Below are positions 1 through 64,000 of a DNA stretch of 64,000 bases, in pieces. The translations under genes were made by a program, and so were the position numbers. This DNA comes from an uncultured Chryseobacterium sp. (GTDB lineage Bacteria; Bacteroidota; Bacteroidia; Flavobacteriales; Weeksellaceae). The DNA lies in NCBI GenBank assembly GCA_913778085.1, contig CAJYXJ010000040.1, positions 1-64,000 on the forward strand, read 5' to 3'. Every line of letters starts with the position of its first letter. Position 1 is the first letter of the stretch. The notes under the pieces are model-generated. The model did not search any database. It had not been told where the DNA came from and saw nothing but the letters and a program-made list of their open reading frames with translations.

Positions 1-110
1 TTGTTCTCAATATTCTCTCCGCTTTAGCTGCTTATTCCTTCTTTGATAAAAAACCTTCTATTAACACCAATTCCGACATTATTGATGAAGATAGATTGAT
101 TGCTGCTTAA
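1..110 (+). CDS. C-terminal end of an unidentified protein, cut by the window edge
   Basis: An open frame runs from the left edge to a TAA at 108-110 and gives only about 35 residues, ending in DEDRLIAA. It lies 35 bp upstream of a broken SpaB_C-type gene on the same strand and shares its AT-rich composition, so it is probably another member of the same peptide-natural-product operon (for example a dehydratase or cyclase gene). The fragment is too short to assign a family. Confidence 0.45.
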   Translation, partial: VLNILSALAAYSFFDKKPSINTNSDIIDEDRLIAA

Positions 111-145
111 GCCGAACTCACGTTAAAATAAAAAGCACTACATAA

Positions 146-1033
146 ATGATGAAAAGAAAATTTGCTCCGGGAAGCGAATGGTTATATCTTAAAATTTATA
201 CCGGAATAAAAACGGCAGATCATGTTTTAGAAGAGTCAATAGCGCCCTTGGTAAAGTATTTTTAGAAAGAAAATTGTATTTCCAAATGGTTTTTCATCCG
301 TTACAATGATCCCAAACCTCACCTGAGAGTAAGGTTTATGCTGACTGATATCCAAAACTACACTGAAGTTTTAAAAAGCATTAGCGATTCTCTTCAAAAT
401 TTTACAGATAGTGGTGAAATTTCAAATATTGTAATAGATACGTATAACCGTGAAATTGAACGTTATGGAGAAAATATGATAGATGATACTGAAACTTTCT
501 TTTACAGAAACAGTGAGCTTACCATTCAATGTCTACCCTATGACGATGAGGAAAAGATTATTGTCAGCCTTTTTTTGATTGATCAGATGCTTAATAAATT
601 AAATCTTTCAGTTCAGGAAAAGTTAAAATGGATGAAAGATTTTAATGATGCTTTTAAAAGAGAATTCAATGCCGATAAAAAACTTAATTCTCAATTGGAT
701 AAAAAGTACAGGGAGTTTAAACCCAAATATTTGGATTTCTTGAGTTCAGACGAATTTTCGGAAGAGAGGAGTGCTTTTTTATCTCATATTGAAGAAAACA
801 ATGCGGCTTTACAAAATGTACTTTGTCACAATGAAAATCAATCTTTGAGAATTTCCTTGAGGAACTTCTTTCAAAGTATATTCCACATGAATATCAACAG
901 GCTTTTTGTTTCCAATCAAAGAGTATTTGAGATGATTATTTATGATTATTTGGTGAGATATTATAAATCAGAGATCTTTACAATCTCCATCAAACATCGT
1001 AATAGATCCGAAAATATAAATACATTTGGTTAA
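146..1033 (+). pseudogene. SpaB_C-type (thiopeptide/lanthipeptide biosynthesis) protein interrupted by an in-frame TAG
   Basis: Reading from ATG 146 gives an N-terminus with [12 protein letters not shown] and then, past the stop, FFIRYNDPKPHLRVRF, both typical of the SpaB C-terminal domain found in stand-alone 'thiopeptide-type bacteriocin biosynthesis' proteins and in the glutamate-elimination part of class I lanthipeptide dehydratases. TAG at 263-265 interrupts the frame after 39 codons; downstream the same frame is open to 1033 (ATG at 338 is the first later Met). The total of about 295 codons is a normal family length, and there is no frameshift. The gene is therefore either a recent pseudogene, a sequencing error, or read through. 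A reinitiated product from 338 would lack the conserved N-terminal motif. The precursor and other enzymes would lie left of the window. Confidence 0.75.
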
Positions 1034-1341
1034 AATGATTTTAACAAAAGTGTTACACAATTATAATATTTTTTAAAAATGATGACTATAAAGCTTAGTA
1101 ATCAAATACAATAACTAGATATTCGCATGGTAAGGGAGCACAAAGCGTTAGTCTTACAACCACATGATGCGGTCTAAGAATCACCTGTATGAAACTATTC
1201 TCAGACAGGAGGAGGTTAAGAAAAATCTTACAAAAAGTCCGTTTTTACGGATTGTGAGACAGACTTTTTTATTTACATACCTCAATTTCAGCCTGCAGTC
1301 TCGGTTTGCATATATTTTGTACCGATTCTATAAAATTCCAT
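1034..1341. other. Intergenic stretch with a probable terminator and no convincing gene
   Basis: About 300 bp separate the broken SpaB_C gene from the SRAP gene. A 62-codon frame from 1164 has no recognisable motif and runs through the terminator-like hairpin, so I do not call it. No transposase remnant or RNA gene was recognised. Confidence 0.4.
1232..1270 (+). terminator. Likely terminator of the left-edge biosynthetic operon
   Basis: An outer pairing AAAAAGTC with GACTTTTTT encloses a small hairpin TCCGT-TTTT-ACGGA, ending in a T run. The internal bulge makes it weaker than the other terminators here. Confidence 0.45.
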
Positions 1342-1971
1342 ATGTGTTATAACTTCAATAATAAAAAAGGCAGTTTAAAGAAGGCCGTAGAAGATCTGGG
1401 AGCAGAAGGATACAAAGAAGAAAACTTTGTCTTAAACGGCAGCATCAACGCATTCACAAAACAAACTGCCCCAACTATTCCTGCAGTAGTTAATCATAAT
1501 GGGATCGTTTTAATGAATACCTTCTGGGGCGTTAAAGAAAATCCGGACGCTCCTACCAAAGGCAAAAACCTCCAGTCTGAAAACGCCCATACGTATTACC
1601 GGAAGATTGAAAAGAACAGATGCCTGATTCCGGCATCCTCCTATTTTGAGCATAAAAGCATTTCGGTTCCGGGAAGGAAAACCCCGGTAAAAGCAAAGCA
1701 TGAAATGTTCTGGAAAGATAAAGCACAGTTTTACATAGCCGGATTTTTTGATGTGTATACAGACAGCAATCTGGGTTTCGGGCTGGTTACTACCCTACCC
1801 AATCCTATACAGGCGGAAATTCATGACCGAATGATCATTACCCTCAATGCAAAAATGGGGAAAGAATTCCTGGAGCACGAACCTATCGAAAGGTTTCAGT
1901 TTCCGAATTATTCGCCCGATCTTGAATACATTAACCTGGAACCCGAAAAAATTCCGAATACTTTATTTTAA
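1342..1971 (+). CDS. SRAP-domain protein (YedK/HMCES family), abasic-site DNA-protein crosslinker
   Basis: This 209-residue protein belongs to the SOS-response-associated peptidase family, which covalently caps abasic sites in single-stranded DNA. The start is set by the family's catalytic cysteine at position 2: translation from ATG 1342 begins Met-Cys-Tyr-Asn, whereas an upstream Met at 1306 would bury the cysteine and abolish activity. Other family marks are the block NRCLIPASSYFEH with the active-site Glu, and IHDRMIITLN containing the conserved His before Arg-Met. It stands alone between two terminators. No LexA-type box was recognised upstream. Confidence 0.88.
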   Translation: MCYNFNNKKGSLKKAVEDLGAEGYKEENFVLNGSINAFTKQTAPTIPAVVNHNGIVLMNTFWGVKENPDAPTKGKNLQSENAHTYYRKIEKNRCLIPASSYFEHKSISVPGRKTPVKAKHEMFWKDKAQFYIAGFFDVYTDSNLGFGLVTTLPNPIQAEIHDRMIITLNAKMGKEFLEHEPIERFQFPNYSPDLEYINLEPEKIPNTLF

Positions 1972-1983
1972 ATCATATAAGCG

Positions 1984-2010
1984 AAAAGCCCTGTGAAGGG
2001 CTTTTATTTA
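1984..2010. terminator. Bidirectional terminator
   Basis: Stem AAAAGCCCT / AGGGCTTTT with a GTGA loop, between the convergent SRAP gene and the minus-strand gene ending at 2008. A and T runs on both sides suit either direction. Confidence 0.8.
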
Positions 2011-2250
2011 TATGAAGAACGGAGAAGCAGGTGATGAAACCGTCGTTCCCGTATGAACGATAATAATACTGTTTTTCAACAATAATGCAGGAAACATAGT
2101 ACCGGAGCCGTCCTTTTCAAAATAAACGCCTTTTACATTAAGATCATCCGTTATCGCTTCGATAATTTCCGCATGTATCTTTTTGAAATATTCTTCGTTT
2201 TCGAATTCCAGAGTTGTTTTTTCAATCGGGGTCTTGATTTCTATTTTCAT
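2008..2250 (-). CDS. Small hypothetical protein (80 aa)
   Basis: No family recognised. The chosen start (2250) gives MKIEIKTPIEKTTLEF; an upstream Met at 2298 would add a low-complexity 16-residue extension and is less likely. The protein looks soluble: an amphipathic beta strand, then a charged helix, then a beta-rich C-terminus, with no signal peptide or membrane segment. The frame is clean and has ordinary codon use for the neighbourhood, and it ends at the shared terminator with the SRAP gene. Function unknown. Confidence 0.55.
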   Translation of the reverse strand: MKIEIKTPIEKTTLEFENEEYFKKIHAEIIEAITDDLNVKGVYFEKDGSGTMFPALLLKNSIIIVHTGTTVSSPASPFFI

Positions 2251-2401
2251 AATATTTAAAGTTTGTAATTTCTGTGATGACGACACTGCTTCTGCCATGT
2301 TGCCGAACTGAATGATGCAAAATATAAGCCTTAGTTGACAAACCTGTTTTAATTTATATAAACAGCCATAAACAGGCTATCGAATAATGCCCTTATTTCC
2401 T

Positions 2402-2409
2402 TACATTTG
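2402..2409 (+). promoter_or_regulatory. Candidate -7 element for the DUF5686 gene
   Basis: TACATTTG matches the Bacteroidetes -7 consensus TAnnTTTG about 100 bp before the ATG at 2509. No convincing -33 TTG was found at the usual distance, so this is tentative. Confidence 0.35.
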
Positions 2410-2508
2410 CACTTTTGTATTTACATCATATTAAATGCAAATATTATTAATTCGGTATAATAAAATCTGCATACTTTTTGTTTATGCCATAGCTTGAAGA
2501 AACAATAA

Positions 2509-5034
2509 ATGTTAATTAATACCTCCAGATATTACCTCCTCTTTTTTTTACTGTTTTTTACCGGATGGGTGTATGCACAAAATACAGCCAGCGGAAGAAT
2601 TGTTGACGGGAAAACGAATAAGCCGGTCAGCGGTGTAGATATCTTCATCAATGAAAGTGATAAACCTGCTTTAACAACAACTTCAGGGAATTTTACGCTG
2701 CAGTCTGACACCATAATTTATAAATTAAAATTTTTAAGAAAAAATTATGCCTTAGAATCCGTAGAAGTAAACCCAGGCAATGCATCAAATATTTTTGTAA
2801 AATTGGCTCAGGAAAAGGTAGGCAGCATCGAGGAAGTCGTTATCCACAACGAAAAGCCGAAATATAAAAATAAAAAGGAAAATCCCGCCTATGCAATCAT
2901 GCAGAAAGTTTGGGAAAGAAAAAGAAACAACGGGCTGGATAAATTCGATACCTATACCTATAAGGAGTATGAGAAGATCCAGTTTGACGCCAATAATCTG
3001 GACAGTGCTTTCATGAAAAGGAAAATCTTCAATAAGCTTGAATTTATTTTCGATTACAAAGACTCCACGGCAAACGGAAAATTAGCGCTTCCGGTATTCT
3101 TGAACGAGGCGGTTTATGAAAATTATGGCGAAAACAGACCGGCGAAAAGGACAAAAAAACTCCTTGTTGCGCAGAAAACTTCCGGCTTCCAGGATAACCA
3201 GATCATTACCCTGACGGCAAAAAACCTATATAGGGACATCAATATTTACAACAATACGCTGAATTATTTTGATATCGGCTTTCCAAGTCCGGTCGGGGAA
3301 ACCGGGTTCAGCACCTATGATTATAACCTGATCGACACCATTTCGATCCGCGGGGAAGAAGCTTACAAAATCCGCTACCAGCCGAAAAGAACGGAAGTTC
3401 TCGCATTCCAGGGCTATCTGTATATTGATGCCGACAGCTACGCTGTTTTGGGAGCCACCCTCAAATCCACACAGAAAATCAACGTCAATTTCATCAACGG
3501 GATCTCGACAGAACTGGAATATGATAATCCAGACGAGAACACCTTCTTACCCCGAAAGGTGATTACGGAAATTGAGATGACGCCTTTCTCCAAAAAGAAA
3601 ACAGCCAAAAGCATCGTTGCAAAGCGCACTGTAGATTATTCTGAATATCAGTTCAACAAACCGTTAGAAGATAAAATTTTTAAAAGGCAGGAAGAGGAAT
3701 ATGAAGATAAATTCGTAGAAAAAGACGATGCCTACTGGGTTAAAGCCAGGCCGGATTCCTTATCTAAAAGCGAGCAGGGCGTTTATGAAATGCTGGACAA
3801 GCTTCAGCAGACCCCGAAATTCAACAGGATTGTAAAGCTTTACGAAACACTCGCATCCGGTTATTATCATGTTGGCAATGCAATAGATTTGGGGCCAATT
3901 TTTTCGGTCTACGGAAAAAATGAAGTGGAAGGCGACCGGATCAGGATCGGAGCAAGAACCTACTTTACCCGGAATGACCCTTGGAGACTGCAGTTTTACA
4001 CTGCGTACGGATTTAAAGACCATCAGGTAAAATATGGAGCTGAAGCACGGTATATGTTCAACAGGGTAAACCGCTTTACCATCGGCGCCGGAACGAGAAG
4101 AGACATTCTCCAGCTTGGGGTTCAGCTGACCAATGATGACGGAATTATGGCCAGGACTTTTGCTTCCTCCACTATTTTTGCCAGAGGGGAAAACGCCTCT
4201 TTAAGCTCGGTAAACCAGACCAATATATTTACATCCATCGAACCCTGGAAAAACTTCCAGATCAGACTGGACGGGACCATGCAAAGCATTAAATCTGCCA
4301 ATCCATCAGGTTTTAATCTGATGTATTACAAAAACGGAGACCTGAGAAAAACGACCAATGATTCACATTTTACGTTAAGCCTGATTGCAAGGCCGGGTGC
4401 CAAATTCTCACAAACCGGATTGGACCGGACTGAACATGGAACCCTTGCACCGACAATCGTTTTAAAATATACCAAAGGAGTGGAAGGACTATTCGGATCG
4501 GATTTTAACTATAATAAATTGCAGTTCCTATTCTATAAACCGATTCTGATTGGAAGCTGGGGTAAATTAATGCTGAACTTTGAAGCCGGGAAAAATTTCG
4601 ATACCGTCCCGTTGGCTTTACAGAATGTAATCCCGGGAAACCAATCATACAGTCTGGCGCAGAATACTTTCGCCCAGCTTAATTATTATGAATTCGTTGC
4701 AGATACTTACACCACGCTTCATTTGGAACACCATTTTAACGGGAAAATCCTTTCGTTTATTCCTTTGATCAAGAAATTAAAACTAAGGGAAATTGCATTT
4801 ATCCGGGGCGCATACGGAACTCTAAGTGATGCCTCAAAAGCTATTAATGTAGAAGGATTTAAATATTCGGCACCCAGCGAGCATATCTATTATGAATACG
4901 GCTTTGGGATCGAGAATATCGGCTTCGGAAACCTCCGGATCTTTAGGGTAGACTTTAACTGGCGGGGAAATTATCTGGACCGGCCGGATATATCAACTTT
5001 CGGCGTAAAAGCAGGATTCCAGGTTAATTTTTAA
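2509..5034 (+). CDS. DUF5686 outer-membrane protein with carboxypeptidase-regulatory-like domain
   Basis: An 841-residue protein with an N-terminal signal peptide (hydrophobic to about residue 22, cleavage after VYAQ), then a carboxypeptidase-regulatory-like beta-sandwich (GRIVDGKTNKPVSGVDIFI, about residues 28-105) as in many TonB-linked Bacteroidetes proteins, then the long DUF5686 region predicted to form an outer-membrane beta barrel ending in an aromatic terminus (GFQVNF). It has no plug domain, so it is not a standard TonB-dependent receptor. The gene is monocistronic, closed by a strong terminator. The family is common in Bacteroidetes and its substrate is unknown. Confidence 0.85.
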   Translation: MLINTSRYYLLFFLLFFTGWVYAQNTASGRIVDGKTNKPVSGVDIFINESDKPALTTTSGNFTLQSDTIIYKLKFLRKNYALESVEVNPGNASNIFVKLAQEKVGSIEEVVIHNEKPKYKNKKENPAYAIMQKVWERKRNNGLDKFDTYTYKEYEKIQFDANNLDSAFMKRKIFNKLEFIFDYKDSTANGKLALPVFLNEAVYENYGENRPAKRTKKLLVAQKTSGFQDNQIITLTAKNLYRDINIYNNTLNYFDIGFPSPVGETGFSTYDYNLIDTISIRGEEAYKIRYQPKRTEVLAFQGYLYIDADSYAVLGATLKSTQKINVNFINGISTELEYDNPDENTFLPRKVITEIEMTPFSKKKTAKSIVAKRTVDYSEYQFNKPLEDKIFKRQEEEYEDKFVEKDDAYWVKARPDSLSKSEQGVYEMLDKLQQTPKFNRIVKLYETLASGYYHVGNAIDLGPIFSVYGKNEVEGDRIRIGARTYFTRNDPWRLQFYTAYGFKDHQVKYGAEARYMFNRVNRFTIGAGTRRDILQLGVQLTNDDGIMARTFASSTIFARGENASLSSVNQTNIFTSIEPWKNFQIRLDGTMQSIKSANPSGFNLMYYKNGDLRKTTNDSHFTLSLIARPGAKFSQTGLDRTEHGTLAPTIVLKYTKGVEGLFGSDFNYNKLQFLFYKPILIGSWGKLMLNFEAGKNFDTVPLALQNVIPGNQSYSLAQNTFAQLNYYEFVADTYTTLHLEHHFNGKILSFIPLIKKLKLREIAFIRGAYGTLSDASKAINVEGFKYSAPSEHIYYEYGFGIENIGFGNLRIFRVDFNWRGNYLDRPDISTFGVKAGFQVNF

Positions 5035-5040
5035 AATATA

Positions 5041-5068
5041 AACTCCTTCGCTTTGAAGGAGTTTTTTT
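5041..5068 (+). terminator. Rho-independent terminator of the DUF5686 gene
   Basis: Stem ACTCCTTC / GAAGGAGT with loop GCTTT followed by seven T. Confidence 0.9.
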
Positions 5069-5085
5069 AGTTAGTTTTATTGGAC

Positions 5086-5253
5086 CTAACAATTACAAGG
5101 TTCATCGACTACAGCATTTAAACAATGTTCTTTTTGCCATGTCTTCCAGGTACACCATTGTGCACACCAGTTTGCCGGCGGTGGGCAATAATTCCCTACT
5201 CCTTCGTTAATTTCTCTCAGATTTCTCTTCGTTAGTTTTTTCAGATTTTTCGT
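5086..5253 (-). pseudogene. Bacteriocin-like leader peptide gene with ACG in place of ATG (55 codons)
   Basis: The minus strand encodes KNLKKLTKRNLREINEG followed by a Cys/Trp-rich core with six cysteines (CPPPANWC, AQWCTW, ending EPCNC) and a TAG. The N-terminus matches the Chryseobacterium bacteriocin-like leader type seen also at 25269-25538 and 25759-25923. At the expected start, 5251-5253, the codon reads ACG. The spacing from the conserved upstream element to this codon (17 nt) is identical to that in the 25.5-kb gene, where the codon is ATG. The gene has therefore probably lost its start by a single T-to-C change, unless ACG is used inefficiently. The core frame is otherwise intact. 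Confidence 0.7.
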
Positions 5254-5270
5254 AAATATTTGTTTTGTTT

Positions 5271-5297
5271 TTTTCCTACTCTATTATTGCTTTTCGG
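5271..5297 (-). promoter_or_regulatory. Conserved 5' leader element, copy 1
   Basis: On the minus strand CCGAAAAGC (5289-5297), a 6-nt spacer, then AGAGTAGGAAAA (5271-5282). The same two blocks with a 4-nt spacer precede the peptide gene at 25538. It may be a ribosome-binding or RNA-structure element, or simply shared ancestry of the two peptide loci. Confidence 0.5.
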
Positions 5298-5328
5298 CAT
5301 CCGCAGGATATTGATTATTTGATAGTTC

Positions 5329-5336
5329 CAAATATA
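5329..5336 (-). promoter_or_regulatory. Candidate -7 element for the 5.1-kb peptide gene
   Basis: Minus-strand TATATTTG fits TAnnTTTG exactly. It lies about 75 nt upstream of the ACG codon and would place the conserved leader element inside the transcript. Confidence 0.5.
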
Positions 5337-5391
5337 TAAATATTTCCCTCTGTATTGACTAGTTATGAAAAATTTAACTTTCCTGAATAGG

Positions 5392-5424
5392 GATAAAAAA
5401 AAACCTCAGCAGATGCTAAGGTTT
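5392..5424 (-). terminator. Terminator of the rplU-rpmA operon
   Basis: On the minus strand AAACCTTAGC-ATCT-GCTGAGGTTT is followed by a run of T, just past the rpmA stop. Confidence 0.8.
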
Positions 5425-5446
5425 TGTTTTTTATAAAACGCTGAAA

Positions 5447-5704
5447 TTATGCGTTTGCTTCTACAGATACAAAAGATCTGTTGTTTGCTTTCTTTCTGAA
5501 AACTACTTTACCGTCTACCAAAGCGAACAAAGTGTGGTCTTTACCGATACCCACGTTTGCACCCGGGTGGTGTTGTGTACCTCTTTGTCTAACGATGATG
5601 TTTCCGGCAATAGCCTCCTGACCACCGAAAATCTTTACTCCTAATCTTTTGGAGTGAGATTCTCTACCGTTCTTGGAACTACCAACTCCTTTCTTATGTG
5701 CCAT
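5447..5704 (-). CDS. rpmA: 50S ribosomal protein L27
   Basis: At 85 residues it has normal length and the diagnostic N-terminus [16 protein letters not shown] followed by [24 protein letters not shown]27 sits at the peptidyl-transferase centre of the large subunit, where its N-terminal tail helps to place the tRNA ends. There is no N-terminal extension of the kind cleaved in Firmicutes. It is the second gene of an rplU-rpmA operon, 28 bp after rplU, and is followed by a terminator. Confidence 0.97.
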
Positions 5705-5732
5705 TTTATTTTAAGGTTTTTTGGTTTTACAA

Positions 5733-6122
5733 TTATTCTGCGCTTTCAGTTGCTTCAGCGTCAGCTTTTTTAGTTGTCTTTTTAGCAGGCTTTTCTGCTT
5801 TCTGAGCTCCTTCAAATCCTGTAATACCAGTGATCTGAATCTGAGTTAAAGATTGTCTGTGTCCGTTTTTCACTTTGTAACCTTTTCTTCTTTTCTTTTT
5901 GAAAACGATTACTTTATCAGCTTTTACGTGATCCAGGATCTCTGCTTCTACAGTGATTCCGCTTACAGCTGGGGCGCCTACCGTGATTGCTCCGTTTACA
6001 GTAAGAAGTACTTTATCGAAAGATACTTTACCTCCTTTGTCTCCTGCTAAACGGTTTACAAACAGCTTTTGGTCTTGCTCAACTTTGTATTGAAGCCCTG
6101 CTATTTCTACAATTGCAAACAT
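5733..6122 (-). CDS. rplU: 50S ribosomal protein L21 with an acidic/lysine-rich C-terminal tail
   Basis: Residues 1-100 are a standard L21 (MFAIVEIAGLQYKV, then FKKKRRKGYKVKNGHRQ, ITGI), a 23S-rRNA-binding protein of the large subunit. The 129-residue length includes a 25-30 residue tail of alternating Lys/Ala/Glu (KPAKKTTKKADAEATE), longer than the enterobacterial protein but common in Flavobacteriia. It heads the rplU-rpmA operon and has a well-formed promoter at 6154-6185. Confidence 0.97.
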   Translation of the reverse strand: MFAIVEIAGLQYKVEQDQKLFVNRLAGDKGGKVSFDKVLLTVNGAITVGAPAVSGITVEAEILDHVKADKVIVFKKKRRKGYKVKNGHRQSLTQIQITGITGFEGAQKAEKPAKKTTKKADAEATESAE

Positions 6123-6153
6123 TGTTTATAAGATTTTTAGTTATTTCGAGGTG

Positions 6154-6185
6154 CAAATATAAGAAATATTTTCTAATCCACTCAA
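6154..6185 (-). promoter_or_regulatory. Promoter of the rplU-rpmA operon
   Basis: Minus-strand TATATTTG (6154-6161) matches the -7 element, with TTG (6183-6185) 21 bp upstream, the classic flavobacterial layout. The predicted 5' leader is about 25 nt. Confidence 0.75.
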
Positions 6186-6302
6186 ATTCAACCTAATCTT
6201 TTTTTAAAATAAAAAATTAACTATGTTTTGAATAATTTATCACAATAAAGTGATATGTTGTAACGTTAAAATGAATAACTTCGTCAGACAAAATATTTAT
6301 AT

Positions 6303-7190
6303 ATGAAAAGAAACTTCTCTTTCCCGATTCTATTGGGAGCAATTGCTGCACTCTCATTATCAGCATGTAACGACGACACCATGGACACTCCCGTACAGCC
6401 AGAACAGCAGACGGAGAACCTGAAAATCGACCAGCCCAACGCACTGGAAAAAGTATGTTATTACGTAGACCAGTACTGGAGTTCCTCTTCTGTGTTACTG
6501 ACTTCACTGCAAAATTCCACGGATACGAACTTCATGAATTCCCAGATGACTAAAATTGCAAGCATGTGGGGTAGAAGCAACCCAACGCTACGATTTGTGA
6601 ACGATCCGTCAAATTACAATTCGACCTATAATGCGATTTCATATTCCACCGGAAAAATCTATTACGGTTATGCAATCTATTATGATGCAAAATCAAAAGG
6701 CGGAGACATTGTCAATGCGATGATCCTTGCCCATGAATACGGGCACCAGCTGCAATACATCTTCGGACTTCCTTCCGTAACCGAATCTACGGCAAGACCG
6801 AATGAGCTGGAGGCTGACGGATTTGCAGGATATTACCTGAGAAGACCGAATGGCTACAACCAAACCAGTTTCACACAGATTGCTGCAGCCTACGAATTCG
6901 CCCAGAGCATCGGGGACTATCAGACCAACAGCGCGGGGCATCACGGTACACCGCCACAAAGAAGATCGGCCGTGCGTTTGGGATTTCTTTTAGGCCAGTA
7001 TGATCTTACGGCATCAGCATTCGACTATAACTTTTTCTATTATTATCAGGGCGTCCTTAACGGAACCTATAAAATGGCGAAAAATTCAAAGTACCCTGAA
7101 CTTGATGCCTATATGAAACCGTATCTGGATGAAATTAAAAAACTTCAGACCGGCGAAATTTCTGCTGAAGAGTTTAAAAACCTACAGTAA
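6303..7190 (+). CDS. Lipoprotein neutral zinc metallopeptidase
   Basis: A 295-residue protein with a lipoprotein signal (hydrophobic helix ending LSLSACNDD, lipobox Cys at about residue 22), so it is expected on the membrane surface. The catalytic signature AHEYGHQLQ (HExxH, about residue 145) is followed by ELEADGFAGYYL, whose Glu would be the third zinc ligand. This matches the bacterial neutral zinc metallopeptidase (YpfJ-like) group. A later GHHGTPPQRRSAVRLGF block is also typical of that group. The gene stands alone with a terminator downstream; its substrate is unknown. Confidence 0.82.
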   Translation: MKRNFSFPILLGAIAALSLSACNDDTMDTPVQPEQQTENLKIDQPNALEKVCYYVDQYWSSSSVLLTSLQNSTDTNFMNSQMTKIASMWGRSNPTLRFVNDPSNYNSTYNAISYSTGKIYYGYAIYYDAKSKGGDIVNAMILAHEYGHQLQYIFGLPSVTESTARPNELEADGFAGYYLRRPNGYNQTSFTQIAAAYEFAQSIGDYQTNSAGHHGTPPQRRSAVRLGFLLGQYDLTASAFDYNFFYYYQGVLNGTYKMAKNSKYPELDAYMKPYLDEIKKLQTGEISAEEFKNLQ

Positions 7191-7216
7191 TCATCATTTT
7201 TGAAATATCTTTTCTT

Positions 7217-7250
7217 GAGAGGCAGGGCATGGTCCCTGTCTCTTTTTATT
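7217..7250 (+). terminator. Terminator of the metallopeptidase gene
   Basis: GAGAGGCAGGG / CCCTGTCTC imperfect stem with a short loop and a T-rich tail. Confidence 0.75.
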
Positions 7251-7276
7251 TATCCTGAAAATTCATAAAGTTTATT

Positions 7277-7284
7277 TACTTTTG
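7277..7284 (+). promoter_or_regulatory. -7 element that decides the acyltransferase start
   Basis: TACTTTTG matches TAnnTTTG. It overlaps a possible TTG start at 7282, which would therefore lie at or before the transcript start, so the ATG at 7303 is preferred. Confidence 0.55.
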
Positions 7285-7302
7285 AAACCTCATCCACAAG
7301 CA

Positions 7303-8397
7303 ATGAAAAGAGACCTCTATATTGATTTCGCAAAAGGAATGGCCACCCTTTCCATTATATTCATTCATACTGCATTCTGGTCGGGACAGTTTTATATACT
7401 GCCTGAGATCAGGATCTTTTCCCTGGTTTTCGATGTTGCCTTATTCTATGCACTGAGCGGAATTACATCGGGCTCAAATATCGAGAAAACATTTTACCGG
7501 CTCCTGAAACTGCAGATTACCTACATGATTTTCGTAACGCTGCTTTTCTTCCTGGATTATTTCTTTAAGGTGTTCGGGCTTACTTTTTTCTCATTGGAAT
7601 GGCTGCAGAATTTCTATTCCACTTTCGGATCCAAATACGCAGTTACCAGCATTTCCACCGTCCCGCAATGGGAAAATCTGGGAAACTGGTATCTTCACCA
7701 GTACACCAATGCGGATACATTTCCGGTGGTAATGGGCAGTTTCTGGTATCTGAAGGTTTACTATATCTTAACCGTTTTCGGAGTTTTAATTCTGAGATTT
7801 TTTTCGAAGCATATTTATTGGTTTATAGGACTGTGTGCTGCTCTAACTCTGTTATTTAATATCTTCCCGGAAATTTATCCTTCGGGACAGGTGGGCTATA
7901 TAACTTTTTATATGACGGTTTTTCTGGTAGGCAACAGAATGAGAGGGAAAAAGATTCCTGTAAAAGCCATCCCCGTTCTCTATGCGGCTGTAGCAGCAGC
8001 ACTGATCGGAATGTTCTCATTTTATGGGAATGAGATTTTCTTTAAAATCAGCAAATATAAGTTTCCACCCCAAATGCCCTACATTATCTGGACCTTATTC
8101 TCTTTGGTAACACTTTTCGTTTTCTACAACAGATTAAAGGTCACAAAAGAGAATTTTGTGACCTATATAGGCAGAAATGCTATATTTTTCTATTTCGGGC
8201 AAGGCATCAGTTCCTCTCTAATTTACTTTCTAGTAGTTCCTATGAAAGAAAGCATGCCCTGGTGGGTTTTAATGATTCTGATTTATGGTATAAATATCAC
8301 CCTGGCCTTCATCGTTTCAGCCGGTCTGAAAAAAGTGGATGAAGCAGGCTGGAAAACCCTGGCATTCCTAAAAAGAAAAACAGCTGCTGAAAATTAA
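7303..8397 (+). CDS. Acyltransferase-3-like integral membrane protein
   Basis: A 364-residue polytopic protein with about ten hydrophobic segments. Its N-terminus, DLYIDFAKGMATLSIIFIHTAF, resembles the acyltransferase-3 (OafA/WecH-like) opening 'iD..kg.ai..V...H', including the His expected in the active site. Members O-acylate extracellular polysaccharides or other surface molecules. No second domain was seen. The gene converges with the small membrane-protein gene that follows (4-bp overlap of the stops). The substrate cannot be told. Confidence 0.7.
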   Translation: MKRDLYIDFAKGMATLSIIFIHTAFWSGQFYILPEIRIFSLVFDVALFYALSGITSGSNIEKTFYRLLKLQITYMIFVTLLFFLDYFFKVFGLTFFSLEWLQNFYSTFGSKYAVTSISTVPQWENLGNWYLHQYTNADTFPVVMGSFWYLKVYYILTVFGVLILRFFSKHIYWFIGLCAALTLLFNIFPEIYPSGQVGYITFYMTVFLVGNRMRGKKIPVKAIPVLYAAVAAALIGMFSFYGNEIFFKISKYKFPPQMPYIIWTLFSLVTLFVFYNRLKVTKENFVTYIGRNAIFFYFGQGISSSLIYFLVVPMKESMPWWVLMILIYGINITLAFIVSAGLKKVDEAGWKTLAFLKRKTAAEN

Positions 8398-8636
8398 GCC
8401 CTGCTTCTTCCGTTTCTGGCAATCAGTGCAATAATGATAATAAGAAGAATGGCTCCACCGATAATATACATCGGATCCGTATACCATTCCGTCGTTGTGG
8501 TTGTTTTCTGTTCTGTAGTTACCGTTCCGCCTCCTGTACCGGCAGTTTCCTGAGCAAAAGCTAAAACAGAGGTACCCATAGTGAAGATCATTAATAATAA
8601 TGCATTCATTCTTGATCTGAAGTTGATTGTGTTCAT
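8394..8636 (-). CDS. Small exported single-pass membrane protein (80 aa)
   Basis: No family recognised. It has an N-terminal signal-like helix ending VLAFAQ (about residue 29), a Gly/Thr-rich linker (TGGGTVTTEQKTTTTTEW), and a C-terminal transmembrane helix (YIIGGAILLIIIIALIA) with a basic tail. A mature product would be anchored at its C-terminus with a short periplasmic linker. The start at 8636 is followed by a second Met at codon 9, either of which could be used. Function unknown. Confidence 0.6.
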   Translation of the reverse strand: MNTINFRSRMNALLLMIFTMGTSVLAFAQETAGTGGGTVTTEQKTTTTTEWYTDPMYIIGGAILLIIIIALIARNGRSRA

Positions 8637-8794
8637 AACTGGTATTTTTAGTGATTTTTTAAAGTACTAACAAAAAAAATACCATCTCGATGAAATATTA
8701 TAATTACAAATTAATTTTTAATGTAAAATTTTAAGTATAAATAAAACTTTAATCGTATTGCAAATTGTTTTAATTTTACACAAAATTTTAAAAC

Positions 8795-9376
8795 ATGTTT
8801 AAGTTGAAACTTCCTACCGACCCAAGGTGGGCTAACATTGCGGAAGGAAACATTGAAGAAATTTTAACAGATCATGCCTGGTGCGAGCAGAAAGCCGCTA
8901 CCAATGCGATCGGACTGATCACTATGCTGCCGGAATATCCGGAAATCGTTACGGAGCTTCTTGCCATTGCGCAGGAAGAACTTGAACACTTCGGACAGGT
9001 ACATGAGATCATTAAGAAAAGAGGCTATACTTTCGGACGTACCCGCAAGGACGATTATGTAAATGAACTGGTAAACTTTATCCAGAAAGGCGGAAACAGA
9101 GACGACCTGATCGTCGACAAAATGCTCTTTGCCGCCATGATCGAGGCCCGGAGCTGTGAGAGATTTAAAGTGCTTACCGAAAATATTAAAGATGAAGAGC
9201 TGAAGACTTTCTACAGGGAACTGATGATCTCCGAAGCCAATCATTATACCACGTTCATCGGATTTGCCAGACAATTGGGCGATGAGCAGAAAGTAAACGC
9301 AAGATGGGAAGAATGGCTGGAGTATGAAGCCAAAGTGATCCAGTCTTATGGAAAAGGAGAAACGATCCACGGATAA
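8795..9376 (+). CDS. miaE: tRNA 2-methylthio-N6-isopentenyladenosine-37 hydroxylase
   Basis: A 193-residue member of the MiaE diiron family, which hydroxylates the ms2i6A modification at tRNA position 37. Diiron ligands are visible in a four-helix pattern: DHAWCEQKAA near residue 30, QEELEHFGQVHE near 65, EARSCERF near 117, and SEANHYTTF near 147. Length and spacing match the family. The gene starts a likely two-gene unit with the DUF502 gene 12 bp downstream. Confidence 0.9.
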   Translation: MFKLKLPTDPRWANIAEGNIEEILTDHAWCEQKAATNAIGLITMLPEYPEIVTELLAIAQEELEHFGQVHEIIKKRGYTFGRTRKDDYVNELVNFIQKGGNRDDLIVDKMLFAAMIEARSCERFKVLTENIKDEELKTFYRELMISEANHYTTFIGFARQLGDEQKVNARWEEWLEYEAKVIQSYGKGETIHG

Positions 9377-9388
9377 AAGCAAAAGGTC

Positions 9389-10006
9389 TTGAAAAAACCG
9401 ACGTTTGAAAATATTACCAATTTTTTCCTGAAAAACTTCTTTCAGGGATTAGTAATTATCGGCCCGATTGGGCTGACGATCTTCGTGATATGGTATATTG
9501 TGACTTCGATAGACAACATCATTCCTTCCGTAGCCCGGGAAATTCCGGGACTGGTTTTTATCTCCACTATTCTCATTACGGCTTTGCTGGGTTTTCTGGG
9601 CAATAAGTTTGTGGTAGGAAAATTCTTTTTCGATTCCATGGACCGGCTGCTGGAAAAAACGCCCGGTGTAAAGCACATTTATACCCCAACGAAAGATGTG
9701 ATGTCTTCCTTTGTGGGCGATAAAAAAAAATTCAATGATCCGGTCTGGGTAAAAACCAATGAAAACCCTGAAATCTGGAGAATCGGCTTTTTGACCCAGA
9801 AAGAAATGGCCGACGTAGAAAAGCACAATTATGTAGCGGTTTATCTTCCCCATTCTTACGCGATTTCCGGCTGGGTGATCGTTACCGAAGAAAAAAACAT
9901 CAAACCGGTAGTCGGCATGACGGCTGCTTCCGCCATGAAATTTGCGGTGAGCGGAGGCGTTGCAGGTTTCCACTCTGACGACAACATTTTTAAAGCACCG
10001 GAATAG
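9389..10006 (+). CDS. DUF502 membrane protein
   Basis: A 205-residue protein of the DUF502 family. Two membrane segments are visible near the N-terminus (NFFLKNFFQGLVIIGPIGLTIF and a second around residues 50-70), followed by a soluble domain with PGVKHIYTPTKDV and VAVYLPHSYAISGWV, both characteristic. It begins with TTG at 9389 preceded by AAAAGG; no in-frame ATG fits before the first membrane helix. It lies 12 bp after miaE and is probably co-transcribed. The family's role is not established. Confidence 0.8.
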   Translation: MKKPTFENITNFFLKNFFQGLVIIGPIGLTIFVIWYIVTSIDNIIPSVAREIPGLVFISTILITALLGFLGNKFVVGKFFFDSMDRLLEKTPGVKHIYTPTKDVMSSFVGDKKKFNDPVWVKTNENPEIWRIGFLTQKEMADVEKHNYVAVYLPHSYAISGWVIVTEEKNIKPVVGMTAASAMKFAVSGGVAGFHSDDNIFKAPE

Positions 10007-10178
10007 GTACTTGTTTACCGTAATATCGTACCTGATATTACCTCATTACTTTTAAATCTTTGGCTGAAAGCCATTTCCTTTCATTAAAATTGAATTTTAG
10101 ATTGTCCTTTTTCGCAATCAGGTACTTTTTAATGAAAAAATTACATCCTACAACAAATAAAACCAACAACCAATAAAG

Positions 10179-11264
10179 ATGGGCAAAGCTGCAATCATAG
10201 GTGCCGGTGTATCAGGACTGAGCATGGCGAATTATCTGGAAAAAAATAAGATCGACTATCACCTGTACGAAAGAAGGACTCCAAATGACCTGAAAGGACA
10301 TGGATTCATTCTTCCCAAAGAAGGTATCGAATTTCTTTCCAATATCATTAACATCGACGACCTTTACGCAAAAGGGAGTTTCCTTAAAAAGTATATTCAT
10401 TATAACCAGTCGGGAGCAATAATTTCCGAAAAAGATCTGGACAATGTGTTCGTCGTTTCCAGAAGCGCATTAATTGAAATTCTTGCCAAAGGAGTTCCGG
10501 AAGATAGAATATCTTACAATTCCACTGTTGCCCTGAATGGCTTTGAAGACGGTAAAGCCCAGATTACCCTAGACGGCAGCCAGAATCTGGATGCGGATAT
10601 CGTCATTGCGTCAGACGGATCAAGAAGCCGTTTAAGAAGAACGATTTTCCAGGACGAAACCATGAAAGCCGTTCTCGAAAACGAGGTAGTAAACATCATT
10701 GAAAACGAGGCGTTGGCCAGTGAGATCGAAAGCAATTTCCTGAAGTTCCATCATGAAGACGGCGGGCTTACTTTTGGGGTTTTAAAGCTGTCTTCTTCGA
10801 AAATCCTTTGGTACTGTCAGTTTGATATTACCAAATATTTCATTAATGAAGATTACACCGCAGATTGCATCAGACAGTTTATGCTTGATCATTTCGGCGA
10901 CTGGAATCCGCTGATCTCTTCCATCATTGAGGGTTCGGGCTACGAAAACGCCCATATCTGGCGCGTATATGAATTAGAAAAACTGAATCCTTTTTACCAT
11001 CAAAACATCGTATTCATCGGTGATGCAGCCCATCCGCTGATTCCTTTTACCAGCCAGGGCGTAACTTCCGCCCTAAAAGATTCCTTTATCTTAACAAATC
11101 TTTTAACCGAAGGAAAATCTCTTCAGGAGACCTTCCAACAATACGAAGAGGAAAGAAGGCCTGAAATCGACATTCACATCGCCAACGGAAGGGCCTTGCT
11201 GGAACAGTTTCTTCTACCGCTTCACGAACAACCGAAAAATACATTACCCATTTCATACAAATAA
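10179..11264 (+). CDS. FAD-dependent monooxygenase (PHBH fold)
   Basis: A 361-residue flavoprotein. The N-terminal Rossmann motif is IIGAGVSGLSMANYL with the acidic residue for FAD ribose in HLYERR. The middle DG motif reads DIVIASDGSRSRLRR, and the C-terminal FAD motif is FIGDAAHPLIPFTSQG. This is the layout of the p-hydroxybenzoate-hydroxylase/TetX/kynurenine-monooxygenase superfamily, which uses NAD(P)H and O2 to hydroxylate small molecules. Only 2 bp separate it from the aminotransferase gene, so the pair probably acts on one metabolite. The substrate is unknown. Confidence 0.82.
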   Translation: MGKAAIIGAGVSGLSMANYLEKNKIDYHLYERRTPNDLKGHGFILPKEGIEFLSNIINIDDLYAKGSFLKKYIHYNQSGAIISEKDLDNVFVVSRSALIEILAKGVPEDRISYNSTVALNGFEDGKAQITLDGSQNLDADIVIASDGSRSRLRRTIFQDETMKAVLENEVVNIIENEALASEIESNFLKFHHEDGGLTFGVLKLSSSKILWYCQFDITKYFINEDYTADCIRQFMLDHFGDWNPLISSIIEGSGYENAHIWRVYELEKLNPFYHQNIVFIGDAAHPLIPFTSQGVTSALKDSFILTNLLTEGKSLQETFQQYEEERRPEIDIHIANGRALLEQFLLPLHEQPKNTLPISYK

Positions 11265-11266
11265 AA

Positions 11267-12424
11267 ATGTTTACAAATAAAGAGATCAATTTCGAAGCCC
11301 TGAAAAGAAAAGCCTATAATGGAAGATGGGCCACCCTTGAAGACGGCATTATTCCTTTAACGGCTGCAGATCCCGATTTCAGAATGTCGGAAGAAATAGA
11401 AAACGGAATTATTGAATACATTAAAGATGGATACCTAAGTTACGGCCCGTTCTCCGGCATCCCGGAATTCAAAAAGAGTGTTGCGGAACATTTTAACGTT
11501 GAAAAAAAAGGAAGCTTTACCCCAGACAATATCTTAGCTGTAAACAGTGCCGCTCAGGGAATGTTCCTGATTGCCAAATACGTTCTGAATCCCGGCGATG
11601 AAGCCATCATCTTCGATCCGGTGGATTTCCTCTTTAAAAAGACCGTGGAAGCCGTTGGTGGAAACATCAGACTGTGTGCGGTAAACTCCGTAACCGGCGA
11701 CATCGATTTCGAGATGCTGGTTTCGCTGATCTCACCGAAAACAAAAATGATCAGCATCTGCAATCCGCATAATCCGGTGGGAAGAGTATATTCTAAAGAA
11801 ATTCTAAAGAAGATTTCCGAAATTGCCGCTGCCCACGACCTTTGGGTAATGAGCGATGAGATCTGGAGCGATATTGTATATGATAAAAGGGAATTCAATA
11901 CCTATTCTTCTGTTTCTGAGGAAGCCAGAAAGAAAAGCTTTACCGTATTCGGGTTTTCAAAGTCTTTTGGTATTGCTGGCCTGAGAATCGGTGCCGTTTT
12001 GTGCAATGACCAGGATTTGCTGGATGATTTTACGGAGAAGTCGCAATTCAATTCGACTATTGAAGGAGTCTCCACTCTATCGCAAATTGCGGCCAGTGTT
12101 GCAATTGACCGGGCGAAACCGTGGTTTACCGACTTCCTTACCCATTTGCAGCACAACAGGGATCTGGCGCACAGCATGCTGAGCAATTCAGGGATTTTAA
12201 CGCCTAATCTTCCGGAAGCGACCTTCGTGATTTTCCCGAAAATTGAAAACGGGATGTCGAGTGACGAATTTGCCCAGCACGTCCTGAAAGAAGGAAAAGT
12301 AGCCATCGTTCCAGGTTCGGAAAGATGGTTCGGAAAAGGTGCGGAAGGACATATCCGGATCTGTTTCTCCACTTCTCAGGAAATCCTGACGGAAGGTTTG
12401 AATAGATTGATTAACAGTTTTTAA
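11267..12424 (+). CDS. PLP-dependent aminotransferase / C-S lyase-like (MalY/PatB type)
   Basis: A 385-residue fold-type I PLP enzyme. The opening DGIIPLTAADPDF and YGPFSGIPEFK are typical of the MalY/PatB branch of class I/II aminotransferases. CNPHNPVGRVYS and MSDEIWSDIVYD carry the conserved Asn and Asp, and FGFSKSFGIAGLRIG holds the Schiff-base Lys (about residue 232). The gene follows the FAD monooxygenase by 2 bp and is closed by a terminator. Whether it transaminates or cleaves a C-S bond cannot be decided from sequence. Confidence 0.85.
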   Translation: MFTNKEINFEALKRKAYNGRWATLEDGIIPLTAADPDFRMSEEIENGIIEYIKDGYLSYGPFSGIPEFKKSVAEHFNVEKKGSFTPDNILAVNSAAQGMFLIAKYVLNPGDEAIIFDPVDFLFKKTVEAVGGNIRLCAVNSVTGDIDFEMLVSLISPKTKMISICNPHNPVGRVYSKEILKKISEIAAAHDLWVMSDEIWSDIVYDKREFNTYSSVSEEARKKSFTVFGFSKSFGIAGLRIGAVLCNDQDLLDDFTEKSQFNSTIEGVSTLSQIAASVAIDRAKPWFTDFLTHLQHNRDLAHSMLSNSGILTPNLPEATFVIFPKIENGMSSDEFAQHVLKEGKVAIVPGSERWFGKGAEGHIRICFSTSQEILTEGLNRLINSF

Positions 12425-12440
12425 ATTGAATCTAATAAAT

Positions 12441-12480
12441 AATTCCGGGCAAAACATAGATTTTGTCCGGAATTATTATT
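12441..12480 (+). terminator. Terminator of the monooxygenase-aminotransferase operon
   Basis: AATTCCGG-CAAAA / TTTTG-CCGGAATT stem with one internal mismatch and a six-base loop. The T-rich tail is modest. Confidence 0.75.
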
Positions 12481-12590
12481 TACTGATTGCATTATTCTTT
12501 TTAACAGTAAGCAAAGAATTTCATCTGATATTTAAGACCATCTGTTCTGTTATTAACCGGAGAAACTTCCAGCCTCCCTCTTCCAATGAC

Positions 12591-13811
12591 CTATTTTTTC
12601 GAAACTTTATAAAGCTTTCCGCTGTCGGTAACGGCATATAAATTTCCGTCGCTCCCGTTCAGGACGTCACGGAATCTTTCATTTTCACCTTCCAGAAGAC
12701 GTTCTTCGCCAACCACTTTATTGTCTTTCATCACAATCTGGTTGATGTGTTCCCCGCTCAGGCAGCCGATCATCAGGTTGCCTTTCCATTCTTCTATATT
12801 TCCGGTATAGAAAGTTACACCACTAGGAGAAATCACAGGATCCCAATAGTAAACAGGCTGCTCCGTTCCCGGTTTTTTTGTGGTTCCGTTGTTTATTTTC
12901 TCACCGGAGTATTCAATCCCGTAGGTCACATCGCCCCAGCCGTAATTTTTCCCCGGTTTGATCAGGTTGATCTCATCACCGCCTCTCGGTCCCATTTCCA
13001 CATCCCACAGCATTCCGTTCGGATCAATGGCCATTCCCTGCGGATTCCGGATACCGTAAGCATAAATTTCAGGTTTAAATCCTACTTTTCCAATAAAAGG
13101 ATTTCCCGGTGCCGGTTTCCCGTCTTTGGTTATTTTTAAAATTTTTCCTAAATAGTTGTCGGTTCTCTGGGCATAAACCCGGGTCTGCTTGTCTGATCTT
13201 TCGCCTGTGCTTACAAAAAGATTTCCATCTTTATCAAACGCCAGCCGGCTGCCGTAATGCTTGTCGCCGTCATAAGTCGGGGTAGCCCGGAAAATAACCT
13301 GCACTCCCGAAACATTTTTCAGATCAGCTGAAAGCATTCCTTTTCCTACAGCAGTGTGATTTCCTTTCTCATAAGGCTCAGAAAAGCTGAAGTAGATCAT
13401 CCGGTTGTTGCTGAAATCAGGATCCAGGGCTACATCCAGCATTCCGCCCTGCCCTTTGGTATCTACTTTTGGAAAACCTTCGATTTTGGAAATCTGTTTT
13501 CCGTCGGCTGAAACAACGTTCATATAGCCTCTTTTATCCGTAATTAAAAACCGTCCGTCAGGCAGGTTAATGATTCCCCAGGGTTTTCCGAGATCTTTAC
13601 TCAAAACTTCCACATTGTAAGGCGTTGAGGTTTTCACCGCTTTTATCCTAGTCTGTCCGGCAAAGGCGGGCTTATATTCCGGAGAGTTCGGCTCTTTCGT
13701 TTCTACGCTGCCATCTTTTCCCAGCTTTTGAGCATTAAGTTTGTTGTCTTTACACGAAGATAAAATCAGGAACAAACTGAAGGCGGAAATATAAAATTTA
13801 TTGAAATTCAT
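12591..13811 (-). CDS. Lipoprotein PQQ-dependent sugar (aldose) dehydrogenase
   Basis: A 406-residue protein with a lipoprotein signal (FLILSSCKDN, lipobox Cys at about 20). The body is the soluble glucose/sorbosone dehydrogenase beta propeller: LGKPWGIINLPDGRFLITDK, then GGMLDVALDPDF, HYGSRLAFDKDGNLFVSTGER, YAYGIRNPQGMAIDP, and WDVEMGPRGGDEINLI, where His and Arg/Asp residues bind PQQ and substrate in the Asd family. It would oxidise aldoses in the periplasm. No PQQ biosynthesis genes are in this window. The gene is divergent from the BlaI-like regulator. Confidence 0.88.
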   Translation of the reverse strand: MNFNKFYISAFSLFLILSSCKDNKLNAQKLGKDGSVETKEPNSPEYKPAFAGQTRIKAVKTSTPYNVEVLSKDLGKPWGIINLPDGRFLITDKRGYMNVVSADGKQISKIEGFPKVDTKGQGGMLDVALDPDFSNNRMIYFSFSEPYEKGNHTAVGKGMLSADLKNVSGVQVIFRATPTYDGDKHYGSRLAFDKDGNLFVSTGERSDKQTRVYAQRTDNYLGKILKITKDGKPAPGNPFIGKVGFKPEIYAYGIRNPQGMAIDPNGMLWDVEMGPRGGDEINLIKPGKNYGWGDVTYGIEYSGEKINNGTTKKPGTEQPVYYWDPVISPSGVTFYTGNIEEWKGNLMIGCLSGEHINQIVMKDNKVVGEERLLEGENERFRDVLNGSDGNLYAVTDSGKLYKVSKK

Positions 13812-13864
13812 ATCATTAGATTTGGTGGTTGCCGGAATGGATGGAAAAATAATGCCATAAAAAT

Positions 13865-13899
13865 TTGATTATCTGAATTTTTATTCTACATTTGTAGAA
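13865..13899 (+). promoter_or_regulatory. BlaI-type operator overlapping the promoter of the regulator-M56 operon
   Basis: TTG (13865-13867), 19 bp, then -7 TACATTTG (13887-13894). The -7 element lies inside a palindrome TTCTACA-TT-TGTAGAA (13884-13899), which contains the TACA-N2-TGTA core known for BlaI/MecI repressors. The repressor would block its own promoter directly. Confidence 0.78.
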
Positions 13900-13920
13900 C
13901 ATTATAACAATACGTAGAAT

Positions 13921-14295
13921 ATGAAAGAAATAAAACTTACCGATTCCGAAAAAGACCTCATGGATATTCTTTGGGAAAAAGAAAAAGCATTCATGAAAGA
14001 TATTCTGGAATCTTACCCTGAGCCGAAACCGGCGACCACCACCATTGCCACGCTGCTGAAAAGAATGCAGAACAAAGATTTTGTCGGCTATAAATTGTAT
14101 GGAAATTCCCGCGAATACTTTCCGAAAATAGCGAAAGGGGAATATTTCAAAGAAGAAATGTCTTCCATGATTGACCGTTTTTTCAACAGTTCCGTTACCC
14201 AATTTGCTTCGTTTTTTACCTCGAATGCAAAGCTTTCCCAGAAACAGCTGAAAGAACTCCGTGAAATTATCGACCGTCAAATTGATGAAAAATGA
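13921..14295 (+). CDS. BlaI/MecI/CopY-family transcriptional repressor
   Basis: A 124-residue winged-helix regulator: LTDSEKDLMDILWEKEKAF and then TTTIATLLKRMQNKDFVGYKLYG, the recognition helix and wing of the BlaI family, and a C-terminal dimerisation helix region. In this family the repressor is cleaved or released when the partner M56 sensor protease is activated, usually by cell-wall stress or beta-lactam. Its stop overlaps the M56 gene by 4 bp, and a BlaI-type operator sits on its own promoter. Confidence 0.9.
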   Translation: MKEIKLTDSEKDLMDILWEKEKAFMKDILESYPEPKPATTTIATLLKRMQNKDFVGYKLYGNSREYFPKIAKGEYFKEEMSSMIDRFFNSSVTQFASFFTSNAKLSQKQLKELREIIDRQIDEK

Positions 14296-15692
14296 TAACC
14301 CTTTTTAAAATTATACTGTGCTCTACCCTGCTGATTGCGTTTTACTACAGTTTTTTGCAAAAGGAAAAAATGTATAGGTTCAACAGGATCTATCTGTTAT
14401 TTTCGCTGTTGTTTTCTTATACAGTTCCTTTTATTTCGATCAGTACGGAATCACCGAAACCGTCAAACCGTTTACAGACCGCTTTTGAGAGCACCCAGCA
14501 GATTCTGGATCTTACGCCCGTGCAGAACGATTTCAATACGGTTGATTTTGTCTGGACCATCTATGGAATCATAACCTTTCTATTCTTAAGCATGATGATT
14601 GTTTCATTTCTGAAAATCAAGAATTTGAAAGGCCAAAAGATCATTTATCAGAATCAGGAAGTTTTGGTAACGGAGAAAAATATACCGCCTTTCAGTTTTT
14701 GGAATACGATCTACCTGGGGAGAAGTTATTTCACTGCTCAGCAAATAGACGACAGGATTTTTCTGCACGAAAAAAGCCACTTGGAACAAAAACACAGCAT
14801 TGATCTTATGATTGTTGAAATCGTAAAAGCTTTCACCTGGTTCAATCCGGCAGTTTACTTTTATAAAAAAGCCATCCTGATGAATCACGAATTCCTGGCG
14901 GATGAATCGGTCTTAAAGAATCATTTTAACGTAAAAGACTATCAGAATTTAATACTGGATGAAATTATTTCCAGCCAAAACTATAACCTTACCCATACCT
15001 TCAATTTTAACAACACCAAAAAACGATTTATTATGATGAACACCAAGAAGTCCAAATGGGCACAAGTGAAAAAAGCCATCAGTATTCCTGCTTTACTGAT
15101 TGCTTTCGGATTATTTGCTGAAAAAACCTATGCCCTTCCGATTGAAAAAATAATTCAGGAAACACAGAAAAAAATTTCAGGCAGTGATCTCAGTCCGGCA
15201 GTACAAATTCAGGAAGATAACAGTACAGAAGCCATAAAATACGATAGGCCTGAAGCACCTGAAATTCCTGAAGAATTAACCGGAAATACCCCTGAAGAAA
15301 AAAGGATTCAGGATACCATCCGGCCGAAGGAGGGTAAAAACACAAATCTAAATCAGGAAACGATATCCAACTCAACAACTGATCCAACACAGCTCCCGCA
15401 ATTTCCGGGCGGACCGATTGAACTGAGAAACAAAGTTGCAAAATTATTCGACGCCTCCAAACTGGAAGCTGAACAACCGAAAAGCTTATCAAGAGCCGAT
15501 ATTATGTTTACCGTAACCGAAGCCGGAAATGTAGTGAATGTAAAAGTCACAGGAAATAATGAGTTTTTTAATAATGAAGCATTGATCTCATTTAAAAAAG
15601 CCAATGAAAATGTCATCTGGAAGCCTGCTGAAAAAGATGGAAGACCGGTGAATTACGCCATGCGACTGCCTTTGACCATGTCATTTGAATAA
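14292..15692 (+). CDS. M56 (BlaR1-type) membrane metalloprotease with C-terminal TonB domain
   Basis: A 466-residue protein. The N-terminus carries membrane helices (residues 1-20, about 33-55 and 75-110), then the zinc protease motif FLHEKSHLEQKH (HExxH, about residue 156) and FLADESVL, as in BlaR1/MecR1. A further helix lies near 260. The last 100 residues (PQFPGGPIELRNKV to LPLTMSFE) are a TonB C-terminal-like domain instead of a penicillin-sensor domain. It is translationally coupled to the BlaI-like repressor. The fusion is frequent in Bacteroidetes, and its signal is not known. Confidence 0.87.
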   Translation: MITLFKIILCSTLLIAFYYSFLQKEKMYRFNRIYLLFSLLFSYTVPFISISTESPKPSNRLQTAFESTQQILDLTPVQNDFNTVDFVWTIYGIITFLFLSMMIVSFLKIKNLKGQKIIYQNQEVLVTEKNIPPFSFWNTIYLGRSYFTAQQIDDRIFLHEKSHLEQKHSIDLMIVEIVKAFTWFNPAVYFYKKAILMNHEFLADESVLKNHFNVKDYQNLILDEIISSQNYNLTHTFNFNNTKKRFIMMNTKKSKWAQVKKAISIPALLIAFGLFAEKTYALPIEKIIQETQKKISGSDLSPAVQIQEDNSTEAIKYDRPEAPEIPEELTGNTPEEKRIQDTIRPKEGKNTNLNQETISNSTTDPTQLPQFPGGPIELRNKVAKLFDASKLEAEQPKSLSRADIMFTVTEAGNVVNVKVTGNNEFFNNEALISFKKANENVIWKPAEKDGRPVNYAMRLPLTMSFE

Positions 15693-15700
15693 ACAGACGA

Positions 15701-15727
15701 GCATCCCAAAACCGGGATGCTTTTTTA
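15701..15727 (+). terminator. Terminator of the BlaI-M56 operon
   Basis: GCATCCC / GGGATGC with a six-base loop and six T. Confidence 0.9.
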
Positions 15728-15785
15728 TTTAACTGATGATAAATAAAATGAATCATCAAAATACAAATTAAGATCCATCGTATGG

Positions 15786-15816
15786 TTGAATGCCAAATAA
15801 TTCTTTCGTATTTTTG
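15786..15816 (+). promoter_or_regulatory. uvrB promoter
   Basis: TTG (15786-15788), 20 bp, TATTTTTG (15809-15816): a full match to the flavobacterial TTG-N17-23-TAnnTTTG pattern. The leader is about 20 nt. No SOS box was recognised. Confidence 0.7.
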
Positions 15817-15838
15817 TTAGGATAACATCACCAATTTT

Positions 15839-17830
15839 ATGAATTTCAAACTTCAATCAGAATATAAACCTACCGGAGACCAGCCGCAAGCTATTGAAAA
15901 GCTTACCGAAGGCATACAGATCGGTGAAAAATACCAGACGCTGCTGGGGGTAACCGGATCCGGTAAAACCTTCACCGTGGCCAATGTCATACAGAATGTG
16001 CAGAAACCTACCTTGGTGCTGGCACACAATAAAACACTGGCCGCTCAGCTGTTTATGGAGTTCAAAGAATTCTTCCCGGAAAATGCCGTAGAATACTTTG
16101 TAAGTTACTACGATTACTACCAGCCGGAAGCCTATATTGCGACTTCCGGAACCTATATTGAGAAAGACCTAAGCATCAACGAAGAAGTGGAGAAGCTGAG
16201 GCTTTCGGCCACGGCGAGCCTCCTTTCAGGCCGTAGGGATGTCCTTATCGTTGCTTCGGTTTCCTGCATTTACGGTATCGGAAACCCAACGGAATTTCAC
16301 AAATCCCTGATTTCGATTGCCATCGGTGAAAAGGTAACGCGGACTGCCCTGCTGCATGCTTTGGTGAATGCCTTGTATTCGAGGACACTTAATGAGTTTC
16401 AGCGGGGTACATTCCGTGTGAAAGGAGATGTGATCGATGTATTTCCGGCGTACGCGGATAATGCTATCAGGATCCAATTCTTCGGAGACGAGATCGAAAA
16501 GATCCAGAGCTTCGACCCGGTTTCAGGAAACGTAACGGGCAATTTTGAACAGATCCAGATTTATCCGGCCAATCTTTTCGTAACCTCAAAAGAAACCCTG
16601 AACGGAGCCATCCGGAATATCCAGGACGACTTGGTAAAGCAGGTGGATTTTTTCAGTTCGATTGAAAAACCGCTGGAAGCCAAAAGATTACAGGAAAGAA
16701 CCGAGCTTGACCTCGAGATGATTAAAGAATTAGGTTATTGTTCCGGTATTGAGAACTACTCCAGGTATCTCGACGGCCGGCTTCCGGGAACGAGGCCTTT
16801 CTGCCTGCTGGATTATTTTCCGAAAGATTACCTGATGGTGATCGACGAGAGCCACGTGACGGTACCGCAGGTTCACGCGATGTATGGCGGCGACCGAAGC
16901 CGGAAAGAAGCCTTAGTGGAATACGGTTTCAGACTTCCGGCCGCCATGGACAACCGACCGTTGAAATTCGAGGAATTCGAGGCCATCCAGAATCAGGTGA
17001 TTTATGTTTCAGCGACCCCGGCAGACTATGAACTGGAGAAAACGGGAGGTGCTTATATCGAACAGATCATCCGGCCAACCGGACTTTTAGATCCGATTAT
17101 CGAAATCCGGCCAACCATCAACCAGATTGATGATCTGATGGAAGAAATCCAAAAAAGAGCAGATCTTGACGAAAGGGTTCTGGTAACCACGCTGACAAAA
17201 AAGATGGCGGAAGAACTGACGAAATACTTTACCAAATTCGGGATCAGGACAAGATATATTCACTCGGATGTCGAAACCCTGGAACGGATCCAGATTATGC
17301 AGGACCTTCGGGTAGGGCTTTTCGATGTTCTGATCGGGGTAAACCTATTGAGAGAAGGTCTGGATTTACCGGAAGTTTCCCTGGTTGCTATCCTGGACGC
17401 CGATAAGGAAGGGATGCTGAGAAGCCGCCGGTCGATGATCCAAACAGTGGGACGTGCTGCCCGTAACCTTAATGGAAGAGCCATTATGTACGCCGATAAG
17501 ATTACCAAGTCGATGCAGGCCACCCTTGATGAAACAGAATACCGGCGCGCCAAACAGGAAGAGTACAACAAAGAACACGGAATGGTTCCGGTAGCATTAA
17601 ATAAAAAGATTTCGGAAAGCCTGGTCGGAAGAAGCAAGGATTTCCCGGATGAAAAATACACCCAAAAGGAAATTCTTCAGAAGGTCGCTGAAGCCAAAGC
17701 CAGTTACACTTCTGAAGACATGGAAAAAGTCATTTCCCAGAAACAGAAAGAAATGGAAATGGCTGCCAAAAACCTAGATTTCATTAAAGCGGCTAAATTG
17801 AGGGATGAAATTGCAGCACTGAAAGAATAG
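15839..17830 (+). CDS. uvrB: Excinuclease ABC subunit B
   Basis: At 663 residues it has the normal UvrB length. Visible are the QSEYKPTGDQPQAI opening, Walker A GVTGSGKT, the beta-hairpin YYDYYQPEAYI used to clamp DNA, IDESHVTVPQ (helicase motif II variant), the helicase C-terminal block GVNLLREGLDLPEVSLVAILDADKEG written here only in part (NLLREGLDLPEV), and the C-terminal UVR domain (MAAKNLDFIKAAKLRDEI) that contacts UvrC. It loads onto damage with UvrA and positions UvrC. The gene is monocistronic with its own promoter and terminator. Confidence 0.98.
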   Translation: MNFKLQSEYKPTGDQPQAIEKLTEGIQIGEKYQTLLGVTGSGKTFTVANVIQNVQKPTLVLAHNKTLAAQLFMEFKEFFPENAVEYFVSYYDYYQPEAYIATSGTYIEKDLSINEEVEKLRLSATASLLSGRRDVLIVASVSCIYGIGNPTEFHKSLISIAIGEKVTRTALLHALVNALYSRTLNEFQRGTFRVKGDVIDVFPAYADNAIRIQFFGDEIEKIQSFDPVSGNVTGNFEQIQIYPANLFVTSKETLNGAIRNIQDDLVKQVDFFSSIEKPLEAKRLQERTELDLEMIKELGYCSGIENYSRYLDGRLPGTRPFCLLDYFPKDYLMVIDESHVTVPQVHAMYGGDRSRKEALVEYGFRLPAAMDNRPLKFEEFEAIQNQVIYVSATPADYELEKTGGAYIEQIIRPTGLLDPIIEIRPTINQIDDLMEEIQKRADLDERVLVTTLTKKMAEELTKYFTKFGIRTRYIHSDVETLERIQIMQDLRVGLFDVLIGVNLLREGLDLPEVSLVAILDADKEGMLRSRRSMIQTVGRAARNLNGRAIMYADKITKSMQATLDETEYRRAKQEEYNKEHGMVPVALNKKISESLVGRSKDFPDEKYTQKEILQKVAEAKASYTSEDMEKVISQKQKEMEMAAKNLDFIKAAKLRDEIAALKE

Positions 17831-17832
17831 AT

Positions 17833-17862
17833 AAAAAGAGACTGGTTTTCAGTCTCTTTTTT
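17833..17862 (+). terminator. uvrB terminator
   Basis: AAAAAGAGACTG / CAGTCTCTTTTTT with a GTTTT loop. Confidence 0.9.
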
Positions 17863-17918
17863 GTTTACTATTTGGATTATTTGATTTTATTGTTATTGTA
17901 AAATCAAAAGCAAATAAA

Positions 17919-17953
17919 AATAACCCGACATTCTTTAAAATGTTGGGTTATTT
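17919..17953. terminator. Second hairpin, probably terminating the minus-strand operon
   Basis: AATAACCCGACATT / AATGTTGGGTTATT, 14 pairs with one wobble, between convergent genes. It is usable from both sides. Confidence 0.75.
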
Positions 17954-17978
17954 AAATATTTTTAAATTTAAATTAAAC

Positions 17979-18218
17979 TTATCGCTGATTCCTTACTGCT
18001 GAGCGGATAGGAATCAACAATTCGGTTAAGCCGTTTAACTTGATTTCATAAACCGTTGCCAGCTGCATCCCCAGCTTGCCTTTGGGCATTCCGGTCCGCT
18101 GAAACCATTCTAAGTAACTTATCGGCAGATCGGCAAGAACAGTTCCCTGATATTTTCCGAAGGGCATTTTTACGATACAGATTTCTTTCAATATTTCCGG
18201 GTTAATTCCGTCCTGCAT
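17979..18218 (-). CDS. DUF3820 family protein
   Basis: A 79-residue soluble protein. The blocks VKMPFGKYQGTVLADLP and YLEWFQRTGMPKGKLG are the DUF3820 signature (seen also in proteins labelled quorum-sensing-regulated virulence factor). The fold is small and helical; no catalytic motif is known to me. It starts 9 bp downstream of the AI-2E transporter gene end and is probably the last gene of that operon. Function unknown. Confidence 0.8.
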   Translation of the reverse strand: MQDGINPEILKEICIVKMPFGKYQGTVLADLPISYLEWFQRTGMPKGKLGMQLATVYEIKLNGLTELLIPIRSAVRNQR

Positions 18219-18227
18219 ATTCTGTTT

Positions 18228-19316
18228 TTATACTATTAAATCAATTTTGGTTTCCAACTCTTTATTTTTATCCGGCAGCTCCAGTTCAGGCGTATCGTCG
18301 TCGGAAAATTCATTCCGGTACACCTGGATCAGAAGCAAGGTAAGTGAAACCATGATCGGCCCGAAAACCAGCCCCATGAAGCCGAATAAATTCATTCCCA
18401 TAATGATTCCGAAAACCGTATTCAAAGGGTGGATATCTTCCAGTTTTTTTAATAAGGTAAAACGCAATACATTATCCGTTAAACCAACTACGACCATACA
18501 GTAAGCGGCCAATCCGAGTCCGGTTCCCATATCGCCTTCCGCAATCATAAAAATGCAGACCGGGCCGTATACAATAGCGGCACCGACTACCGGAATCATA
18601 GAAGTTGCTGCAGTAAGCGCAAATAATAGTACCGGGCTTGGAGCATCAAATATGAAATACCCTACCAACGCGACAATACCCTGACCGAGAGCCACTACAG
18701 GAATTCCGATAGCATTGGCCAGAATCAGTTTTCTCATTTTTTCGCCAATCAATGATACATTGGATCTTTTAAGAGGCGCTGCTGATGAAAGAATTCTTTC
18801 AAAAAAACGGGGTTTTTCCAGCATGAAATAAAGAATGAAATACATGGAAGCTACAATGGTAAGCGTATTTACCGTCCCGCTGAGTGCTTTTGTTGAATAC
18901 TGTCCAACACTGCTCTTCAGCTTATTCATATTTTCTTTGCTTAAAATATCAAATTTGAATTTTGAATAGATGTAGGTATGGATTTTTTCAAGAAAAACAT
19001 TGAACTTTTCCATATAGGCCTGGGCATTCCCAAGCTTCTCGATAAGAAGATCCCCGATAAAATAAATAGGAAGAATAAGAACGATCAGACTGGCACCCAT
19101 CAGCGTTAAAGAAGCAGCCCATGGCTTCCATTTTTTCTCTTCCTGTAAATAAAAATTATACTTCCGACATAAGACATAGATGGTAATAGCTCCTAAAACG
19201 GAAGGGATAAAAAGGGCGAGGTTGAAGCAGATTAAGCCTGCCAAAACTAAAATTATGGCAAGCAAAAAAACCTGCTTGATTTTGATACTGCTGATTTGCT
19301 GATCTTTATTCATCAT
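18228..19316 (-). CDS. AI-2E family transporter (PerM/YdiK-type membrane protein)
   Basis: A 362-residue membrane protein. N-terminal helices (residues 12-50 and 65-88) are followed by a soluble loop (about 95-150) and further helices. Family marks include TIVASMYFILYFMLEKP, ALGQGIVALVGYF, and FGIIMGMNLFGFMGLVFGP near the C-terminus. The family includes AI-2 exporters and Na+/H+ antiporters, so the transported species is not fixed by sequence. Its start overlaps the stop of the upstream gene (ATGA), indicating one operon with two paralogous membrane proteins. Confidence 0.85.
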   Translation of the reverse strand: MMNKDQQISSIKIKQVFLLAIILVLAGLICFNLALFIPSVLGAITIYVLCRKYNFYLQEEKKWKPWAASLTLMGASLIVLILPIYFIGDLLIEKLGNAQAYMEKFNVFLEKIHTYIYSKFKFDILSKENMNKLKSSVGQYSTKALSGTVNTLTIVASMYFILYFMLEKPRFFERILSSAAPLKRSNVSLIGEKMRKLILANAIGIPVVALGQGIVALVGYFIFDAPSPVLLFALTAATSMIPVVGAAIVYGPVCIFMIAEGDMGTGLGLAAYCMVVVGLTDNVLRFTLLKKLEDIHPLNTVFGIIMGMNLFGFMGLVFGPIMVSLTLLLIQVYRNEFSDDDTPELELPDKNKELETKIDLIV

Positions 19317-20047
19317 TTATTTAAAATTACTTGTCTCGGTTTTCCTAAATGAGCGCAATAGAGGGAATACATTACGGCAAAGATGAAAGGTGCCGTTACA
19401 ATAATTCCGATGAAGCAGAGTACGATTCCTGCCATTGACAGCAGAAAACCTACAAATGTTGCGCCAAGGAAAACCCCGTAATTTTCTTTAGCAATATTGA
19501 ATGACTTTCCTAAAGCTTCCGTAGCAGAAGCGTTTTCAAATAATAATATCGGATATCCAAGCATCAGAAGCGGATATACAAAAATAATCGGCAGTACACA
19601 AAGAGAAAGCGCAATCGAAGAAATAATCCCCGACAGTAAGGCATAGATTAAAATATTTACAAAATTCTGACGGTACCCGATAAATAAGTCGGAGAACTCA
19701 ATAGCATTTTTTGTGTTGTATTTATTGATTATATAAATCAGTCCTACATACAAAGGGGAAAGCACCAGCCCTAAAACCCCTGATAAAGTAAGATACAAAG
19801 GAAATCCCGGCGCACTGAATACGGAAAACCTGGAATAACTTCCTGAATCGCGCATTTCTTCAAGCATGGCCGCGGAATTCATTCCGGTCAGCCTCTGAAT
19901 AACGGCTCCCAGAATACTGTAGATAATCATGGCGACCACAGCATACAGAAATACGCCTTTGTACATTTCAAATGCATGAGAGATAATCGCTCCTGTGCTT
20001 CTCTCCGGAACAGAACCTTGTTGGTCAAATTCATTAAATTCTGACAT
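19313..20047 (-). CDS. Polytopic membrane protein, paralogue of the next gene (244 aa)
   Basis: Six hydrophobic segments follow a soluble N-terminus (MSEFNEFDQQGSVPER). I prefer ATG 20047; an upstream Met at 20107 would add a Lys/Asn-rich tail. Shared landmarks with the adjacent 20124-20846 gene are SDLFIGY versus SDLFAGY, a central double helix pair, the block 'A(T/S)EALGKSFNIAKENY' versus 'FESLSLSFKAMKVY', and the ending FIFAVMYSLY versus FPFWNAVIYSLY. Such flavobacterial proteins are sometimes mislabelled beta-carotene monooxygenase. It has 4-bp overlap with the AI-2E gene. Function unknown. Confidence 0.7.
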   Translation of the reverse strand: MSEFNEFDQQGSVPERSTGAIISHAFEMYKGVFLYAVVAMIIYSILGAVIQRLTGMNSAAMLEEMRDSGSYSRFSVFSAPGFPLYLTLSGVLGLVLSPLYVGLIYIINKYNTKNAIEFSDLFIGYRQNFVNILIYALLSGIISSIALSLCVLPIIFVYPLLMLGYPILLFENASATEALGKSFNIAKENYGVFLGATFVGFLLSMAGIVLCFIGIIVTAPFIFAVMYSLYCAHLGKPRQVILNK

Positions 20048-20123
20048 GGTGTTTAAATTTTTAATGTTGATTTTACCAAATTTAACTTTTTTTAGCTTTA
20101 AAAACATTAAAAACCCATGAAAT

Positions 20124-20846
20124 TTATGCTTGCTCCGAAAATATGGTTTTGTATAAGGAATAAATTACGGCATTCCAGAAAGGAAAAGTAAACAGTCCGC
20201 CGATAAAGAACAAAGCAAAACCGATATATTTGAAAATTACCGCTACCATGACACAAACCAGGATTTCCAGAAAATACACTTTCATGGCTTTAAAGCTGAG
20301 GGAAAGCGATTCGAAAATTGTTTTGTTCATAAAAAACATCATCGGTGCCACAAATAGGGTAATGCAAACCCAGGCTACCGCAAGGATGATCGTGGGAAAG
20401 GTAAACCGATAAATAAAATACCAGAAGATATAATAGGAAACATACCTGAAAAAATTCAGTCCGTTATACCCGGCAAATAAATCGCTGAGTTCCGGCTTCT
20501 CGCCGGTATCCATTTTTCTGTAAATCTGGAAAAATCCCAGATTGAGCGGATACAGAAAAATCGTAGTGCCCATGATCCACAGAGAAAAATTCTGGTAATT
20601 ATCTGTAGCTACCAGCTTGTTGAGCTGTTCCACATACGCTTTCATCCCGTCCTGCATATATTTTCCCACCTCGTTAAATTCTCCTATAATCCCATATTTC
20701 ATATCGCACATAAAAAGTACGGTAAGAAAGATCCCAAAGTACATGATGGAGAACATCAGCTGAAAAACCAGCGCTTTGTTCCAGTAGAAAAATGCCTGCT
20801 TCAATATAAAATCCAATCCCGGTTTCTGCGGATATTTGCTGTTCAT
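20124..20846 (-). CDS. Polytopic membrane protein, tandem paralogue (240 aa)
   Basis: The start at 20846 gives MNSKYPQKPGLDFILKQAF; a Met at 20864 is possible but lies too near the promoter. About six membrane helices and the landmarks SDLFAGY, ESLSLSFKAMKVYF and FWNAVIYSLY are shared with the downstream gene, showing a tandem duplication that has diverged strongly. It is first in a run of four minus-strand genes (this gene, its paralogue, AI-2E, DUF3820). No catalytic residues are evident. Confidence 0.7.
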   Translation of the reverse strand: MNSKYPQKPGLDFILKQAFFYWNKALVFQLMFSIMYFGIFLTVLFMCDMKYGIIGEFNEVGKYMQDGMKAYVEQLNKLVATDNYQNFSLWIMGTTIFLYPLNLGFFQIYRKMDTGEKPELSDLFAGYNGLNFFRYVSYYIFWYFIYRFTFPTIILAVAWVCITLFVAPMMFFMNKTIFESLSLSFKAMKVYFLEILVCVMVAVIFKYIGFALFFIGGLFTFPFWNAVIYSLYKTIFSEQA

Positions 20847-20856
20847 TAAAAATATT

Positions 20857-20889
20857 TTGTGCAAAAGTAAACATCAATAATTACTTTTG
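20857..20889. promoter_or_regulatory. Back-to-back promoters for the membrane-protein operon (minus) and pabB (plus)
   Basis: Plus strand: TTG 20857-20859, 22 bp, TACTTTTG 20882-20889. Minus strand: TACTTTTG at 20862-20869. The plus -33 and minus -7 regions touch, so the two polymerases would compete. The pabB ATG lies only 5 bp past its -7 element, suggesting a leaderless or very short-leader mRNA. Confidence 0.6.
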
Positions 20890-20893
20890 CGGA

Positions 20894-21871
20894 ATGTTTT
20901 CAGTGAATCATCAAAAATTTTTGGAAATGGATCAACTTTCGCTCCGGAAAGTCCCTTATTTTTTCATCATCGATTTTCTTGGGGAAAAGGTTGAAATCTT
21001 CAGAGAGCACGAGATCAAAAAAGCAGGTTTACGGATTGATTTTCAGAATTTTTCAACGCCCGAAATGCCAGATCCGTTACAAAAAAAAATGGAATGGAAA
21101 TCATATCCCGAAACACTGGAACATTTTAAGGCAGGTTTTGATAAAGTTCAGAAAAATATTCGCCTCGGAAATTCGTATCTTGTCAATTATACCCGGAAAA
21201 CAAAGATCGAAACCAATTTAACCCTTGAAGAAATATTTTTTCATTCATCGGCTAAATATAAAGTCCTTTATAAAGATTTTTTCGTATTTTTTTCTCCTGA
21301 AACTTTTGTGAAGATCATCAACGGAAAAATTCTTACTTATCCCATGAAAGGCACTATTGATGCTTCTTTGGACAATGCCGCCGAAATCCTTAAAAATGAC
21401 AGAAAGGAAAAGGCAGAACATTATACAGTGGTTGATTTACTCCGGAACGATCTCAGCATGGTGGCAGACGATGTAAAGGTTGAGAAATTTCAATATATCG
21501 ATTTCATTAAAACCAAACAAAAAGATCTGTATGCCATGAGTTCCGAAATTTCAGGGGATATAAAACCTGAATTTGAAGGGAAACTGGGAAGCCTAATGAA
21601 AAAGCTGCTTCCTGCAGGTTCTATTTTAGGCGCCCCGAAACCGAAAACGCTGGAGATCATTCTTGAAGCGGAAGGTTATGAGAGAGGTTATTACACAGGA
21701 GTCTGCGGCTGGTTCGACGGAGAAAATACGGATAGTTGCGTGATGATCCGTTATATAGAAAAAGAAGGCGACGAGCTCTATTTTAAAAGCGGCGGCGGAA
21801 TTACCCACATGAGCAGGTTAGAAGACGAGTATCAGGAAATGAAAAATAAAATCTATGTCCCAATTCATTGA
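20894..21871 (+). CDS. pabB: Aminodeoxychorismate synthase component I-like (chorismate-binding) protein
   Basis: A 325-residue chorismate-binding enzyme, short compared with full PabB/TrpE because the N-terminal domain is reduced. Marks of the catalytic domain are GNSYLVNYTRKTKI, the loop YPMKGTID, DLLRNDLSMV, LLPAGSILGAPKPKTLEII, and YYTGVCGWFDG with the final KSGGGITHMS. It would convert chorismate to aminodeoxychorismate for folate. The next gene, overlapping by 17 bp, encodes the matching class IV lyase. No glutamine amidotransferase (pabA) is nearby. The start is either 20894 or Met12 (20927). Confidence 0.87.
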   Translation: MFSVNHQKFLEMDQLSLRKVPYFFIIDFLGEKVEIFREHEIKKAGLRIDFQNFSTPEMPDPLQKKMEWKSYPETLEHFKAGFDKVQKNIRLGNSYLVNYTRKTKIETNLTLEEIFFHSSAKYKVLYKDFFVFFSPETFVKIINGKILTYPMKGTIDASLDNAAEILKNDRKEKAEHYTVVDLLRNDLSMVADDVKVEKFQYIDFIKTKQKDLYAMSSEISGDIKPEFEGKLGSLMKKLLPAGSILGAPKPKTLEIILEAEGYERGYYTGVCGWFDGENTDSCVMIRYIEKEGDELYFKSGGGITHMSRLEDEYQEMKNKIYVPIH

Positions 21872-22481
21872 AAGCATTAAAGTAGAAGACCAGGAAATTT
21901 TCTTATTGGAATTTCACCAGAAGCGTGTAGACAACACTTTCGCCCATTTCGGGAAAGAAGGCTCCGTAGACCTGGCAAAGATTTACAAGCATCTGGAACA
22001 TGATGAAGACGGACTCTTTAAATTGAGAATCGTTTATGATCTGGATAAGAAAATCCGAACCCAGATGATTCCTTACGCTATTCCGGAACTCAATGATTTC
22101 CAGCTGGTGGAAAACAACAGCTTCGACTACTCTTTCAAATCTGAAGACCGGAAGGAACTGGAAAGGATGAAGATGAAAGCGAAAGCGGAAGAAATCATTA
22201 TTGTGAAAAACAACCACATTACAGACACTTCATACAGCAATCTCCTGTTCAAAAAAGGTAAAGAATGGTTTACACCTTCCACTTATCTTCTGAACGGCGT
22301 GCAAAGGCAGAACCTTTTAAAGCACAAAAAAATCAAAGAAACTGAAATTACCCTACAAAATCTGAAAGAATTTTCTCATTTTCAAATGATTAATGCGTTG
22401 AATGATTTTGATGAAAACTTTATTTATCCGATCGACCGTATCGTCAATCTGCCGGGAAATGAAGACTATCTTGAGCTTTAA
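21855..22481 (+). CDS. pabC: Aminotransferase class IV, probable aminodeoxychorismate lyase
   Basis: A 208-residue fold-type IV PLP protein, shorter than typical PabC. Residues 1-30 hold an opening FIESIKVEDQEIFLLEFHQKR written in part (IESIKVEDQEIFLLEF), with the HQKR block that normally contacts PLP; the middle contains IIVKNNHITDTSYSNLLF (the D-x-S-x-N-L signature) and FTPSTYLLNGVQRQNLL. Its start lies inside the end of pabB (17-bp overlap), a strong sign of translational coupling. Together the pair would produce p-aminobenzoate. It converges with menD (4-bp overlap). Confidence 0.83.
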   Translation: MSQFIESIKVEDQEIFLLEFHQKRVDNTFAHFGKEGSVDLAKIYKHLEHDEDGLFKLRIVYDLDKKIRTQMIPYAIPELNDFQLVENNSFDYSFKSEDRKELERMKMKAKAEEIIIVKNNHITDTSYSNLLFKKGKEWFTPSTYLLNGVQRQNLLKHKKIKETEITLQNLKEFSHFQMINALNDFDENFIYPIDRIVNLPGNEDYLEL

Positions 22482-24154
22482 TTTTCTTTTAAAAAATTAA
22501 AATACGCTTTCTGTATATCCGCATTATGCATCGCCATGGTATTTACTTCCAATATTTTAGGCTGCGTATCCGGCTTGAAGAAATTTTCCAGCACGCGGTC
22601 TAAGGTTACTTCCTCATCCACTTTGGTATACGAAAACCCAAAGTGCTTCGCCAGGTGCTCTGCATTTTTATGGTGCTTTGTGGCAATAAATTCATCCAGT
22701 GTATTCGGGTTAGCATTTCCCGGTCCCGGAATAATTTTAAAAATATTACCTTCCCCGTTGTTAAAGATGATAATTCTTACAAACGGCGGAATGTACTGGT
22801 TCCACAGCCCGTTGATGTCATAGAAAAAACTTAAATCCCCCGTGATCAGTAAAGTCGGATTGGCATTTTTAATTGCAAACCCCATGGCGGTTGAAGTAGA
22901 ACCGTCGATTCCGCTGGTTCCCCGGTTGCAGTATATTCTCCTCTTCCCATAATCGAATAACTGTGCATACCGGATCGCTGAGCTGTTGCTGAAATGGATG
23001 TTGTAGTTTTCAGGTACCGTCTGTGTGGTTTTATAAAAGAAGTAGAAATCGGAAAAATCTACCGTGCTTAAAAACTTTTCGTGTTTGGCATCTTTTTTAT
23101 CTCTTAGTACATCCCAAAGATTATAATAAGGCCTCGGCTCAAGATTAATGAAATTCAGTAGCTTTGAAAAGAAAACTTCCGGCTTCACTTCTATTTTTTC
23201 CGTTAAAGCAAAATACGTATCCGGCTGCCACACCGGATCAAGGTGCCAGTGCTGTTTCGGCTTTGCTTTTCTTAAAAACTGTTTTACTTTTTTGGAAACC
23301 ACATTCTGCCCTACCGTAATCAACAGATCGGGCGCATACATCTTAAAATCCTCTTCCGTAAAATTAAAGACATACCGGTCGATATGCCTGAAGAATTTTT
23401 CGTGGTATAAATTGGAATTGGCTTCGCTCAGCACCACCACCGTATGGTTCTTCACCAATTGGGTAAGCTGGTTCTCCAGTTCAGGACTGTGGTCTTTGGT
23501 TCCTACCAGGATCATGATTCTCTGGGACGTATTCCAGTCGGCAATAAGATTGGATGGAACTTCATATTCTTTCTGCCTAATGGTTCTTTCCACGGTCGGA
23601 AACGTTGGAAGCTCGGAAATTAATTCGTATAGAGGTTCTTCCAGCGGAATGTTGATGTGTACCGGCCCCTGCTTTTCAATGCAGAGTTCAAGCGCGGTCT
23701 TGATAATACCGAAATTATGGTCCTCTGCATTTTCCTTTCCGTCTTCCATCAGCTGGAAATCGCCGTAGGAATGCTGGTTAAAAATATTGTTCTGCCGGAT
23801 GGTTTGCCCATCGAAAATATCCACATAATCCATCGGTCGGTCTGCAGTAAGTATCAACAAAGGAATGTTGGAATAAAAAGCTTCCGTAACGGCAGGATAG
23901 TAATTTGCTGCCGCAGAACCGCTGGTACAGGTAATTGCCACCGGTTTTTTCTCGCTCATCGCCATTCCCACTCCTACAAAAGCCGCACTTCTTTCATCTA
24001 CAATACTGTAACAGTTGAAACTGTCGATCTCTGAAAAATGAATCGCCAAAGGTGCATTTCTGGATCCGGGAGAAACAATGATATCTGAAATTCCATATTG
24101 CTGAAGAAGGTGCGCGAGTATCTGAATACTTCTTTTGGAAGAATATTTTTTCAT
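22478..24154 (-). CDS. menD: 2-succinyl-5-enolpyruvyl-6-hydroxy-3-cyclohexene-1-carboxylate synthase
   Basis: A 558-residue thiamine-diphosphate enzyme of menaquinone synthesis, which joins isochorismate and 2-oxoglutarate. The pyrimidine-binding domain starts with IVSPGSRNAPLAIHF and DERSAAFVGVGMA (catalytic Glu); the middle domain has MILVGTKDHSPELE; the diphosphate-binding domain shows GTSGIDGSTSTAMGFAI and GDLSFFYDINGLWN with the Mg2+-binding GD...N pattern. Length is normal. Other men genes are not in the window. Confidence 0.95.
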   Translation of the reverse strand: MKKYSSKRSIQILAHLLQQYGISDIIVSPGSRNAPLAIHFSEIDSFNCYSIVDERSAAFVGVGMAMSEKKPVAITCTSGSAAANYYPAVTEAFYSNIPLLILTADRPMDYVDIFDGQTIRQNNIFNQHSYGDFQLMEDGKENAEDHNFGIIKTALELCIEKQGPVHINIPLEEPLYELISELPTFPTVERTIRQKEYEVPSNLIADWNTSQRIMILVGTKDHSPELENQLTQLVKNHTVVVLSEANSNLYHEKFFRHIDRYVFNFTEEDFKMYAPDLLITVGQNVVSKKVKQFLRKAKPKQHWHLDPVWQPDTYFALTEKIEVKPEVFFSKLLNFINLEPRPYYNLWDVLRDKKDAKHEKFLSTVDFSDFYFFYKTTQTVPENYNIHFSNSSAIRYAQLFDYGKRRIYCNRGTSGIDGSTSTAMGFAIKNANPTLLITGDLSFFYDINGLWNQYIPPFVRIIIFNNGEGNIFKIIPGPGNANPNTLDEFIATKHHKNAEHLAKHFGFSYTKVDEEVTLDRVLENFFKPDTQPKILEVNTMAMHNADIQKAYFNFLKEN

Positions 24155-24239
24155 AATACAAATTTAATTGATAAATGCTTAACACAAAAAAGAAATTAAT
24201 TTAAAAATCTGTAATTTAGCCATTCGTAAATTTCTAAAA

Positions 24240-25190
24240 ATGGATAAAATACCTAGTGTAGACCTGCGTGATTTCCTTTCGGGTGACCCGGAACGCAAAC
24301 AGAAATTTGTAAATGAAATCGGAAAAGCTTATGAAGAAATTGGTTTTGTAGCCTTAAAAGGCCATTTTCTTGATGATCAGTTGGTAGAGGAATTGTATGG
24401 AGAGGTAAAAAACTTTTTTGAACTGCCTACGGAAACGAAACAGAAGTATGAGATTCCGGGAATCGGCGGACAGCGAGGCTATGTCGGCTTCGGTAAAGAA
24501 ACGGCAAAAGGCTTTAAAAAGGGAGACCTGAAAGAGTTCTGGCATTTCGGACAATATGTGTCTGAAGATTCCAAATACAAAGATGAGTATCCCGACAATG
24601 TAATCGTTGAAGAACTTCCCAAGTTCAATGAAGTAGGAAAAGAGGCGTATCAGATGCTGGAAAAAACAGGACAGTATGTTTTGAGAGCATTGGCACTGTA
24701 TCTTGGTCTTGATGAATTTTATTTTGATGACAAGATTGCTGAAGGAAACTCTATTTTAAGACCGATCCATTATCCGCCAATCACAGAGGAACCGGATGAT
24801 GCGGTAAGAGCGGCAGCTCACGGAGACATCAATTTAATTACCTTACTAATGGGTTCACAGGGAAAAGGCCTTCAGGTTCAGAACCACAAAGGCGAATGGA
24901 TCGACGCGATCGCAGAACCGGACGAACTGATGATTAATGTAGGTGATATGCTATCCAGACATACCAACAATAAGCTGAAGTCTACCATCCACCGGGTGGT
25001 GAACCCGCCAAGGGAATTGTGGGGAACTTCAAGATATTCCATTCCATTCTTTATGCACCCGGTAAGCTCCATGTCTTTGAATGCATTGGAAAACTGTGTG
25101 GATGAAGAGCATCCTAAATTATATGAAGATACAACCGCAGGCGAATTTCTTCATGAAAGACTTATCGAATTAGGATTAATTAAAAAATAA
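24240..25190 (+). CDS. Isopenicillin-N-synthase-like 2-oxoglutarate/Fe(II) dioxygenase
   Basis: A 316-residue non-haem iron oxygenase. The N-terminal DIOX_N-type region begins IPSVDLRDFLSGD and continues YEEIGFVALKGH. The iron ligands are His and Asp in AAHGDINLITLL and the distal His in STIHRVVNPP; the co-substrate Arg/Ser pair is in SRYSIPFFMHP. The family oxidises diverse small molecules using O2 and (usually) 2-oxoglutarate. It is single, with a terminator downstream, and neighbours give no clue to the substrate. Confidence 0.87.
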   Translation: MDKIPSVDLRDFLSGDPERKQKFVNEIGKAYEEIGFVALKGHFLDDQLVEELYGEVKNFFELPTETKQKYEIPGIGGQRGYVGFGKETAKGFKKGDLKEFWHFGQYVSEDSKYKDEYPDNVIVEELPKFNEVGKEAYQMLEKTGQYVLRALALYLGLDEFYFDDKIAEGNSILRPIHYPPITEEPDDAVRAAAHGDINLITLLMGSQGKGLQVQNHKGEWIDAIAEPDELMINVGDMLSRHTNNKLKSTIHRVVNPPRELWGTSRYSIPFFMHPVSSMSLNALENCVDEEHPKLYEDTTAGEFLHERLIELGLIKK

Positions 25191-25195
25191 TAAAG

Positions 25196-25224
25196 AAACC
25201 GGGTCTTGAACCCGGTTTTATTTT
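25196..25224 (+). terminator. Terminator of the dioxygenase gene
   Basis: AAACCGGGT / ACCCGGTTT stem, short loop and TTTTATTTT tail. Confidence 0.88.
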
Positions 25225-25230
25225 GATATC

Positions 25231-25244
25231 GTTTCACGTGAAAC
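25231..25244. promoter_or_regulatory. parS-type chromosome partition site
   Basis: GTTTCACGTGAAAC is a perfect 14-bp palindrome identical to the core of the widely conserved ParB-binding parS site TGTTTCACGTGAAACA; only the outermost base on each side differs. It lies in a gap between convergent genes, where it can have no promoter role. This is the only copy I found in the window. Confidence 0.75.
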
Positions 25245-25268
25245 TTTTCTATTATAGTTTTTCTAAAA

Positions 25269-25538
25269 CTATCCTGTGATACAATAAAATTCAGGACATG
25301 GTGTATTCTGCACTACCGTTCCCCACGGGCAGATACAGATGTAAGTATCTCCGCCTCCGCCCGGATTTCCAGGACCACCCGGGCCCGGTGAATAAGGAAC
25401 ACAGGTCCCGCCGGAACAGATTTCGTTGGCTCCGCAGCCTCCCGTTCCCGGTCCGTCCCCTTCAAAACAGGACGCCGGAGGTGATCCTGCAGAAATGCTC
25501 TTCTTGTCTTCTCTTGAAAGTTTTCTGAAATTTTTCAT
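25269..25538 (-). CDS. Bacteriocin-like leader peptide, Gly/Pro/Cys-rich core (89 aa)
   Basis: The leader MKNFRKLSREDKKSISAG is of the type seen in Chryseobacterium bacteriocin-like peptides and is followed by a core with nine cysteines (SCFEGDG, GGCGANEICSGGTC, YICICPWG, PCPEFYC) and a Gly/Pro-rich hinge (PGPGGPGNPGGGG). The first Cys block resembles small disulphide-bonded modules. The element CCGAAAAGC...AGAGTAGGAAAA precedes the start at the same distance as in the 5.1-kb relative. No modification enzyme or exporter is adjacent. Whether it is a secreted peptide, a RiPP or something else is unknown. Confidence 0.75.
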   Translation of the reverse strand: MKNFRKLSREDKKSISAGSPPASCFEGDGPGTGGCGANEICSGGTCVPYSPGPGGPGNPGGGGDTYICICPWGTVVQNTPCPEFYCITG

Positions 25539-25555
25539 AGCTTTTGATTTTGATA

Positions 25556-25580
25556 TTTTCCTACTCTTTCAGCTTTTCGG
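25556..25580 (-). promoter_or_regulatory. Conserved 5' leader element, copy 2
   Basis: Minus-strand CCGAAAAGC (25572-25580), 4 nt, AGAGTAGGAAAA (25556-25567), 17 nt before the ATG. See the copy at 5271-5297, with the same distance to the start codon. Confidence 0.5.
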
Positions 25581-25758
25581 ATTTCGCTTTATCTTTTAAA
25601 ATTAAAAATTTTTAAACTAACAATCAAACATTTAGCCTTATTTATTCACATTAAAATGAATTTTACATTAATTCAGAAAACAAAATATACCACAGTTCAT
25701 TGATATATTATTTTTTTGATTAACTTTACTTTAGTATCAAATTTTTAACTCAAACCAT

Positions 25759-25923
25759 ATGAAAAATTTAAAAAAACTAGACAAAAGCCAATTAAAAAAC
25801 ATTAAAGGAGCAGGAGGGATTAAGCCAATCGGCGAGCCGGAATTTTGCGTATACGCTTGTGGAAATACGGTAATCTGTACTGCTTGCAGCGATGATTTCA
25901 AATGTCCGGATGATTCGATCTAA
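25759..25923 (+). CDS. Bacteriocin-like leader peptide with GG motif (54 aa)
   Basis: The leader MKNLKKLDKSQLKNIKGAGG ends in a double-glycine at residues 19-20, the usual cut site for peptidase-containing exporters. The core has five cysteines (FCVYACG, ICTACSDD, KCPDD). It belongs to the same leader type as the 5.1-kb and 25.3-kb peptides but has no AGAGTAGG element upstream. A GLPGLI-family gene converges with it from the other side of a shared terminator, mirroring the GLPGLI-precursor pairing at 47-48.5 kb. No maturation enzyme is adjacent. Confidence 0.78.
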   Translation: MKNLKKLDKSQLKNIKGAGGIKPIGEPEFCVYACGNTVICTACSDDFKCPDDSI

Positions 25924-25950
25924 GACAGAGATCCTTCTCGGAAATAATAA

Positions 25951-25982
25951 AACCCGTTCCTTTTTGGAGCGGTTTTCTATTT
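25951..25982. terminator. Terminator between the peptide and the GLPGLI gene
   Basis: AAAACC-CGTTCC / GGAGCGGTTTT imperfect stem with TTTTT loop and T-rich tail. Confidence 0.65.
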
Positions 25983-25996
25983 TTAATGAATTTTTG

Positions 25997-26797
25997 CTAT
26001 TTGAAGTTAGGCTTATAATTAAGCTCTATAGGATTATTATTTTCCTTCAGCACTTTTTGCATTTTTTGCGACATTTCACGAGAATTCCAAGGCAACTTAT
26101 TGCCTTTTTCATCTGCATGTACTATTTTCATTCCGCTGCTTTCAAGCTCAGCAAGTGGTTGACTGTAAAAATTTTCTTGCAAAAGTTTAAATTGGGTAAA
26201 GCTCAAAACTTTACCTTTCTTAGAAGGAAAAAACATACTGTTTTTTTTATCCGTATAATATACAAGGCTGAATTTAAAATCATTACTTGAATCAGTAATC
26301 TGTATAATTAGTCCAGGTAATCCATGAAATATATAAGGCCCGTCCTGAATGGCAATGCTTTTTGCAAACCAGGCTTCCCACGTTCTTCCACCATAATTTA
26401 CGGTTGCTTTCTGGCATTTCAAACCTGCAATAGTTGCTGAATCACTTAATAATTTCCAATCAAGTTTTTCATCAATTAAAACATCATAAGTATTTAAAAC
26501 AAAAGGAATGGTTACCGTTTTATATATTTCTTCTTTGGACTTTCCTTTATGACTATATAATTGATTAAAGTCGAGAGGAGTTCCTAAACCTTTTCCCGTT
26601 TTTTCTCTCAAAGAATCATAATATCTGTCATTTTCTGATCTGAAAACTGACTTCTCACCAGAAATATCAAGAAAGTAATTCTCTCTTTTGAAGAGTTTTT
26701 TATTTGAATTTGTTGTTACTTCATAAACAAATGACAAATTTTGCGAAAACAACATAGTTTTCGCAAAAAATAAAAGTAAAATAAAAAGTTTTTTCAA
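25997..26797 (-). CDS. GLPGLI family protein, copy 1
   Basis: A 266-residue exported protein: signal peptide MKKLFILLLFFAKTMLFSQ, then a beta-rich domain with the name-giving GPYIFHGLPGLIIQI (about residue 155) and the upstream CQKATVNYGGRTWEAWF. The family is restricted to Bacteroidetes and has no firmly known function. This copy and the one at 47245-48057 are clearly paralogous, sharing VNYGGR-W and the ending NPIELNYKPNF versus NPIEINHKINY. Both lie beside a leader-type small peptide gene. AT-rich relative to the flanking genes. Confidence 0.88.
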   Translation of the reverse strand: MKKLFILLLFFAKTMLFSQNLSFVYEVTTNSNKKLFKRENYFLDISGEKSVFRSENDRYYDSLREKTGKGLGTPLDFNQLYSHKGKSKEEIYKTVTIPFVLNTYDVLIDEKLDWKLLSDSATIAGLKCQKATVNYGGRTWEAWFAKSIAIQDGPYIFHGLPGLIIQITDSSNDFKFSLVYYTDKKNSMFFPSKKGKVLSFTQFKLLQENFYSQPLAELESSGMKIVHADEKGNKLPWNSREMSQKMQKVLKENNNPIELNYKPNFK

Positions 26798-26872
26798 TAC
26801 AAATTATTAAAATTTCTATTTACAAACATTTCCGGCAATAACTTGTTATTTGACCATTATAAATAATTAAAA

Positions 26873-27919
26873 TTAATCAAACAACCTCAGCTGCTGATCC
26901 TTTGCCCCCGTAAAGCTTTGGATTGAAAGCTTCGGAAAATCTTTTCCGTCAAAGAACTTTTTCCTGCCGATCCTGAACGTATTGTGGATCATTTCAGCAA
27001 TATTGCCCTCCCCTTTCTGCCGGTCGAAATACTTTTTCTCACCCAGTTTTCCGCCACGCATCGACCGGATCAGGTTTAAAACTTTCTGGGCACGATCCGG
27101 AAAAGCATGTTCAATCCAATTGATGAAAACGGACTCCACAGAATCATTCAATCTTACCAACGTATATCCAAAGCTCTGTGCTCCTGCATCCGAAATGGCT
27201 TTCAGAACAGCCAAAGGTTCGTCACTGTTCAGACCGGGAATAATCGGTGCTACCATCACATTCACCGGAATTTTGTTTTCAGCCAGAATTTCGACGGCCT
27301 TCAATTTGTTTTTAGCCGAACTGGTTCTGGGCTCCATTTTTCTCCGTAGCTCCTCATTGATCGTCGGGATGCTTAATGAGACGGAAACAAGATTCCGCTC
27401 GGCCATAGGCTTCAGAATATCCATATCCCTCAGCACCAGGGCATTTTTGGTAAGGACATGCACAGGATGCCGGTAATCCAGGCAGACCTGAAGAAGATTC
27501 CGGGTAATCTCAAACTGCCGTTCTGCCGGCTGGTAGCAGTCGGTATTCCCGGAAAGTAAGATCGGAGCCGGCTGATAGCCTCTTTTCCGGAAAAATTTTT
27601 CCAGCAGCTGCGGTGCATTTTTCTTTACCATGATTTTCCTTTCAAAATCAATCCCGGCACTGTAGCCCCAGTACTCATGAGTTGGTCTTGCAAAGCAGTA
27701 TGAACAGCCGTGCTCGCAGCCCTGGTATGGATTCATGGAATATTCCATCGGCAGATCCTCGCTTTTCACCTGGTTAACGATGGTTTTCGGGAAAACTTCG
27801 GTAAAGGTGGTTTTTACCGATTCAAAATCCTCTTCGTCCGGCTCATACGTATACCGGTCGAAACGGTTAATCACGTTCCGCTGTGCCCCCTGCCCTTTTA
27901 TGATATTTCCGTTCTGCAT
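26873..27919 (-). CDS. PA0069/SplB-like radical SAM protein
   Basis: A 348-residue radical SAM protein. The cluster motif is GCEHGCSYCFARPTHEYWG (CxxxCxxC, about residue 62). Downstream are LLSGNTDCYQPAE and VMVAPIIPGLN, which fit the spore-photoproduct-lyase-like 'PA0069 family'. The start at 27919 gives MQNGNIIKGQGAQRNV, the normal beginning of this family; an upstream Met at 28003 would add an unrelated 28 residues. The gene is monocistronic. The reaction is unknown. Confidence 0.87.
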   Translation of the reverse strand: MQNGNIIKGQGAQRNVINRFDRYTYEPDEEDFESVKTTFTEVFPKTIVNQVKSEDLPMEYSMNPYQGCEHGCSYCFARPTHEYWGYSAGIDFERKIMVKKNAPQLLEKFFRKRGYQPAPILLSGNTDCYQPAERQFEITRNLLQVCLDYRHPVHVLTKNALVLRDMDILKPMAERNLVSVSLSIPTINEELRRKMEPRTSSAKNKLKAVEILAENKIPVNVMVAPIIPGLNSDEPLAVLKAISDAGAQSFGYTLVRLNDSVESVFINWIEHAFPDRAQKVLNLIRSMRGGKLGEKKYFDRQKGEGNIAEMIHNTFRIGRKKFFDGKDFPKLSIQSFTGAKDQQLRLFD

Positions 27920-27981
27920 TTTAAATGTAAAATTAAAAGGTAAATTCCGGAAAATGAAGGTTTTATTGTTAAAAATTGTAA

Positions 27982-28016
27982 CAAAAAAAATCCAACACTG
28001 CAATAGTGCCGGATCT
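27982..28016 (-). terminator. Terminator of the small membrane-protein gene at 28.1 kb
   Basis: Minus-strand ATCCGGCACT-ATTGC-AGTGTTGGAT followed by eight T. Confidence 0.8.
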
Positions 28017-28040
28017 ACATAATAGGGATATATTTTGTAA

Positions 28041-28235
28041 CTACTTCAATGCATAAAATTCGATGCCGTGATAATCATCATCATGATTCTTTCCTTCAAA
28101 ATGACGATAGTAATCTGAATAGGCATCGCTGTATTTTTTATCTTTTCTGTGTAATATTTTTTTTATTCCGATGATACTTAATACTGCCAAAAGACCCACT
28201 CCTCCTGCCAGTAAAACTCCGACTTCTTTTTTCAT
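28041..28235 (-). CDS. Small membrane protein (64 aa)
   Basis: No family recognised. It has one N-terminal transmembrane helix (VGVLLAGGVGLLAVLSIIGI), then a basic stop-transfer stretch (KKILHRKDKK) and a Tyr/Asp/His-rich cytosolic tail ending YHGIEFYALK. The gene has its own terminator. The start is unambiguous because the helix begins directly after Met-Lys-Lys. Function unknown. Confidence 0.6.
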   Translation of the reverse strand: MKKEVGVLLAGGVGLLAVLSIIGIKKILHRKDKKYSDAYSDYYRHFEGKNHDDDYHGIEFYALK

Positions 28236-28409
28236 ATCTTGTCTGATTTATGTATGGGTAGCTATTGCAAAAAGTATACCCAATATTCTGTCTATATTAT
28301 AAATTTTGTTAACACATCCTGCTACTCATATATATGCTCAATCCGGCAGGAATACCATGTTTTGCAGAGTAATGGTTTAATTATTGCAGGTTTAATGAAA
28401 AAAATTATT

Positions 28410-28763
28410 ATGGACAGTACAGGAAATATTGATAAGATGACCACATTAAGCCAAGTAATGGCCAAACTGGCGCAGAAAGGTGTTCACCGCGAATTCAGAA
28501 TGAATGAAAACTGCGAAATGAAATTTGAGAATTCCGAAAAGATTTACCAGCCGCATGAGCTTACCATCGTAAAGACCTACCGTTTTGAAGGTCCGAGCGC
28601 ACCGGACGACAACGCAGTTTTGTATGTAGTAAAAGATGAAGCGGGAAACATGGGAATGATCATCGACTCTTATGGTGCCGAAAGCAATTATCCCGGCGAA
28701 GATTTCGACAAGTTCTTAAGGGCTGTACCGATCCTGGAAAACCACGAATTTGATTTCGAATAA
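28410..28763 (+). CDS. Small conserved Bacteroidetes protein (117 aa)
   Basis: The blocks MTTLSQVMAKLAQKG, REFRMNENCEM, KIYQPHELTIVKTYRFEG and DDNAVLYVVKDEAG match a family of about 105-120 residues found across Bacteroidetes. It is often labelled 'phosphoribosylpyrophosphate synthetase' in databases, but it has no PRPP-synthetase motif, so that label should not be used. Starts at 28395, 28410 or 28437 are all possible; 28410 is a compromise. Soluble, acidic, function unknown. A terminator overlaps the end of the convergent AsmA-like gene. Confidence 0.7.
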   Translation: MDSTGNIDKMTTLSQVMAKLAQKGVHREFRMNENCEMKFENSEKIYQPHELTIVKTYRFEGPSAPDDNAVLYVVKDEAGNMGMIIDSYGAESNYPGEDFDKFLRAVPILENHEFDFE

Positions 28764-28785
28764 ACAAAATCGATTTATATAAAAG

Positions 28786-28820
28786 AAATCCGGAATTATT
28801 CAGTTCCGGATTTTTGTTTT
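28786..28820 (+). terminator. Terminator overlapping the 3' end of the convergent AsmA-like gene
   Basis: AAATCCGGAA / TTCCGGATTT with an 8-nt loop and T-rich tail. The minus-strand stop codon at 28796 lies in the loop region. Confidence 0.8.
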
Positions 28821-31441
28821 TTCTTAAAGATGCCTTTCAGAAATCCCTTTTTCTCATCTTGTTGAGCAGTCTGCTGTACGGCAGTTTCTTTTTTCTGCTC
28901 CTGATTATTTTTAGATTCTGCCTCCTTTCCGGATGGCTTTGTATCTTTTCCTTTCTTAGAGGTATCGATGTTAATACCGATCAGGGTTTTCTTCAGACCC
29001 TGCTCGATTCCTTTCCAGAAAAGGTTAAAGAAAGATTTGGTCGGGTCTCTTTCTACATCTTCAACTTCTACATCTTCCGGAAGCTTTCCGGAATCCGATT
29101 TCACCAGCAGATTGGCAATAGCCGTTAAAAATCCCTTTTTCTCCCGGTTTTCCTTATCCAGAATAGCTACCTTAAGATCTTTATGTTTAAGGTTAAAACT
29201 TCCGTTCAATCCTTTCGGATTTCCCCTGAAGTTGAAAAGCATTTCCTGAATGGTTCCTGTAGCCGTCACATGAAGATAAGGACGGATAAACGGATTAATG
29301 CCCCTTGCCGGAAGATTGGTTGTACGCCCCAAAATATTAAATACATCCCTCTGATCCGCCACATCGAAATTCCAATTGACGGCAAGCGGGGCAAGGTTCA
29401 TAAAAGAACAATTGATCTTAATATCAACCCGGGTCGGCTTGCCCTTCATTTTAGCAGAATTCAGGTTTTTTACATTCATATTAAAATTGCTGAACGTTAG
29501 TTTTCCCGGCCCTGCGCTTTCCGGCGTATCTTCTTCATAGACCAAAACAGAGTTTTTCAGATTCAGATTATTAACGACCATTGGTATTTTAATGGATCGC
29601 AGCATCCTGGAATATAGTGGCTTTTCTTTCGGGTCATCAGCCGGGATCTTACTCCTGAAAATATTGGCATCCGCCGATTGAATCGTAACATTGGAAGCAT
29701 TGATCGATTTATGATCTGAAAAAAGGTCCCAGGTTCCGTTGGCGGTAATCTGCGCCGCTTCAATATCGTATAAATCGCTCTCCACCGGTATCATTTTGAT
29801 AAACTGCGCTCTCGAAACGAGAGGCTTCATGGCAAATTTTGAAATATTGATGTTATTCTGGTCCGCTTTTAAAGCTCCCGCGGTCATACGGTAAAACCGG
29901 GTTTTATATAAAAAATTATCAGAAGTTACCGTATAGCTTTTAATTGCCACTCCCATTCCGGAACCTCCCTCTTTGGAATTCAGCTGAATATTATTAATAC
30001 TTGCATTCAGGTGGTTTAAAGTTAACGGCTGATTGTTTTTATCATAGGTAATATCTGAATTCCTAAGCGTTACTTTCCTGATATTGATCGGAAACTGTAT
30101 CCCTTTAATATTTCCTTGTTTATCTGTTTTGTTATTTGTTTCTCCTGCTTTGATATCTCCTTTTACCTGATCGACCAACACTTCTTTAATATCAAGATTC
30201 ATCTTTTTATCGGCAACATCCCACTGATTGATGGCAAATCCTATGTAATTTGCCGTAAGGTCCATGGCTGTTTTTCCACCGGCTGAACCGTTCGGAACTA
30301 CGGATATCGTTCTAAACTCTCCTTTTTGGGGAGTCAGTGTAAAACTTTTTACATTAAAATCCTGGTGGTTGGAATATAGAATATCCTGTGCCGAAAACTG
30401 AAAATCTTTGTATCCCACTGGGATCAGCTCCTCCCGGGTTTCTTTGTCAAACCGGAGCTGGTTGATATTCAGGTTGGCCTTATGAGCATAAAGGAGTTTG
30501 CTTCCGTCAGGCTTCATCACCTGTACCTTCATGTTATTTAATTTTACCCCCTGCAGATTCAGTTCAAAATTAAATGGTTTTTTCGCTTTGATGGGAACTG
30601 CACTCGTTGTGTATATAAAAAGAACCGGATTATAAAAATTGGCATTGGCCAAAGAAATTTTATTCTTTTCCAGCAAAATATCCTTGAATTGTATTTTCTC
30701 AATATTGAGTTGAAAAAGCTGCGTTTTTTTAGGATAATATTTTTTAAACTGCTCAAAAGTTACAAGGGGAGTCAGCTGAAGCTTATTAATCGACATTTGT
30801 CCGTTCTTTGTTTCAATCCTGTCGATCTGTAAAGCGTACACATTATCCGGACGGAAGAAAAAATCCGTTCCTTTTATGCTGTACTTATCGAAAACGATGG
30901 GAAGCTTGTCCTGCACATCTTCTTCTGTCATCTGGAGATTTTCCACATACAGGCTGAGGTCTTTCACAGAAAAGAATTTCTGTTTCGTATACCTGAAAAT
31001 ACTGATATTCCCTTCATTGATCCTGATGTTCTCAAACAGAAAAGGGTCTCTCTTTTTCCCCGTTCTGGTATCGACAGGCCGGGCCAGCACCACATTCAGA
31101 CTGGGTTTGGAGAGCAATAAATCCGATGAGCTGATCTGATTGTTGAACAGCGCATCATAAATTCCGAAACGGCTTACTTTCAGGGTATCTACTGTCCCCT
31201 GCAAACCGATCACATTGATGTTCTGCGGATTTTTATTATTAACGGTGATTCCCGTTGACAGAATGTTTCCCGACAACAAATCGACCTCCATGCTTTTGTA
31301 AGAGATCTTATAATCCGTATTGTTTTTGATGTATTTGGGAAGCTGGGTTTTAAGCCAGATATTCAGCCCGAAGTTTGCCAGTAAAATGATCAGCAACAGA
31401 ACTCCGAAAATGATCACAAGCTTTTTAACCCATCTTTTCAT
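28796..31441 (-). CDS. AsmA/DUF748-like inner-membrane-anchored protein
   Basis: An 881-residue protein with an N-terminal membrane anchor (LVIIFGVLLLIILLANFGL, residues 9-27) and a very long beta-rich periplasmic region with DUF748/AsmA-like repeats (SYKSMEVDLLSGNILSTG, MTEEDVQDKLPIVFDKYSIKG given here in part as EEDVQDKLPI). The last 70 residues are low-complexity and Lys/Glu/Gln-rich, ending in KKKQKSGTE. Such proteins are thought to form hydrophobic grooves that move lipids between the membranes or to affect outer-membrane assembly. It is followed by 12 bp and then the WG-repeat gene upstream on the same strand. Confidence 0.75.
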   Translation of the reverse strand: MKRWVKKLVIIFGVLLLIILLANFGLNIWLKTQLPKYIKNNTDYKISYKSMEVDLLSGNILSTGITVNNKNPQNINVIGLQGTVDTLKVSRFGIYDALFNNQISSSDLLLSKPSLNVVLARPVDTRTGKKRDPFLFENIRINEGNISIFRYTKQKFFSVKDLSLYVENLQMTEEDVQDKLPIVFDKYSIKGTDFFFRPDNVYALQIDRIETKNGQMSINKLQLTPLVTFEQFKKYYPKKTQLFQLNIEKIQFKDILLEKNKISLANANFYNPVLFIYTTSAVPIKAKKPFNFELNLQGVKLNNMKVQVMKPDGSKLLYAHKANLNINQLRFDKETREELIPVGYKDFQFSAQDILYSNHQDFNVKSFTLTPQKGEFRTISVVPNGSAGGKTAMDLTANYIGFAINQWDVADKKMNLDIKEVLVDQVKGDIKAGETNNKTDKQGNIKGIQFPINIRKVTLRNSDITYDKNNQPLTLNHLNASINNIQLNSKEGGSGMGVAIKSYTVTSDNFLYKTRFYRMTAGALKADQNNINISKFAMKPLVSRAQFIKMIPVESDLYDIEAAQITANGTWDLFSDHKSINASNVTIQSADANIFRSKIPADDPKEKPLYSRMLRSIKIPMVVNNLNLKNSVLVYEEDTPESAGPGKLTFSNFNMNVKNLNSAKMKGKPTRVDIKINCSFMNLAPLAVNWNFDVADQRDVFNILGRTTNLPARGINPFIRPYLHVTATGTIQEMLFNFRGNPKGLNGSFNLKHKDLKVAILDKENREKKGFLTAIANLLVKSDSGKLPEDVEVEDVERDPTKSFFNLFWKGIEQGLKKTLIGINIDTSKKGKDTKPSGKEAESKNNQEQKKETAVQQTAQQDEKKGFLKGIFKKKQKSGTE

Positions 31442-31453
31442 GATTATCTATTT

Positions 31454-33268
31454 TTAGTACGTGGTATTTTCTTTATATTCTTTTTCCGTAATTTCCTTCT
31501 GTATTTCTCCCTGCAAATTGATCCGGAAAAACCTTCCTCCTTTTCTCGAATAAATACCGATATCTTTTCCAATGCGATAACCGAAAGAGCGATGTGGCTT
31601 TATGTCATCAAAAATAAAATGACAGAGTTCTTTGTTGTCAATATCAAGAATTCCCGCCTTTCCTCCTTTTGTCACAAAAATAACATCCCCTCTCTGCTCC
31701 ATCCGGTCATAAACAGGAGGAATGACGGTCTTGAACGTTTCATATTCCATAAGCCCATATTTGCCATTCTTCCTTATAAAATGCCTTTTTTCCGGACCAT
31801 ACTCTACCCAGTTTGATATTTCATCATATTCCACAGGCAGAAGGATTTTTTTATCAACATTGATAATGCCAAATTTTTTGTTCCTGGAAACAATAAGCTT
31901 GTTGTGATCGTAATACACCGGCATGATCGAATCGTATCCATTCAAAACGACTTTATTATTAATATCAATCAGCATTCCATCTGCAATAAATAAATTTTTT
32001 TTTCGTTGGTCTTCATCATCAAATTTATCATAAACAGGGTACAGCATCTTATATATAACCGGAATTTTCACCTTGCCCGTATTACTGATCACCCCACTCA
32101 GGTCACCGTTTCCCGCCCATAAAAATGAGGACCCTTCTATTTTCCGTAAATTGTCATATTCAAATGGGATTAAAACATTTCCCTCCCGGTCAACCATCCC
32201 TGCTTTTTCTTTTAAATCTTTAAAGATCAGTGCCGGAGTTTCATTCGAGAAATCATTGTAAACCCCTGCATGCGACTGCCCGATTTTTTTTAAGTCACTG
32301 TTAAAAATAGAATAAATGTTACCCTTTTTTGCATTATAATATTCTGAAGACTCATGGTTCGTATCAAAATATTCGATCAAATCGTAAATTAAAGGAACCT
32401 TAAAGGTTCCGTCCGTTTTTATAATGCCGTATTTGCCGTTTCTCTTGACCACCGCATTTTTAAACGTATCGAATACACTGGCCGAATCAAATTTGTTGTC
32501 CGGAAAAGCTGCTTCAGCCTTTAAGTTGATAAATTCGTATTTCCCGTTGACAATTCCCAGCGCGGCCCCGTTTTCAAAAAAAGTGGATGCATCCCTGTCG
32601 AAGATATTTTTTGAAAAATCAGATATGTAGGCTGTCTTCATTTCATCATATTTAAATTCGGAAAGTTGTTTGCCTGCATTGTCGAACACCGCCCATTTCC
32701 CGTTTTTCTTTACGATCACATTTTGGTCTTTCATTTCCTGTTTGCCATCCTCATAAACAATAGGAATGACTTCTTCGCCCTGTTTGTTTATAAAGCCGGA
32801 CTTCCCGTTCCTGGTCACTTCGCACAACCCGCTTCCCCTGAAATAATCCGCAGTATCATACTGTATAGGAATCATTAAATTGCCTTTATTATCGATGAAT
32901 CCCCACTTTTTGTTTTTTCTTACGGCAGCAAGTCCTTCCGAAAAAACCCGTACTTCGTCGTAATCCCCTTCCAGCTTAAGATTATCTTTAGTTATAAAGA
33001 ATTTCTTCTGATTGTTTTCGGCATAGGCCAGTCCGTTTTCAAAAGGATTCAAAAAATCATATTCGAAAGGAATGACCACGATGCTGTCCTTAGTGATGTA
33101 TCCCCATTTATTAGGATTCCTCAGATGCATCCTCAGCCAACCCGTTTCAGCATCAACATCTTTATGAGAAACATTATTTGCGGAAAAATCCGGTGTATTC
33201 TGATTCTGACACTGAAAATGGCATGAAACGAATAGAATCCAGAGAATAAGGGTAACAGAATGCTTCAT
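31454..33268 (-). CDS. WG-repeat protein (604 aa), exported
   Basis: The N-terminus is a signal peptide (VTLILWILFVSCHFQC) with possible lipobox cysteines near residues 15-20. The body is a series of about ten WG repeats of the form 'KWGFIDNKGNLMIPIQYD' (also KSGFINKQGEEVIPIVYE, KYGIIKTDGTFKVPLIYD, KFGIINVDKKILLPVEYD), which form beta sheets used in cell-surface or protein-binding roles. It is sandwiched between DUF2797 (1 bp away) and the AsmA-like gene (12 bp), forming a three-gene minus-strand operon. Function unknown. Confidence 0.82.
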   Translation of the reverse strand: MKHSVTLILWILFVSCHFQCQNQNTPDFSANNVSHKDVDAETGWLRMHLRNPNKWGYITKDSIVVIPFEYDFLNPFENGLAYAENNQKKFFITKDNLKLEGDYDEVRVFSEGLAAVRKNKKWGFIDNKGNLMIPIQYDTADYFRGSGLCEVTRNGKSGFINKQGEEVIPIVYEDGKQEMKDQNVIVKKNGKWAVFDNAGKQLSEFKYDEMKTAYISDFSKNIFDRDASTFFENGAALGIVNGKYEFINLKAEAAFPDNKFDSASVFDTFKNAVVKRNGKYGIIKTDGTFKVPLIYDLIEYFDTNHESSEYYNAKKGNIYSIFNSDLKKIGQSHAGVYNDFSNETPALIFKDLKEKAGMVDREGNVLIPFEYDNLRKIEGSSFLWAGNGDLSGVISNTGKVKIPVIYKMLYPVYDKFDDEDQRKKNLFIADGMLIDINNKVVLNGYDSIMPVYYDHNKLIVSRNKKFGIINVDKKILLPVEYDEISNWVEYGPEKRHFIRKNGKYGLMEYETFKTVIPPVYDRMEQRGDVIFVTKGGKAGILDIDNKELCHFIFDDIKPHRSFGYRIGKDIGIYSRKGGRFFRINLQGEIQKEITEKEYKENTTY

Positions 33269-33269
33269 T

Positions 33270-34064
33270 CTAAGAAATCATAAGTTCAATCACATACCCT
33301 TCATGCCCTCTTACATTGATAAACTGCCCCCCGTCGAACGCCAGGTACTGTCCTTTGATCCCGGTTAACTTTCCTGTAAACTCCGGTTTCTTATCCAGGG
33401 TAAAGGAAGTTACTTTTTCCGGTTTATCATAAGGATAGTCGAAGGTCCAGAGGTTTTCGCCTTCGCTGTAAAACTTCTGAAAATCTTCAGGAAAGTATTC
33501 TTTAATCTTCTGCTGAAAATCTGCCAGGTCTATTTCTCCTTCAAAATCATCCTGGAGCATTTTTTTCCAGCTGGTTTTATCCGGCACATGCTGCTTGAGG
33601 GCAACTTCGATCATTCCTGCTTCATAGCGGTTTTCCGTTCTGGCAATCGGCAGGGCAAAAGTGGCCCCCTGGTCAATCCACCGGGTCGGGATCTGTGTAT
33701 TTCTTGTTACCCCGACTTTTACTTCTCCCGTATACGCCAGATAAACCGTATGAGGCTGTAACTGAATTTGTTTTTCTATATCCAAATCCCGTTCCGCAAT
33801 TCCGAGATGGGCCGTAGAAAGTTCCGGACGGATGATGGTATCGCTGGCATAAGGGCTCTCAAAGAAGCAGTTTTTACAGAAACCCATCCGGTAGATGGTT
33901 TTATCTTCCTGGCAGTGCACGCACTGATAGCCGGTATGTCTGATGGTAAGTTCTTTCCCGAAAAGCTCGTTCATGTGGATCAGATCTCCTGACAGATTGA
34001 GATAATATTGGATCGGCTCATCATGGAAGCTCGTCATCTTTAAAATTTGCCCTTGAAACTGCAT
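33270..34064 (-). CDS. DUF2797 family protein
   Basis: A 264-residue soluble protein of the DUF2797 family. Marks include a four-cysteine cluster, CVHCQED and GFCKNCFFESP, which probably binds zinc; HTVYLAYTGEVKVGVTR, recalling a GIY-YIG-like fold; and QIPTRWIDQGATFALP. The function is unknown, though the combination suggests nucleic-acid contact. It is the first gene of the operon with the WG-repeat and AsmA-like proteins. Confidence 0.82.
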   Translation of the reverse strand: MQFQGQILKMTSFHDEPIQYYLNLSGDLIHMNELFGKELTIRHTGYQCVHCQEDKTIYRMGFCKNCFFESPYASDTIIRPELSTAHLGIAERDLDIEKQIQLQPHTVYLAYTGEVKVGVTRNTQIPTRWIDQGATFALPIARTENRYEAGMIEVALKQHVPDKTSWKKMLQDDFEGEIDLADFQQKIKEYFPEDFQKFYSEGENLWTFDYPYDKPEKVTSFTLDKKPEFTGKLTGIKGQYLAFDGGQFINVRGHEGYVIELMIS

Positions 34065-34126
34065 ATTAATTTTATATTACTTTTTTAAGTAAATTTAATG
34101 ATTATATTTTTCCCGAAGTAAATTTA

Positions 34127-34134
34127 TATTTTTG
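34127..34134 (+). promoter_or_regulatory. -7 element of the epimerase gene
   Basis: TATTTTTG matches TAnnTTTG, 19 bp before the ATG at 34154. No -33 TTG at the usual distance. Confidence 0.5.
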
Positions 34135-34153
34135 TAGCACGAAAAACATACGG

Positions 34154-35176
34154 ATGAATTATCTTGTCACCGGCGGAAGCGGTTTTATTGGTTCCCACTT
34201 AACTGAACAATTATTAAAAAAAGGACATTCTGTCATAAATATTGACAATTTTGATGATTTCTATAGTTATCAGATAAAAATTCAAAATACTTTAGATGCT
34301 ATCGGTGGTTTTTCGGATTTTGACTATTCGGATAAGGAAAAAGACATCAAAAGGTTAATTTCTATTTCCAAATCAAAGTATTACAGCGTTTATCATCATG
34401 ATATCCGCGATAAAGCCGGACTGCAGGAAATTTTTAAAAATCACCCAATCGATGCCGTCATTCATCTTGCTGCACTTGCCGGCGTACGTCCTTCCATCGA
34501 AAGGCCTCTGGAATACGAAGAAGTGAATATAAAAGGAACTATGAATCTTTGGGAATTATGCCGGGATTTCAACATTACAAAATTCATCTGTGCATCTTCT
34601 TCCAGTGTGTACGGCAACAATGATAAAGTGCCTTTTGCCGAAACCGACAATGTAGACCACCCGATTTCACCCTACGCCGCAACAAAAAGATGCGGCGAGA
34701 TCTTAGGGCATGTTTATCATGATCTGTATAAGATTGATATGATCCAGCTGAGGTTTTTCACGGTATACGGCCCGCGGCAAAGACCGGATCTGGCCATCCA
34801 TAAATTTACAAAACTGATTTCCGAAAACCAGGAAATCCCCTTCTACGGCGACGGAACCACCGCCAGAGACTATACTTATATCGACGATATTATCGATGGG
34901 ATCTTAAAATCCATCCACTATCTGGAAAATAATTCGGGCGTGTATGAGATCATCAATCTTGGGGAAAGTGAAGTCATTACCCTGAATGAAATGCTGGCTA
35001 CAATAGAAAATACCCTCAAGAAATCTGCCATCCGGAAAAATCTGCCAATGCAGCCCGGAGATGTCCTGAAAACCAATGCCGATATTACCAAAGCACGGAC
35101 ATTAATCGGCTATAAACCTGACACAAACTTCCAAAATGGCATAAAAAAATTTGTGGAATGGTTTTTGAGAAAATGA
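34154..35176 (+). CDS. NAD-dependent epimerase/dehydratase (UDP-glucuronate 4-epimerase-like)
   Basis: A 340-residue extended short-chain dehydrogenase. The NAD motif is YLVTGGSGFIGSHL; the catalytic Ser-Tyr-Lys set is in CASSSSVYGN and PYAATKRCGE; the substrate-pocket block is RFFTVYGPRQRPDLAIHKF, typical of UDP-glucuronate/UDP-galacturonate 4-epimerases. An insertion near residues 50-75 (DYSDKEKDIKRL) is also seen in that group. It probably supplies a nucleotide sugar for surface polysaccharide. It is monocistronic. Confidence 0.85.
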   Translation: MNYLVTGGSGFIGSHLTEQLLKKGHSVINIDNFDDFYSYQIKIQNTLDAIGGFSDFDYSDKEKDIKRLISISKSKYYSVYHHDIRDKAGLQEIFKNHPIDAVIHLAALAGVRPSIERPLEYEEVNIKGTMNLWELCRDFNITKFICASSSSVYGNNDKVPFAETDNVDHPISPYAATKRCGEILGHVYHDLYKIDMIQLRFFTVYGPRQRPDLAIHKFTKLISENQEIPFYGDGTTARDYTYIDDIIDGILKSIHYLENNSGVYEIINLGESEVITLNEMLATIENTLKKSAIRKNLPMQPGDVLKTNADITKARTLIGYKPDTNFQNGIKKFVEWFLRK

Positions 35177-35291
35177 CCTCGAGCAGGCCACGGGAGGCTT
35201 ATAAATACTTTCTGCAGCCTACGGTGAACAAAAATTAATAAAAAGAATTGAAAATCAGGTATAAAAAAGCATATCATATAAGCTATTTTTA

Positions 35292-35299
35292 TACTTTTG
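35292..35299 (+). promoter_or_regulatory. -7 element of the DUF2795 gene
   Basis: TACTTTTG, 18 bp before the ATG at 35317. Confidence 0.55.
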
Positions 35300-35316
35300 C
35301 AAAAAATTAGAAAATT

Positions 35317-35538
35317 ATGTACTGGACATTAGAATTAGCTTCATACTTAAGTGACGCACCTTGGCCAATGACTAAAGCAGAGCTTATCGACTATGCCATC
35401 AGAACCGGTGCTCCTATGGAAGTAGTGGAAAATCTTCAGGCGATTGAAGATGAAGGGGAAATTTATGATGCGATTGATGAAATCTGGAGCGATTACCCTA
35501 CGGACGAAGATTATCTTTGGAACGAAGACGAATATTAA
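35317..35538 (+). CDS. DUF2795 family protein (73 aa)
   Basis: A very acidic small protein. YWTLELASYLSDAPWPMTKAEL (first part, YLSDAPWPMTKAEL) and VVENLQAIEDEGEIYDAIDEIW match the DUF2795 domain, a short helical fold found singly in Flavobacteriia. It has its own promoter and terminator and lies upstream of secA. No function is known. Confidence 0.82.
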   Translation: MYWTLELASYLSDAPWPMTKAELIDYAIRTGAPMEVVENLQAIEDEGEIYDAIDEIWSDYPTDEDYLWNEDEY

Positions 35539-35549
35539 GTAAAAGCAAT

Positions 35550-35577
35550 AAGCTTTAGGCCATGCTTAGAGCTTTTT
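35550..35577 (+). terminator. Terminator of the DUF2795 gene
   Basis: AAGCTTTAGGC / GCTTAGAGCTT with two wobble pairs, three-base loop and six T. Confidence 0.8.
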
Positions 35578-35661
35578 TGCCCTTTTTATATATCATTTTT
35601 ACACATTAAGTGTTATTTCAACGCTTAAAGGATATTCTTTTAAGCATAAAGCAAAAAATTT

Positions 35662-38600
35662 ATGAGTTTTTTAAACAAAGTTCTAAAAGGGTTTTTGGGA
35701 GACAAAAAAGCGCAGGACCTAAAAGAAGTAAAAAAAGTTGTAACAAAAATCAAAGCTGTTGAACCGGCCATCCAGCAATTGTCTGATGACGGTTTAAGAG
35801 AGAAAACTGCTGAGTTTAAAGAAAATATCAAATCTGCAACCGGCAAAATCACAGCTCAGATAGAACAGATCCAGGAACAGATCAAGAATTCGAAAAATGT
35901 GGACGAAAAAGAAGCCCTTTTCTCGAAGATCGAAGCCCTGAAAAAAGAATCATACGAAATTGAAGAAAAAGTCTTGGGCCAGATCCTTCCTGAAGTTTTT
36001 GCTTTGGTAAAGGAAACCGCAAGAAGATGGGCACAGAACGGAGAAATCCGCGTAACGGCTTCCGACTGGGACAGACAGCTGGCTGCTGCCGGAAAAGATT
36101 TTGTGGAAATTCAGGGCGATCAGGCCGTATGGAAAAACTCATGGGATGCTGCCGGAACACCGGTCAACTGGGACATGGTCCATTACGATGTACAGTTTAT
36201 CGGAGGGGTTATCCTGCACAGCGGAAAAATTGCCGAGATGGCAACCGGTGAAGGGAAAACCCTGGTAGGGACGCTTCCTATTTTCTTAAATGCCCTTCCG
36301 GGAAGAGGTGTTCACGTAGTGACAGTGAACGACTACCTTGCCAAAAGGGACTCTGCGTGGATGGGACCGTTGTACCAGTTCCACGGAATGTCGATCGACT
36401 GTATCGACAACCACCAGCCGAACTCAGATGGCAGAAGAAAAGCCTACAATTCAGATATTACTTACGGAACGAATAACGAATTCGGGTTCGATTATCTGAG
36501 AGACAATATGGTCACTTCCCCATCCGAGCTGGTACAGAGAGAACTGAACTTTGCTATCGTCGATGAGGTAGATTCCGTATTGGTGGACGATGCGAGAACG
36601 CCGCTGATCATTTCCGGGCCGGTTCCTCAGGGAGACCGTCAGGAGTTCGACGTGCTGAAACCTTCAATCGACAGGATTGTTGAGGTTCAGAAAAAAACCG
36701 TTTCCGCCATCTTCAACGAAGCGAAAAAACTTATCGCGGCAGGAAACACCAAAGAAGGAGGATTCAAATTGCTGCAGGCCTACAGAGGCCTTCCTAAAAA
36801 CAGACAACTCATTAAATTTTTATCGGAAAGCGGAAACCGCGCATTGCTTCAGAAAGTGGAAGCCCAATACATGCAGGACAACAACCGCGATATGCCGATT
36901 GTAGATAAAGACCTTTACTTCGTGATCGAAGAAAAGAACAACCAGGTAGACCTTACCGATAAAGGGGTTGAGTATATGTCCCAGGGAAATTCAGATCCGA
37001 ATTTCTTTGTCCTTCCGGACATCGGAACTGAAATTGCCGAACTGGAAGCTAAAAATTTATCCAAAGAAGAAGAATTTGAAGCAAAAGAAAGACTGTTCTC
37101 GGAGTTCGGTGAAAAATCAGAGCGGGTTCACACCATGAGCCAATTGCTAAAAGCGTATACTTTGTTTGAAAAAGATGATGAATACGTGGTCATCGACGGT
37201 GAGGTAAAAATCGTTGATGAGCAGACCGGACGTATAATGGAAGGAAGACGTTACTCAGACGGTCTTCACCAGGCGATCGAAGCTAAAGAGAACGTAAAGA
37301 TCGAGGCGGCTACCCAGACGTTTGCTACCGTTACCCTTCAGAACTATTTCCGGATGTACAATAAGCTTGCGGGAATGACGGGTACTGCAGAGACGGAAGC
37401 GGGTGAGCTTTGGGAAATTTACAAGCTGGATGTGGTGGTAATTCCTACCAACCGCCCGATCCTGAGACATGACAAGCAAGACTTGGTTTTCAAGACCAAC
37501 AGAGAAAAATACAACGCCGTTATCGAAGAGATCGAAAAATTAACGGCAGCGAAAAGACCGGTACTTGTAGGAACAACGTCGGTAGAAATTTCACAGTTGC
37601 TTTCAAAAGCTTTACAGCTGAGAAAAATTCCGCACCAGGTTCTTAACGCGAAACTTCACAAAAAGGAAGCGGAAATCGTAGCCGGTGCAGGACAGCCGGG
37701 CGTGGTAACCATCGCCACCAACATGGCAGGCCGTGGTACCGACATCAAGCTTTCCAAAGAAGTGAAAGAAGCCGGGGGTCTGGCCATCATCGGTACGGAA
37801 AGACACGACTCCAGAAGGGTAGACCGACAGCTGAGAGGTAGAGCGGGACGTCAGGGAGACCCGGGAAGTTCCCAGTTCTATGTATCCCTTGAAGATAACC
37901 TGATGCGTTTGTTTGGTTCTGAAAGAATAGCCAAGATGATGGACAGAATGGGCCATAAGGAGGGTGAAGTCATTCAGCACTCCATGATCAGCAAGTCGAT
38001 TGAAAGAGCACAGAAAAAAGTAGAGGAAAATAACTTCGGAACGAGAAAAAGGCTTCTTGAATACGATGACGTGATGAACAAACAGCGTGACGTAATTTAT
38101 AAGAGAAGAAAGAACGCTTTGTTCGGTGATCACCTGAAATACGATATCACGAATATGATTTTCGATGTTGCCAATTCCATCGTAGCAAAAGGAAAAGCCA
38201 ACGGAAATTATAAGGATTTTGAATTTGAAGTAATTAAGCATTTCACGATGGGTTCACCGGTTTCAGAAAGCGATTTCGGAAACAAAACGGTTCAGGACCT
38301 TACCAATATCCTCTTCAAGGCCGCTCAGGAAGATTATCAGATGAAACTGAACCTGCTGAAAGAGAAATCATTCCCGATCATCGAGAATGTATACCAGAAC
38401 CAGGGATCGATGTTCAGAATGATCCAGGTTCCTTTCACCGACGGTCATAAGACGATGACCATCGTTACCGATCTTAAGGAAGCTTACGAAACGCAGTGCG
38501 ACAGTCTGATCAATGATTTTGAGAAGAACATCACGTTATCCATCATCGATGAAAACTGGAAACTTCACCTTCGTGAGATGGACGACTTGAGAAGATCTTC

Positions 38601-38736
38601 ACAGGGTGCCGTGTACGAACAGAAAGATCCGTTGGTGATTTACAAACAGGAATCTTTCCACTTATTCAGCGAAATGATCGATAAATTAAACAAAGAAATT
38701 ATCTCATTCTTATACAAAGGAGAAATTCCTGCATAA
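35662..38736 (+). CDS. secA: Preprotein translocase ATPase SecA
   Basis: A 1024-residue SecA, longer than the E. coli protein because of insertions near residues 45-90 and 330-420, as usual in Bacteroidetes. Walker A is [10 protein letters not shown], the DEAD-type motif is [18 protein letters not shown], and [12 protein letters not shown] and [15 protein letters not shown] are the conserved helicase blocks. It ends at YKGEIPA with no C-terminal zinc-binding (SEC-C) tail. A hairpin GCTTAAAG / CTTTTAAGC (35623-35645) lies just before the start and could affect translation. It drives secretion through SecYEG. Confidence 0.98.
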
Positions 38737-38757
38737 GAAATAATAATTTTAATACAT

Positions 38758-38796
38758 AAAAAGCCGCTTCAGGATAATCCTGAAGCGGCTTTTTAT
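38758..38796 (+). terminator. secA terminator
   Basis: AAAAAGCCGCTTCAGGAT / ATCCTGAAGCGGCTTTTT, one of the strongest hairpins in the window. Confidence 0.95.
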
Positions 38797-38839
38797 TGGC
38801 AGCATATTAAATCTATGACAAATATCAATTCATTAATTT

Positions 38840-38868
38840 ATTTAGAATAATTAAAAACAATATATTTG
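38840..38868 (+). promoter_or_regulatory. Promoter with Fur-box-like operator, first TonB receptor
   Basis: The -7 element TATATTTG is at 38861-38868. Directly upstream, 38840-38858 has a perfect left arm ATTTAGAAT and a degenerate right arm of the ATTTAGAAT-N-ATTCTAAAT palindrome that I recall for Fur of related flavobacteria. A repressor here would cover the promoter. Confidence 0.5.
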
Positions 38869-38885
38869 CAGAAAATTTGAGTTTC

Positions 38886-41015
38886 ATGAAAAATGTACTG
38901 ATCTGCGCTTCGCTGTTAAGTTCTATGCTGACTTTTGCCCAGAAAAACGATACGATTAAGTCGAACAATATCGATGAGGTTATTGTAACAGGATATATTA
39001 CCAAAAATAGTGAGTCGGCAAACAAGATGCCTTTAAAAGATATTGAAAACCCACAGGTATACAATACGGTTAACAAAAATGTTATTAAAGAACAGGTTGC
39101 GACAAATATCAATGATGCTTTAAAAAACGTTACGGGTATTGCAAGATTATGGGAATCTACCGGTAGAGGAAATGATGGAGGAGAATACTACACCATGCGC
39201 GGTTTTTCTCTGCAACCTACTTTAGTAAACGGTATGCCTGCATTCAATAACGGAACCATAGATCCGGCAGGAATCGAAACAATAGAGGCTATAAAAGGAC
39301 CTTCAGGTACATTATACGGAGGAAGTGTTATATCGTATGGAGGGTTATTAAATGTTGTTACAAAAAAACCTTATAACTATTTCGGTGGAGAAGTAGGATA
39401 TGTTTTGGGAGGCTACGGTTTAAACAGAATTACTGCTGACGTAAACACTCCTGTCGGAAAAAACCTTTATGCAAGGATTAATGCGGCATATCAGAAACAA
39501 AACTCTTTCCAAGATGCTGGTTCTTACGAATCGATCTATGTTGCTCCATCTGTAAAATATGTTGTAAATAACAAACTGACATTTACCGTAAATACTGAAA
39601 TTAAGAAATCTGATGCTGCAAATGCACCAATGATTTTCTTAAGCCGGTACAGCCCCTTATCCTTTCATTCAATCGATTTATTTGAGCAGAACTATAAAAA
39701 ATCATATACCAGCAACGATCTGAGTATTAAAAATACAACCTTCAACATCCAGGCACAGGCTACCTACAAAATCTCTGATACTTGGACTTCACAGACCATC
39801 GTATCAAGAGGAAATACAAAGACAGACGGATACAACCAATACCTTTGGGATTCAGCTAACGGTAATGAGTTTACAAGATTCATTTCTAAATTAGGCGGTG
39901 AAACCAATACGACGGGAATTCAGCAGAATTTTGTCGGAAACTTCAATATCGGGAAAGTTAAGAACAAACTCTTATTCGGACTAGACTATTTCCAGAGACA
40001 GTTTCTGCTTGGAGGAACAGGCTGGACCGGATTCGGAACGATCTCACTGGTGAATCAGATTGATACAAAAGCAGGCGAATTAAACCAGGCTGCCGTAAAT
40101 ACCGCTTTAGCTTCTACACAGAATGCCATAGGATCAATGGAAACAAAAATATACAGTGCTTATATTTCGGATGTAGTATATATCCTTCCGAATTTATCGG
40201 CCATGTTAAGTGCAAGAGTTGATCATTTCACAGGAAACCCGACAGCATACGCGGTTGAAGAATCAAAAGCCACGACGACGTTTTCTCCAAAATTAGGATT
40301 GGTTTATCAGCCGATTCAGGATAAACTGTCGATTTTCGCAAACTATATGAACGGCTTTCAAAATGTAGAACCGGTTCAGAACATTGCTGTGGATGGAAGT
40401 AAATATTTTGCTTATTTCGATCCCGAACATGCCAATCAGTGGGAAGTCGGAACCAAAGCCAGCCTTGTGAAGGATAAATTATCAATTACTGCAAGTTATT
40501 ACAACATTCAGGTGAAAGATAAAGTAATGCCGGATCCTGCAAATGCCCAGAACAGTATTCAGGGAGGAGAAGTGGAAAGTAAAGGTTTTGAAATAAGTGT
40601 TGTAGGAAGCCCGGTTAACGGATTAAATATCATCGCCGGATTCAGCCACAACGACAGTGAAGTTACTGTAGGAGATCCAACTTATGTAGGATATCGTCCT
40701 GAAGAAGCCGGACCTAAGAACCTTTTCAATTTCTGGGCGAATTACAAAGTGCAGGAAGGTGTTTTAAGAAATGTAGGTATCGGTTTCGGAGCTAATTCTG
40801 CCAGTGAGCTTTATACTTTGAACAGAGCTTCAATCGGAACATTTGCTATTCCGAGTTATGCTATCTTCAATGCTGCTCTTTCTTACAATGAAGATAAATA
40901 CAATGTAATTCTAAAGCTTGATAATATTGCCAATAAAAAATATTTCTCCGGTTGGTCAACAGTAACACCGCAAAGATTGAGAACAGTATCGTTAAGTTTA
41001 AATTACAAATTTTAA
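38886..41015 (+). CDS. TonB-dependent siderophore receptor
   Basis: A 709-residue outer-membrane receptor, starting at ATG 38886 (MKNVLICASLLSSMLTFAQ signal peptide); a TTG at 38877 would add three residues and is unlikely. The TonB-box region IDEVIVTGYI is followed by a plug with TMRGFSLQPTLVNGMP and IEAIKGPSGTLYGGSV, then a 22-strand barrel with the siderophore-receptor pattern and a C-terminal aromatic residue (LNYKF). It imports ferric siderophores with TonB/ExbBD energy. A PepSY membrane protein and another receptor follow. Confidence 0.9.
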   Translation: MKNVLICASLLSSMLTFAQKNDTIKSNNIDEVIVTGYITKNSESANKMPLKDIENPQVYNTVNKNVIKEQVATNINDALKNVTGIARLWESTGRGNDGGEYYTMRGFSLQPTLVNGMPAFNNGTIDPAGIETIEAIKGPSGTLYGGSVISYGGLLNVVTKKPYNYFGGEVGYVLGGYGLNRITADVNTPVGKNLYARINAAYQKQNSFQDAGSYESIYVAPSVKYVVNNKLTFTVNTEIKKSDAANAPMIFLSRYSPLSFHSIDLFEQNYKKSYTSNDLSIKNTTFNIQAQATYKISDTWTSQTIVSRGNTKTDGYNQYLWDSANGNEFTRFISKLGGETNTTGIQQNFVGNFNIGKVKNKLLFGLDYFQRQFLLGGTGWTGFGTISLVNQIDTKAGELNQAAVNTALASTQNAIGSMETKIYSAYISDVVYILPNLSAMLSARVDHFTGNPTAYAVEESKATTTFSPKLGLVYQPIQDKLSIFANYMNGFQNVEPVQNIAVDGSKYFAYFDPEHANQWEVGTKASLVKDKLSITASYYNIQVKDKVMPDPANAQNSIQGGEVESKGFEISVVGSPVNGLNIIAGFSHNDSEVTVGDPTYVGYRPEEAGPKNLFNFWANYKVQEGVLRNVGIGFGANSASELYTLNRASIGTFAIPSYAIFNAALSYNEDKYNVILKLDNIANKKYFSGWSTVTPQRLRTVSLSLNYKF

Positions 41016-41021
41016 ATAATT

Positions 41022-41053
41022 AAAAGTTAACCCCTTTAAAGGTTAACTTTTTT
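41022..41053 (+). terminator. Terminator/attenuator just before the PepSY gene
   Basis: AAAAGTTAACC / GGTTAACTTTTTT with an eight-base loop. The hairpin ends 3 nt before the ATG at 41057, so it may both end most receptor transcripts and hide the start region of the next gene. Confidence 0.75.
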
Positions 41054-41056
41054 CTC

Positions 41057-42265
41057 ATGAGAAAGAAGCATCATCATAAAAAGAAACCTTCTTTTGCCAA
41101 AAAATGGTCTGCCAGACTACATCTGTGGTTTGGCTTGTCCGTCGGGTTGATCGTTTTTATTGTTTCATTATCGGGAACCCTGTATGTCTTCAAGGATGAG
41201 ATACAGCATCAGCTACGGAAAGAAGCCATGTTTGTAAATGCTGAAACGATTACGCAAAAGCCGCTTTCGATTGAAGCTTTAAGGGAAAAGGTGACTTTGG
41301 AAGTCAATGAGAAATATCCCGTAAGTTCGGTCGAGATTCCTTTAGCTAAAAACAGAGCTTACGAATTCTTGTACTATGAGAAGGACAAAAAAGCATGGAA
41401 CTATTTTTATGAAGTAAAGATCAACAAACTGGTTTATGTAAATCCATACACCGGTGAAATACTAGGGATCTACAATGAGAAATATGACCTCTTCCCCATC
41501 CTGAAATCGATTCACTGGAGCCTGCTTTTAAAAGCCGACTGGGGAAAATATGTGGTAGGAATACCGGTGGTTCTTTTTATCATCATGCTGATCACAGGGA
41601 TTATCTTATGGTGGCCGAAAAATAAAAATGCCCGGAAAAGCAGATTTTGGTTCGATTGGAAAAATGTGAAAACCTGGAAACGCAGAAACTACGATCTTCA
41701 CAATGTTTTAGGATTCTACGCCTCATTCCTTGCGCTGCTGATGAGCATATCCGGAATTTACTTTGCTTATCCGTGGGTAAAAAATGTTTTCAATGTTACC
41801 CTGTCCGGCTCGATGGAGCTTCCGAAGGAAAAGGACATCCCATCTCGTGATTCGCTGCTCGGTAAAAACAAGGCCGTTTTCGATCTAACTGTCGAAAAAA
41901 CCAGAAAAATATACGCAAGTTCTTCCAGTTTCAGAATTCCGCTGAATGGCAAAAACAAAAAAGGAAAAACATTAAAAAATATTCCGGTAACGGTTTACGG
42001 TGAAGACGGAAAGTTTGCCGTGAGAAACCAGCTGGCTTTCGACAAATACTCCGGGAAATTGTTGCTCAACAAACCGCATCAGGAATTAAACACCGCAGAA
42101 AAATATGCCCACGCCAACTATGATATTCATACCGGTTCCTATTTCGGGATCATCGGGAAAATCATCTGGTTTATAGCGGGGCTGATCTGCACCTCTCTGC
42201 CGGTCACCGGATTTCTGGTATGGCTGGGAAAAAGGAAGAAAAAAGGAATTAAAAAAGCATCATGA
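41057..42265 (+). CDS. PepSY-associated transmembrane protein, copy 1 (putative iron reductase-like)
   Basis: A 402-residue membrane protein. A basic His-rich start (MRKKHHHKKKPS) precedes a helix (LSVGLIVFIVSLSGTLYVFKD, about residues 30-48), then PepSY-type soluble segments, helices at about 170-190 and 220-245, and a last helix near 370. SIHWSLLLKADWGKY and NYDLHNVLGFYAS carry membrane His residues that may bind haem, as in FoxB/FecR-adjacent reductases. It sits between two TonB receptors and overlaps the second by 4 bp. Its paralogue is at 44683. Confidence 0.85.
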   Translation: MRKKHHHKKKPSFAKKWSARLHLWFGLSVGLIVFIVSLSGTLYVFKDEIQHQLRKEAMFVNAETITQKPLSIEALREKVTLEVNEKYPVSSVEIPLAKNRAYEFLYYEKDKKAWNYFYEVKINKLVYVNPYTGEILGIYNEKYDLFPILKSIHWSLLLKADWGKYVVGIPVVLFIIMLITGIILWWPKNKNARKSRFWFDWKNVKTWKRRNYDLHNVLGFYASFLALLMSISGIYFAYPWVKNVFNVTLSGSMELPKEKDIPSRDSLLGKNKAVFDLTVEKTRKIYASSSSFRIPLNGKNKKGKTLKNIPVTVYGEDGKFAVRNQLAFDKYSGKLLLNKPHQELNTAEKYAHANYDIHTGSYFGIIGKIIWFIAGLICTSLPVTGFLVWLGKRKKKGIKKAS

Positions 42266-44379
42266 AGAAAATCATTTTATCGGCTGCTGCTTTGGCTGCC
42301 ATCACCGTTGCAGGACAGCAGAAAGACTCTTTACAGGTGAAAAACGTGGATGAAGTTGTCCTTACCGCTTCTCGGAAGAAAGAAAGCATTAAGGAAGTCC
42401 CGAGCTCCGTAACGATCGTGAGCCAAAAGCAGATCCAGTCTCAGCTTACCGTCAATTCCGACATTACCAATATTTTACAATATACCGTTCCCAGTTTGGC
42501 TACCAGCTCGGGAATGACAACCAACAGCGGCCAGACCCTAAGAGGACGGCAGGTCTTGGTTTTAATAGACGGCATTCCGCAGTCTACGCCGTTGCGGAAC
42601 GGCTCAAGAGATATCCGTTCCATCGATCCGTCCGTGATCGAGAGAATTGAAGTCATTAAAGGAGCCACCTCCATTTATGGGAACGGATCCGACGGAGGGA
42701 TTATCAATTACATCACCAAAAAATCAAACAGTGAAAAAACGATTTCCGGGCAGTCGCAGGTCGGGATTACCGGGCAGCTGTACGGAGGAACACTGGGTGT
42801 ACGTGCCAGTCAGTTTTTAGCCGGAAAAATTACCTCTAAATTTGATTATGCCGTCTCTCTGGCGTATGAAAGGACAGGTTATATGAAAGATGCCGACGGC
42901 GTCAGCCTCAGCCCGACCTCCAGTCCGGCAAAAATGGACAATTACAACGGAATGCTGAAACTGGGGTATAACCTGAATGATAACCAGAGAATTGAAGCTT
43001 CCTACATCGGCTATGCTTCAAAATCCGACCTTGACCTCGGCCTGAAGACCGGTAAATACGGCATTACTCCGACCATTGGCGAAGGCTCCTCGAAAAACCA
43101 GGAGACTACCCCGCAGGGAACGCCGAGAAACCACAATCTCAAAATCAGCTATGATAACCGGAATCTTTGGAAAGGTACGGCTTTGAACATCAACCTGTAC
43201 CTGCAGGATTTCCGGACGGTCTACGGATACAGCGACACCTTCCTGAACGGCGGCCAGTCCAATGTGATTTCAAAGAAGAAAGGCGCCCGATTCAATTTCG
43301 ACACAGAACTTTGGAATACTAAAAATTCTCAGGGAGAAGTGATTTACGGAGCCGACATCTTAAATGACAAGACCGTACAGAAGCTGGAAGACGGCCGGTA
43401 CTGGACCCCGGACATGGACATGACCAACATCGCCCCGTTTATGCTCGTAAAAATCGATCTCTTTAAAAAGCTGATCCTGAAAGGCGGACTCCGGTACGAG
43501 AACATCAAAGTAAAAGTAGGCGATTTCAATACCCTCTCCACCATTAAAAACGACGGGACCTTCACCAAAAGCATTTTCGTAAAAGGCGGCGACCTGGAAT
43601 ACAATGCCCTGGTGGGAAATATCGGGTTCCGCTATAACTTTAATCCACAGATCAATCTCTTCGGAAGCTTCTCACAATCCTACTCCATCAATGAGCTGGG
43701 AAGAATCCTAAGAACGTCTACCGCTGACACCATCAATCAGCTGGAGACCAAACCGATTATCGTCAACAATTATGAATTGGGGGCAACCGGCCAGATCACC
43801 AACTGGCTGAATTACGAAATCACCTCTTATGTCAGCACATCCAAACTGGGAGCGACTTTTGTTCAGAGCCCTGACCGTTCCCTGATGATCCAGCGTGCTC
43901 CGGAAGTGGTGTATGGCGTGGAAGGATTCCTTCAGTTCAGCCCGGCGCAATGGATCAACTTTGGGGGAAGCTACAGCTGGATGGAAGGCATCACGTCCCC
44001 GAAAGACGACGGCGATTATTCTACCAAGATCAATAACAGCAGGATTTCTGCTCCGAAAGTCCTGGCGTATGTTCAGGTAAGACCGGTACGGGGTTTATCG
44101 GTAGGACTGGATATGCTTCATGCTTTTGAGCAGAACCGGTTCCAGCCGAATGCCAAAACGGGATTATACACGTATGGCGAAGGACGGGTTCCGGAATACA
44201 CGGTTTTCAACTTTAAATCAAGCTACGAAATCAATAAGAGCTGGAGGGTTTCCGGAGGAATCGAGAACCTTTTCAACAGGTCTTACCAGCCGGCCATTGC
44301 CTGGTGGGCGGCACGGGACAGCGATTTCGTGAATGCCTTGGGAACAAGGGGAACCCTGTTGGTAGAATATAGATTTTAA
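42262..44379 (+). CDS. TonB-dependent siderophore receptor 2
   Basis: A 705-residue receptor with a signal peptide (ILSAAALAAITVAGQQ), TonB box VDEVVLTASRK, plug motifs LRGRQVLVLIDGIPQS and IEVIKGATSIYGNGSDG, and a barrel ending YRF. The plug resembles FhuA/FpvA-like iron-siderophore receptors. Its start overlaps the PepSY stop by 4 bp (ATGA), so it is translationally coupled to the putative reductase, indicating that uptake and periplasmic/inner-membrane iron release are linked. Confidence 0.9.
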   Translation: MKKIILSAAALAAITVAGQQKDSLQVKNVDEVVLTASRKKESIKEVPSSVTIVSQKQIQSQLTVNSDITNILQYTVPSLATSSGMTTNSGQTLRGRQVLVLIDGIPQSTPLRNGSRDIRSIDPSVIERIEVIKGATSIYGNGSDGGIINYITKKSNSEKTISGQSQVGITGQLYGGTLGVRASQFLAGKITSKFDYAVSLAYERTGYMKDADGVSLSPTSSPAKMDNYNGMLKLGYNLNDNQRIEASYIGYASKSDLDLGLKTGKYGITPTIGEGSSKNQETTPQGTPRNHNLKISYDNRNLWKGTALNINLYLQDFRTVYGYSDTFLNGGQSNVISKKKGARFNFDTELWNTKNSQGEVIYGADILNDKTVQKLEDGRYWTPDMDMTNIAPFMLVKIDLFKKLILKGGLRYENIKVKVGDFNTLSTIKNDGTFTKSIFVKGGDLEYNALVGNIGFRYNFNPQINLFGSFSQSYSINELGRILRTSTADTINQLETKPIIVNNYELGATGQITNWLNYEITSYVSTSKLGATFVQSPDRSLMIQRAPEVVYGVEGFLQFSPAQWINFGGSYSWMEGITSPKDDGDYSTKINNSRISAPKVLAYVQVRPVRGLSVGLDMLHAFEQNRFQPNAKTGLYTYGEGRVPEYTVFNFKSSYEINKSWRVSGGIENLFNRSYQPAIAWWAARDSDFVNALGTRGTLLVEYRF

Positions 44380-44682
44380 ATTTGATAAGCCGGAAGGAGG
44401 AAGATGGATGCTGGAAGTTTCGGTTAACAGATATATAAATGGGTTAATGATCAAATGGCATGATTGTTAACCCATTCATAATGTCCAGATCTGTTGCATA
44501 TCCGTTATATCCTGAGCAAAGACTTTATCTCTGATAAAATCTTTGCGCCTTAAACAGAACCTATAGAAAATTTTTACGTCTTCGCGCTTATCCAACACAC
44601 AAACATTTTCAGTAAAATTTCCTTAATTATAAATATTCTAAATAAAAATTAAAATATTATCTTTGCCGGACTTAAGGAAGAT
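44380..44682. other. Intergenic region with a long inverted repeat, Fur-like box and promoter
   Basis: About 300 bp without a gene. It contains an inverted repeat AATGGGTTAA / TTAACCCATT (44438-44476, no T tail) and, near the right end, the Fur-like box and promoter described separately. I see no small ORF or RNA gene. Confidence 0.5.
44625..44665 (+). promoter_or_regulatory. Promoter with Fur-box-like operator, second PepSY gene
   Basis: -7 TATCTTTG at 44658-44665. Upstream, 44625-44643 has a perfect right arm ATTCTAAAT and a six-of-nine left arm of the ATTTAGAAT-N-ATTCTAAAT palindrome, complementary to the half kept at 38840. Confidence 0.5.
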
Positions 44683-45894
44683 ATGAGAAAAAAGCATCAT
44701 CATAAAAAAAAGCCGAGCGCATTTAAGAAATGGACCGGAAAACTGCATCTGTGGCTGGGCCTCGGTGTAGGGTTTCTGATTTTTATTATCTCCATTACCG
44801 GTGCCTTATATGTTTTTAAAGATGAAATTGAGAATACCACCCGGAAAGACGTCATTTATCACAACGAACGAAATATAGAGCAAAAGCAGGTTCTTCCGAT
44901 CAGGACTTTGGAAAAGGCTGTTGTGGAACAGGTAAAGGAAAAATATCCCGTTCATTGGGTGAATATCCCGATCGACAAAAAAATGTCTTACCTGTTTTAC
45001 TGGTACGAGCACAACCCGGAAGGCTGGAATTATTTCGACGAATTCCCTATTTATAAAGTTGCTTACGTCAATCCGTACACCGGAGAGATTCTGAGGACTT
45101 ATGATGAGAAAAACGGGTTCTTCCAGATCGTCAAGATGATCCACTGGAGCTACCTGCTGAAACAATCGTGGGGAACGTACCTGGTCGGGATTCCGGTAAT
45201 CATTTTTGTCATTATGCTCATTTCAGGGATTGTTCTCTGGTGGCCTAAAAACAAAGCCGCCCGAAAACAGCGCTTCTCTTTCAAATGGCAGAATGTAAAA
45301 AGCTGGAAAAGAAAGAACTACGATTTACACAATGTCCTTGGCTTTTATGCTTCCATCTTTGCCTTAATCTTTTCTGTTACCGGATTATTCTATGCTTTTT
45401 TCTTCGTACAGGCTTCCATCTATTTCATATTTTCAGGCGGGAAAACAGCGTATCCCGATTTCTCTTCCATCAAGACGAAAGCACCGATCGAATTAAGGAC
45501 CGAAGGAACCCTGGATAAGATCAGCAATACCGTTAAGGCAAAATACCCGGATTCCTATGGATTCTCCCTCGATCTCGGTCACGAACATATGGATGATCAC
45601 GAGCACCCAAACTTTGAAGTCTATGTAAAACACCTGTCGTATTCCTATCACAAAAGCAGCAGCCTGATCTTTGACGAAAACTCCGGCGAACTGCTTCATA
45701 CCCACGATATGAAAGACAAAAATTTCGGCGAAAAAGCGGTTGGCGCCAATTACGACATCCACGTCGGATCCATTCTTGGGCTTCCTACGAAGATCATCGC
45801 CTTTATCGTTAGCCTCATATGTGCCTCATTACCAGTTACCGGCTTTCTGATCTGGTGGGGAAGAAGAAAAAAGAAATCCGTAAAAACAGCCTGA
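44683..45894 (+). CDS. PepSY-associated transmembrane protein, copy 2
   Basis: A 403-residue paralogue of the protein at 41057-42265: the same start MRKKHHHKKKPS, LHLWLGLGVGFLIFIISITG, MIHWSYLLKQSWGTY, NYDLHNVLGFYAS and C-terminal helix with PVTGFLIWWGRRKKK. The central domain is His-rich (GHEHMDDHEHPNFE), which could bind a metal, whereas copy 1 has no such cluster. It has its own Fur-like promoter and is monocistronic. A role in reductive iron release is inferred from context. Confidence 0.83.
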   Translation: MRKKHHHKKKPSAFKKWTGKLHLWLGLGVGFLIFIISITGALYVFKDEIENTTRKDVIYHNERNIEQKQVLPIRTLEKAVVEQVKEKYPVHWVNIPIDKKMSYLFYWYEHNPEGWNYFDEFPIYKVAYVNPYTGEILRTYDEKNGFFQIVKMIHWSYLLKQSWGTYLVGIPVIIFVIMLISGIVLWWPKNKAARKQRFSFKWQNVKSWKRKNYDLHNVLGFYASIFALIFSVTGLFYAFFFVQASIYFIFSGGKTAYPDFSSIKTKAPIELRTEGTLDKISNTVKAKYPDSYGFSLDLGHEHMDDHEHPNFEVYVKHLSYSYHKSSSLIFDENSGELLHTHDMKDKNFGEKAVGANYDIHVGSILGLPTKIIAFIVSLICASLPVTGFLIWWGRRKKKSVKTA

Positions 45895-45978
45895 AATTTT
45901 TTTTCAATAATTATCTAGTTAATAATCCATTAATACAATCTTTTTTATAATTTTAACCTTTTAGAATTTTAGAATAGA

Positions 45979-46947
45979 ATGTCATTAGTAGATTTGTCAA
46001 AACACGTTGCGCTCGGAATTGATATCGGCGGGACGAACACAAAATTTGGAGTCGTAAACCACCGGGGGGAAGTCCTGGAAAAAGGAAACATCCGGACCGA
46101 TGCCTATCCTACCGTAGAAGAGTACATCGACGCCTTGTACGAGGCGGTCGCTCCCCTGATCGAAAAACACGGAAATGAAAAGAATTTCGACGGGATCGGA
46201 GTCGGCGCTCCAAATGCCAACTACTATACGGGAACCATTGAACAGGCTCCCAACCTTCCCTGGAAAGGAACTATTCCTTTTGCAGAGCTCATGAAAGCGA
46301 AGTTCGGACTTCCGTGCACTATTACCAATGATGCCAATGCGGCGGCCATCGGCGAAATGCTTTTCGGGGCAGCCCGCGGCATGAAGGATTTTATCATGAT
46401 CACTTTAGGTACCGGTGTAGGAAGCGGAATCGTAGCCGGCGGAAAGCTCATCTACGGACATGACGGCTTTGCCGGAGAATTGGGGCATACCATCGTGAAA
46501 CCCGGCGGAAGGAAACACTGGAGCACCGGCTCCGAAGGATGCCTGGAAGCTTATGCTTCTGCAACGGGGATTGCCATTACGGCCAAAAAAATGAGGGCTG
46601 AATTCCCGGAATCCATCCTCAACCAATATCCTGAAGAGTCCATCAACTCCAAAACCGTTCACGAATGTGCCTTAAAAGGTGATCCGATCTCCATTGAAGT
46701 ATTCCGGTATACCGGACAGAAACTCGGGGAGGCCCTGGCCAACTTCGTGATGTTCTCGTCTCCTGAAGCCATCCTTCTGTTTGGCGGGGTAATCAAGGCC
46801 GGCGATTTTATCCTGAAGCCGACCAAACTTCACATGGAAAGAAACCTGCTGCCTATTTTCAGGAATAAAGTAAAACTGGTTTTCAGCGAACTGGACGAAG
46901 CGGATGCTGCCATCTTAGGAGCAAGCGCGCTGGTTTGGGAAAAATAA
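45979..46947 (+). CDS. ROK-family sugar kinase (glucokinase-like)
   Basis: A 322-residue ROK protein: ATP-binding LGIDIGGTNTKFGVV, catalytic Asp in ITNDANAAAIGEM, phosphate loop TLGTGVGSGIVAGG, and GELGHTIV. The ROK zinc motif CxCGxxGCxE is degenerate: in HWSTGSEGCLE the first two cysteines are replaced by Trp and Thr, and only the last Cys remains. The protein may therefore hold no zinc or be structured differently. It is monocistronic, ahead of the AT-rich island. Confidence 0.87.
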   Translation: MSLVDLSKHVALGIDIGGTNTKFGVVNHRGEVLEKGNIRTDAYPTVEEYIDALYEAVAPLIEKHGNEKNFDGIGVGAPNANYYTGTIEQAPNLPWKGTIPFAELMKAKFGLPCTITNDANAAAIGEMLFGAARGMKDFIMITLGTGVGSGIVAGGKLIYGHDGFAGELGHTIVKPGGRKHWSTGSEGCLEAYASATGIAITAKKMRAEFPESILNQYPEESINSKTVHECALKGDPISIEVFRYTGQKLGEALANFVMFSSPEAILLFGGVIKAGDFILKPTKLHMERNLLPIFRNKVKLVFSELDEADAAILGASALVWEK

Positions 46948-47244
46948 TTGAAATAACCTCTTATACTTCAGAGAATATAATAATTTGATTCGATCACTAT
47001 TTATTTTTAATGTAAAGAAATCTCTTAAAATTTAGATTAGAGAAAACGGTTAATAGTATTTGGTATATCTTTTCCAATATATTGTAAACTTTCTCTAAAC
47101 TATTTTTATAAATATTATATACTTCAGATTAGTTAATAAGACCTAGAAATAGGAATAGCTAATTAATAGACTTCTTAAAATTTATCACTCTCAATGGATA
47201 TTTAATTGTTCTTGCTAATTAACTCTTTTAAAATTATAATACAA

Positions 47245-48057
47245 ATGAAAAAAACATTATTTTTATTAATCTTTACTTTTAGTCATCTTCTGTTTTCTCA
47301 AAATAATACATTTATATATGATATGAAGTACAAACCATGTCAAGAAAAAGATTCATTACAAATGCAAAATATGATCTTAGATGTTTCTGATTCAAAATCC
47401 ATATTTAGATCTTCTGAAGATAAAGACAGCGATTCTATTTTATACAGTACGAAAAAAATAACTGATTATCCTGTGGGTTTTGACAATCAATTTTATATTA
47501 TAAAGGATTTAGCTAAAAAAAAAATCACAAAACTGATACAAAATAATACTGATACTTATACTATAAACATAGAAGAAATAATGGAATGGGAAATTGATCC
47601 TGAAGTTGTAAAAATAGGTGATTATTCTTGTCAAAAAGCTATAGTAAATTATGGTGGAAGACAATGGACAGCATTTTTTACTTCACAAATTCCCATTTTA
47701 GATGGTCCATATATATTTCATGGACTTCCAGGCTTAATTGTGAAACTATACGATACAAATAAAAATTATGACTTTTCACTTATTCAGGTAAAAAACGGGA
47801 ATTCTGATTTATATGATGTTAGAAGTAAAAAAAATTTAAATATAAACTGGGTCAAATTTGAAAAATTATCTAAACAGTATTATTTTGACCCATATGCAGA
47901 AATGAAATCTAATTCTGCGTCAGGTAGAAAAGTAGTTTTTCGTGATGAAAATGGAAAAGTAATTGATCCTGATTTTAAAGGATGGACCAGAACTAGACAA
48001 AATGAAATCAAATCTTGCAATAACCCCATTGAAATTAATCATAAAATAAATTATTAG
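47245..48057 (+). CDS. GLPGLI family protein, copy 2, in the graspetide island
   Basis: A 270-residue exported protein; ATG 47245 gives signal peptide MKKTLFLLIFTFSHLLFSQ (an upstream start at 47206 would precede it). The signature is GPYIFHGLPGLIVKL with CQKAIVNYGGRQW before it. It is a paralogue of the gene at 25997-26797. It is very AT-rich (about a quarter G+C by eye) like the genes that follow, and lies 250 bp before the precursor peptide. A role with the peptide system is suggested by position only. Confidence 0.88.
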   Translation: MKKTLFLLIFTFSHLLFSQNNTFIYDMKYKPCQEKDSLQMQNMILDVSDSKSIFRSSEDKDSDSILYSTKKITDYPVGFDNQFYIIKDLAKKKITKLIQNNTDTYTINIEEIMEWEIDPEVVKIGDYSCQKAIVNYGGRQWTAFFTSQIPILDGPYIFHGLPGLIVKLYDTNKNYDFSLIQVKNGNSDLYDVRSKKNLNINWVKFEKLSKQYYFDPYAEMKSNSASGRKVVFRDENGKVIDPDFKGWTRTRQNEIKSCNNPIEINHKINY

Positions 48058-48306
48058 TGAAAATATTCCGGATAAAGTTTATAAATAGTAAATTAAATTT
48101 AAAAATACTTTATTGCATTATTATTACGAAGTCTAAATTGATATTGCTATATGATTAAAAAATAAATTAAATATTTAAAATTATTTTTTAAATTATTTGT
48201 CATAAAAGGCTTGATAAATTGTGATTTAAATAAATATTTTGGATTTTTTTATTTTATTTAATAATTATTTATATCTTAGTAATCTAATTATAAAATAAAA
48301 ATTATC

Positions 48307-48477
48307 ATGAAAAAGAAACTAGTATCTTTACAATCGAGATCGTTACAAAAAAACACATTAGTAACTGTTAAAGGGGGTAACAATAGTCTTTCAGATTCAA
48401 CTCTTGATGCTGAAACATTGAACATGACAAATAAAGGGGGGAAAGTGAAAACAGACAGTGTTAGTGAAGATTGTTAA
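48307..48477 (+). CDS. gwsA: Graspetide precursor peptide (grasp-with-spasm system)
   Basis: A 56-residue peptide: basic leader MKKKLVSLQSRSLQKN, a Gly-Gly at 23-24, a Ser/Thr/Asp/Glu-rich core (NSLSDSTLDAETLN), a second Gly-Gly at 44-45, and the tail TDSVSEDC. Side-chain hydroxyls plus carboxylates are what ATP-grasp ligases join into ester or amide bridges. A terminator lies between it and the enzymes, so it is probably made in excess. The start codon is preceded by AT-rich sequence without an obvious ribosome-binding site. Confidence 0.82.
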   Translation: MKKKLVSLQSRSLQKNTLVTVKGGNNSLSDSTLDAETLNMTNKGGKVKTDSVSEDC

Positions 48478-48500
48478 ATAATTTTTCTTACAGAATTATA

Positions 48501-48529
48501 GAGGCTGACCATTGGACAGCCTCTTTTTT
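48501..48529 (+). terminator. Attenuating terminator between precursor and enzymes
   Basis: GAGGCTG / CAGCCTC with a nine-base loop and six T, 21 bp before the ATP-grasp gene. It would limit read-through and set the ratio of precursor to enzyme. Confidence 0.85.
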
Positions 48530-48549
48530 AATTATTATTATTAACATAA

Positions 48550-49554
48550 ATGAGTTACGAAATATTAATAATTTCTCAGTATCATTTTGAAGATACAACT
48601 GATGAAATTTGCAATTGGCTATATCACTTAGAAGCCAATTTTATTAGATTAAATATTGAAGAATTATATAATCCTAAATTATATTCTGTTTTTTCAAATT
48701 TAGAAGACAGTACTTTACATATCTTTGATAAGAGGAGACAAGAATCAATTGACTTATCAAAAATAAAAGTTGGTTGGTGCAGAAGATTTACATTCAAATC
48801 ATATTTTTTGGATTTAAAAAAAGATAATTCAAGTGCAAACTCTGAAACTCTATCTAAATTTATTTCTTCTGAAATAAATATTTTTCTAAAATCTATATTT
48901 GATTTTTATCCGCAAATACAATGGTTTGATTATTATAAAAATATTTTGGCAATAGATAAACTTGATGTTTTAAAAAAAGCTAGGAAAAATGGTCTTCTAA
49001 TACCCGAAACATATATTTCTAACGAGAGCGCTCCTGTCAAAAATCTATTAAAAGAAAAATCATTAATCACAAAACCCATTGGCGAAGTTTCGTATTTTGA
49101 TGATGATAAAAACAAAGGCACATATATGTCACACACTCAGGAAGTAAAATACATTAATGGGGAATTTACACCCTCGCTCTTTCAGGTGAAAATTGACAAA
49201 AAAATAGAGATAAGAACTTTTGTCCTAGGAGATGATTTTTATTCTATGGCAATATTTTCGTCTAATAATAAAAAAACTGCTGTTGATTTTAGAAAGTACG
49301 ATTTTCGTAAACCAAATAGAAGAATTCCATATCAGCTACCAAAAAATATTGAAGATAATCTAAAAAAATTAATGAATGAATTATCTCTAAAAACAGGATC
49401 AGTAGATTTAATTCTGGATCAAAATGATAATTATTATTTTTTGGAAGTTAATCCTATCGGTCAATTTGGAATGGTATCATATCCTTGTAATTATAATTTA
49501 GAAAAAAAAGTGGCTCATTTTCTTATAGAAGAATTAGAAAAATTAAAAATATAA
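48550..49554 (+). CDS. gwsG: ATP-grasp peptide ligase, grasp-with-spasm system
   Basis: A 334-residue ATP-grasp protein like the MvdD/microviridin ligases. The N-terminal region (ILIISQYHFEDTTDE, WCRRFTF) is the substrate-facing part; the ATP-grasp core has LLKEKSLITKPIGE, VKIDKKIEIRTFVLGDDFYS, and the metal-binding LEVNPIGQFGM near the C-terminus. It would form ester/amide bridges in the precursor at 48307. Its stop overlaps the small ORF by 1 bp. Part of a very AT-rich cluster. Confidence 0.9.
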   Translation: MSYEILIISQYHFEDTTDEICNWLYHLEANFIRLNIEELYNPKLYSVFSNLEDSTLHIFDKRRQESIDLSKIKVGWCRRFTFKSYFLDLKKDNSSANSETLSKFISSEINIFLKSIFDFYPQIQWFDYYKNILAIDKLDVLKKARKNGLLIPETYISNESAPVKNLLKEKSLITKPIGEVSYFDDDKNKGTYMSHTQEVKYINGEFTPSLFQVKIDKKIEIRTFVLGDDFYSMAIFSSNNKKTAVDFRKYDFRKPNRRIPYQLPKNIEDNLKKLMNELSLKTGSVDLILDQNDNYYFLEVNPIGQFGMVSYPCNYNLEKKVAHFLIEELEKLKI

Positions 49555-49742
49555 TGGATTCATTTAAAAAATTAACAAAAAAAAATCTAGTACCGTTTAT
49601 TCTAAAAGAGCCTGAAAAAATCTTTATGAAAAACTCTGAATTAAGCCCAAATGATGCGCATAGACACGTAAAAGGTAGTTTATTCAATAATTCAGGAGTT
49701 ACAGTTAATTACGGTTTTTATAAAAACATTACAAAATTTTGA
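49554..49742 (+). CDS. Small translationally coupled protein between the two maturases (62 aa)
   Basis: No family recognised. The start shares a base with the ATP-grasp stop (TAATG), and its own stop overlaps the start of the SPASM gene by 4 bp (TTGA). Such double overlap is good evidence of translation as a separate gene. The product is basic and Asn-rich (SLFNNSGVTVNYGFYKNITKF in part, NNSGVTVNYGFYKN) with no cysteine and no signal. It might help substrate recognition, but this is inference only. Confidence 0.6.
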   Translation: MDSFKKLTKKNLVPFILKEPEKIFMKNSELSPNDAHRHVKGSLFNNSGVTVNYGFYKNITKF

Positions 49743-50827
49743 AAAAATATTATAAATTATTCCCTTCCCTAATTCCGGTAAAAGGTTATCTTAGATCGCT
49801 TCTACTTGATCCAAGTAGAGATAACTTCTATTTTATTCCTAATGACTTACATGAAATAATTTCCAAAGATTTTATTGATGTTGATAAACTTTACGAAGAA
49901 CATCCTGATGACATTGCAATTATTGATGAATATATTCAGTTTTTAACTAAAAATGAATTGCTTTTTGAAGTTTCTTTAGATGATGAACCTTTTTTTCCAA
50001 AACTGAATAAAAATTGGGAAACACCTTTCCAGATAACCAATATGGTTATAGATATTGGAAACTACGAAATACAAAAAGATAAATTTTCTTTTGAAATAGG
50101 AAAACTTGGAGTGAATACTTTAGAGATAAGAGTTTTTGATTTAAAATATTTAGAATATACAGATCATTTTATTTCTTTTTTAAGTAAGGAAAACAGGGTT
50201 AATCGCCTAAAAAATATTCAGATTAATATTTCAGTCAACAATCAATCTTTATCAAGATTACAAAGAAAAATAATACTTATGTTAGCAACAAAGCCTATTA
50301 TAAGTGGTATTACAATATTTAGTCTCAATACGTTACTACAATTGGAAAATGAAAAAATTCATATTATCGAGAAAAACGTATTAAATGAAAAAGATTGTGG
50401 AGTCATCGATAATAATATAAGTTTTTTAACAAGAAATTTAATTTTTGAATCAATGTCTTACAATTCATGCCTAAATTGTAAGCTTTCCATTGATTCCGAT
50501 GGAAATATTAAAAATTGCCCTTCTATGTCTAGATCATTTGGTAAAATAAATGATAAAAACCTAGATGAAATTACTCAAGCCCCCGATTTTAAAAAATATT
50601 GGAATATTTCGAAAGATTCAATTGAAGTATGCAAAGATTGTGAATTCAGATATATCTGTACAGATTGTAGAGCCTATACAGAAAGAACTCATGTAGATAA
50701 AAATAATTTTGATTTGTCTAAACCCCTTAAATGTAGTTATGATCCTTATACGGGTAATTTAAATCCATGGACAAAAGATGAATCTAAAAAAAATAGTATT
50801 GAATTCTACAATCTAAATAATCTTTAA
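49739..50827 (+). CDS. gwsS: SPASM-domain maturase, grasp-with-spasm system
   Basis: A 362-residue protein beginning with TTG (MKKYYKLFPSLIPVKGY). The C-terminal third is a SPASM domain with its cysteines in NSCLNCKLS, NCPSM, EVCKDCEFRYICTDC and LKCSY. The N-terminal two-thirds has only one Cys (about residue 221) and no CxxxCxxC, so the radical SAM cluster motif is absent although the length equals that of a radical SAM/SPASM enzyme. It probably assists the ATP-grasp ligase instead of doing radical chemistry. Last gene of the cluster. Confidence 0.85.
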   Translation: MKKYYKLFPSLIPVKGYLRSLLLDPSRDNFYFIPNDLHEIISKDFIDVDKLYEEHPDDIAIIDEYIQFLTKNELLFEVSLDDEPFFPKLNKNWETPFQITNMVIDIGNYEIQKDKFSFEIGKLGVNTLEIRVFDLKYLEYTDHFISFLSKENRVNRLKNIQINISVNNQSLSRLQRKIILMLATKPIISGITIFSLNTLLQLENEKIHIIEKNVLNEKDCGVIDNNISFLTRNLIFESMSYNSCLNCKLSIDSDGNIKNCPSMSRSFGKINDKNLDEITQAPDFKKYWNISKDSIEVCKDCEFRYICTDCRAYTERTHVDKNNFDLSKPLKCSYDPYTGNLNPWTKDESKKNSIEFYNLNNL

Positions 50828-50852
50828 TTATGAGAAGTTAAAAAGTTTGCCT

Positions 50853-50860
50853 TATTTTTG
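50853..50860 (+). promoter_or_regulatory. -7 element of msrA
   Basis: TATTTTTG, 67 bp before the ATG. A hairpin TTTTTCTCC / GGAGAAAAA follows in the leader. Confidence 0.45.
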
Positions 50861-50926
50861 ATAGGTTTTTTTCTCCATTCTATTCCTTGAGGAGAAAAAT
50901 ATTTTAACGACAATAATCAAACGACA

Positions 50927-51481
50927 ATGGACAACAATAATTTAGAACAAATCACTTTCGGGGGCGGATGTTTCTGGTGTGTGGAAAGTTGCTTCAATAT
51001 GCTGAAAGGCGTACATTCAGCCGTTTCAGGCTATTCCGGAGGGCATAAAGAAAATCCTACCTATGAAGAGGTATGTACAGGAACAACAGGTCATGCGGAA
51101 GTAGTGCAGATTACTTACGATCCTGCCGTTATTTCGTATGAACAGCTGATGGACGTATTCTTCTTCCTTCACGATCCTACCCAGCTCAACAGGCAGGGCA
51201 ATGACGTCGGGACGCAGTACCGCTCCGTTATTTATTACAAAGATGACTCGGAAAAGGAAAAGGCCGAAGAAGCCATTGAAAAATCAAAGCAGTCCGGAAG
51301 ATGGGCAGGAACCTACGTTACCGAACTGGCCCCATTCGATAAATTCTGGCCGGCAGAACAGTACCATCAGGGGTATTACAACGAAAATCCGACCCAGCCT
51401 TATTGCAGCGCGGTAGTCGGACCGAAAATCCAGAAATTCAAGAAGCATTTCGGTGAACTGGGGATGCTGAATGCAGACTAA
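50927..51481 (+). CDS. msrA: Peptide-methionine (S)-S-oxide reductase
   Basis: A 184-residue MsrA that reduces methionine-S-sulfoxide in proteins. The catalytic motif is GGGCFWCVE with the nucleophilic Cys; also present are SGYSGGHKENPTYEEVCTG in part (GYSGGHKENPTY), GHAEVVQITYDP and HDPTQLNRQGNDVGTQYRS given in part (DPTQLNRQGNDVGTQY). The gene returns to the normal, higher G+C of the core chromosome, immediately after the AT-rich island. No MsrB domain is fused. Confidence 0.97.
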   Translation: MDNNNLEQITFGGGCFWCVESCFNMLKGVHSAVSGYSGGHKENPTYEEVCTGTTGHAEVVQITYDPAVISYEQLMDVFFFLHDPTQLNRQGNDVGTQYRSVIYYKDDSEKEKAEEAIEKSKQSGRWAGTYVTELAPFDKFWPAEQYHQGYYNENPTQPYCSAVVGPKIQKFKKHFGELGMLNAD

Positions 51482-51501
51482 TTTAAACAAAACACCTAAA
51501 T

Positions 51502-51538
51502 AAAAGGCGAAGAGAAAACTATCTCTTCGCCTTTTTTT
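51502..51538 (+). terminator. msrA terminator
   Basis: AAAAGGCGAAGAGA / TCTCTTCGCCTTTTTTT. Confidence 0.93.
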
Positions 51539-51562
51539 GTGCAAAATGTTAAAAAATAAATT

Positions 51563-52372
51563 CTAATTGTCGGCAAATTCTTCCGTCGCATTCGCACCAC
51601 CGTAAGTTTCAACAATATGGACGGTAGCTACTTTTAATGTTTTTCCATTTTCCGGATGCTCCCCGTAATTGGTAAAAAATTCTACATGGCTGTTGCTTTT
51701 ATCATACCAGACCTTTCCTACTGCATTTTCAATCGTCAGCGTGTCCGGTCTAGTTATTTTTTTCTGATAGACAAATTTGTTCGGTTCCATCGGCACTACC
51801 TCAATCTGAGGATTGATATAACTGCTGTCGCTGGCTATATAGCGGTCTTTATCCCAATACATATAGGGTTTCTCGATAGCAGGCGTTCCCCAAAGTGATG
51901 CAATTCCTAAAGCTTGTTTTTTGCCACTGGAAAATACAACTCCCCCAGAAACTAAAAGTATCACAAAAGCCATTTCTACAATACCCATCCCATTTTTCTT
52001 TAGAAAATCAGGCATAGTAAAAATTGGCTTGTTAATTATTGTAATAATAATTTTAGAAATTGCCTGCTGAATTGTATGTTCAATAGTTTTCCATTCAGCA
52101 CAATATTCATTAAAGTTATTATATCCTAAATATCTGCTTAAATCATCTAAAACTACATGTTTTGTAGGATAATCACTTTCTTCTTTAACAATTGCTTTAT
52201 AATAATTTTCAATTGTTTTATAACTTAAAGTAATTCTGTGTTCATCCCGCAAGACAACTTCCAGATTTTTTAAAATCGCACTAAAAGAGGTATCAGTAGT
52301 TGCATTAGAGGCTTTTTCATATACTTCTTCTAATAGTCGTTTTTTCTCGGGTAAAAATTTTGACATACGCAT
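51563..52372 (-). CDS. Membrane protein of the two-component/peptide locus, unknown family (269 aa)
   Basis: No family recognised. The N-terminal half is cytosolic and helical (KKRLLEEVYEKASNATTD, TLSYKTIENYYKAIVKEE) and contains a Tyr-rich DDLSRYLGYNNFNEYCAEW. A single membrane helix (VEMAFVILLVSGGVVF) follows, then a 110-residue extracytoplasmic C-terminus rich in beta strands. Starts at 52372 and 52366 are both plausible. The 5' half of the gene is much more AT-rich than the 3' half. Its promoter carries the same dyad as the response-regulator and peptide promoters, so it is probably controlled by them. Role unknown. Confidence 0.7.
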   Translation of the reverse strand: MRMSKFLPEKKRLLEEVYEKASNATTDTSFSAILKNLEVVLRDEHRITLSYKTIENYYKAIVKEESDYPTKHVVLDDLSRYLGYNNFNEYCAEWKTIEHTIQQAISKIIITIINKPIFTMPDFLKKNGMGIVEMAFVILLVSGGVVFSSGKKQALGIASLWGTPAIEKPYMYWDKDRYIASDSSYINPQIEVVPMEPNKFVYQKKITRPDTLTIENAVGKVWYDKSNSHVEFFTNYGEHPENGKTLKVATVHIVETYGGANATEEFADN

Positions 52373-52387
52373 GATTATTATTCGTTC

Positions 52388-52432
52388 GAAAATTATAAAG
52401 AATTCAATCAATAGCATTACGGTTTTCCGTAC
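52388..52432 (-). promoter_or_regulatory. Dyad operator and -7 of the divergent membrane-protein gene (site 3)
   Basis: Plus-strand TTACG-GTTTTC-CGTAC (52417-52432); read on the minus strand it nearly equals site 2, with the outermost base altered. A minus-strand -7-like TAATTTTC (52388-52395, seven of eight) lies exactly 21 bp away, the same spacing as in sites 1 and 2. Confidence 0.65.
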
Positions 52433-52441
52433 ATCTCACTG

Positions 52442-52474
52442 AAAAACTTTCCAAAAACTTTCCAAAAACTTTCT
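52442..52474 (+). repeat. Three 11-bp tandem repeats upstream of the small peptide gene
   Basis: AAAAACTTTCC three times in perfect register (last copy ends in T). One repeat per helical turn suggests a row of binding sites for a DNA-bound regulator. A -7-like TACTTTG sits at 52499-52505. Confidence 0.7.
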
Positions 52475-52587
52475 AACCCTTGCCCTTCCTTTCGCCGTTA
52501 CTTTGCCATAGAAATCAGTGAGAAACAAACAATTAAAACAAAAGACAAAACCAAAGTTACAAAACTGATTTCAAAAATCGCCAGATA

Positions 52588-52712
52588 AAACGGAAGAAAA
52601 GATCCGGGTTGGGAAGCAGATGTTTCTCTTCCGTTTTTGAAGGTTCACTTCCCAAAAAAATTTAAGAAGCGCTTCGAAATTTTTAATCGTGTACAGCCTG
52701 GGATAAACCCGG
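52588..52712 (+). ncRNA. Structured leader upstream of the small peptide gene
   Basis: Three complementary pairs are interleaved: AAACGGAAGA (52588-52597) with TCTTCCGTTT (52627-52636); TTGGGAAG (52609-52616) with CTTCCCAA (52648-52655); CCGGGTT (52604-52610) with AACCCGG (52706-52712). The first two give an H-type pseudoknot with loops of 11, 10 and 11 nt, or two alternative hairpins. A further AT-rich hairpin lies at 52656-52684. No known RNA family was recognised. Confidence 0.5.
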
Positions 52713-52752
52713 GAGGAAGAAAAATATTTCAAAATCTCAAATTTTTTTAAAA

Positions 52753-52965
52753 ATGTTAGACTTAATATTGATGCTAATCGCTTTAGCATTCGGGAATAAT
52801 AATGCCAATACGCAATCTTGCAACAACGATAATAATGGGACAACAACCGTCCAACTTACTAATCCGGGAACGGGCACTGACCCGGGCACCGGAACTGATC
52901 CGGGAACAGGAGGTTCAGGTGGAGATACGGGAGGAGATACAATACCATTTCCACCAAAAAAATAA
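52753..52965 (+). CDS. Small peptide with hydrophobic start and TDPGTG repeats (70 aa)
   Basis: The N-terminus MLDLILMLIALAFG is a short membrane-like helix, followed by NNNANTQSCNNDNN and a repeated Thr-Asp-Pro-Gly-Thr-Gly (three times) with a Gly-rich stretch and the end IPFPPKK. It has one cysteine. It follows a long structured leader and a tandem-repeat promoter, and precedes the sensor kinase gene behind a terminator. It could be an exported signal peptide or an anchored linker peptide; neither is shown by sequence. An overlapping frame from 52802 was rejected. Confidence 0.6.
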   Translation: MLDLILMLIALAFGNNNANTQSCNNDNNGTTTVQLTNPGTGTDPGTGTDPGTGGSGGDTGGDTIPFPPKK

Positions 52966-52976
52966 CAATAATAATG

Positions 52977-53011
52977 GAAGGGAAAATTAATTTTCCCTTC
53001 TTTTATTTTTT
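52977..53011 (+). terminator. Terminator of the small peptide gene
   Basis: GAAGGGAAAATT / AATTTTCCCTTC followed by TTTTATTTTTT. Confidence 0.88.
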
Positions 53012-53039
53012 AGCTAAGTTTATAAAATTTCTTTTATAA

Positions 53040-54704
<1,665 letters not shown>

Positions 54705-54714
54705 CCGTTTTGTT

Positions 54715-55377
54715 ATGTTTAAAAAAGCTCTAATCGTTGAAGACCAGGAAGTCGCCAACCTGGGCATTCTACGGAATCTGGAGGAACTATTGATTCCCCA
54801 TTGTGAATTGGCAACCCATTGTGATGAAGCCCTGCAAAGGCTGAAAACCGCAGCTGCAGAAAATAAGCCGTACGACCTGCTGATCGCCGACCTCTCTTTT
54901 CAAAAGGATCATGTACGCCAGCACCTGAAAAACGGACAGGAGCTGATCCGGGAAGCGAGAAAAATCCAGCCCGAACTTAAAGTCGTGGTGTTCTCCGTAG
55001 AAAAACGGGCCAGGATCATCGACGATCTTTATAAAACCTACTGCATCAACGGGTTTGTAAGCAAAGCCCGGAATGACGGGAAAGAGCTCCGAAACACCAT
55101 CCGGAAAGTTTTTAAAGGAGAAACCGTGATGTCGCAGGAAATTCTGAATGCCATCCGGAATATCCCCTCCGCGCTGGATGCTTATGACCTCAAACTGCTG
55201 GAGCTTCTAGCCAGAGGTTCCAAGCAGAACGAAATTCAGACTTACCTGAAAGAACACACGATGCAGCCCTACAGCATCCGCTCGATCGAAAAGAGACTGA
55301 ATGAACTTCGCGACAGTTTCGGTGCAAAAAATAACATCGAAATGATTGTCATCTGCAAAGATATCGGCCTGATCTGA
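54715..55377 (+). CDS. Response regulator with C-terminal HTH, copy 1
   Basis: A 220-residue regulator. The receiver has the acidic pair in IVEDQEVAN, the phospho-acceptor Asp in YDLLIADLSF, and the Lys in GFVSKARND. The C-terminal part DLKLLELLARGSKQNEIQ and SIRSIEKRLNELRDSF is a LuxR-type DNA-binding helix-turn-helix. It follows the kinase by 10 bp and is paralogous to the regulator at 55494. It probably acts on the dyads TTACG-N6-CGTAA found at 52.4, 55.4 and 56.2 kb; this is an inference. Confidence 0.9.
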   Translation: MFKKALIVEDQEVANLGILRNLEELLIPHCELATHCDEALQRLKTAAAENKPYDLLIADLSFQKDHVRQHLKNGQELIREARKIQPELKVVVFSVEKRARIIDDLYKTYCINGFVSKARNDGKELRNTIRKVFKGETVMSQEILNAIRNIPSALDAYDLKLLELLARGSKQNEIQTYLKEHTMQPYSIRSIEKRLNELRDSFGAKNNIEMIVICKDIGLI

Positions 55378-55412
55378 TTTTAAAAGCCGGAATTGCCTGT
55401 TTTTCGCCGTTT

Positions 55413-55457
55413 TTACGTGAACCCGTAATGCAGGAATGATAAATGCATTTACTTTTG
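55413..55457 (+). promoter_or_regulatory. Dyad operator and promoter of the second response regulator (site 1)
   Basis: TTACG-TGAACC-CGTAA (55413-55428), 21 bp, then -7 TACTTTTG (55450-55457). No -33 TTG is present, so an activator bound to the dyad may replace it. The preceding sequence also shares GCCG and a T run with site 2. Confidence 0.75.
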
Positions 55458-55493
55458 AGGTCTTAACCTATTTTTTAACTAAACCGTATAACC

Positions 55494-56159
55494 ATGTTCA
55501 AAAAAATTTTAATTGCCGAAGATCACGAAAGCATCAATATTTCCGTCCAGAAAACCCTGGAAGATCTGAACGTTCCGAAAGTAGACTACGTATACTACTG
55601 CGATGATGCGATTGGGAAAATCCGGAAAGCCCTGCGGGAAGAACAGCCCTACGATCTGTTGATCACCGATCTTTATTATGAAGAGGACCATCATACCCAA
55701 AATCTCAAAGACGGCAAAGATCTCATCCGGAGAGCAAAAGAACTGCAGCCCGATCTGAAAGTAATCGTCTTCTCCGCTGAACGCAAAACCGGCGTCATCG
55801 AAAATCTCTTTTCCGATTATCATATCAACGGCTATGTGGGGAAAGCCAGAAACGATTCCAAAGATTTAAAAAAATCCATCGCTTCCGTATATATCGGTGA
55901 AAATTATCTTTCCTTCGACCTGAAGCAGGAGATGAAAAAATTCAACAATTACGAATTTTCCACCTACGACATTGTGATCGTTTCCCTGCTCTCCAAAGGC
56001 GTCCTGCAAAAAAACATTCCGGCCCACCTGGAGGAGAAAAGCATCCGTCCTTCCAGCCTCAGCAGCGTCGAGAAAAGACTCAACAGCCTGAAAGAAGACC
56101 TCAGCGTCAACAGCAACGAGCAGCTGGTCGCCTTCTGCAAGGACCTCGGGATTATCTGA
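55494..56159 (+). CDS. Response regulator with C-terminal HTH, copy 2
   Basis: A 221-residue paralogue of the regulator at 54715. Shared features are the acidic pair in IAEDHESIN, the phospho-acceptor in YDLLITDLYYEED, FSAERKTGVIENLF, GYVGKARNDS and the HTH with SSVEKRLNSLKEDL. Unlike copy 1 it has its own promoter with the dyad operator, giving a feed-forward or self-reinforcing arrangement. A terminator follows. Confidence 0.9.
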   Translation: MFKKILIAEDHESINISVQKTLEDLNVPKVDYVYYCDDAIGKIRKALREEQPYDLLITDLYYEEDHHTQNLKDGKDLIRRAKELQPDLKVIVFSAERKTGVIENLFSDYHINGYVGKARNDSKDLKKSIASVYIGENYLSFDLKQEMKKFNNYEFSTYDIVIVSLLSKGVLQKNIPAHLEEKSIRPSSLSSVEKRLNSLKEDLSVNSNEQLVAFCKDLGII

Positions 56160-56180
56160 AACCATCCATTTTACTTACAG

Positions 56181-56208
56181 CCTTTCAAGTTTTTTGAAAG
56201 GGTTTTTT
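56181..56208 (+). terminator. Terminator of the second response regulator
   Basis: CCTTTCAA / TTGAAAGG with a short T-rich loop and a long T-rich tail. Confidence 0.85.
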
Positions 56209-56222
56209 ATTTTTTGCCGGTT

Positions 56223-56267
56223 TTACGGAAACCCGTAAAAATTACTCATTAAAGGGTGATACTTTTG
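56223..56267 (+). promoter_or_regulatory. Dyad operator and promoter of the small-peptide operon (site 2)
   Basis: TTACG-GAAACC-CGTAA (56223-56238), 21 bp, then -7 TACTTTTG (56260-56267). The geometry is identical to site 1, with no -33 TTG. Confidence 0.78.
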
Positions 56268-56293
56268 GAAGGTAAAACAAAATAAATAATAGT

Positions 56294-56443
56294 ATGAACG
56301 TAAAACACACTCCAACAGACATTGTCCATAAAGGAAAAGAAGGTGGAACAACCGGATGCGGAACAGACACCAAAGTACATCCCACCCATTGGACCAACAC
56401 TAACGCTTCCATTACCTGCGACAAAAACGGATGTAAAAATTAA
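56294..56443 (+). CDS. Small peptide with Gly-Gly and three cysteines (49 aa)
   Basis: A 49-residue frame that starts MNVKHTPTDIVHKGKEGG, with a Gly-Gly at 17-18 and cysteines at 22, 42 and 47; the core contains PTHWTNTNASITCDKNGC. The promoter (site 2) is directly upstream and there is no terminator before the next gene. It could be a leader-type peptide cut after Gly-Gly, but it lacks the MKNLKKL-type leader of the other peptides here. It heads an operon with two secreted proteins. No homologue was recognised. Confidence 0.6.
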   Translation: MNVKHTPTDIVHKGKEGGTTGCGTDTKVHPTHWTNTNASITCDKNGCKN

Positions 56444-56461
56444 ATTTAAAATCAAATTACC

Positions 56462-56776
56462 ATGAAAAAATTCCTATTTACGGGCCTGCTAAGTGTCGGG
56501 CTTTTATTACCGGCAAGTATTTCTGCCACCACCCATGATACCGGTTCAAAAACTGAGCTCTCATCTAAAAAACCCAGGAAAGGCAGAAAAAGTTCACGCA
56601 GCAAAAATACGAAAAGTTACAGTTCTGCAAGAGTATCAAGAGCTTATTCCCCAAGCAGCAACAGCTGTAATTACAATGGGCACCAACTTTATACAGGCGA
56701 AAGAGGTGGCTGTTATTATTACTCCGGGAACAGCAAAAAATATGTAGACCGAGCCTACTGTTCAGGATGCAACTAG
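56462..56776 (+). CDS. Secreted small protein with a PBCV-type basic adaptor-like C-terminus (104 aa)
   Basis: Signal peptide MKKFLFTGLLSVGLLLPASISA, then a Lys/Arg/Ser-rich linker (KKPRKGRKSSRSKN), and a C-terminal module GHQLYTGERGGCYYYSG...KKYVDRAYCSGC that resembles the small PBCV-specific basic adaptor domain ('tGpRGGcYy...KkYVdr..C'). It has four cysteines, two of which close the module. Middle gene of the dyad-controlled operon. Function unknown. Confidence 0.68.
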   Translation: MKKFLFTGLLSVGLLLPASISATTHDTGSKTELSSKKPRKGRKSSRSKNTKSYSSARVSRAYSPSSNSCNYNGHQLYTGERGGCYYYSGNSKKYVDRAYCSGCN

Positions 56777-56799
56777 AAAAATGAATTAAACCGATAACC

Positions 56800-57321
56800 A
56801 TGAAAAAACTAATATCTTTCATCATAATAACTTTCAGTGCATTTATCTTAAATTCATGTTTTAAGGCCAACGACAACGTAGGCCATGACGGTAGATGCAC
56901 CGGATCTGCCTACTGTTCTGCCTGTACCAACTGCTCAAGGTGCGGGCATTGCGGCAGCGGCGGAACCTGCGGGGTCTGTGGCGGCGGATCTTCCGAAAGC
57001 AGTTCGTCTTACGGAAGCTCTTCCAGAAAAAGCAGGCATAAAAAACGCACAATGTCAAAAGTTCATAGGACAACGGAATCCAAAACCCGCCATGTTCCCA
57101 TTGATGAAGTGAATATAAATACAGGAGCTGGCAAAAGATACCTTGCAGGCGTAGATGCCGCTGTAACCATTTATGAAAAACCGGCATTTAAATCCAACGT
57201 GGTTGCCACTGTAACAGGAAATACAAAGCTTATTGAACTATCGAAGAAAGGCGAATGGTATAAAGTACAGGTGAAATCAAGTGGTAAAAAAGGGTATGTT
57301 TACTATAAGAATATAAGATAA
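56800..57321 (+). CDS. Lipoprotein with Cys-rich motif and C-terminal SH3-like domain (173 aa)
   Basis: A lipoprotein signal (FIIITFSAFILNSCFK, Cys near residue 20) is followed by a Cys/Gly-rich stretch, RCTGSAYCSACTNCSRCGHC, with closely spaced cysteines suggestive of metal or disulphide binding, a Ser-rich linker (SSESSSSYGSSSRKS), and an SH3-type domain (YEKPAFKSNVVATV, GEWYKVQVKSSGKKGYVY) of the kind that binds cell wall or peptides. Last gene of the operon with the 49-residue peptide. Function unknown. Confidence 0.78.
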   Translation: MKKLISFIIITFSAFILNSCFKANDNVGHDGRCTGSAYCSACTNCSRCGHCGSGGTCGVCGGGSSESSSSYGSSSRKSRHKKRTMSKVHRTTESKTRHVPIDEVNINTGAGKRYLAGVDAAVTIYEKPAFKSNVVATVTGNTKLIELSKKGEWYKVQVKSSGKKGYVYYKNIR

Positions 57322-57339
57322 AAACACTTCCATAACCAT

Positions 57340-57373
57340 AAAAAAAGCGAAGAACAACTCTTCGCTTTTTTTA
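57340..57373. terminator. Bidirectional terminator
   Basis: AAAAAAGCGAAGA / TCTTCGCTTTTTTT, ending the small-peptide operon and the minus-strand GNAT gene. Confidence 0.92.
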
Positions 57374-57820
57374 TTTTCTCAACATCTCCGTATGCGGAAT
57401 ATCGTCTTCCAGGTATTTTTTCCCGGTATCTTCAAAACCGAAGCCGCTGTAGAACCGCAGCAGATAGTCCTGTGCGGAAATCCTGATCCCCGAAGTACGG
57501 AAACGGTTCTCGATGGTTTGCACAGCATAGGCAATCATCTGCTTACCCAGGTTTTTGCCTCTTGCTTTTTCGGTGGTTAAAACCCTCCCGATTGAGGTTT
57601 CTTTATATTTTATCCCTTTGTCAAAAATCCGGCAGTAGGCCAGCACTTCCCCATCCTCTTCTGCCCAAAGGTGAAGAGCTTTCTGATCGTAATTATCCAG
57701 GTCCGGATATGGACAATTCTGCTCTACAACGAAAACATCAACCCTTGCTTTGATAACGGCATACAGCTCAGGAACGGTAAACTCCTCAAACGTTTTTATT
57801 TTCCAGATTATCTTACTCAT
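57371..57820 (-). CDS. GNAT acetyltransferase, ElaA-like
   Basis: A 149-residue N-acetyltransferase of the ElaA branch: VELYAVIKARVDVFVVEQ (VVEQNCPYPDLD) and IGRVLTTEKARGKNLGKQM with the acetyl-CoA loop (R/Q-x-x-G-x-G/A, here ARGKNLG), then GFGFEDTGKKYLEDDIPH. The substrate is unknown. It overlaps engB by 8 bp and is probably co-transcribed with it. Confidence 0.85.
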   Translation of the reverse strand: MSKIIWKIKTFEEFTVPELYAVIKARVDVFVVEQNCPYPDLDNYDQKALHLWAEEDGEVLAYCRIFDKGIKYKETSIGRVLTTEKARGKNLGKQMIAYAVQTIENRFRTSGIRISAQDYLLRFYSGFGFEDTGKKYLEDDIPHTEMLRK

Positions 57821-58436
57821 CGAAGCTTACATTGTTGTTAGCAAGGAACTCGTTGGTCTTTTGGATAAAATGCAGGATTTCGTCACAGCCTTCCTTCTTT
57901 TCGGCCGAGGTGACATAGATTTCCGGCAGGTCTTCCCAAGTCTTATGCAGTTCTGCTTTATAATGTTCCACGTTCTGGATGGCAGCATTCGGTTTCAGCT
58001 TGTCCACTTTTGTGAAAACGATGGAGAAAGGAACTCCGCTTTCCCCACACCACTGGATGAATTCCAGATCGATGGCCTGAGGCTTGTGGCGGGAATCTAC
58101 CAATACGAAAAGATTAACCAGGTTTCTTCTGTTCAGGATGTAATTGGTGATCAGCTTTTCAAAATCCTTCCGGATCGACTTGGAAACCTTCGCATAGCCG
58201 TATCCCGGCAAATCGGTAAGGTACCAGTTTTCATTAACCAGAAAATGGTTGATAAGCTGTGTTTTCCCCGGCGTTCCCGAAGTTTTCGCAAGATCCTTAT
58301 GGTTCATCATGGCATTGATCAACGAAGATTTTCCTACATTCGACCTCCCGATAAAGGCATATTCCGGCATATTGGGTTCCGGACATTCCTGCCATTTTCC
58401 GCTGCTTTTTACAAACGTTGCTGTCTTAATAACCAT
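57813..58436 (-). CDS. engB: Ribosome biogenesis GTPase EngB/YsxC
   Basis: A 207-residue GTPase of the YihA/YsxC family, needed for large-subunit assembly. G1 is GRSNVGKSSLINAM, G3 is LTDLPGYGYAKVSK, G4 is VFTKVDKL, and G5 is YVTSAEKKEG. The length and single G domain are normal. It is divergent from no close gene; upstream is a long hairpin at 58544. Confidence 0.95.
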   Translation of the reverse strand: MVIKTATFVKSSGKWQECPEPNMPEYAFIGRSNVGKSSLINAMMNHKDLAKTSGTPGKTQLINHFLVNENWYLTDLPGYGYAKVSKSIRKDFEKLITNYILNRRNLVNLFVLVDSRHKPQAIDLEFIQWCGESGVPFSIVFTKVDKLKPNAAIQNVEHYKAELHKTWEDLPEIYVTSAEKKEGCDEILHFIQKTNEFLANNNVSFDE

Positions 58437-58543
58437 TGCTTTGCATATTTTAATTCGTCAAATATCGGAATAAATTAAACGACATAAAAACTTAAGCCCT
58501 GATCCATGTAATTTTAAGAAGTTTTTCCTTTAGCGGATAAGGC

Positions 58544-58580
58544 AAACCCCATAGGTTTTGAAAACCTATGGGGTTTTATT
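58544..58580. terminator. Long terminator-like hairpin between engB and the hydrolase gene
   Basis: AAACCCCATAGGTTTT / AAACCTATGGGGTTTT with a two-base loop. It lies upstream of engB on the minus strand and downstream of the hydrolase, so it may serve the hydrolase or be a repeat remnant. Confidence 0.65.
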
Positions 58581-58590
58581 TAAGTCTTTA

Positions 58591-58623
58591 AAAAAAGAAC
58601 AGGAAGTAAAAATACCTCCTGTT
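58591..58623 (-). terminator. Terminator of the alpha/beta hydrolase gene
   Basis: Minus-strand AACAGG-AG-GTA / TAC-TT-CCTGTT with a TTTT loop and T run, 6 bp past the gene. Confidence 0.7.
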
Positions 58624-58628
58624 TTACT

Positions 58629-59390
58629 TTAAACTTTATCTTTCAGCCAGCTGTACAGAATTTCGTTGAATTCATCCGGCTTTTCCATCATGGCTGCATG
58701 CCCGCATTTATCGATCCAGAAGAGTTCCGAATTCGGAATAAACTTATGCATGTCTTCAGCCACTTCGGGTGGTGTTACATTATCATTCCTTCCCCAGATC
58801 AGGCACGTCGGCGTTTTGATCTTAGGCAGATCGTTCAGCATATTGTGTTTGATCGCGCTTCTGGCCAGCATAACGGTCTTTATCCCTTTCATTCGGTCAT
58901 TTACCACTGCAAAAACTTCATCCACAAGATCCTCGGTTGCCACGGAAGGATCGTAAAAAACTTCCTCCGTTTTTTTTCTGATATAGGAACGGTCGTTCTT
59001 TCTCGGGAAACTATCCCCGAAAGTTCTTTCATAAAGCCCTGAACTTCCCGTAAGTACAAGATTTTTTACCAGATCCGGTCTCGCAAGCGTAAGAATCAGC
59101 CCGATATGCCCTCCCATCGAATTTCCGACAATGGTAGCAGGTCCTTTCACATGAGTTTCCAGGAACTTGGCGATATACTTTGCCAAAGTCGTAAGATTGG
59201 TATTAAGTACCGGCAATTCGTAGATCGGCAACTGGGGCACATATACTTTGAACCCCCTGTCCGAAAAAAAATCTACCATCTTATCGAAATTGCTCAACCC
59301 ACCCATTAAACCGTGCAGCAGCACCAATGGATGTCCCTCTCCCGCCTCTATAAAGGTATATTTCTTTTCTTTTTTTGTACTAAATATCAT
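58629..59390 (-). CDS. Alpha/beta hydrolase
   Basis: A 253-residue alpha/beta hydrolase; start 59390 gives MIFSTKKEKKYTFIEAGEG. The oxyanion region is VLLHGLMGG, the nucleophile elbow GNSMGGHIG (Ser about 100), the acid Asp in LIWGRNDNVTPP and the catalytic His in DKCGHAAMMEKP. All triad residues are visible. It is similar to MhpC/BioH-like esterases. The substrate is unknown. It is monocistronic. Confidence 0.88.
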   Translation of the reverse strand: MIFSTKKEKKYTFIEAGEGHPLVLLHGLMGGLSNFDKMVDFFSDRGFKVYVPQLPIYELPVLNTNLTTLAKYIAKFLETHVKGPATIVGNSMGGHIGLILTLARPDLVKNLVLTGSSGLYERTFGDSFPRKNDRSYIRKKTEEVFYDPSVATEDLVDEVFAVVNDRMKGIKTVMLARSAIKHNMLNDLPKIKTPTCLIWGRNDNVTPPEVAEDMHKFIPNSELFWIDKCGHAAMMEKPDEFNEILYSWLKDKV

Positions 59391-59412
59391 AAAATGCCTT
59401 AATAAAGCCTTG

Positions 59413-59420
59413 CAAAAATA
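59413..59420 (-). promoter_or_regulatory. -7 element of the hydrolase gene
   Basis: Minus-strand TATTTTTG, about 23 bp upstream of the start. No clear -33 TTG. Confidence 0.5.
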
Positions 59421-59608
59421 CAAATTAAACCTCAAAAATATTTTGAATACTCTAATTTAAAATAAAAATAATATACCAAACTCCTTTTTCCTCACTTTTT
59501 TGTGAAACTCTTTTGTATGGGCCAAATAACACCTACCACAACCATCATCATATCAGAATATTAAACCCCCGAAATTAAATCTTTAATAAAACTTATTAAC
59601 ATTAAGGC

Positions 59609-59656
59609 AAAAAGTGGTAAAAAGTGGGAGGATTTAGAAATTATTATATAAATTTG
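59609..59656 (+). promoter_or_regulatory. mraZ promoter with two MraZ-like repeats
   Basis: Tandem 10-bp repeats AAAAAGTGGT and AAAAAGTGGG (59609-59628) resemble the spaced GTGG repeats bound by MraZ. A -7 element TAAATTTG (59649-59656) follows, only 6 bp before the ATG, predicting a leaderless or nearly leaderless mRNA. Confidence 0.62.
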
Positions 59657-59662
59657 TCCCAA

Positions 59663-60121
59663 ATGAAAAGTTTCATTGGGACATATGAGTGTAAAATTGA
59701 CGACAAAGGCCGCTTAAAAGTTCCTTCATCTTTAATTAAACAGATGGAAAACTTCGACGACAAGGCGTTTGTAGTCAAAAGATCCGTGTTCCAACCTTGC
59801 CTGGAAGTGTATCCCATGAATGCGTGGGACAAGATGATGGGCAAGATTAACAAACTGAATCGTTTTATAAAAAAGAATGCTGATTTCATCAGAATGTTTA
59901 CGGCAGGAGTAAAAACGGTAGAGCTGGATAATGCAGGCAGGCTACAGATCTCAAAAGACCTTACGGTTTTCGCCAGTCTTCAGAAAGACATCGTGATCAC
60001 CGGCGCAGGAGAACTTTTCGAGATCTGGGACAAAGAGGCCTATGAAAAAGCAATATCCATAGACGAAGCAGATTTCGCCAGCCTTGCCGAAGATGTAATG
60101 GGCGCTTTAGATGAAGAATAA
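59663..60121 (+). CDS. mraZ: MraZ, DNA-binding regulator of the division/cell-wall cluster
   Basis: A 152-residue MraZ with the two AbrB-like domains: GTYECKIDDKGRLKVP and VELDNAGRLQISKDL. Start 59663 is the normal family start; an in-frame GTG-like start at 59624 would add 13 residues over the promoter. It binds GTGG repeats upstream of its own gene to control the dcw cluster. rsmH follows 34 bp downstream. Confidence 0.95.
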   Translation: MKSFIGTYECKIDDKGRLKVPSSLIKQMENFDDKAFVVKRSVFQPCLEVYPMNAWDKMMGKINKLNRFIKKNADFIRMFTAGVKTVELDNAGRLQISKDLTVFASLQKDIVITGAGELFEIWDKEAYEKAISIDEADFASLAEDVMGALDEE

Positions 60122-60155
60122 CCGCTGAAAGGCGATAAAAAAACACACCTTAAGA

Positions 60156-61049
60156 ATGTATCATAACCCCGTTTTGTTGAAGCAAAGTGTTGATGATTTG
60201 GTGACGAATCCGGACGGAATCTATGTAGACTGTACTTTTGGTGGCGGAGGCCACTCAAGAGAAATATTGAGCCGGCTTTCGGAAAAAGGCAGACTGTTCA
60301 GTTTTGATCAGGATCTTGATGCGCTGAAAAATACCATCGACGATCCAAGGTTCACCCTGATCAATCAGAATTTCCGTTTTCTGGAAAATTCGCTGCTGAT
60401 CTACGGCATTTCCCAGGTTGACGGTATCCTGGCAGACCTTGGCGTTTCTTCGCACCAGTTTGATGAAGCCGAAAGAGGATTCTCCACGAGAAGCAATGCG
60501 CCTCTCGATATGCGGATGAATGTAATGCAGGGCCTTGATGCCAAAAGAGTGATCAACGATTATGACGAAGAGCAGCTGGCTGATATTTTTTATTATTACG
60601 GCGAACTGAGAGAGGCCCGCAAGCTGGCAAGGGATATCGTCCATCACCGCAAAACAAAAAGCATCAATACGACGGAAGACCTGAAAAAACTCTTCAGTTA
60701 CCTTCCGCCCCATAAGGTGAATAAGTTTTACGCCCAGCTTTTCCAGGCGATCAGGATTGAAGTAAACCAGGAGCTGGAGGTATTGAAAGAAATGCTGATG
60801 CAGGCTTATAAAATATTAAAGCCGGAAGGAAGACTGGTTGTGATTTCCTATCATTCCCTCGAAGACCGGCTGGTGAAAAGATTTCTAAAGAACGGAATGT
60901 TTGAGGGAGAACCCGAAAGAGATATTTACGGGAATTATAAAAAAGCATTCGAGCTGGTAAAGAGCAAAGCCATCATTCCCGATGACCGGGAAATCGAGGA
61001 AAACTCAAGAGCCCGAAGTGCTAAAATGAGAACAGGAATTAAAGTGTAA
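60156..61049 (+). CDS. rsmH: 16S rRNA m4C1402 methyltransferase RsmH
   Basis: A 297-residue SAM methyltransferase: N-terminal HNPVLLKQSVDDL, SAM loop VDCTFGGGGHSREIL, ADLGVSSHQFDEAERGFS, and VISYHSLEDRLVKRF, all signatures of RsmH/MraW. It methylates N4 of C1402 in 16S rRNA. It is second in the cell-wall cluster, after mraZ. Confidence 0.97.
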   Translation: MYHNPVLLKQSVDDLVTNPDGIYVDCTFGGGGHSREILSRLSEKGRLFSFDQDLDALKNTIDDPRFTLINQNFRFLENSLLIYGISQVDGILADLGVSSHQFDEAERGFSTRSNAPLDMRMNVMQGLDAKRVINDYDEEQLADIFYYYGELREARKLARDIVHHRKTKSINTTEDLKKLFSYLPPHKVNKFYAQLFQAIRIEVNQELEVLKEMLMQAYKILKPEGRLVVISYHSLEDRLVKRFLKNGMFEGEPERDIYGNYKKAFELVKSKAIIPDDREIEENSRARSAKMRTGIKV

Positions 61050-61051
61050 AA

Positions 61052-61086
61052 GTGAATGGTGAATGTGAATTTAAATTGACCATTCA
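61052..61086 (+). repeat. Inverted repeat at the rsmH-ftsL junction
   Basis: GTGAATGGT (61052-61060) and ACCATTCAC (61078-61086) form a perfect nine-base stem across an 18-nt loop. It begins with the alternative GTG start of the ftsL-like gene, which makes translation from there unlikely. Confidence 0.6.
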
Positions 61087-61126
61087 CAAGCAAAGCGGAT
61101 TCACTGCAAAGCAAATTGACAATAAA

Positions 61127-61495
61127 TTGGCAAAAAGAGCAACAACAAATCGTCCTCAGAAAAAACTTACTTTTATAGACATTATAAAAGGTAATTTCCT
61201 GAACCGTGACGAGATCAAAATACACTACCGGTATTTTTTGCTGCTGTTTGTCCTCATGATGGCAATGATTTATACCAACCATCTCGTCAACAAAAAAATT
61301 AAAATCGTAAACGCTCTTAAAGAAGAAACGGAAGAATATAAATCACGGAACGCTTACGCCCAAAGTAAGCTGATTAAAGTAAAAATGGAATCGGAACTGG
61401 GGAAGGAAGTAGCACGGGATTCTCTGATGACCCTGGAAAACCATCCTCATAAATTGCTCATAAAACTGGACAGTACGGATGCAAAAGCAAAATGA
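61127..61495 (+). CDS. ftsL: FtsL-like division protein
   Basis: A 122-residue small bitopic protein when started at TTG 61127 (MAKRATTNRPQKKLTFIDII). A membrane helix (FLLLFVLMMAMIYTNHLV) is followed by a coiled-coil-like extracytoplasmic region (LKEETEEYKSRNAYAQSKL) as in FtsL. An upstream GTG at 61052 in the same frame would add 25 residues and lies in a hairpin, so it is less likely. Its 3' end overlaps ftsI by 17 bp. It helps FtsB/FtsQ assemble the divisome. Confidence 0.82.
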   Translation: MAKRATTNRPQKKLTFIDIIKGNFLNRDEIKIHYRYFLLLFVLMMAMIYTNHLVNKKIKIVNALKEETEEYKSRNAYAQSKLIKVKMESELGKEVARDSLMTLENHPHKLLIKLDSTDAKAK

Positions 61496-63470
61496 ATACG
61501 ATAACAAGCGTAAGAAAACATTACGTTGGGGCTACCTCTTTGCAGTGGTGGCTTTGTGCGTATTTACCATGTTCCTTGCGCGGATTGTTATCCTTCAGAA
61601 CACGAATGTACAGGAGATCAAAGACGATTACATCAATAAAAACTACCGTGAAGCTACCCTGAAAGCTGCAAGAGGAAACCTATTTGCCTCAGATGGCTCC
61701 ATCCTGGCAACTACCGTGATGCGCTACGACATCTATCTGGATTTTAAAACCATGAGGGATACCATCTACACCAACAACATCGGCGCCCTTACGGATTCTT
61801 TAAGTAAAATGTTCGGAAAGCCGAGAGGTGAGTTCAGAAAGAAATTCGATGAGCAGCGGAAAAAGAAAAACCAGTATTTTACTTTGGCAAAAGGCCTGGA
61901 TTTCGACCAGTACGACAGGATCCGGAAGTTCCCGATTTTCAGAAAAGGGAAAAACAAAGGCGGATTTATCGTAGACAGAAATTACAAGCGCGAACTGGCC
62001 ACTTCCGAAATCGGAGCAGGAACTATCGGAATGGATGACGGTGTTCACACAGCCGGTCTTGAAGGCGCTTTCTCAAAATATTTAAGAGGTACCGATGGCA
62101 AAAGGCTGGAGCAAAGAATCAATTCCTCCCAATGGAAACCGATCGACTTCTGGAAAGTACAGGAACCTATTGACGGTGAGGATGTTTACACCACTTTGGA
62201 CCTGAGAATCCAGGATATTGCCCATTCGGCACTGCAGAAACAGCTCATAAATTTTGAGGCAAAACACGGTACCGTAATCGTGATGGAAGTCGCAACCGGG
62301 AAAGTGCGTGCAATGGTCAATTTAAGAAGGAATGACGACGGCGAGTATGTAGATTCCTACAACTATGCCCTTAAAGACAATATCGAGCCGGGATCCACTT
62401 TCAAAACCATCTCGCTTCTGGCAGCAATGGATGACGGCTTTATCGACGAAAACACCACAGTAGATGTAGGAAATGGAGTCTGGGTATATGCCAAGCAGAG
62501 AATTTCGGATGGCCACGGCCACGGAATTTATGACATCAGTGATGTGCTCGCCAAATCCAGCAACGTAGGTTCCGCCAAGCTGATCACAAAATATTACGCC
62601 GAAAAGCCGCAGATTTTCCTGGACCATCTGAAACGCTGGAAACTTTTCGACAAGATGGACATCGAACTGCCGGGCATCACCAAACCAAGGTTTGTAACCC
62701 CGGAAAGCAAAAGATGGAATCCTGCCGCCTTGGCATCGCTTGCCTATGGATACGCTTCCAACATCAATCTGTTGCAGCTGGCCACTTTCTATAACGGGGT
62801 CGCCAATAACGGTAAAATGCTGAAACCGCTTTTCATCGATAAAATTATGAAAGACGGAAAAGTATCCTATACGGCCAAACCTGAAGTGATGGTCAGCAAA
62901 ATGGCTTCTGAAAAAGCCATCAGAATGATGACCAACGCCCTTACCAAAGCGGTGGAAAAAGGAACGGCAAAAAGTATTTTCACACCCAATTTAAAAATGG
63001 CAGGAAAAACGGGGACCGCCCGTTTTGAATACTGGCTGCCCGGCCCAATGAAGTACCGTGCGTCATTCGCAGGCTTCTACCCTGCCGACAATCCGAAATA
63101 CACCTGCTACGTGATGATCAGTGAACCGAATACAGCAAAAGGTTTTTACGGAGCTACAGTTGCCGCACCGGTATTTAAAGAAATTGCAGGAAAAACTTTC
63201 CTGAAGACCCCGCAGAATGTTGAAAAAGAAATGCTGGTCGACAAAAAGGTAAACCTTAATAAAATGGTTGAACCGAATGTAAAAGTCGCTGTTACCAATA
63301 AACAGATGCCTAATGTGGTAGGATTAATCGGTAAAAACGTAATCCCCCAGCTGGAAAACCTGGGATACCGGATCGATTACAAAGGCGTTGGCAGGATTAC
63401 GGAACAGTTTCCGACGGAAGGAACGACTATCAGTAAAAACCAGAGGATTTACTTATCCCTGCAGAACTAA
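61479..63470 (+). CDS. ftsI: Penicillin-binding protein 3 / FtsI-type transpeptidase with PASTA domain
   Basis: A 663-residue septal transpeptidase. One membrane helix (WGYLFAVVALCVFTMFLAR), a dimerisation domain, and the transpeptidase domain with SxxK in EPGSTFKTISL, SxN in AKSSNVGSAK and KTG in AGKTGTARFEYW. A C-terminal PASTA domain (MPNVVGLIGKNVIPQLENLG) closes it. Start lies inside the 3' end of the ftsL-like gene. It cross-links septal peptidoglycan. Confidence 0.95.
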   Translation: MQKQNEYDNKRKKTLRWGYLFAVVALCVFTMFLARIVILQNTNVQEIKDDYINKNYREATLKAARGNLFASDGSILATTVMRYDIYLDFKTMRDTIYTNNIGALTDSLSKMFGKPRGEFRKKFDEQRKKKNQYFTLAKGLDFDQYDRIRKFPIFRKGKNKGGFIVDRNYKRELATSEIGAGTIGMDDGVHTAGLEGAFSKYLRGTDGKRLEQRINSSQWKPIDFWKVQEPIDGEDVYTTLDLRIQDIAHSALQKQLINFEAKHGTVIVMEVATGKVRAMVNLRRNDDGEYVDSYNYALKDNIEPGSTFKTISLLAAMDDGFIDENTTVDVGNGVWVYAKQRISDGHGHGIYDISDVLAKSSNVGSAKLITKYYAEKPQIFLDHLKRWKLFDKMDIELPGITKPRFVTPESKRWNPAALASLAYGYASNINLLQLATFYNGVANNGKMLKPLFIDKIMKDGKVSYTAKPEVMVSKMASEKAIRMMTNALTKAVEKGTAKSIFTPNLKMAGKTGTARFEYWLPGPMKYRASFAGFYPADNPKYTCYVMISEPNTAKGFYGATVAAPVFKEIAGKTFLKTPQNVEKEMLVDKKVNLNKMVEPNVKVAVTNKQMPNVVGLIGKNVIPQLENLGYRIDYKGVGRITEQFPTEGTTISKNQRIYLSLQN

Positions 63471-63542
63471 AATTGAGTCCCGGAAGGACAATTGGAAACA
63501 GAATAGGATAAAAAAGAATATTAAAAGATAAAGCATAGATAC

Positions 63543-64000
63543 ATGCAGCTAAATGAATTATTAAAAAGAATCCCGGTACTGGAAATCCTTGGCACTGACA
63601 GCCCGGAAGTTTCCGGATTGGTTTTCGACAGCAGAAAAGTAACGGAAAACTCTTTATATATCGCGATGAGAGGAACCGTTGTGGACGGACATTCATTTAT
63701 TGCCGCATCAGTGGAAAAAGGGGCAACAGCCATTGTCTGTGAAGAATTCCCGGAGCATACGGATGAAAGTGTAACGTATGTGAAAGTAAAGGATTCTTCC
63801 AAAGCTTTAGGACAGCTGGCTTCCAATTTTTACGGGAACCCTTCCGAAAAACTAAAACTGATCGGAGTAACGGGAACCAACGGCAAAACCTCCGTTTCCA
63901 CTTTGCTATTTGACGTTTTCAAAAATTTAGGTTACGATTCCGCTTTATTATCTACAGTTGAAATCAGAATTGCCGATCAGGTGATTCCTGCAACCCATAC
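63543..64000 (+). CDS. murE: UDP-N-acetylmuramoyl-tripeptide synthetase MurE, cut by the window edge
   Basis: About 152 codons are visible: MQLNELLKRIPVLEILG, then VFDSRKVTENSLYIAMRG, and the ATP loop GVTGTNGKTSVSTLLF. This is the N-terminal part of MurE, which adds the third amino acid (meso-diaminopimelate or lysine) to the peptidoglycan precursor. The C-terminus lies beyond 64000. It is the fifth gene of the dcw cluster here. Confidence 0.95.
   Translation, partial: MQLNELLKRIPVLEILGTDSPEVSGLVFDSRKVTENSLYIAMRGTVVDGHSFIAASVEKGATAIVCEEFPEHTDESVTYVKVKDSSKALGQLASNFYGNPSEKLKLIGVTGTNGKTSVSTLLFDVFKNLGYDSALLSTVEIRIADQVIPATH

Follow-up and report, generated by a model that had tools for sequence, protein, structure and literature searches.

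How far does the control exerted by a compact two-component locus in Chryseobacterium reach? The locus spans positions 51563–57321 of the window, the 64,000-nucleotide stretch of DNA analysed here, and encodes a kinase, two paralogous response regulators, a membrane protein, two small peptides and two Cys-containing proteins. This gene set is as originally described, with an SH3_3 domain now recognised in one of the Cys-containing proteins. The original prediction read the locus as self-contained, with the regulators activating three dyad promoters in a feed-forward signalling circuit whose output includes a Gly-Gly peptide.

The divergent gene on the minus strand (51563–52372) has its start at 52372, begins with MRMSKFLP and reads as a membrane protein; it found no family in a Pfam search and gave 26 tblastn matches in loci L140–L159 and L180–L368. 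On the plus strand, a 70-residue low-complexity peptide (52753–52965), whose homologues in relatives are placed alike, lies upstream of the sensor histidine kinase (53061–54704). The kinase combines a TPR region (TPR_12 at 29.6 bits, just under the cut-off of 30.1) with a HATPase_c domain (1.9e-7, above cut-off), and its core is like those of NarQ, UhpB and LiaS, at scores far under the equivalog cut-offs. It is predicted to have a lipoprotein-like N-terminus and one transmembrane helix. Two NarL/FixJ-like response regulators follow on the plus strand. RR1 (54715–55377; Pfam and alignment A3) scores 28.7 bits for Response_reg, just below the cut-off of 30.2, and RR2 (55494–56159; Pfam and profile search) scores above it (8.3e-9). 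The remaining plus-strand genes encode a 49-residue Cys-containing peptide (56294–56443), which recurs in relatives and has no match to Pfam or NCBIfam families, a 104-residue Cys-containing protein (56462–56776), apparently exported, and the 173-residue Cys-rich protein (56800–57321) with the SH3_3 domain (1.7e-7, above cut-off). The lipoprotein, membrane and export features of these proteins come from reading their sequences only.

Three dyads punctuate the locus, all in the form predicted. Dyad 1 (TTACGTGAACCCGTAA, 55413–55428) and dyad 2 (TTACGGAAACCCGTAA, 56223–56238) are exact plus-strand copies of TTACG-N6-CGTAA, each followed after 21 nt by the −7 element TACTTTTG (55450–55457 and 56260–56267, respectively), and the gene of the 49-residue peptide is the first one 3' of dyad 2. 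Dyad 3 (GTACGGAAAACCGTAA, 52417–52432) lies on the minus strand and has one mismatch, in one degenerate arm; its −7-like element (TAATTTTC, 52388–52395, minus strand), off consensus at the last base, is placed at the same 21 nt, with the start of the divergent membrane-protein gene 3' of it. This gene would be the third dyad-controlled gene of the locus, and exact dyads precede its homologues at four other loci (L088, L131, L135 and L139). The dyad count within the window is weakly above chance, with 5 matches at up to one mismatch against 1.66 expected (4 of 100 shuffles reach 5). The two additional near-matches, at 22073 and 45063, were set aside as probable chance occurrences. The weight of the case comes from comparison with the whole genome and with other genomes.

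The spacing between dyad and −7 box is fixed. In the surroundings of 100 dyads taken from 15 genomes, −7 boxes are far commoner at offset 21–22 than at any other offset. There are 57 strict boxes (TAnnTTTG), 37 of them at offset 21 and 10 at offset 22. When one mismatch is allowed there are 64 boxes at offset 21 and 12 at offset 22, whereas offsets outside 20–24 average 2 boxes each. Consensus promoters carry both a −33 and a −7 box. The predicted absence of the −33 TTG is borne out by all 52 strict dyad promoters from relatives and the source genome, none of which has TTG 17–21 nt ahead of the −7 box; this is in part a consequence of the dyad taking up that place. With the operator centred near −40 from the predicted transcription start, at a fixed distance from the −7 box and with the −33 box missing, the arrangement matches a class-II-type activator layout. 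In view of the fixed −7 spacing and of the tie to the regulator described below, we rejected the idea that the dyad is a terminator or just a repeated sequence.

At orthologous loci the dyad is conserved, as had been anticipated. It stands behind the RR2 stop codon in all 30 RR2 loci, at a distance of 51–73 bp except for a single locus (136 bp), and also before RR2 in 19 of the 30 (at 65–68 bp in 18 and 397 bp in one). Three genomes with only an RR1-type close homologue have a dyad 63–72 bp behind the RR1-type gene, and because of these both paralogues probably read the same site.

Across the 4.63-Mb source genome, TTACG-N6-CGTAA occurs exactly eight times, against three for the reversed control, and TTACGG-N4-CCGTAA occurs six times, against none. 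Six of the eight exact dyads lie outside the locus, five of them in the TTACGG-N4-CCGTAA form. One exact match to the looser form (C54:15551) is inside a gene, has no good −7 box and was rejected. Twenty arbitrary 20-kb regions contained no dyad, which says little when the genome-wide density predicts roughly 0.7. The locus is not self-contained, and the closed-circuit reading was dropped because of these distal sites. A closed, feed-forward peptide-signalling circuit with a Gly-Gly peptide as output would suit the small peptide genes, which are placed after dyad promoters here and have counterparts in relatives. It is nonetheless very improbable: three quarters of the exact dyads sit elsewhere, the ORFs of the locus include no recognised peptide exporter or leader peptidase, and the gene of the 49-residue peptide, itself without a family, is swapped in relatives for a 68–72-residue gene or other cassettes. 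The other dyad promoters share defence and stress-type genes instead.

Between genomes, the dyad tracks the regulator. TTACGG-N4-CCGTAA is present in 163 of 173 family genomes with the regulator and in 8 of 74 without it (p = 9e-40, inflated, like the p-value that follows, by relatedness of the genomes), so that the 247 family genomes divide into 163 with both, 10 with the regulator only, 8 with the dyad only and 66 with neither. Outside the family, the dyad is found in 19 of 22 genomes with the regulator and 8 of 145 without (p = 6e-16), the 145 regulator-free genomes of the order including many that are small or incomplete. Within the mixed genus g26, 12 of 14 genomes with the regulator and 4 of 22 without it have the dyad. 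Regulator genomes hold 702 dyads against 20 reversed-pattern controls, and regulator-free family genomes 13 against 7; exact dyads range from 0 to 14 per regulator genome, locus included. Individual targets show the same dependence. Homologues of rmuC have a dyad (up to two mismatches, within 350 bp) in 6 of 14 genomes with the regulator and in none of 13 without it (p = 0.016), and dyads with up to one mismatch accompany a patchily distributed membrane/GTPase-like operon in 25 of 28 regulator genomes and neither of 2 without. Dyads equally frequent away from the regulator genes had been named as a point against the original prediction. Within a genome they do tell against its closed circuit, but from genome to genome the dyad follows the regulator. 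Action of the regulators on the dyad, strongly supported by conservation and co-occurrence, is the part of the circuit that we retain as their probable function.

The same observations bear on whether the dyad might belong to another transcription factor, with the two-component regulators merely one of its targets. A mere target would be expected to be flanked by the dyad, as the regulator gene is, and eight family genomes have dyads where no regulator was detected. We nevertheless regard this as unlikely, as regulator presence predicts dyad presence in two samples, losing a target gene would not remove the rmuC sites, which are missing from all 13 regulator-free genomes, and NarL-type regulators typically read inverted repeats. 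Against our preferred reading, in which the regulators themselves act on the dyad, stand the 10 family genomes that have the regulator and no exact dyad.

In 46 aligned regulators, D10, D59, K117, E193 and K194 are invariant, and the receiver domain has its acidic pocket, phospho-acceptor Asp and Lys in place (D10, D59 and K117). The regulator profile matches RcsB, VraR and DesR chains, up to position 188 for RcsB and 213 for DesR. No HTH model matched in a Pfam search of the regulators, and the C-terminal 73 residues searched alone gave no match. The pairing of kinase and regulator genes is conserved, with homologues of the two lying near each other in many of 20 chosen loci and of the loci from the pattern scan. 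The system resembles the NarL/FixJ (LuxR-HTH) systems RcsB, VraSR, DesKR and NarXL in its receiver plus putative C-terminal DNA-binding region, NarQ/UhpB/LiaS-type HATPase_c kinase and inverted-repeat operator. It differs from them in the TPR region of its sensor, in a C-terminal domain that has diverged too far for any Pfam HTH model to match, and in its defence-rich targets.

Distal dyad promoters are strongly enriched for anti-phage genes over random genes. In a census of hand-picked genomes, with part of their dyads sampled and 26 of 100 dyads excluded by rule before genes were counted, PADLOC anti-phage models (at 1e-10) recognise 15 of the 30 first-gene clusters, compared with 3 of 64 random genes (p = 7.5e-7); the other 15 clusters match no defence model. 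With equal minimum length imposed, the comparison is 15 of 30 against 3 of 59 (p = 1.7e-6). Among the PADLOC matches are rmuC, lone methylases and IetS-like proteins, whose role may not be defence, and dropping the four clusters concerned leaves 11 of 30 against 3 of 59 (p = 2.5e-4). The L061 cluster is a match to PD-Lambda-1 only, and the 64 target clusters include one RmuC member. Defence types behind distal dyads comprise type I and III restriction, SIR2, Wadjet, Gabija, CBASS, Shango and GmrSD, and dyad loci in the wider Bacteroidota add ZorB, HamA, IetA, Cas6b and methylase models. For the genes behind the window's own dyad 2, a search that covered Pfam and NCBIfam rather than PADLOC gave no defence match.

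Not all targets are of this kind, and the regulators may act on the dyad in a general envelope or DNA-damage stress response, with the defence excess reflecting a frequent tendency of newly acquired genes to come under stress promoters. Recurrent targets are rmuC, a bestrophin and an operon encoding a membrane protein together with a weakly DO-GTPase1-like one; an SbcD-like gene was identified by reading. Of these, rmuC, the bestrophin and the SbcD-like gene are not dedicated immunity. Many targets outside Chryseobacterium are small, apparently exported proteins, and many look like exported lipoproteins. In prophage-like sequences the dyad promoter stands, again by reading, ahead of XRE/S24-type repressor genes and further phage genes. 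We consider a general stress regulon a real possibility, on balance doubtful: the enrichment spans many unrelated systems (type I/III restriction-modification, CBASS, Wadjet, Gabija, Shango, SIR2, and Zorya- and Hachiman-type), and no recA- or uvrA-type repair genes were recognised on reading the 64 target clusters.

The sites, their fixed geometry, their co-occurrence with the regulator and the makeup of the downstream genes are direct products of the computation. To account for them, we favour a model in which the locus is likely to be the control centre of a dispersed, defence-rich or stress regulon, run through the dyad by the TPR kinase and the NarL/RcsB-like regulators. The membrane histidine kinase (53061–54704) would phosphorylate RR1 and RR2, whose dimers would bind TTACGG-N4-CCGTAA near −40 in place of a −33 box, a fixed 21–22 bp before the TAnnTTTG box, and would activate rather than repress transcription. 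Through the three dyads the regulators would autoregulate their own locus, and the same regulators would switch on further promoters dispersed over the genome. The operons behind these are diverse, exchangeable and strongly enriched for defence, and mobile operons could plug into the regulon by carrying the 45-bp operator-promoter. On our best reading the regulon ranges across Flavobacteriales and some Sphingobacteriales; the hits include a Flavobacterium johnsoniae strain (L224). Our guess is that the signal may be envelope or infection stress, because the TPR domain of the kinase is apparently exported. A bolder version, towards which we are nearly evenly disposed while leaning slightly against it, would make this one two-component system the master switch of immunity throughout Flavobacteriales and Sphingobacteriales. 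Unrelated defence systems by the dozen, among them CRISPR genes, would then respond to one and the same cue through the 45-bp operator-promoter, the regulator locus would be a docking island for cassettes, and prophages would hang their own genes on the alarm.

Several known systems share parts of this design. WYL-type defence regulators (BrxR and CapW) and other local regulators of single defence systems control anti-phage systems locally, from inside one defence system. The likeness lies in transcriptional control of anti-phage systems; here, in contrast, the apparent reach of a single chromosomal two-component system extends to many unrelated ones dispersed over the genome. The SOS/LexA regulon also has scattered single-operator promoters, autoregulation and use by prophages. 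LexA reads a repressor operator, whereas the dyad is placed near −40 as for an activator, and the targets differ. In P. aeruginosa, the PA3040-3042 operon is described as belonging to an envelope-stress regulon and responding when cells are exposed to phage (PMC11302039); its deletion left phage tolerance unaffected, and no common operator ahead of many dedicated defence systems is described. A search of open-access full-text journal articles found no description of the dyad operator or of a two-component defence regulon.

To our knowledge, little is settled about the way in which bacteria coordinate the many immune systems that they have acquired separately. If our explanation is correct, many unrelated immune systems would be wired to one common alarm, and a short portable operator combined with a conserved two-component system would be a simple answer to the coordination problem for a large bacterial group. 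A search for the 45-bp promoter could then uncover unknown defence systems, and what the kinase senses would become directly testable.

The window covers the opening 64 kb of its contig (C40), in a genome of 4.63 Mb. The three dyads of the locus (TTACGN6CGTAA; 55413-55428, 56223-56238 and, with one mismatch, 52417-52432) and their -7-like boxes stand where the original prediction placed them, as confirmed by direct reading of the sequence. The prediction also called for the dyad to be conserved in orthologous loci, and all of the best 30 loci of the response regulator gene RR2 (55494..56159) within the genus have one. The dyad lies 3' of the RR2 stop codon, at 51-73 bp in 29 loci and at 136 bp in one, and 19 of the 30 carry a dyad 5' of RR2 as well (65-68 bp in 18, 397 bp in one). 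Most have a TAYTTTTG-like box at the same distance as in the window. By reading, an msrA-like gene lies to the left of the locus, and a GNAT-like and an EngB-like gene to the right. Just upstream is a grasp-with-spasm RiPP cluster (48550-50827) whose ATP-grasp maturase (TIGR04192) and SPASM maturase (TIGR04193) each exceed the curated cut-off of their model; it also has a small precursor-like ORF (49554-49742). The dyad scan of the window found no dyad in this cluster, exact or with one mismatch.

The dyad tracks the regulator across genomes, as predicted. An RR2 homologue (at 1e-25) is present in 173 of 247 family genomes and the strict dyad, TTACGGN4CCGTAA, in 171; both occur in 163 and neither in 66, leaving 10 with the regulator but no dyad and 8 with the reverse (Fisher p=8.6e-40, n=247, a value inflated by the relatedness of the genomes). 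Family genomes with the regulator contain 702 dyads versus 20 reversed controls, and those without it 13 versus 7. Because relatedness inflates the p-value, co-occurrence was also examined within a mixed genus (g26), where the dyad is found in 12/14 genomes with the regulator versus 4/22 without, and in the order sample outside the family, where the counts are 19/22 versus 8/145, the latter 145 including many small or incomplete genomes.

Promoter geometry was assessed from 100 dyads, fetched with their surroundings from the window's own genome and 14 genomes of the genus (part of each genome's dyads). Within 52 nt either side there are 57 strict TAnnTTTG boxes: 37 start at offset 21 (nt after the dyad) and 10 at offset 22, while 6 start at 20, 23 or 24 and 4 elsewhere. 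When one mismatch is allowed, 64 boxes fall at offset 21 and 12 at offset 22, whereas offsets outside 20-24 average 2 boxes each; the 3 or 4 boxes at each of offsets 20, 23 and 24 do not exceed the background range. Bacteroidetes promoters have the consensus TTG at -33 and TAnnTTTG at -7. Measured against this consensus, the dyad centre is near -40 and overlies the -33 place, and no TTG occurs 17-21 nt before the -7 box in any of 52 strict dyad promoters. On these sequence features, the dyad is placed as an activator site would be.

A second dyad-like element, TCNGTATTTTCNCNGA, occurs seven times in 3.3 Mb of fetched loci. Six of these precede a TTACGG dyad by 49-50 bp, measured start to start (L008:7461, L082:3451, L107:163, L115:3043, L125:3451 and L246:958); the seventh, in L096, is 323 bp from the dyad. 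The window has no copy of the element, and neither do the arbitrary regions (400 kb). It may be the site of a second regulator, or else one for recombination.

Target genes were taken from dyads outside regulator loci and not within an ORF (two short ORFs excepted), with a TA-anchored box matching at least 4 of 6 positions at offset 20-24. This rule passes 74 of the 100 dyads and yields 103 genes in 64 homology clusters. At 1e-10, half of the 30 first-gene clusters of at least 150 aa match a PADLOC defence model, namely type I restriction (L006), SIR2 (L008), RmuC as a DRT-associated protein (L009), PD-Lambda-1 (L061), SngA of Shango (L063), type II methylases (L074, L101), PtuA/PDC-M62A (L075), JetA of Wadjet (L077), a type III methylase (L081), GajA (L084), GmrSD-type HEC-06/Orf5 (L095), PDC-M22A (L096), a CBASS endonuclease effector (L111) and IetS (L134). 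Without RmuC, two lone methylases and IetS, the count is 11/30. No match at 1e-10 was found for the other 15 (L005, L007, L060, L066, L073, L082, L086, L089, L099, L107, both of L125, L129, L132 and L138), among which the PLD protein of L066 weakly matches the DrmC model (6.6e-8). In L121, a dyad that lacks a usable -7 box precedes a further GajA, with another long gene after it; this GajA was left out of the count.

Taken as one set, the 64 clusters have matches to 227 PADLOC families. A control of 64 ORFs, from 326 of at least 100 aa found in six genomes (20 arbitrary regions), has matches to 25, all via three helicase-resembling proteins. Among the cluster members are two of HerA and single ones of SngB, a cyclase and PDC-M22B; their positions make them the probable second genes of the SIR2, SngA, CBASS and PDC-M22A operons. 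In Pfam searches of the clusters, BrxC_BrxD, DUF3375, DUF4194, SMODS, SAVED, GmrSD_N, DndB, NADAR and bestrophin are represented by a single member apiece.

The same gene can be compared with and without the regulator. Homologues of rmuC are present in 27 of 30 chosen genomes, with a dyad (up to 2 mismatches, within 350 bp) in 6/14 regulator genomes versus 0/13 others (p=0.016). A patchily distributed operon (30/244 genomes; L005:4083-7451) has a dyad (up to 1 mismatch) in 25/28 regulator genomes versus 0/2 others. It encodes a membrane protein, a GTPase-like protein weakly matching DO-GTPase1, below cut-off, and a third protein; it has no PADLOC match and is a candidate for an unknown defence system.

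Gene content also varies at the locus itself. Sister species carry an operon of 4.5 kb, encoding an IetA-like AAA ATPase, behind the dyad 3' of RR2, followed by a further dyad preceding peptide or other genes (L105, L114, L124, L131, L135). The window lacks this operon (56101-57321 compared with L105 and L114). Window positions 56101-56280 match the promoter before the operon in L114 at 92%, and the sequence from 56436 onwards aligns 6 kb beyond it. Against L105, positions 56101-56228 align ahead of the operon (87.5%) and those from 56211 onwards 4.5 kb downstream (72%), which puts the junction at the dyad promoter. L139 has HSDR_N, DUF1508 and TerB-like genes in the same place (TerB-like just below cut-off). 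From these comparisons, dyad promoters appear to be places where cassettes are exchanged.

A scan of named genomes for the dyad, N21 and TAnnTTTG returned at least 119 stretches. The matches listed come from Chryseobacterium, Elizabethkingia, Kaistella, Flavobacterium, Winogradskyella, Tenacibaculum, Pedobacter, Sphingobacterium, Mucilaginibacter and other Bacteroidota, the exception among them being two contigs (L181, L211) of a MAG labelled Bifidobacterium breve; L211 also encodes a regulator of the RR1/RR2 family, and both contigs are probably misbinned. The listed stretches hold 50 complete regulator homologues, and 39 of these have a dyad no more than 130 bp past the stop codon, a rate that is not independent since the stretches had been selected for the dyad. 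A first ORF of at least 150 aa follows 57 of 131 promoters in the stretches listed. PADLOC was run on 50 of these (complete ones, regulators excluded, related ones retained), and the families named, 25 of 112, include ZorB, HamA, IetA, Cas6b, PDC-S24 and cytosine methylase models. By reading, L205 also has a Cas9-like gene, and many other first genes resemble small exported proteins.

The same promoter also occurs in 70 stretches of viral, prophage-like contigs (L299-L368). Some of these promoters stand, by reading, before genes resembling XRE/S24-type phage repressors, and phages may for this reason be using the host's alarm.

In three genomes (G001, G046, G078) the closest homologue is RR1-like only (44-46% to RR2, 60-62% to RR1), with a dyad 63-72 bp 3' of the gene. 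This placement suggests that RR1 (54715..55377) and RR2 read the same site. In the C-terminal domain, S190, E193 and K194 are invariant or nearly so among 46 aligned regulators (RR1, RR2 and 44 of the 50 complete homologues from the wider scan).

Domain families and promoter geometry together point to a probable scheme. The TPR region of the kinase (53061..54704) would sense a cue; RR1 and RR2, once phosphorylated, would dimerise on the dyad and bring polymerase to promoters lacking a -33 box. The locus would thereby be autoregulated, and defence and stress operons elsewhere would be switched on in turn. The target promoters themselves come from the sequence analyses described above. Full-text searches of open-access journal articles found no description of a two-component regulon with dispersed immune content. 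The system would be a two-component regulon, as known, but one whose immune content is dispersed.
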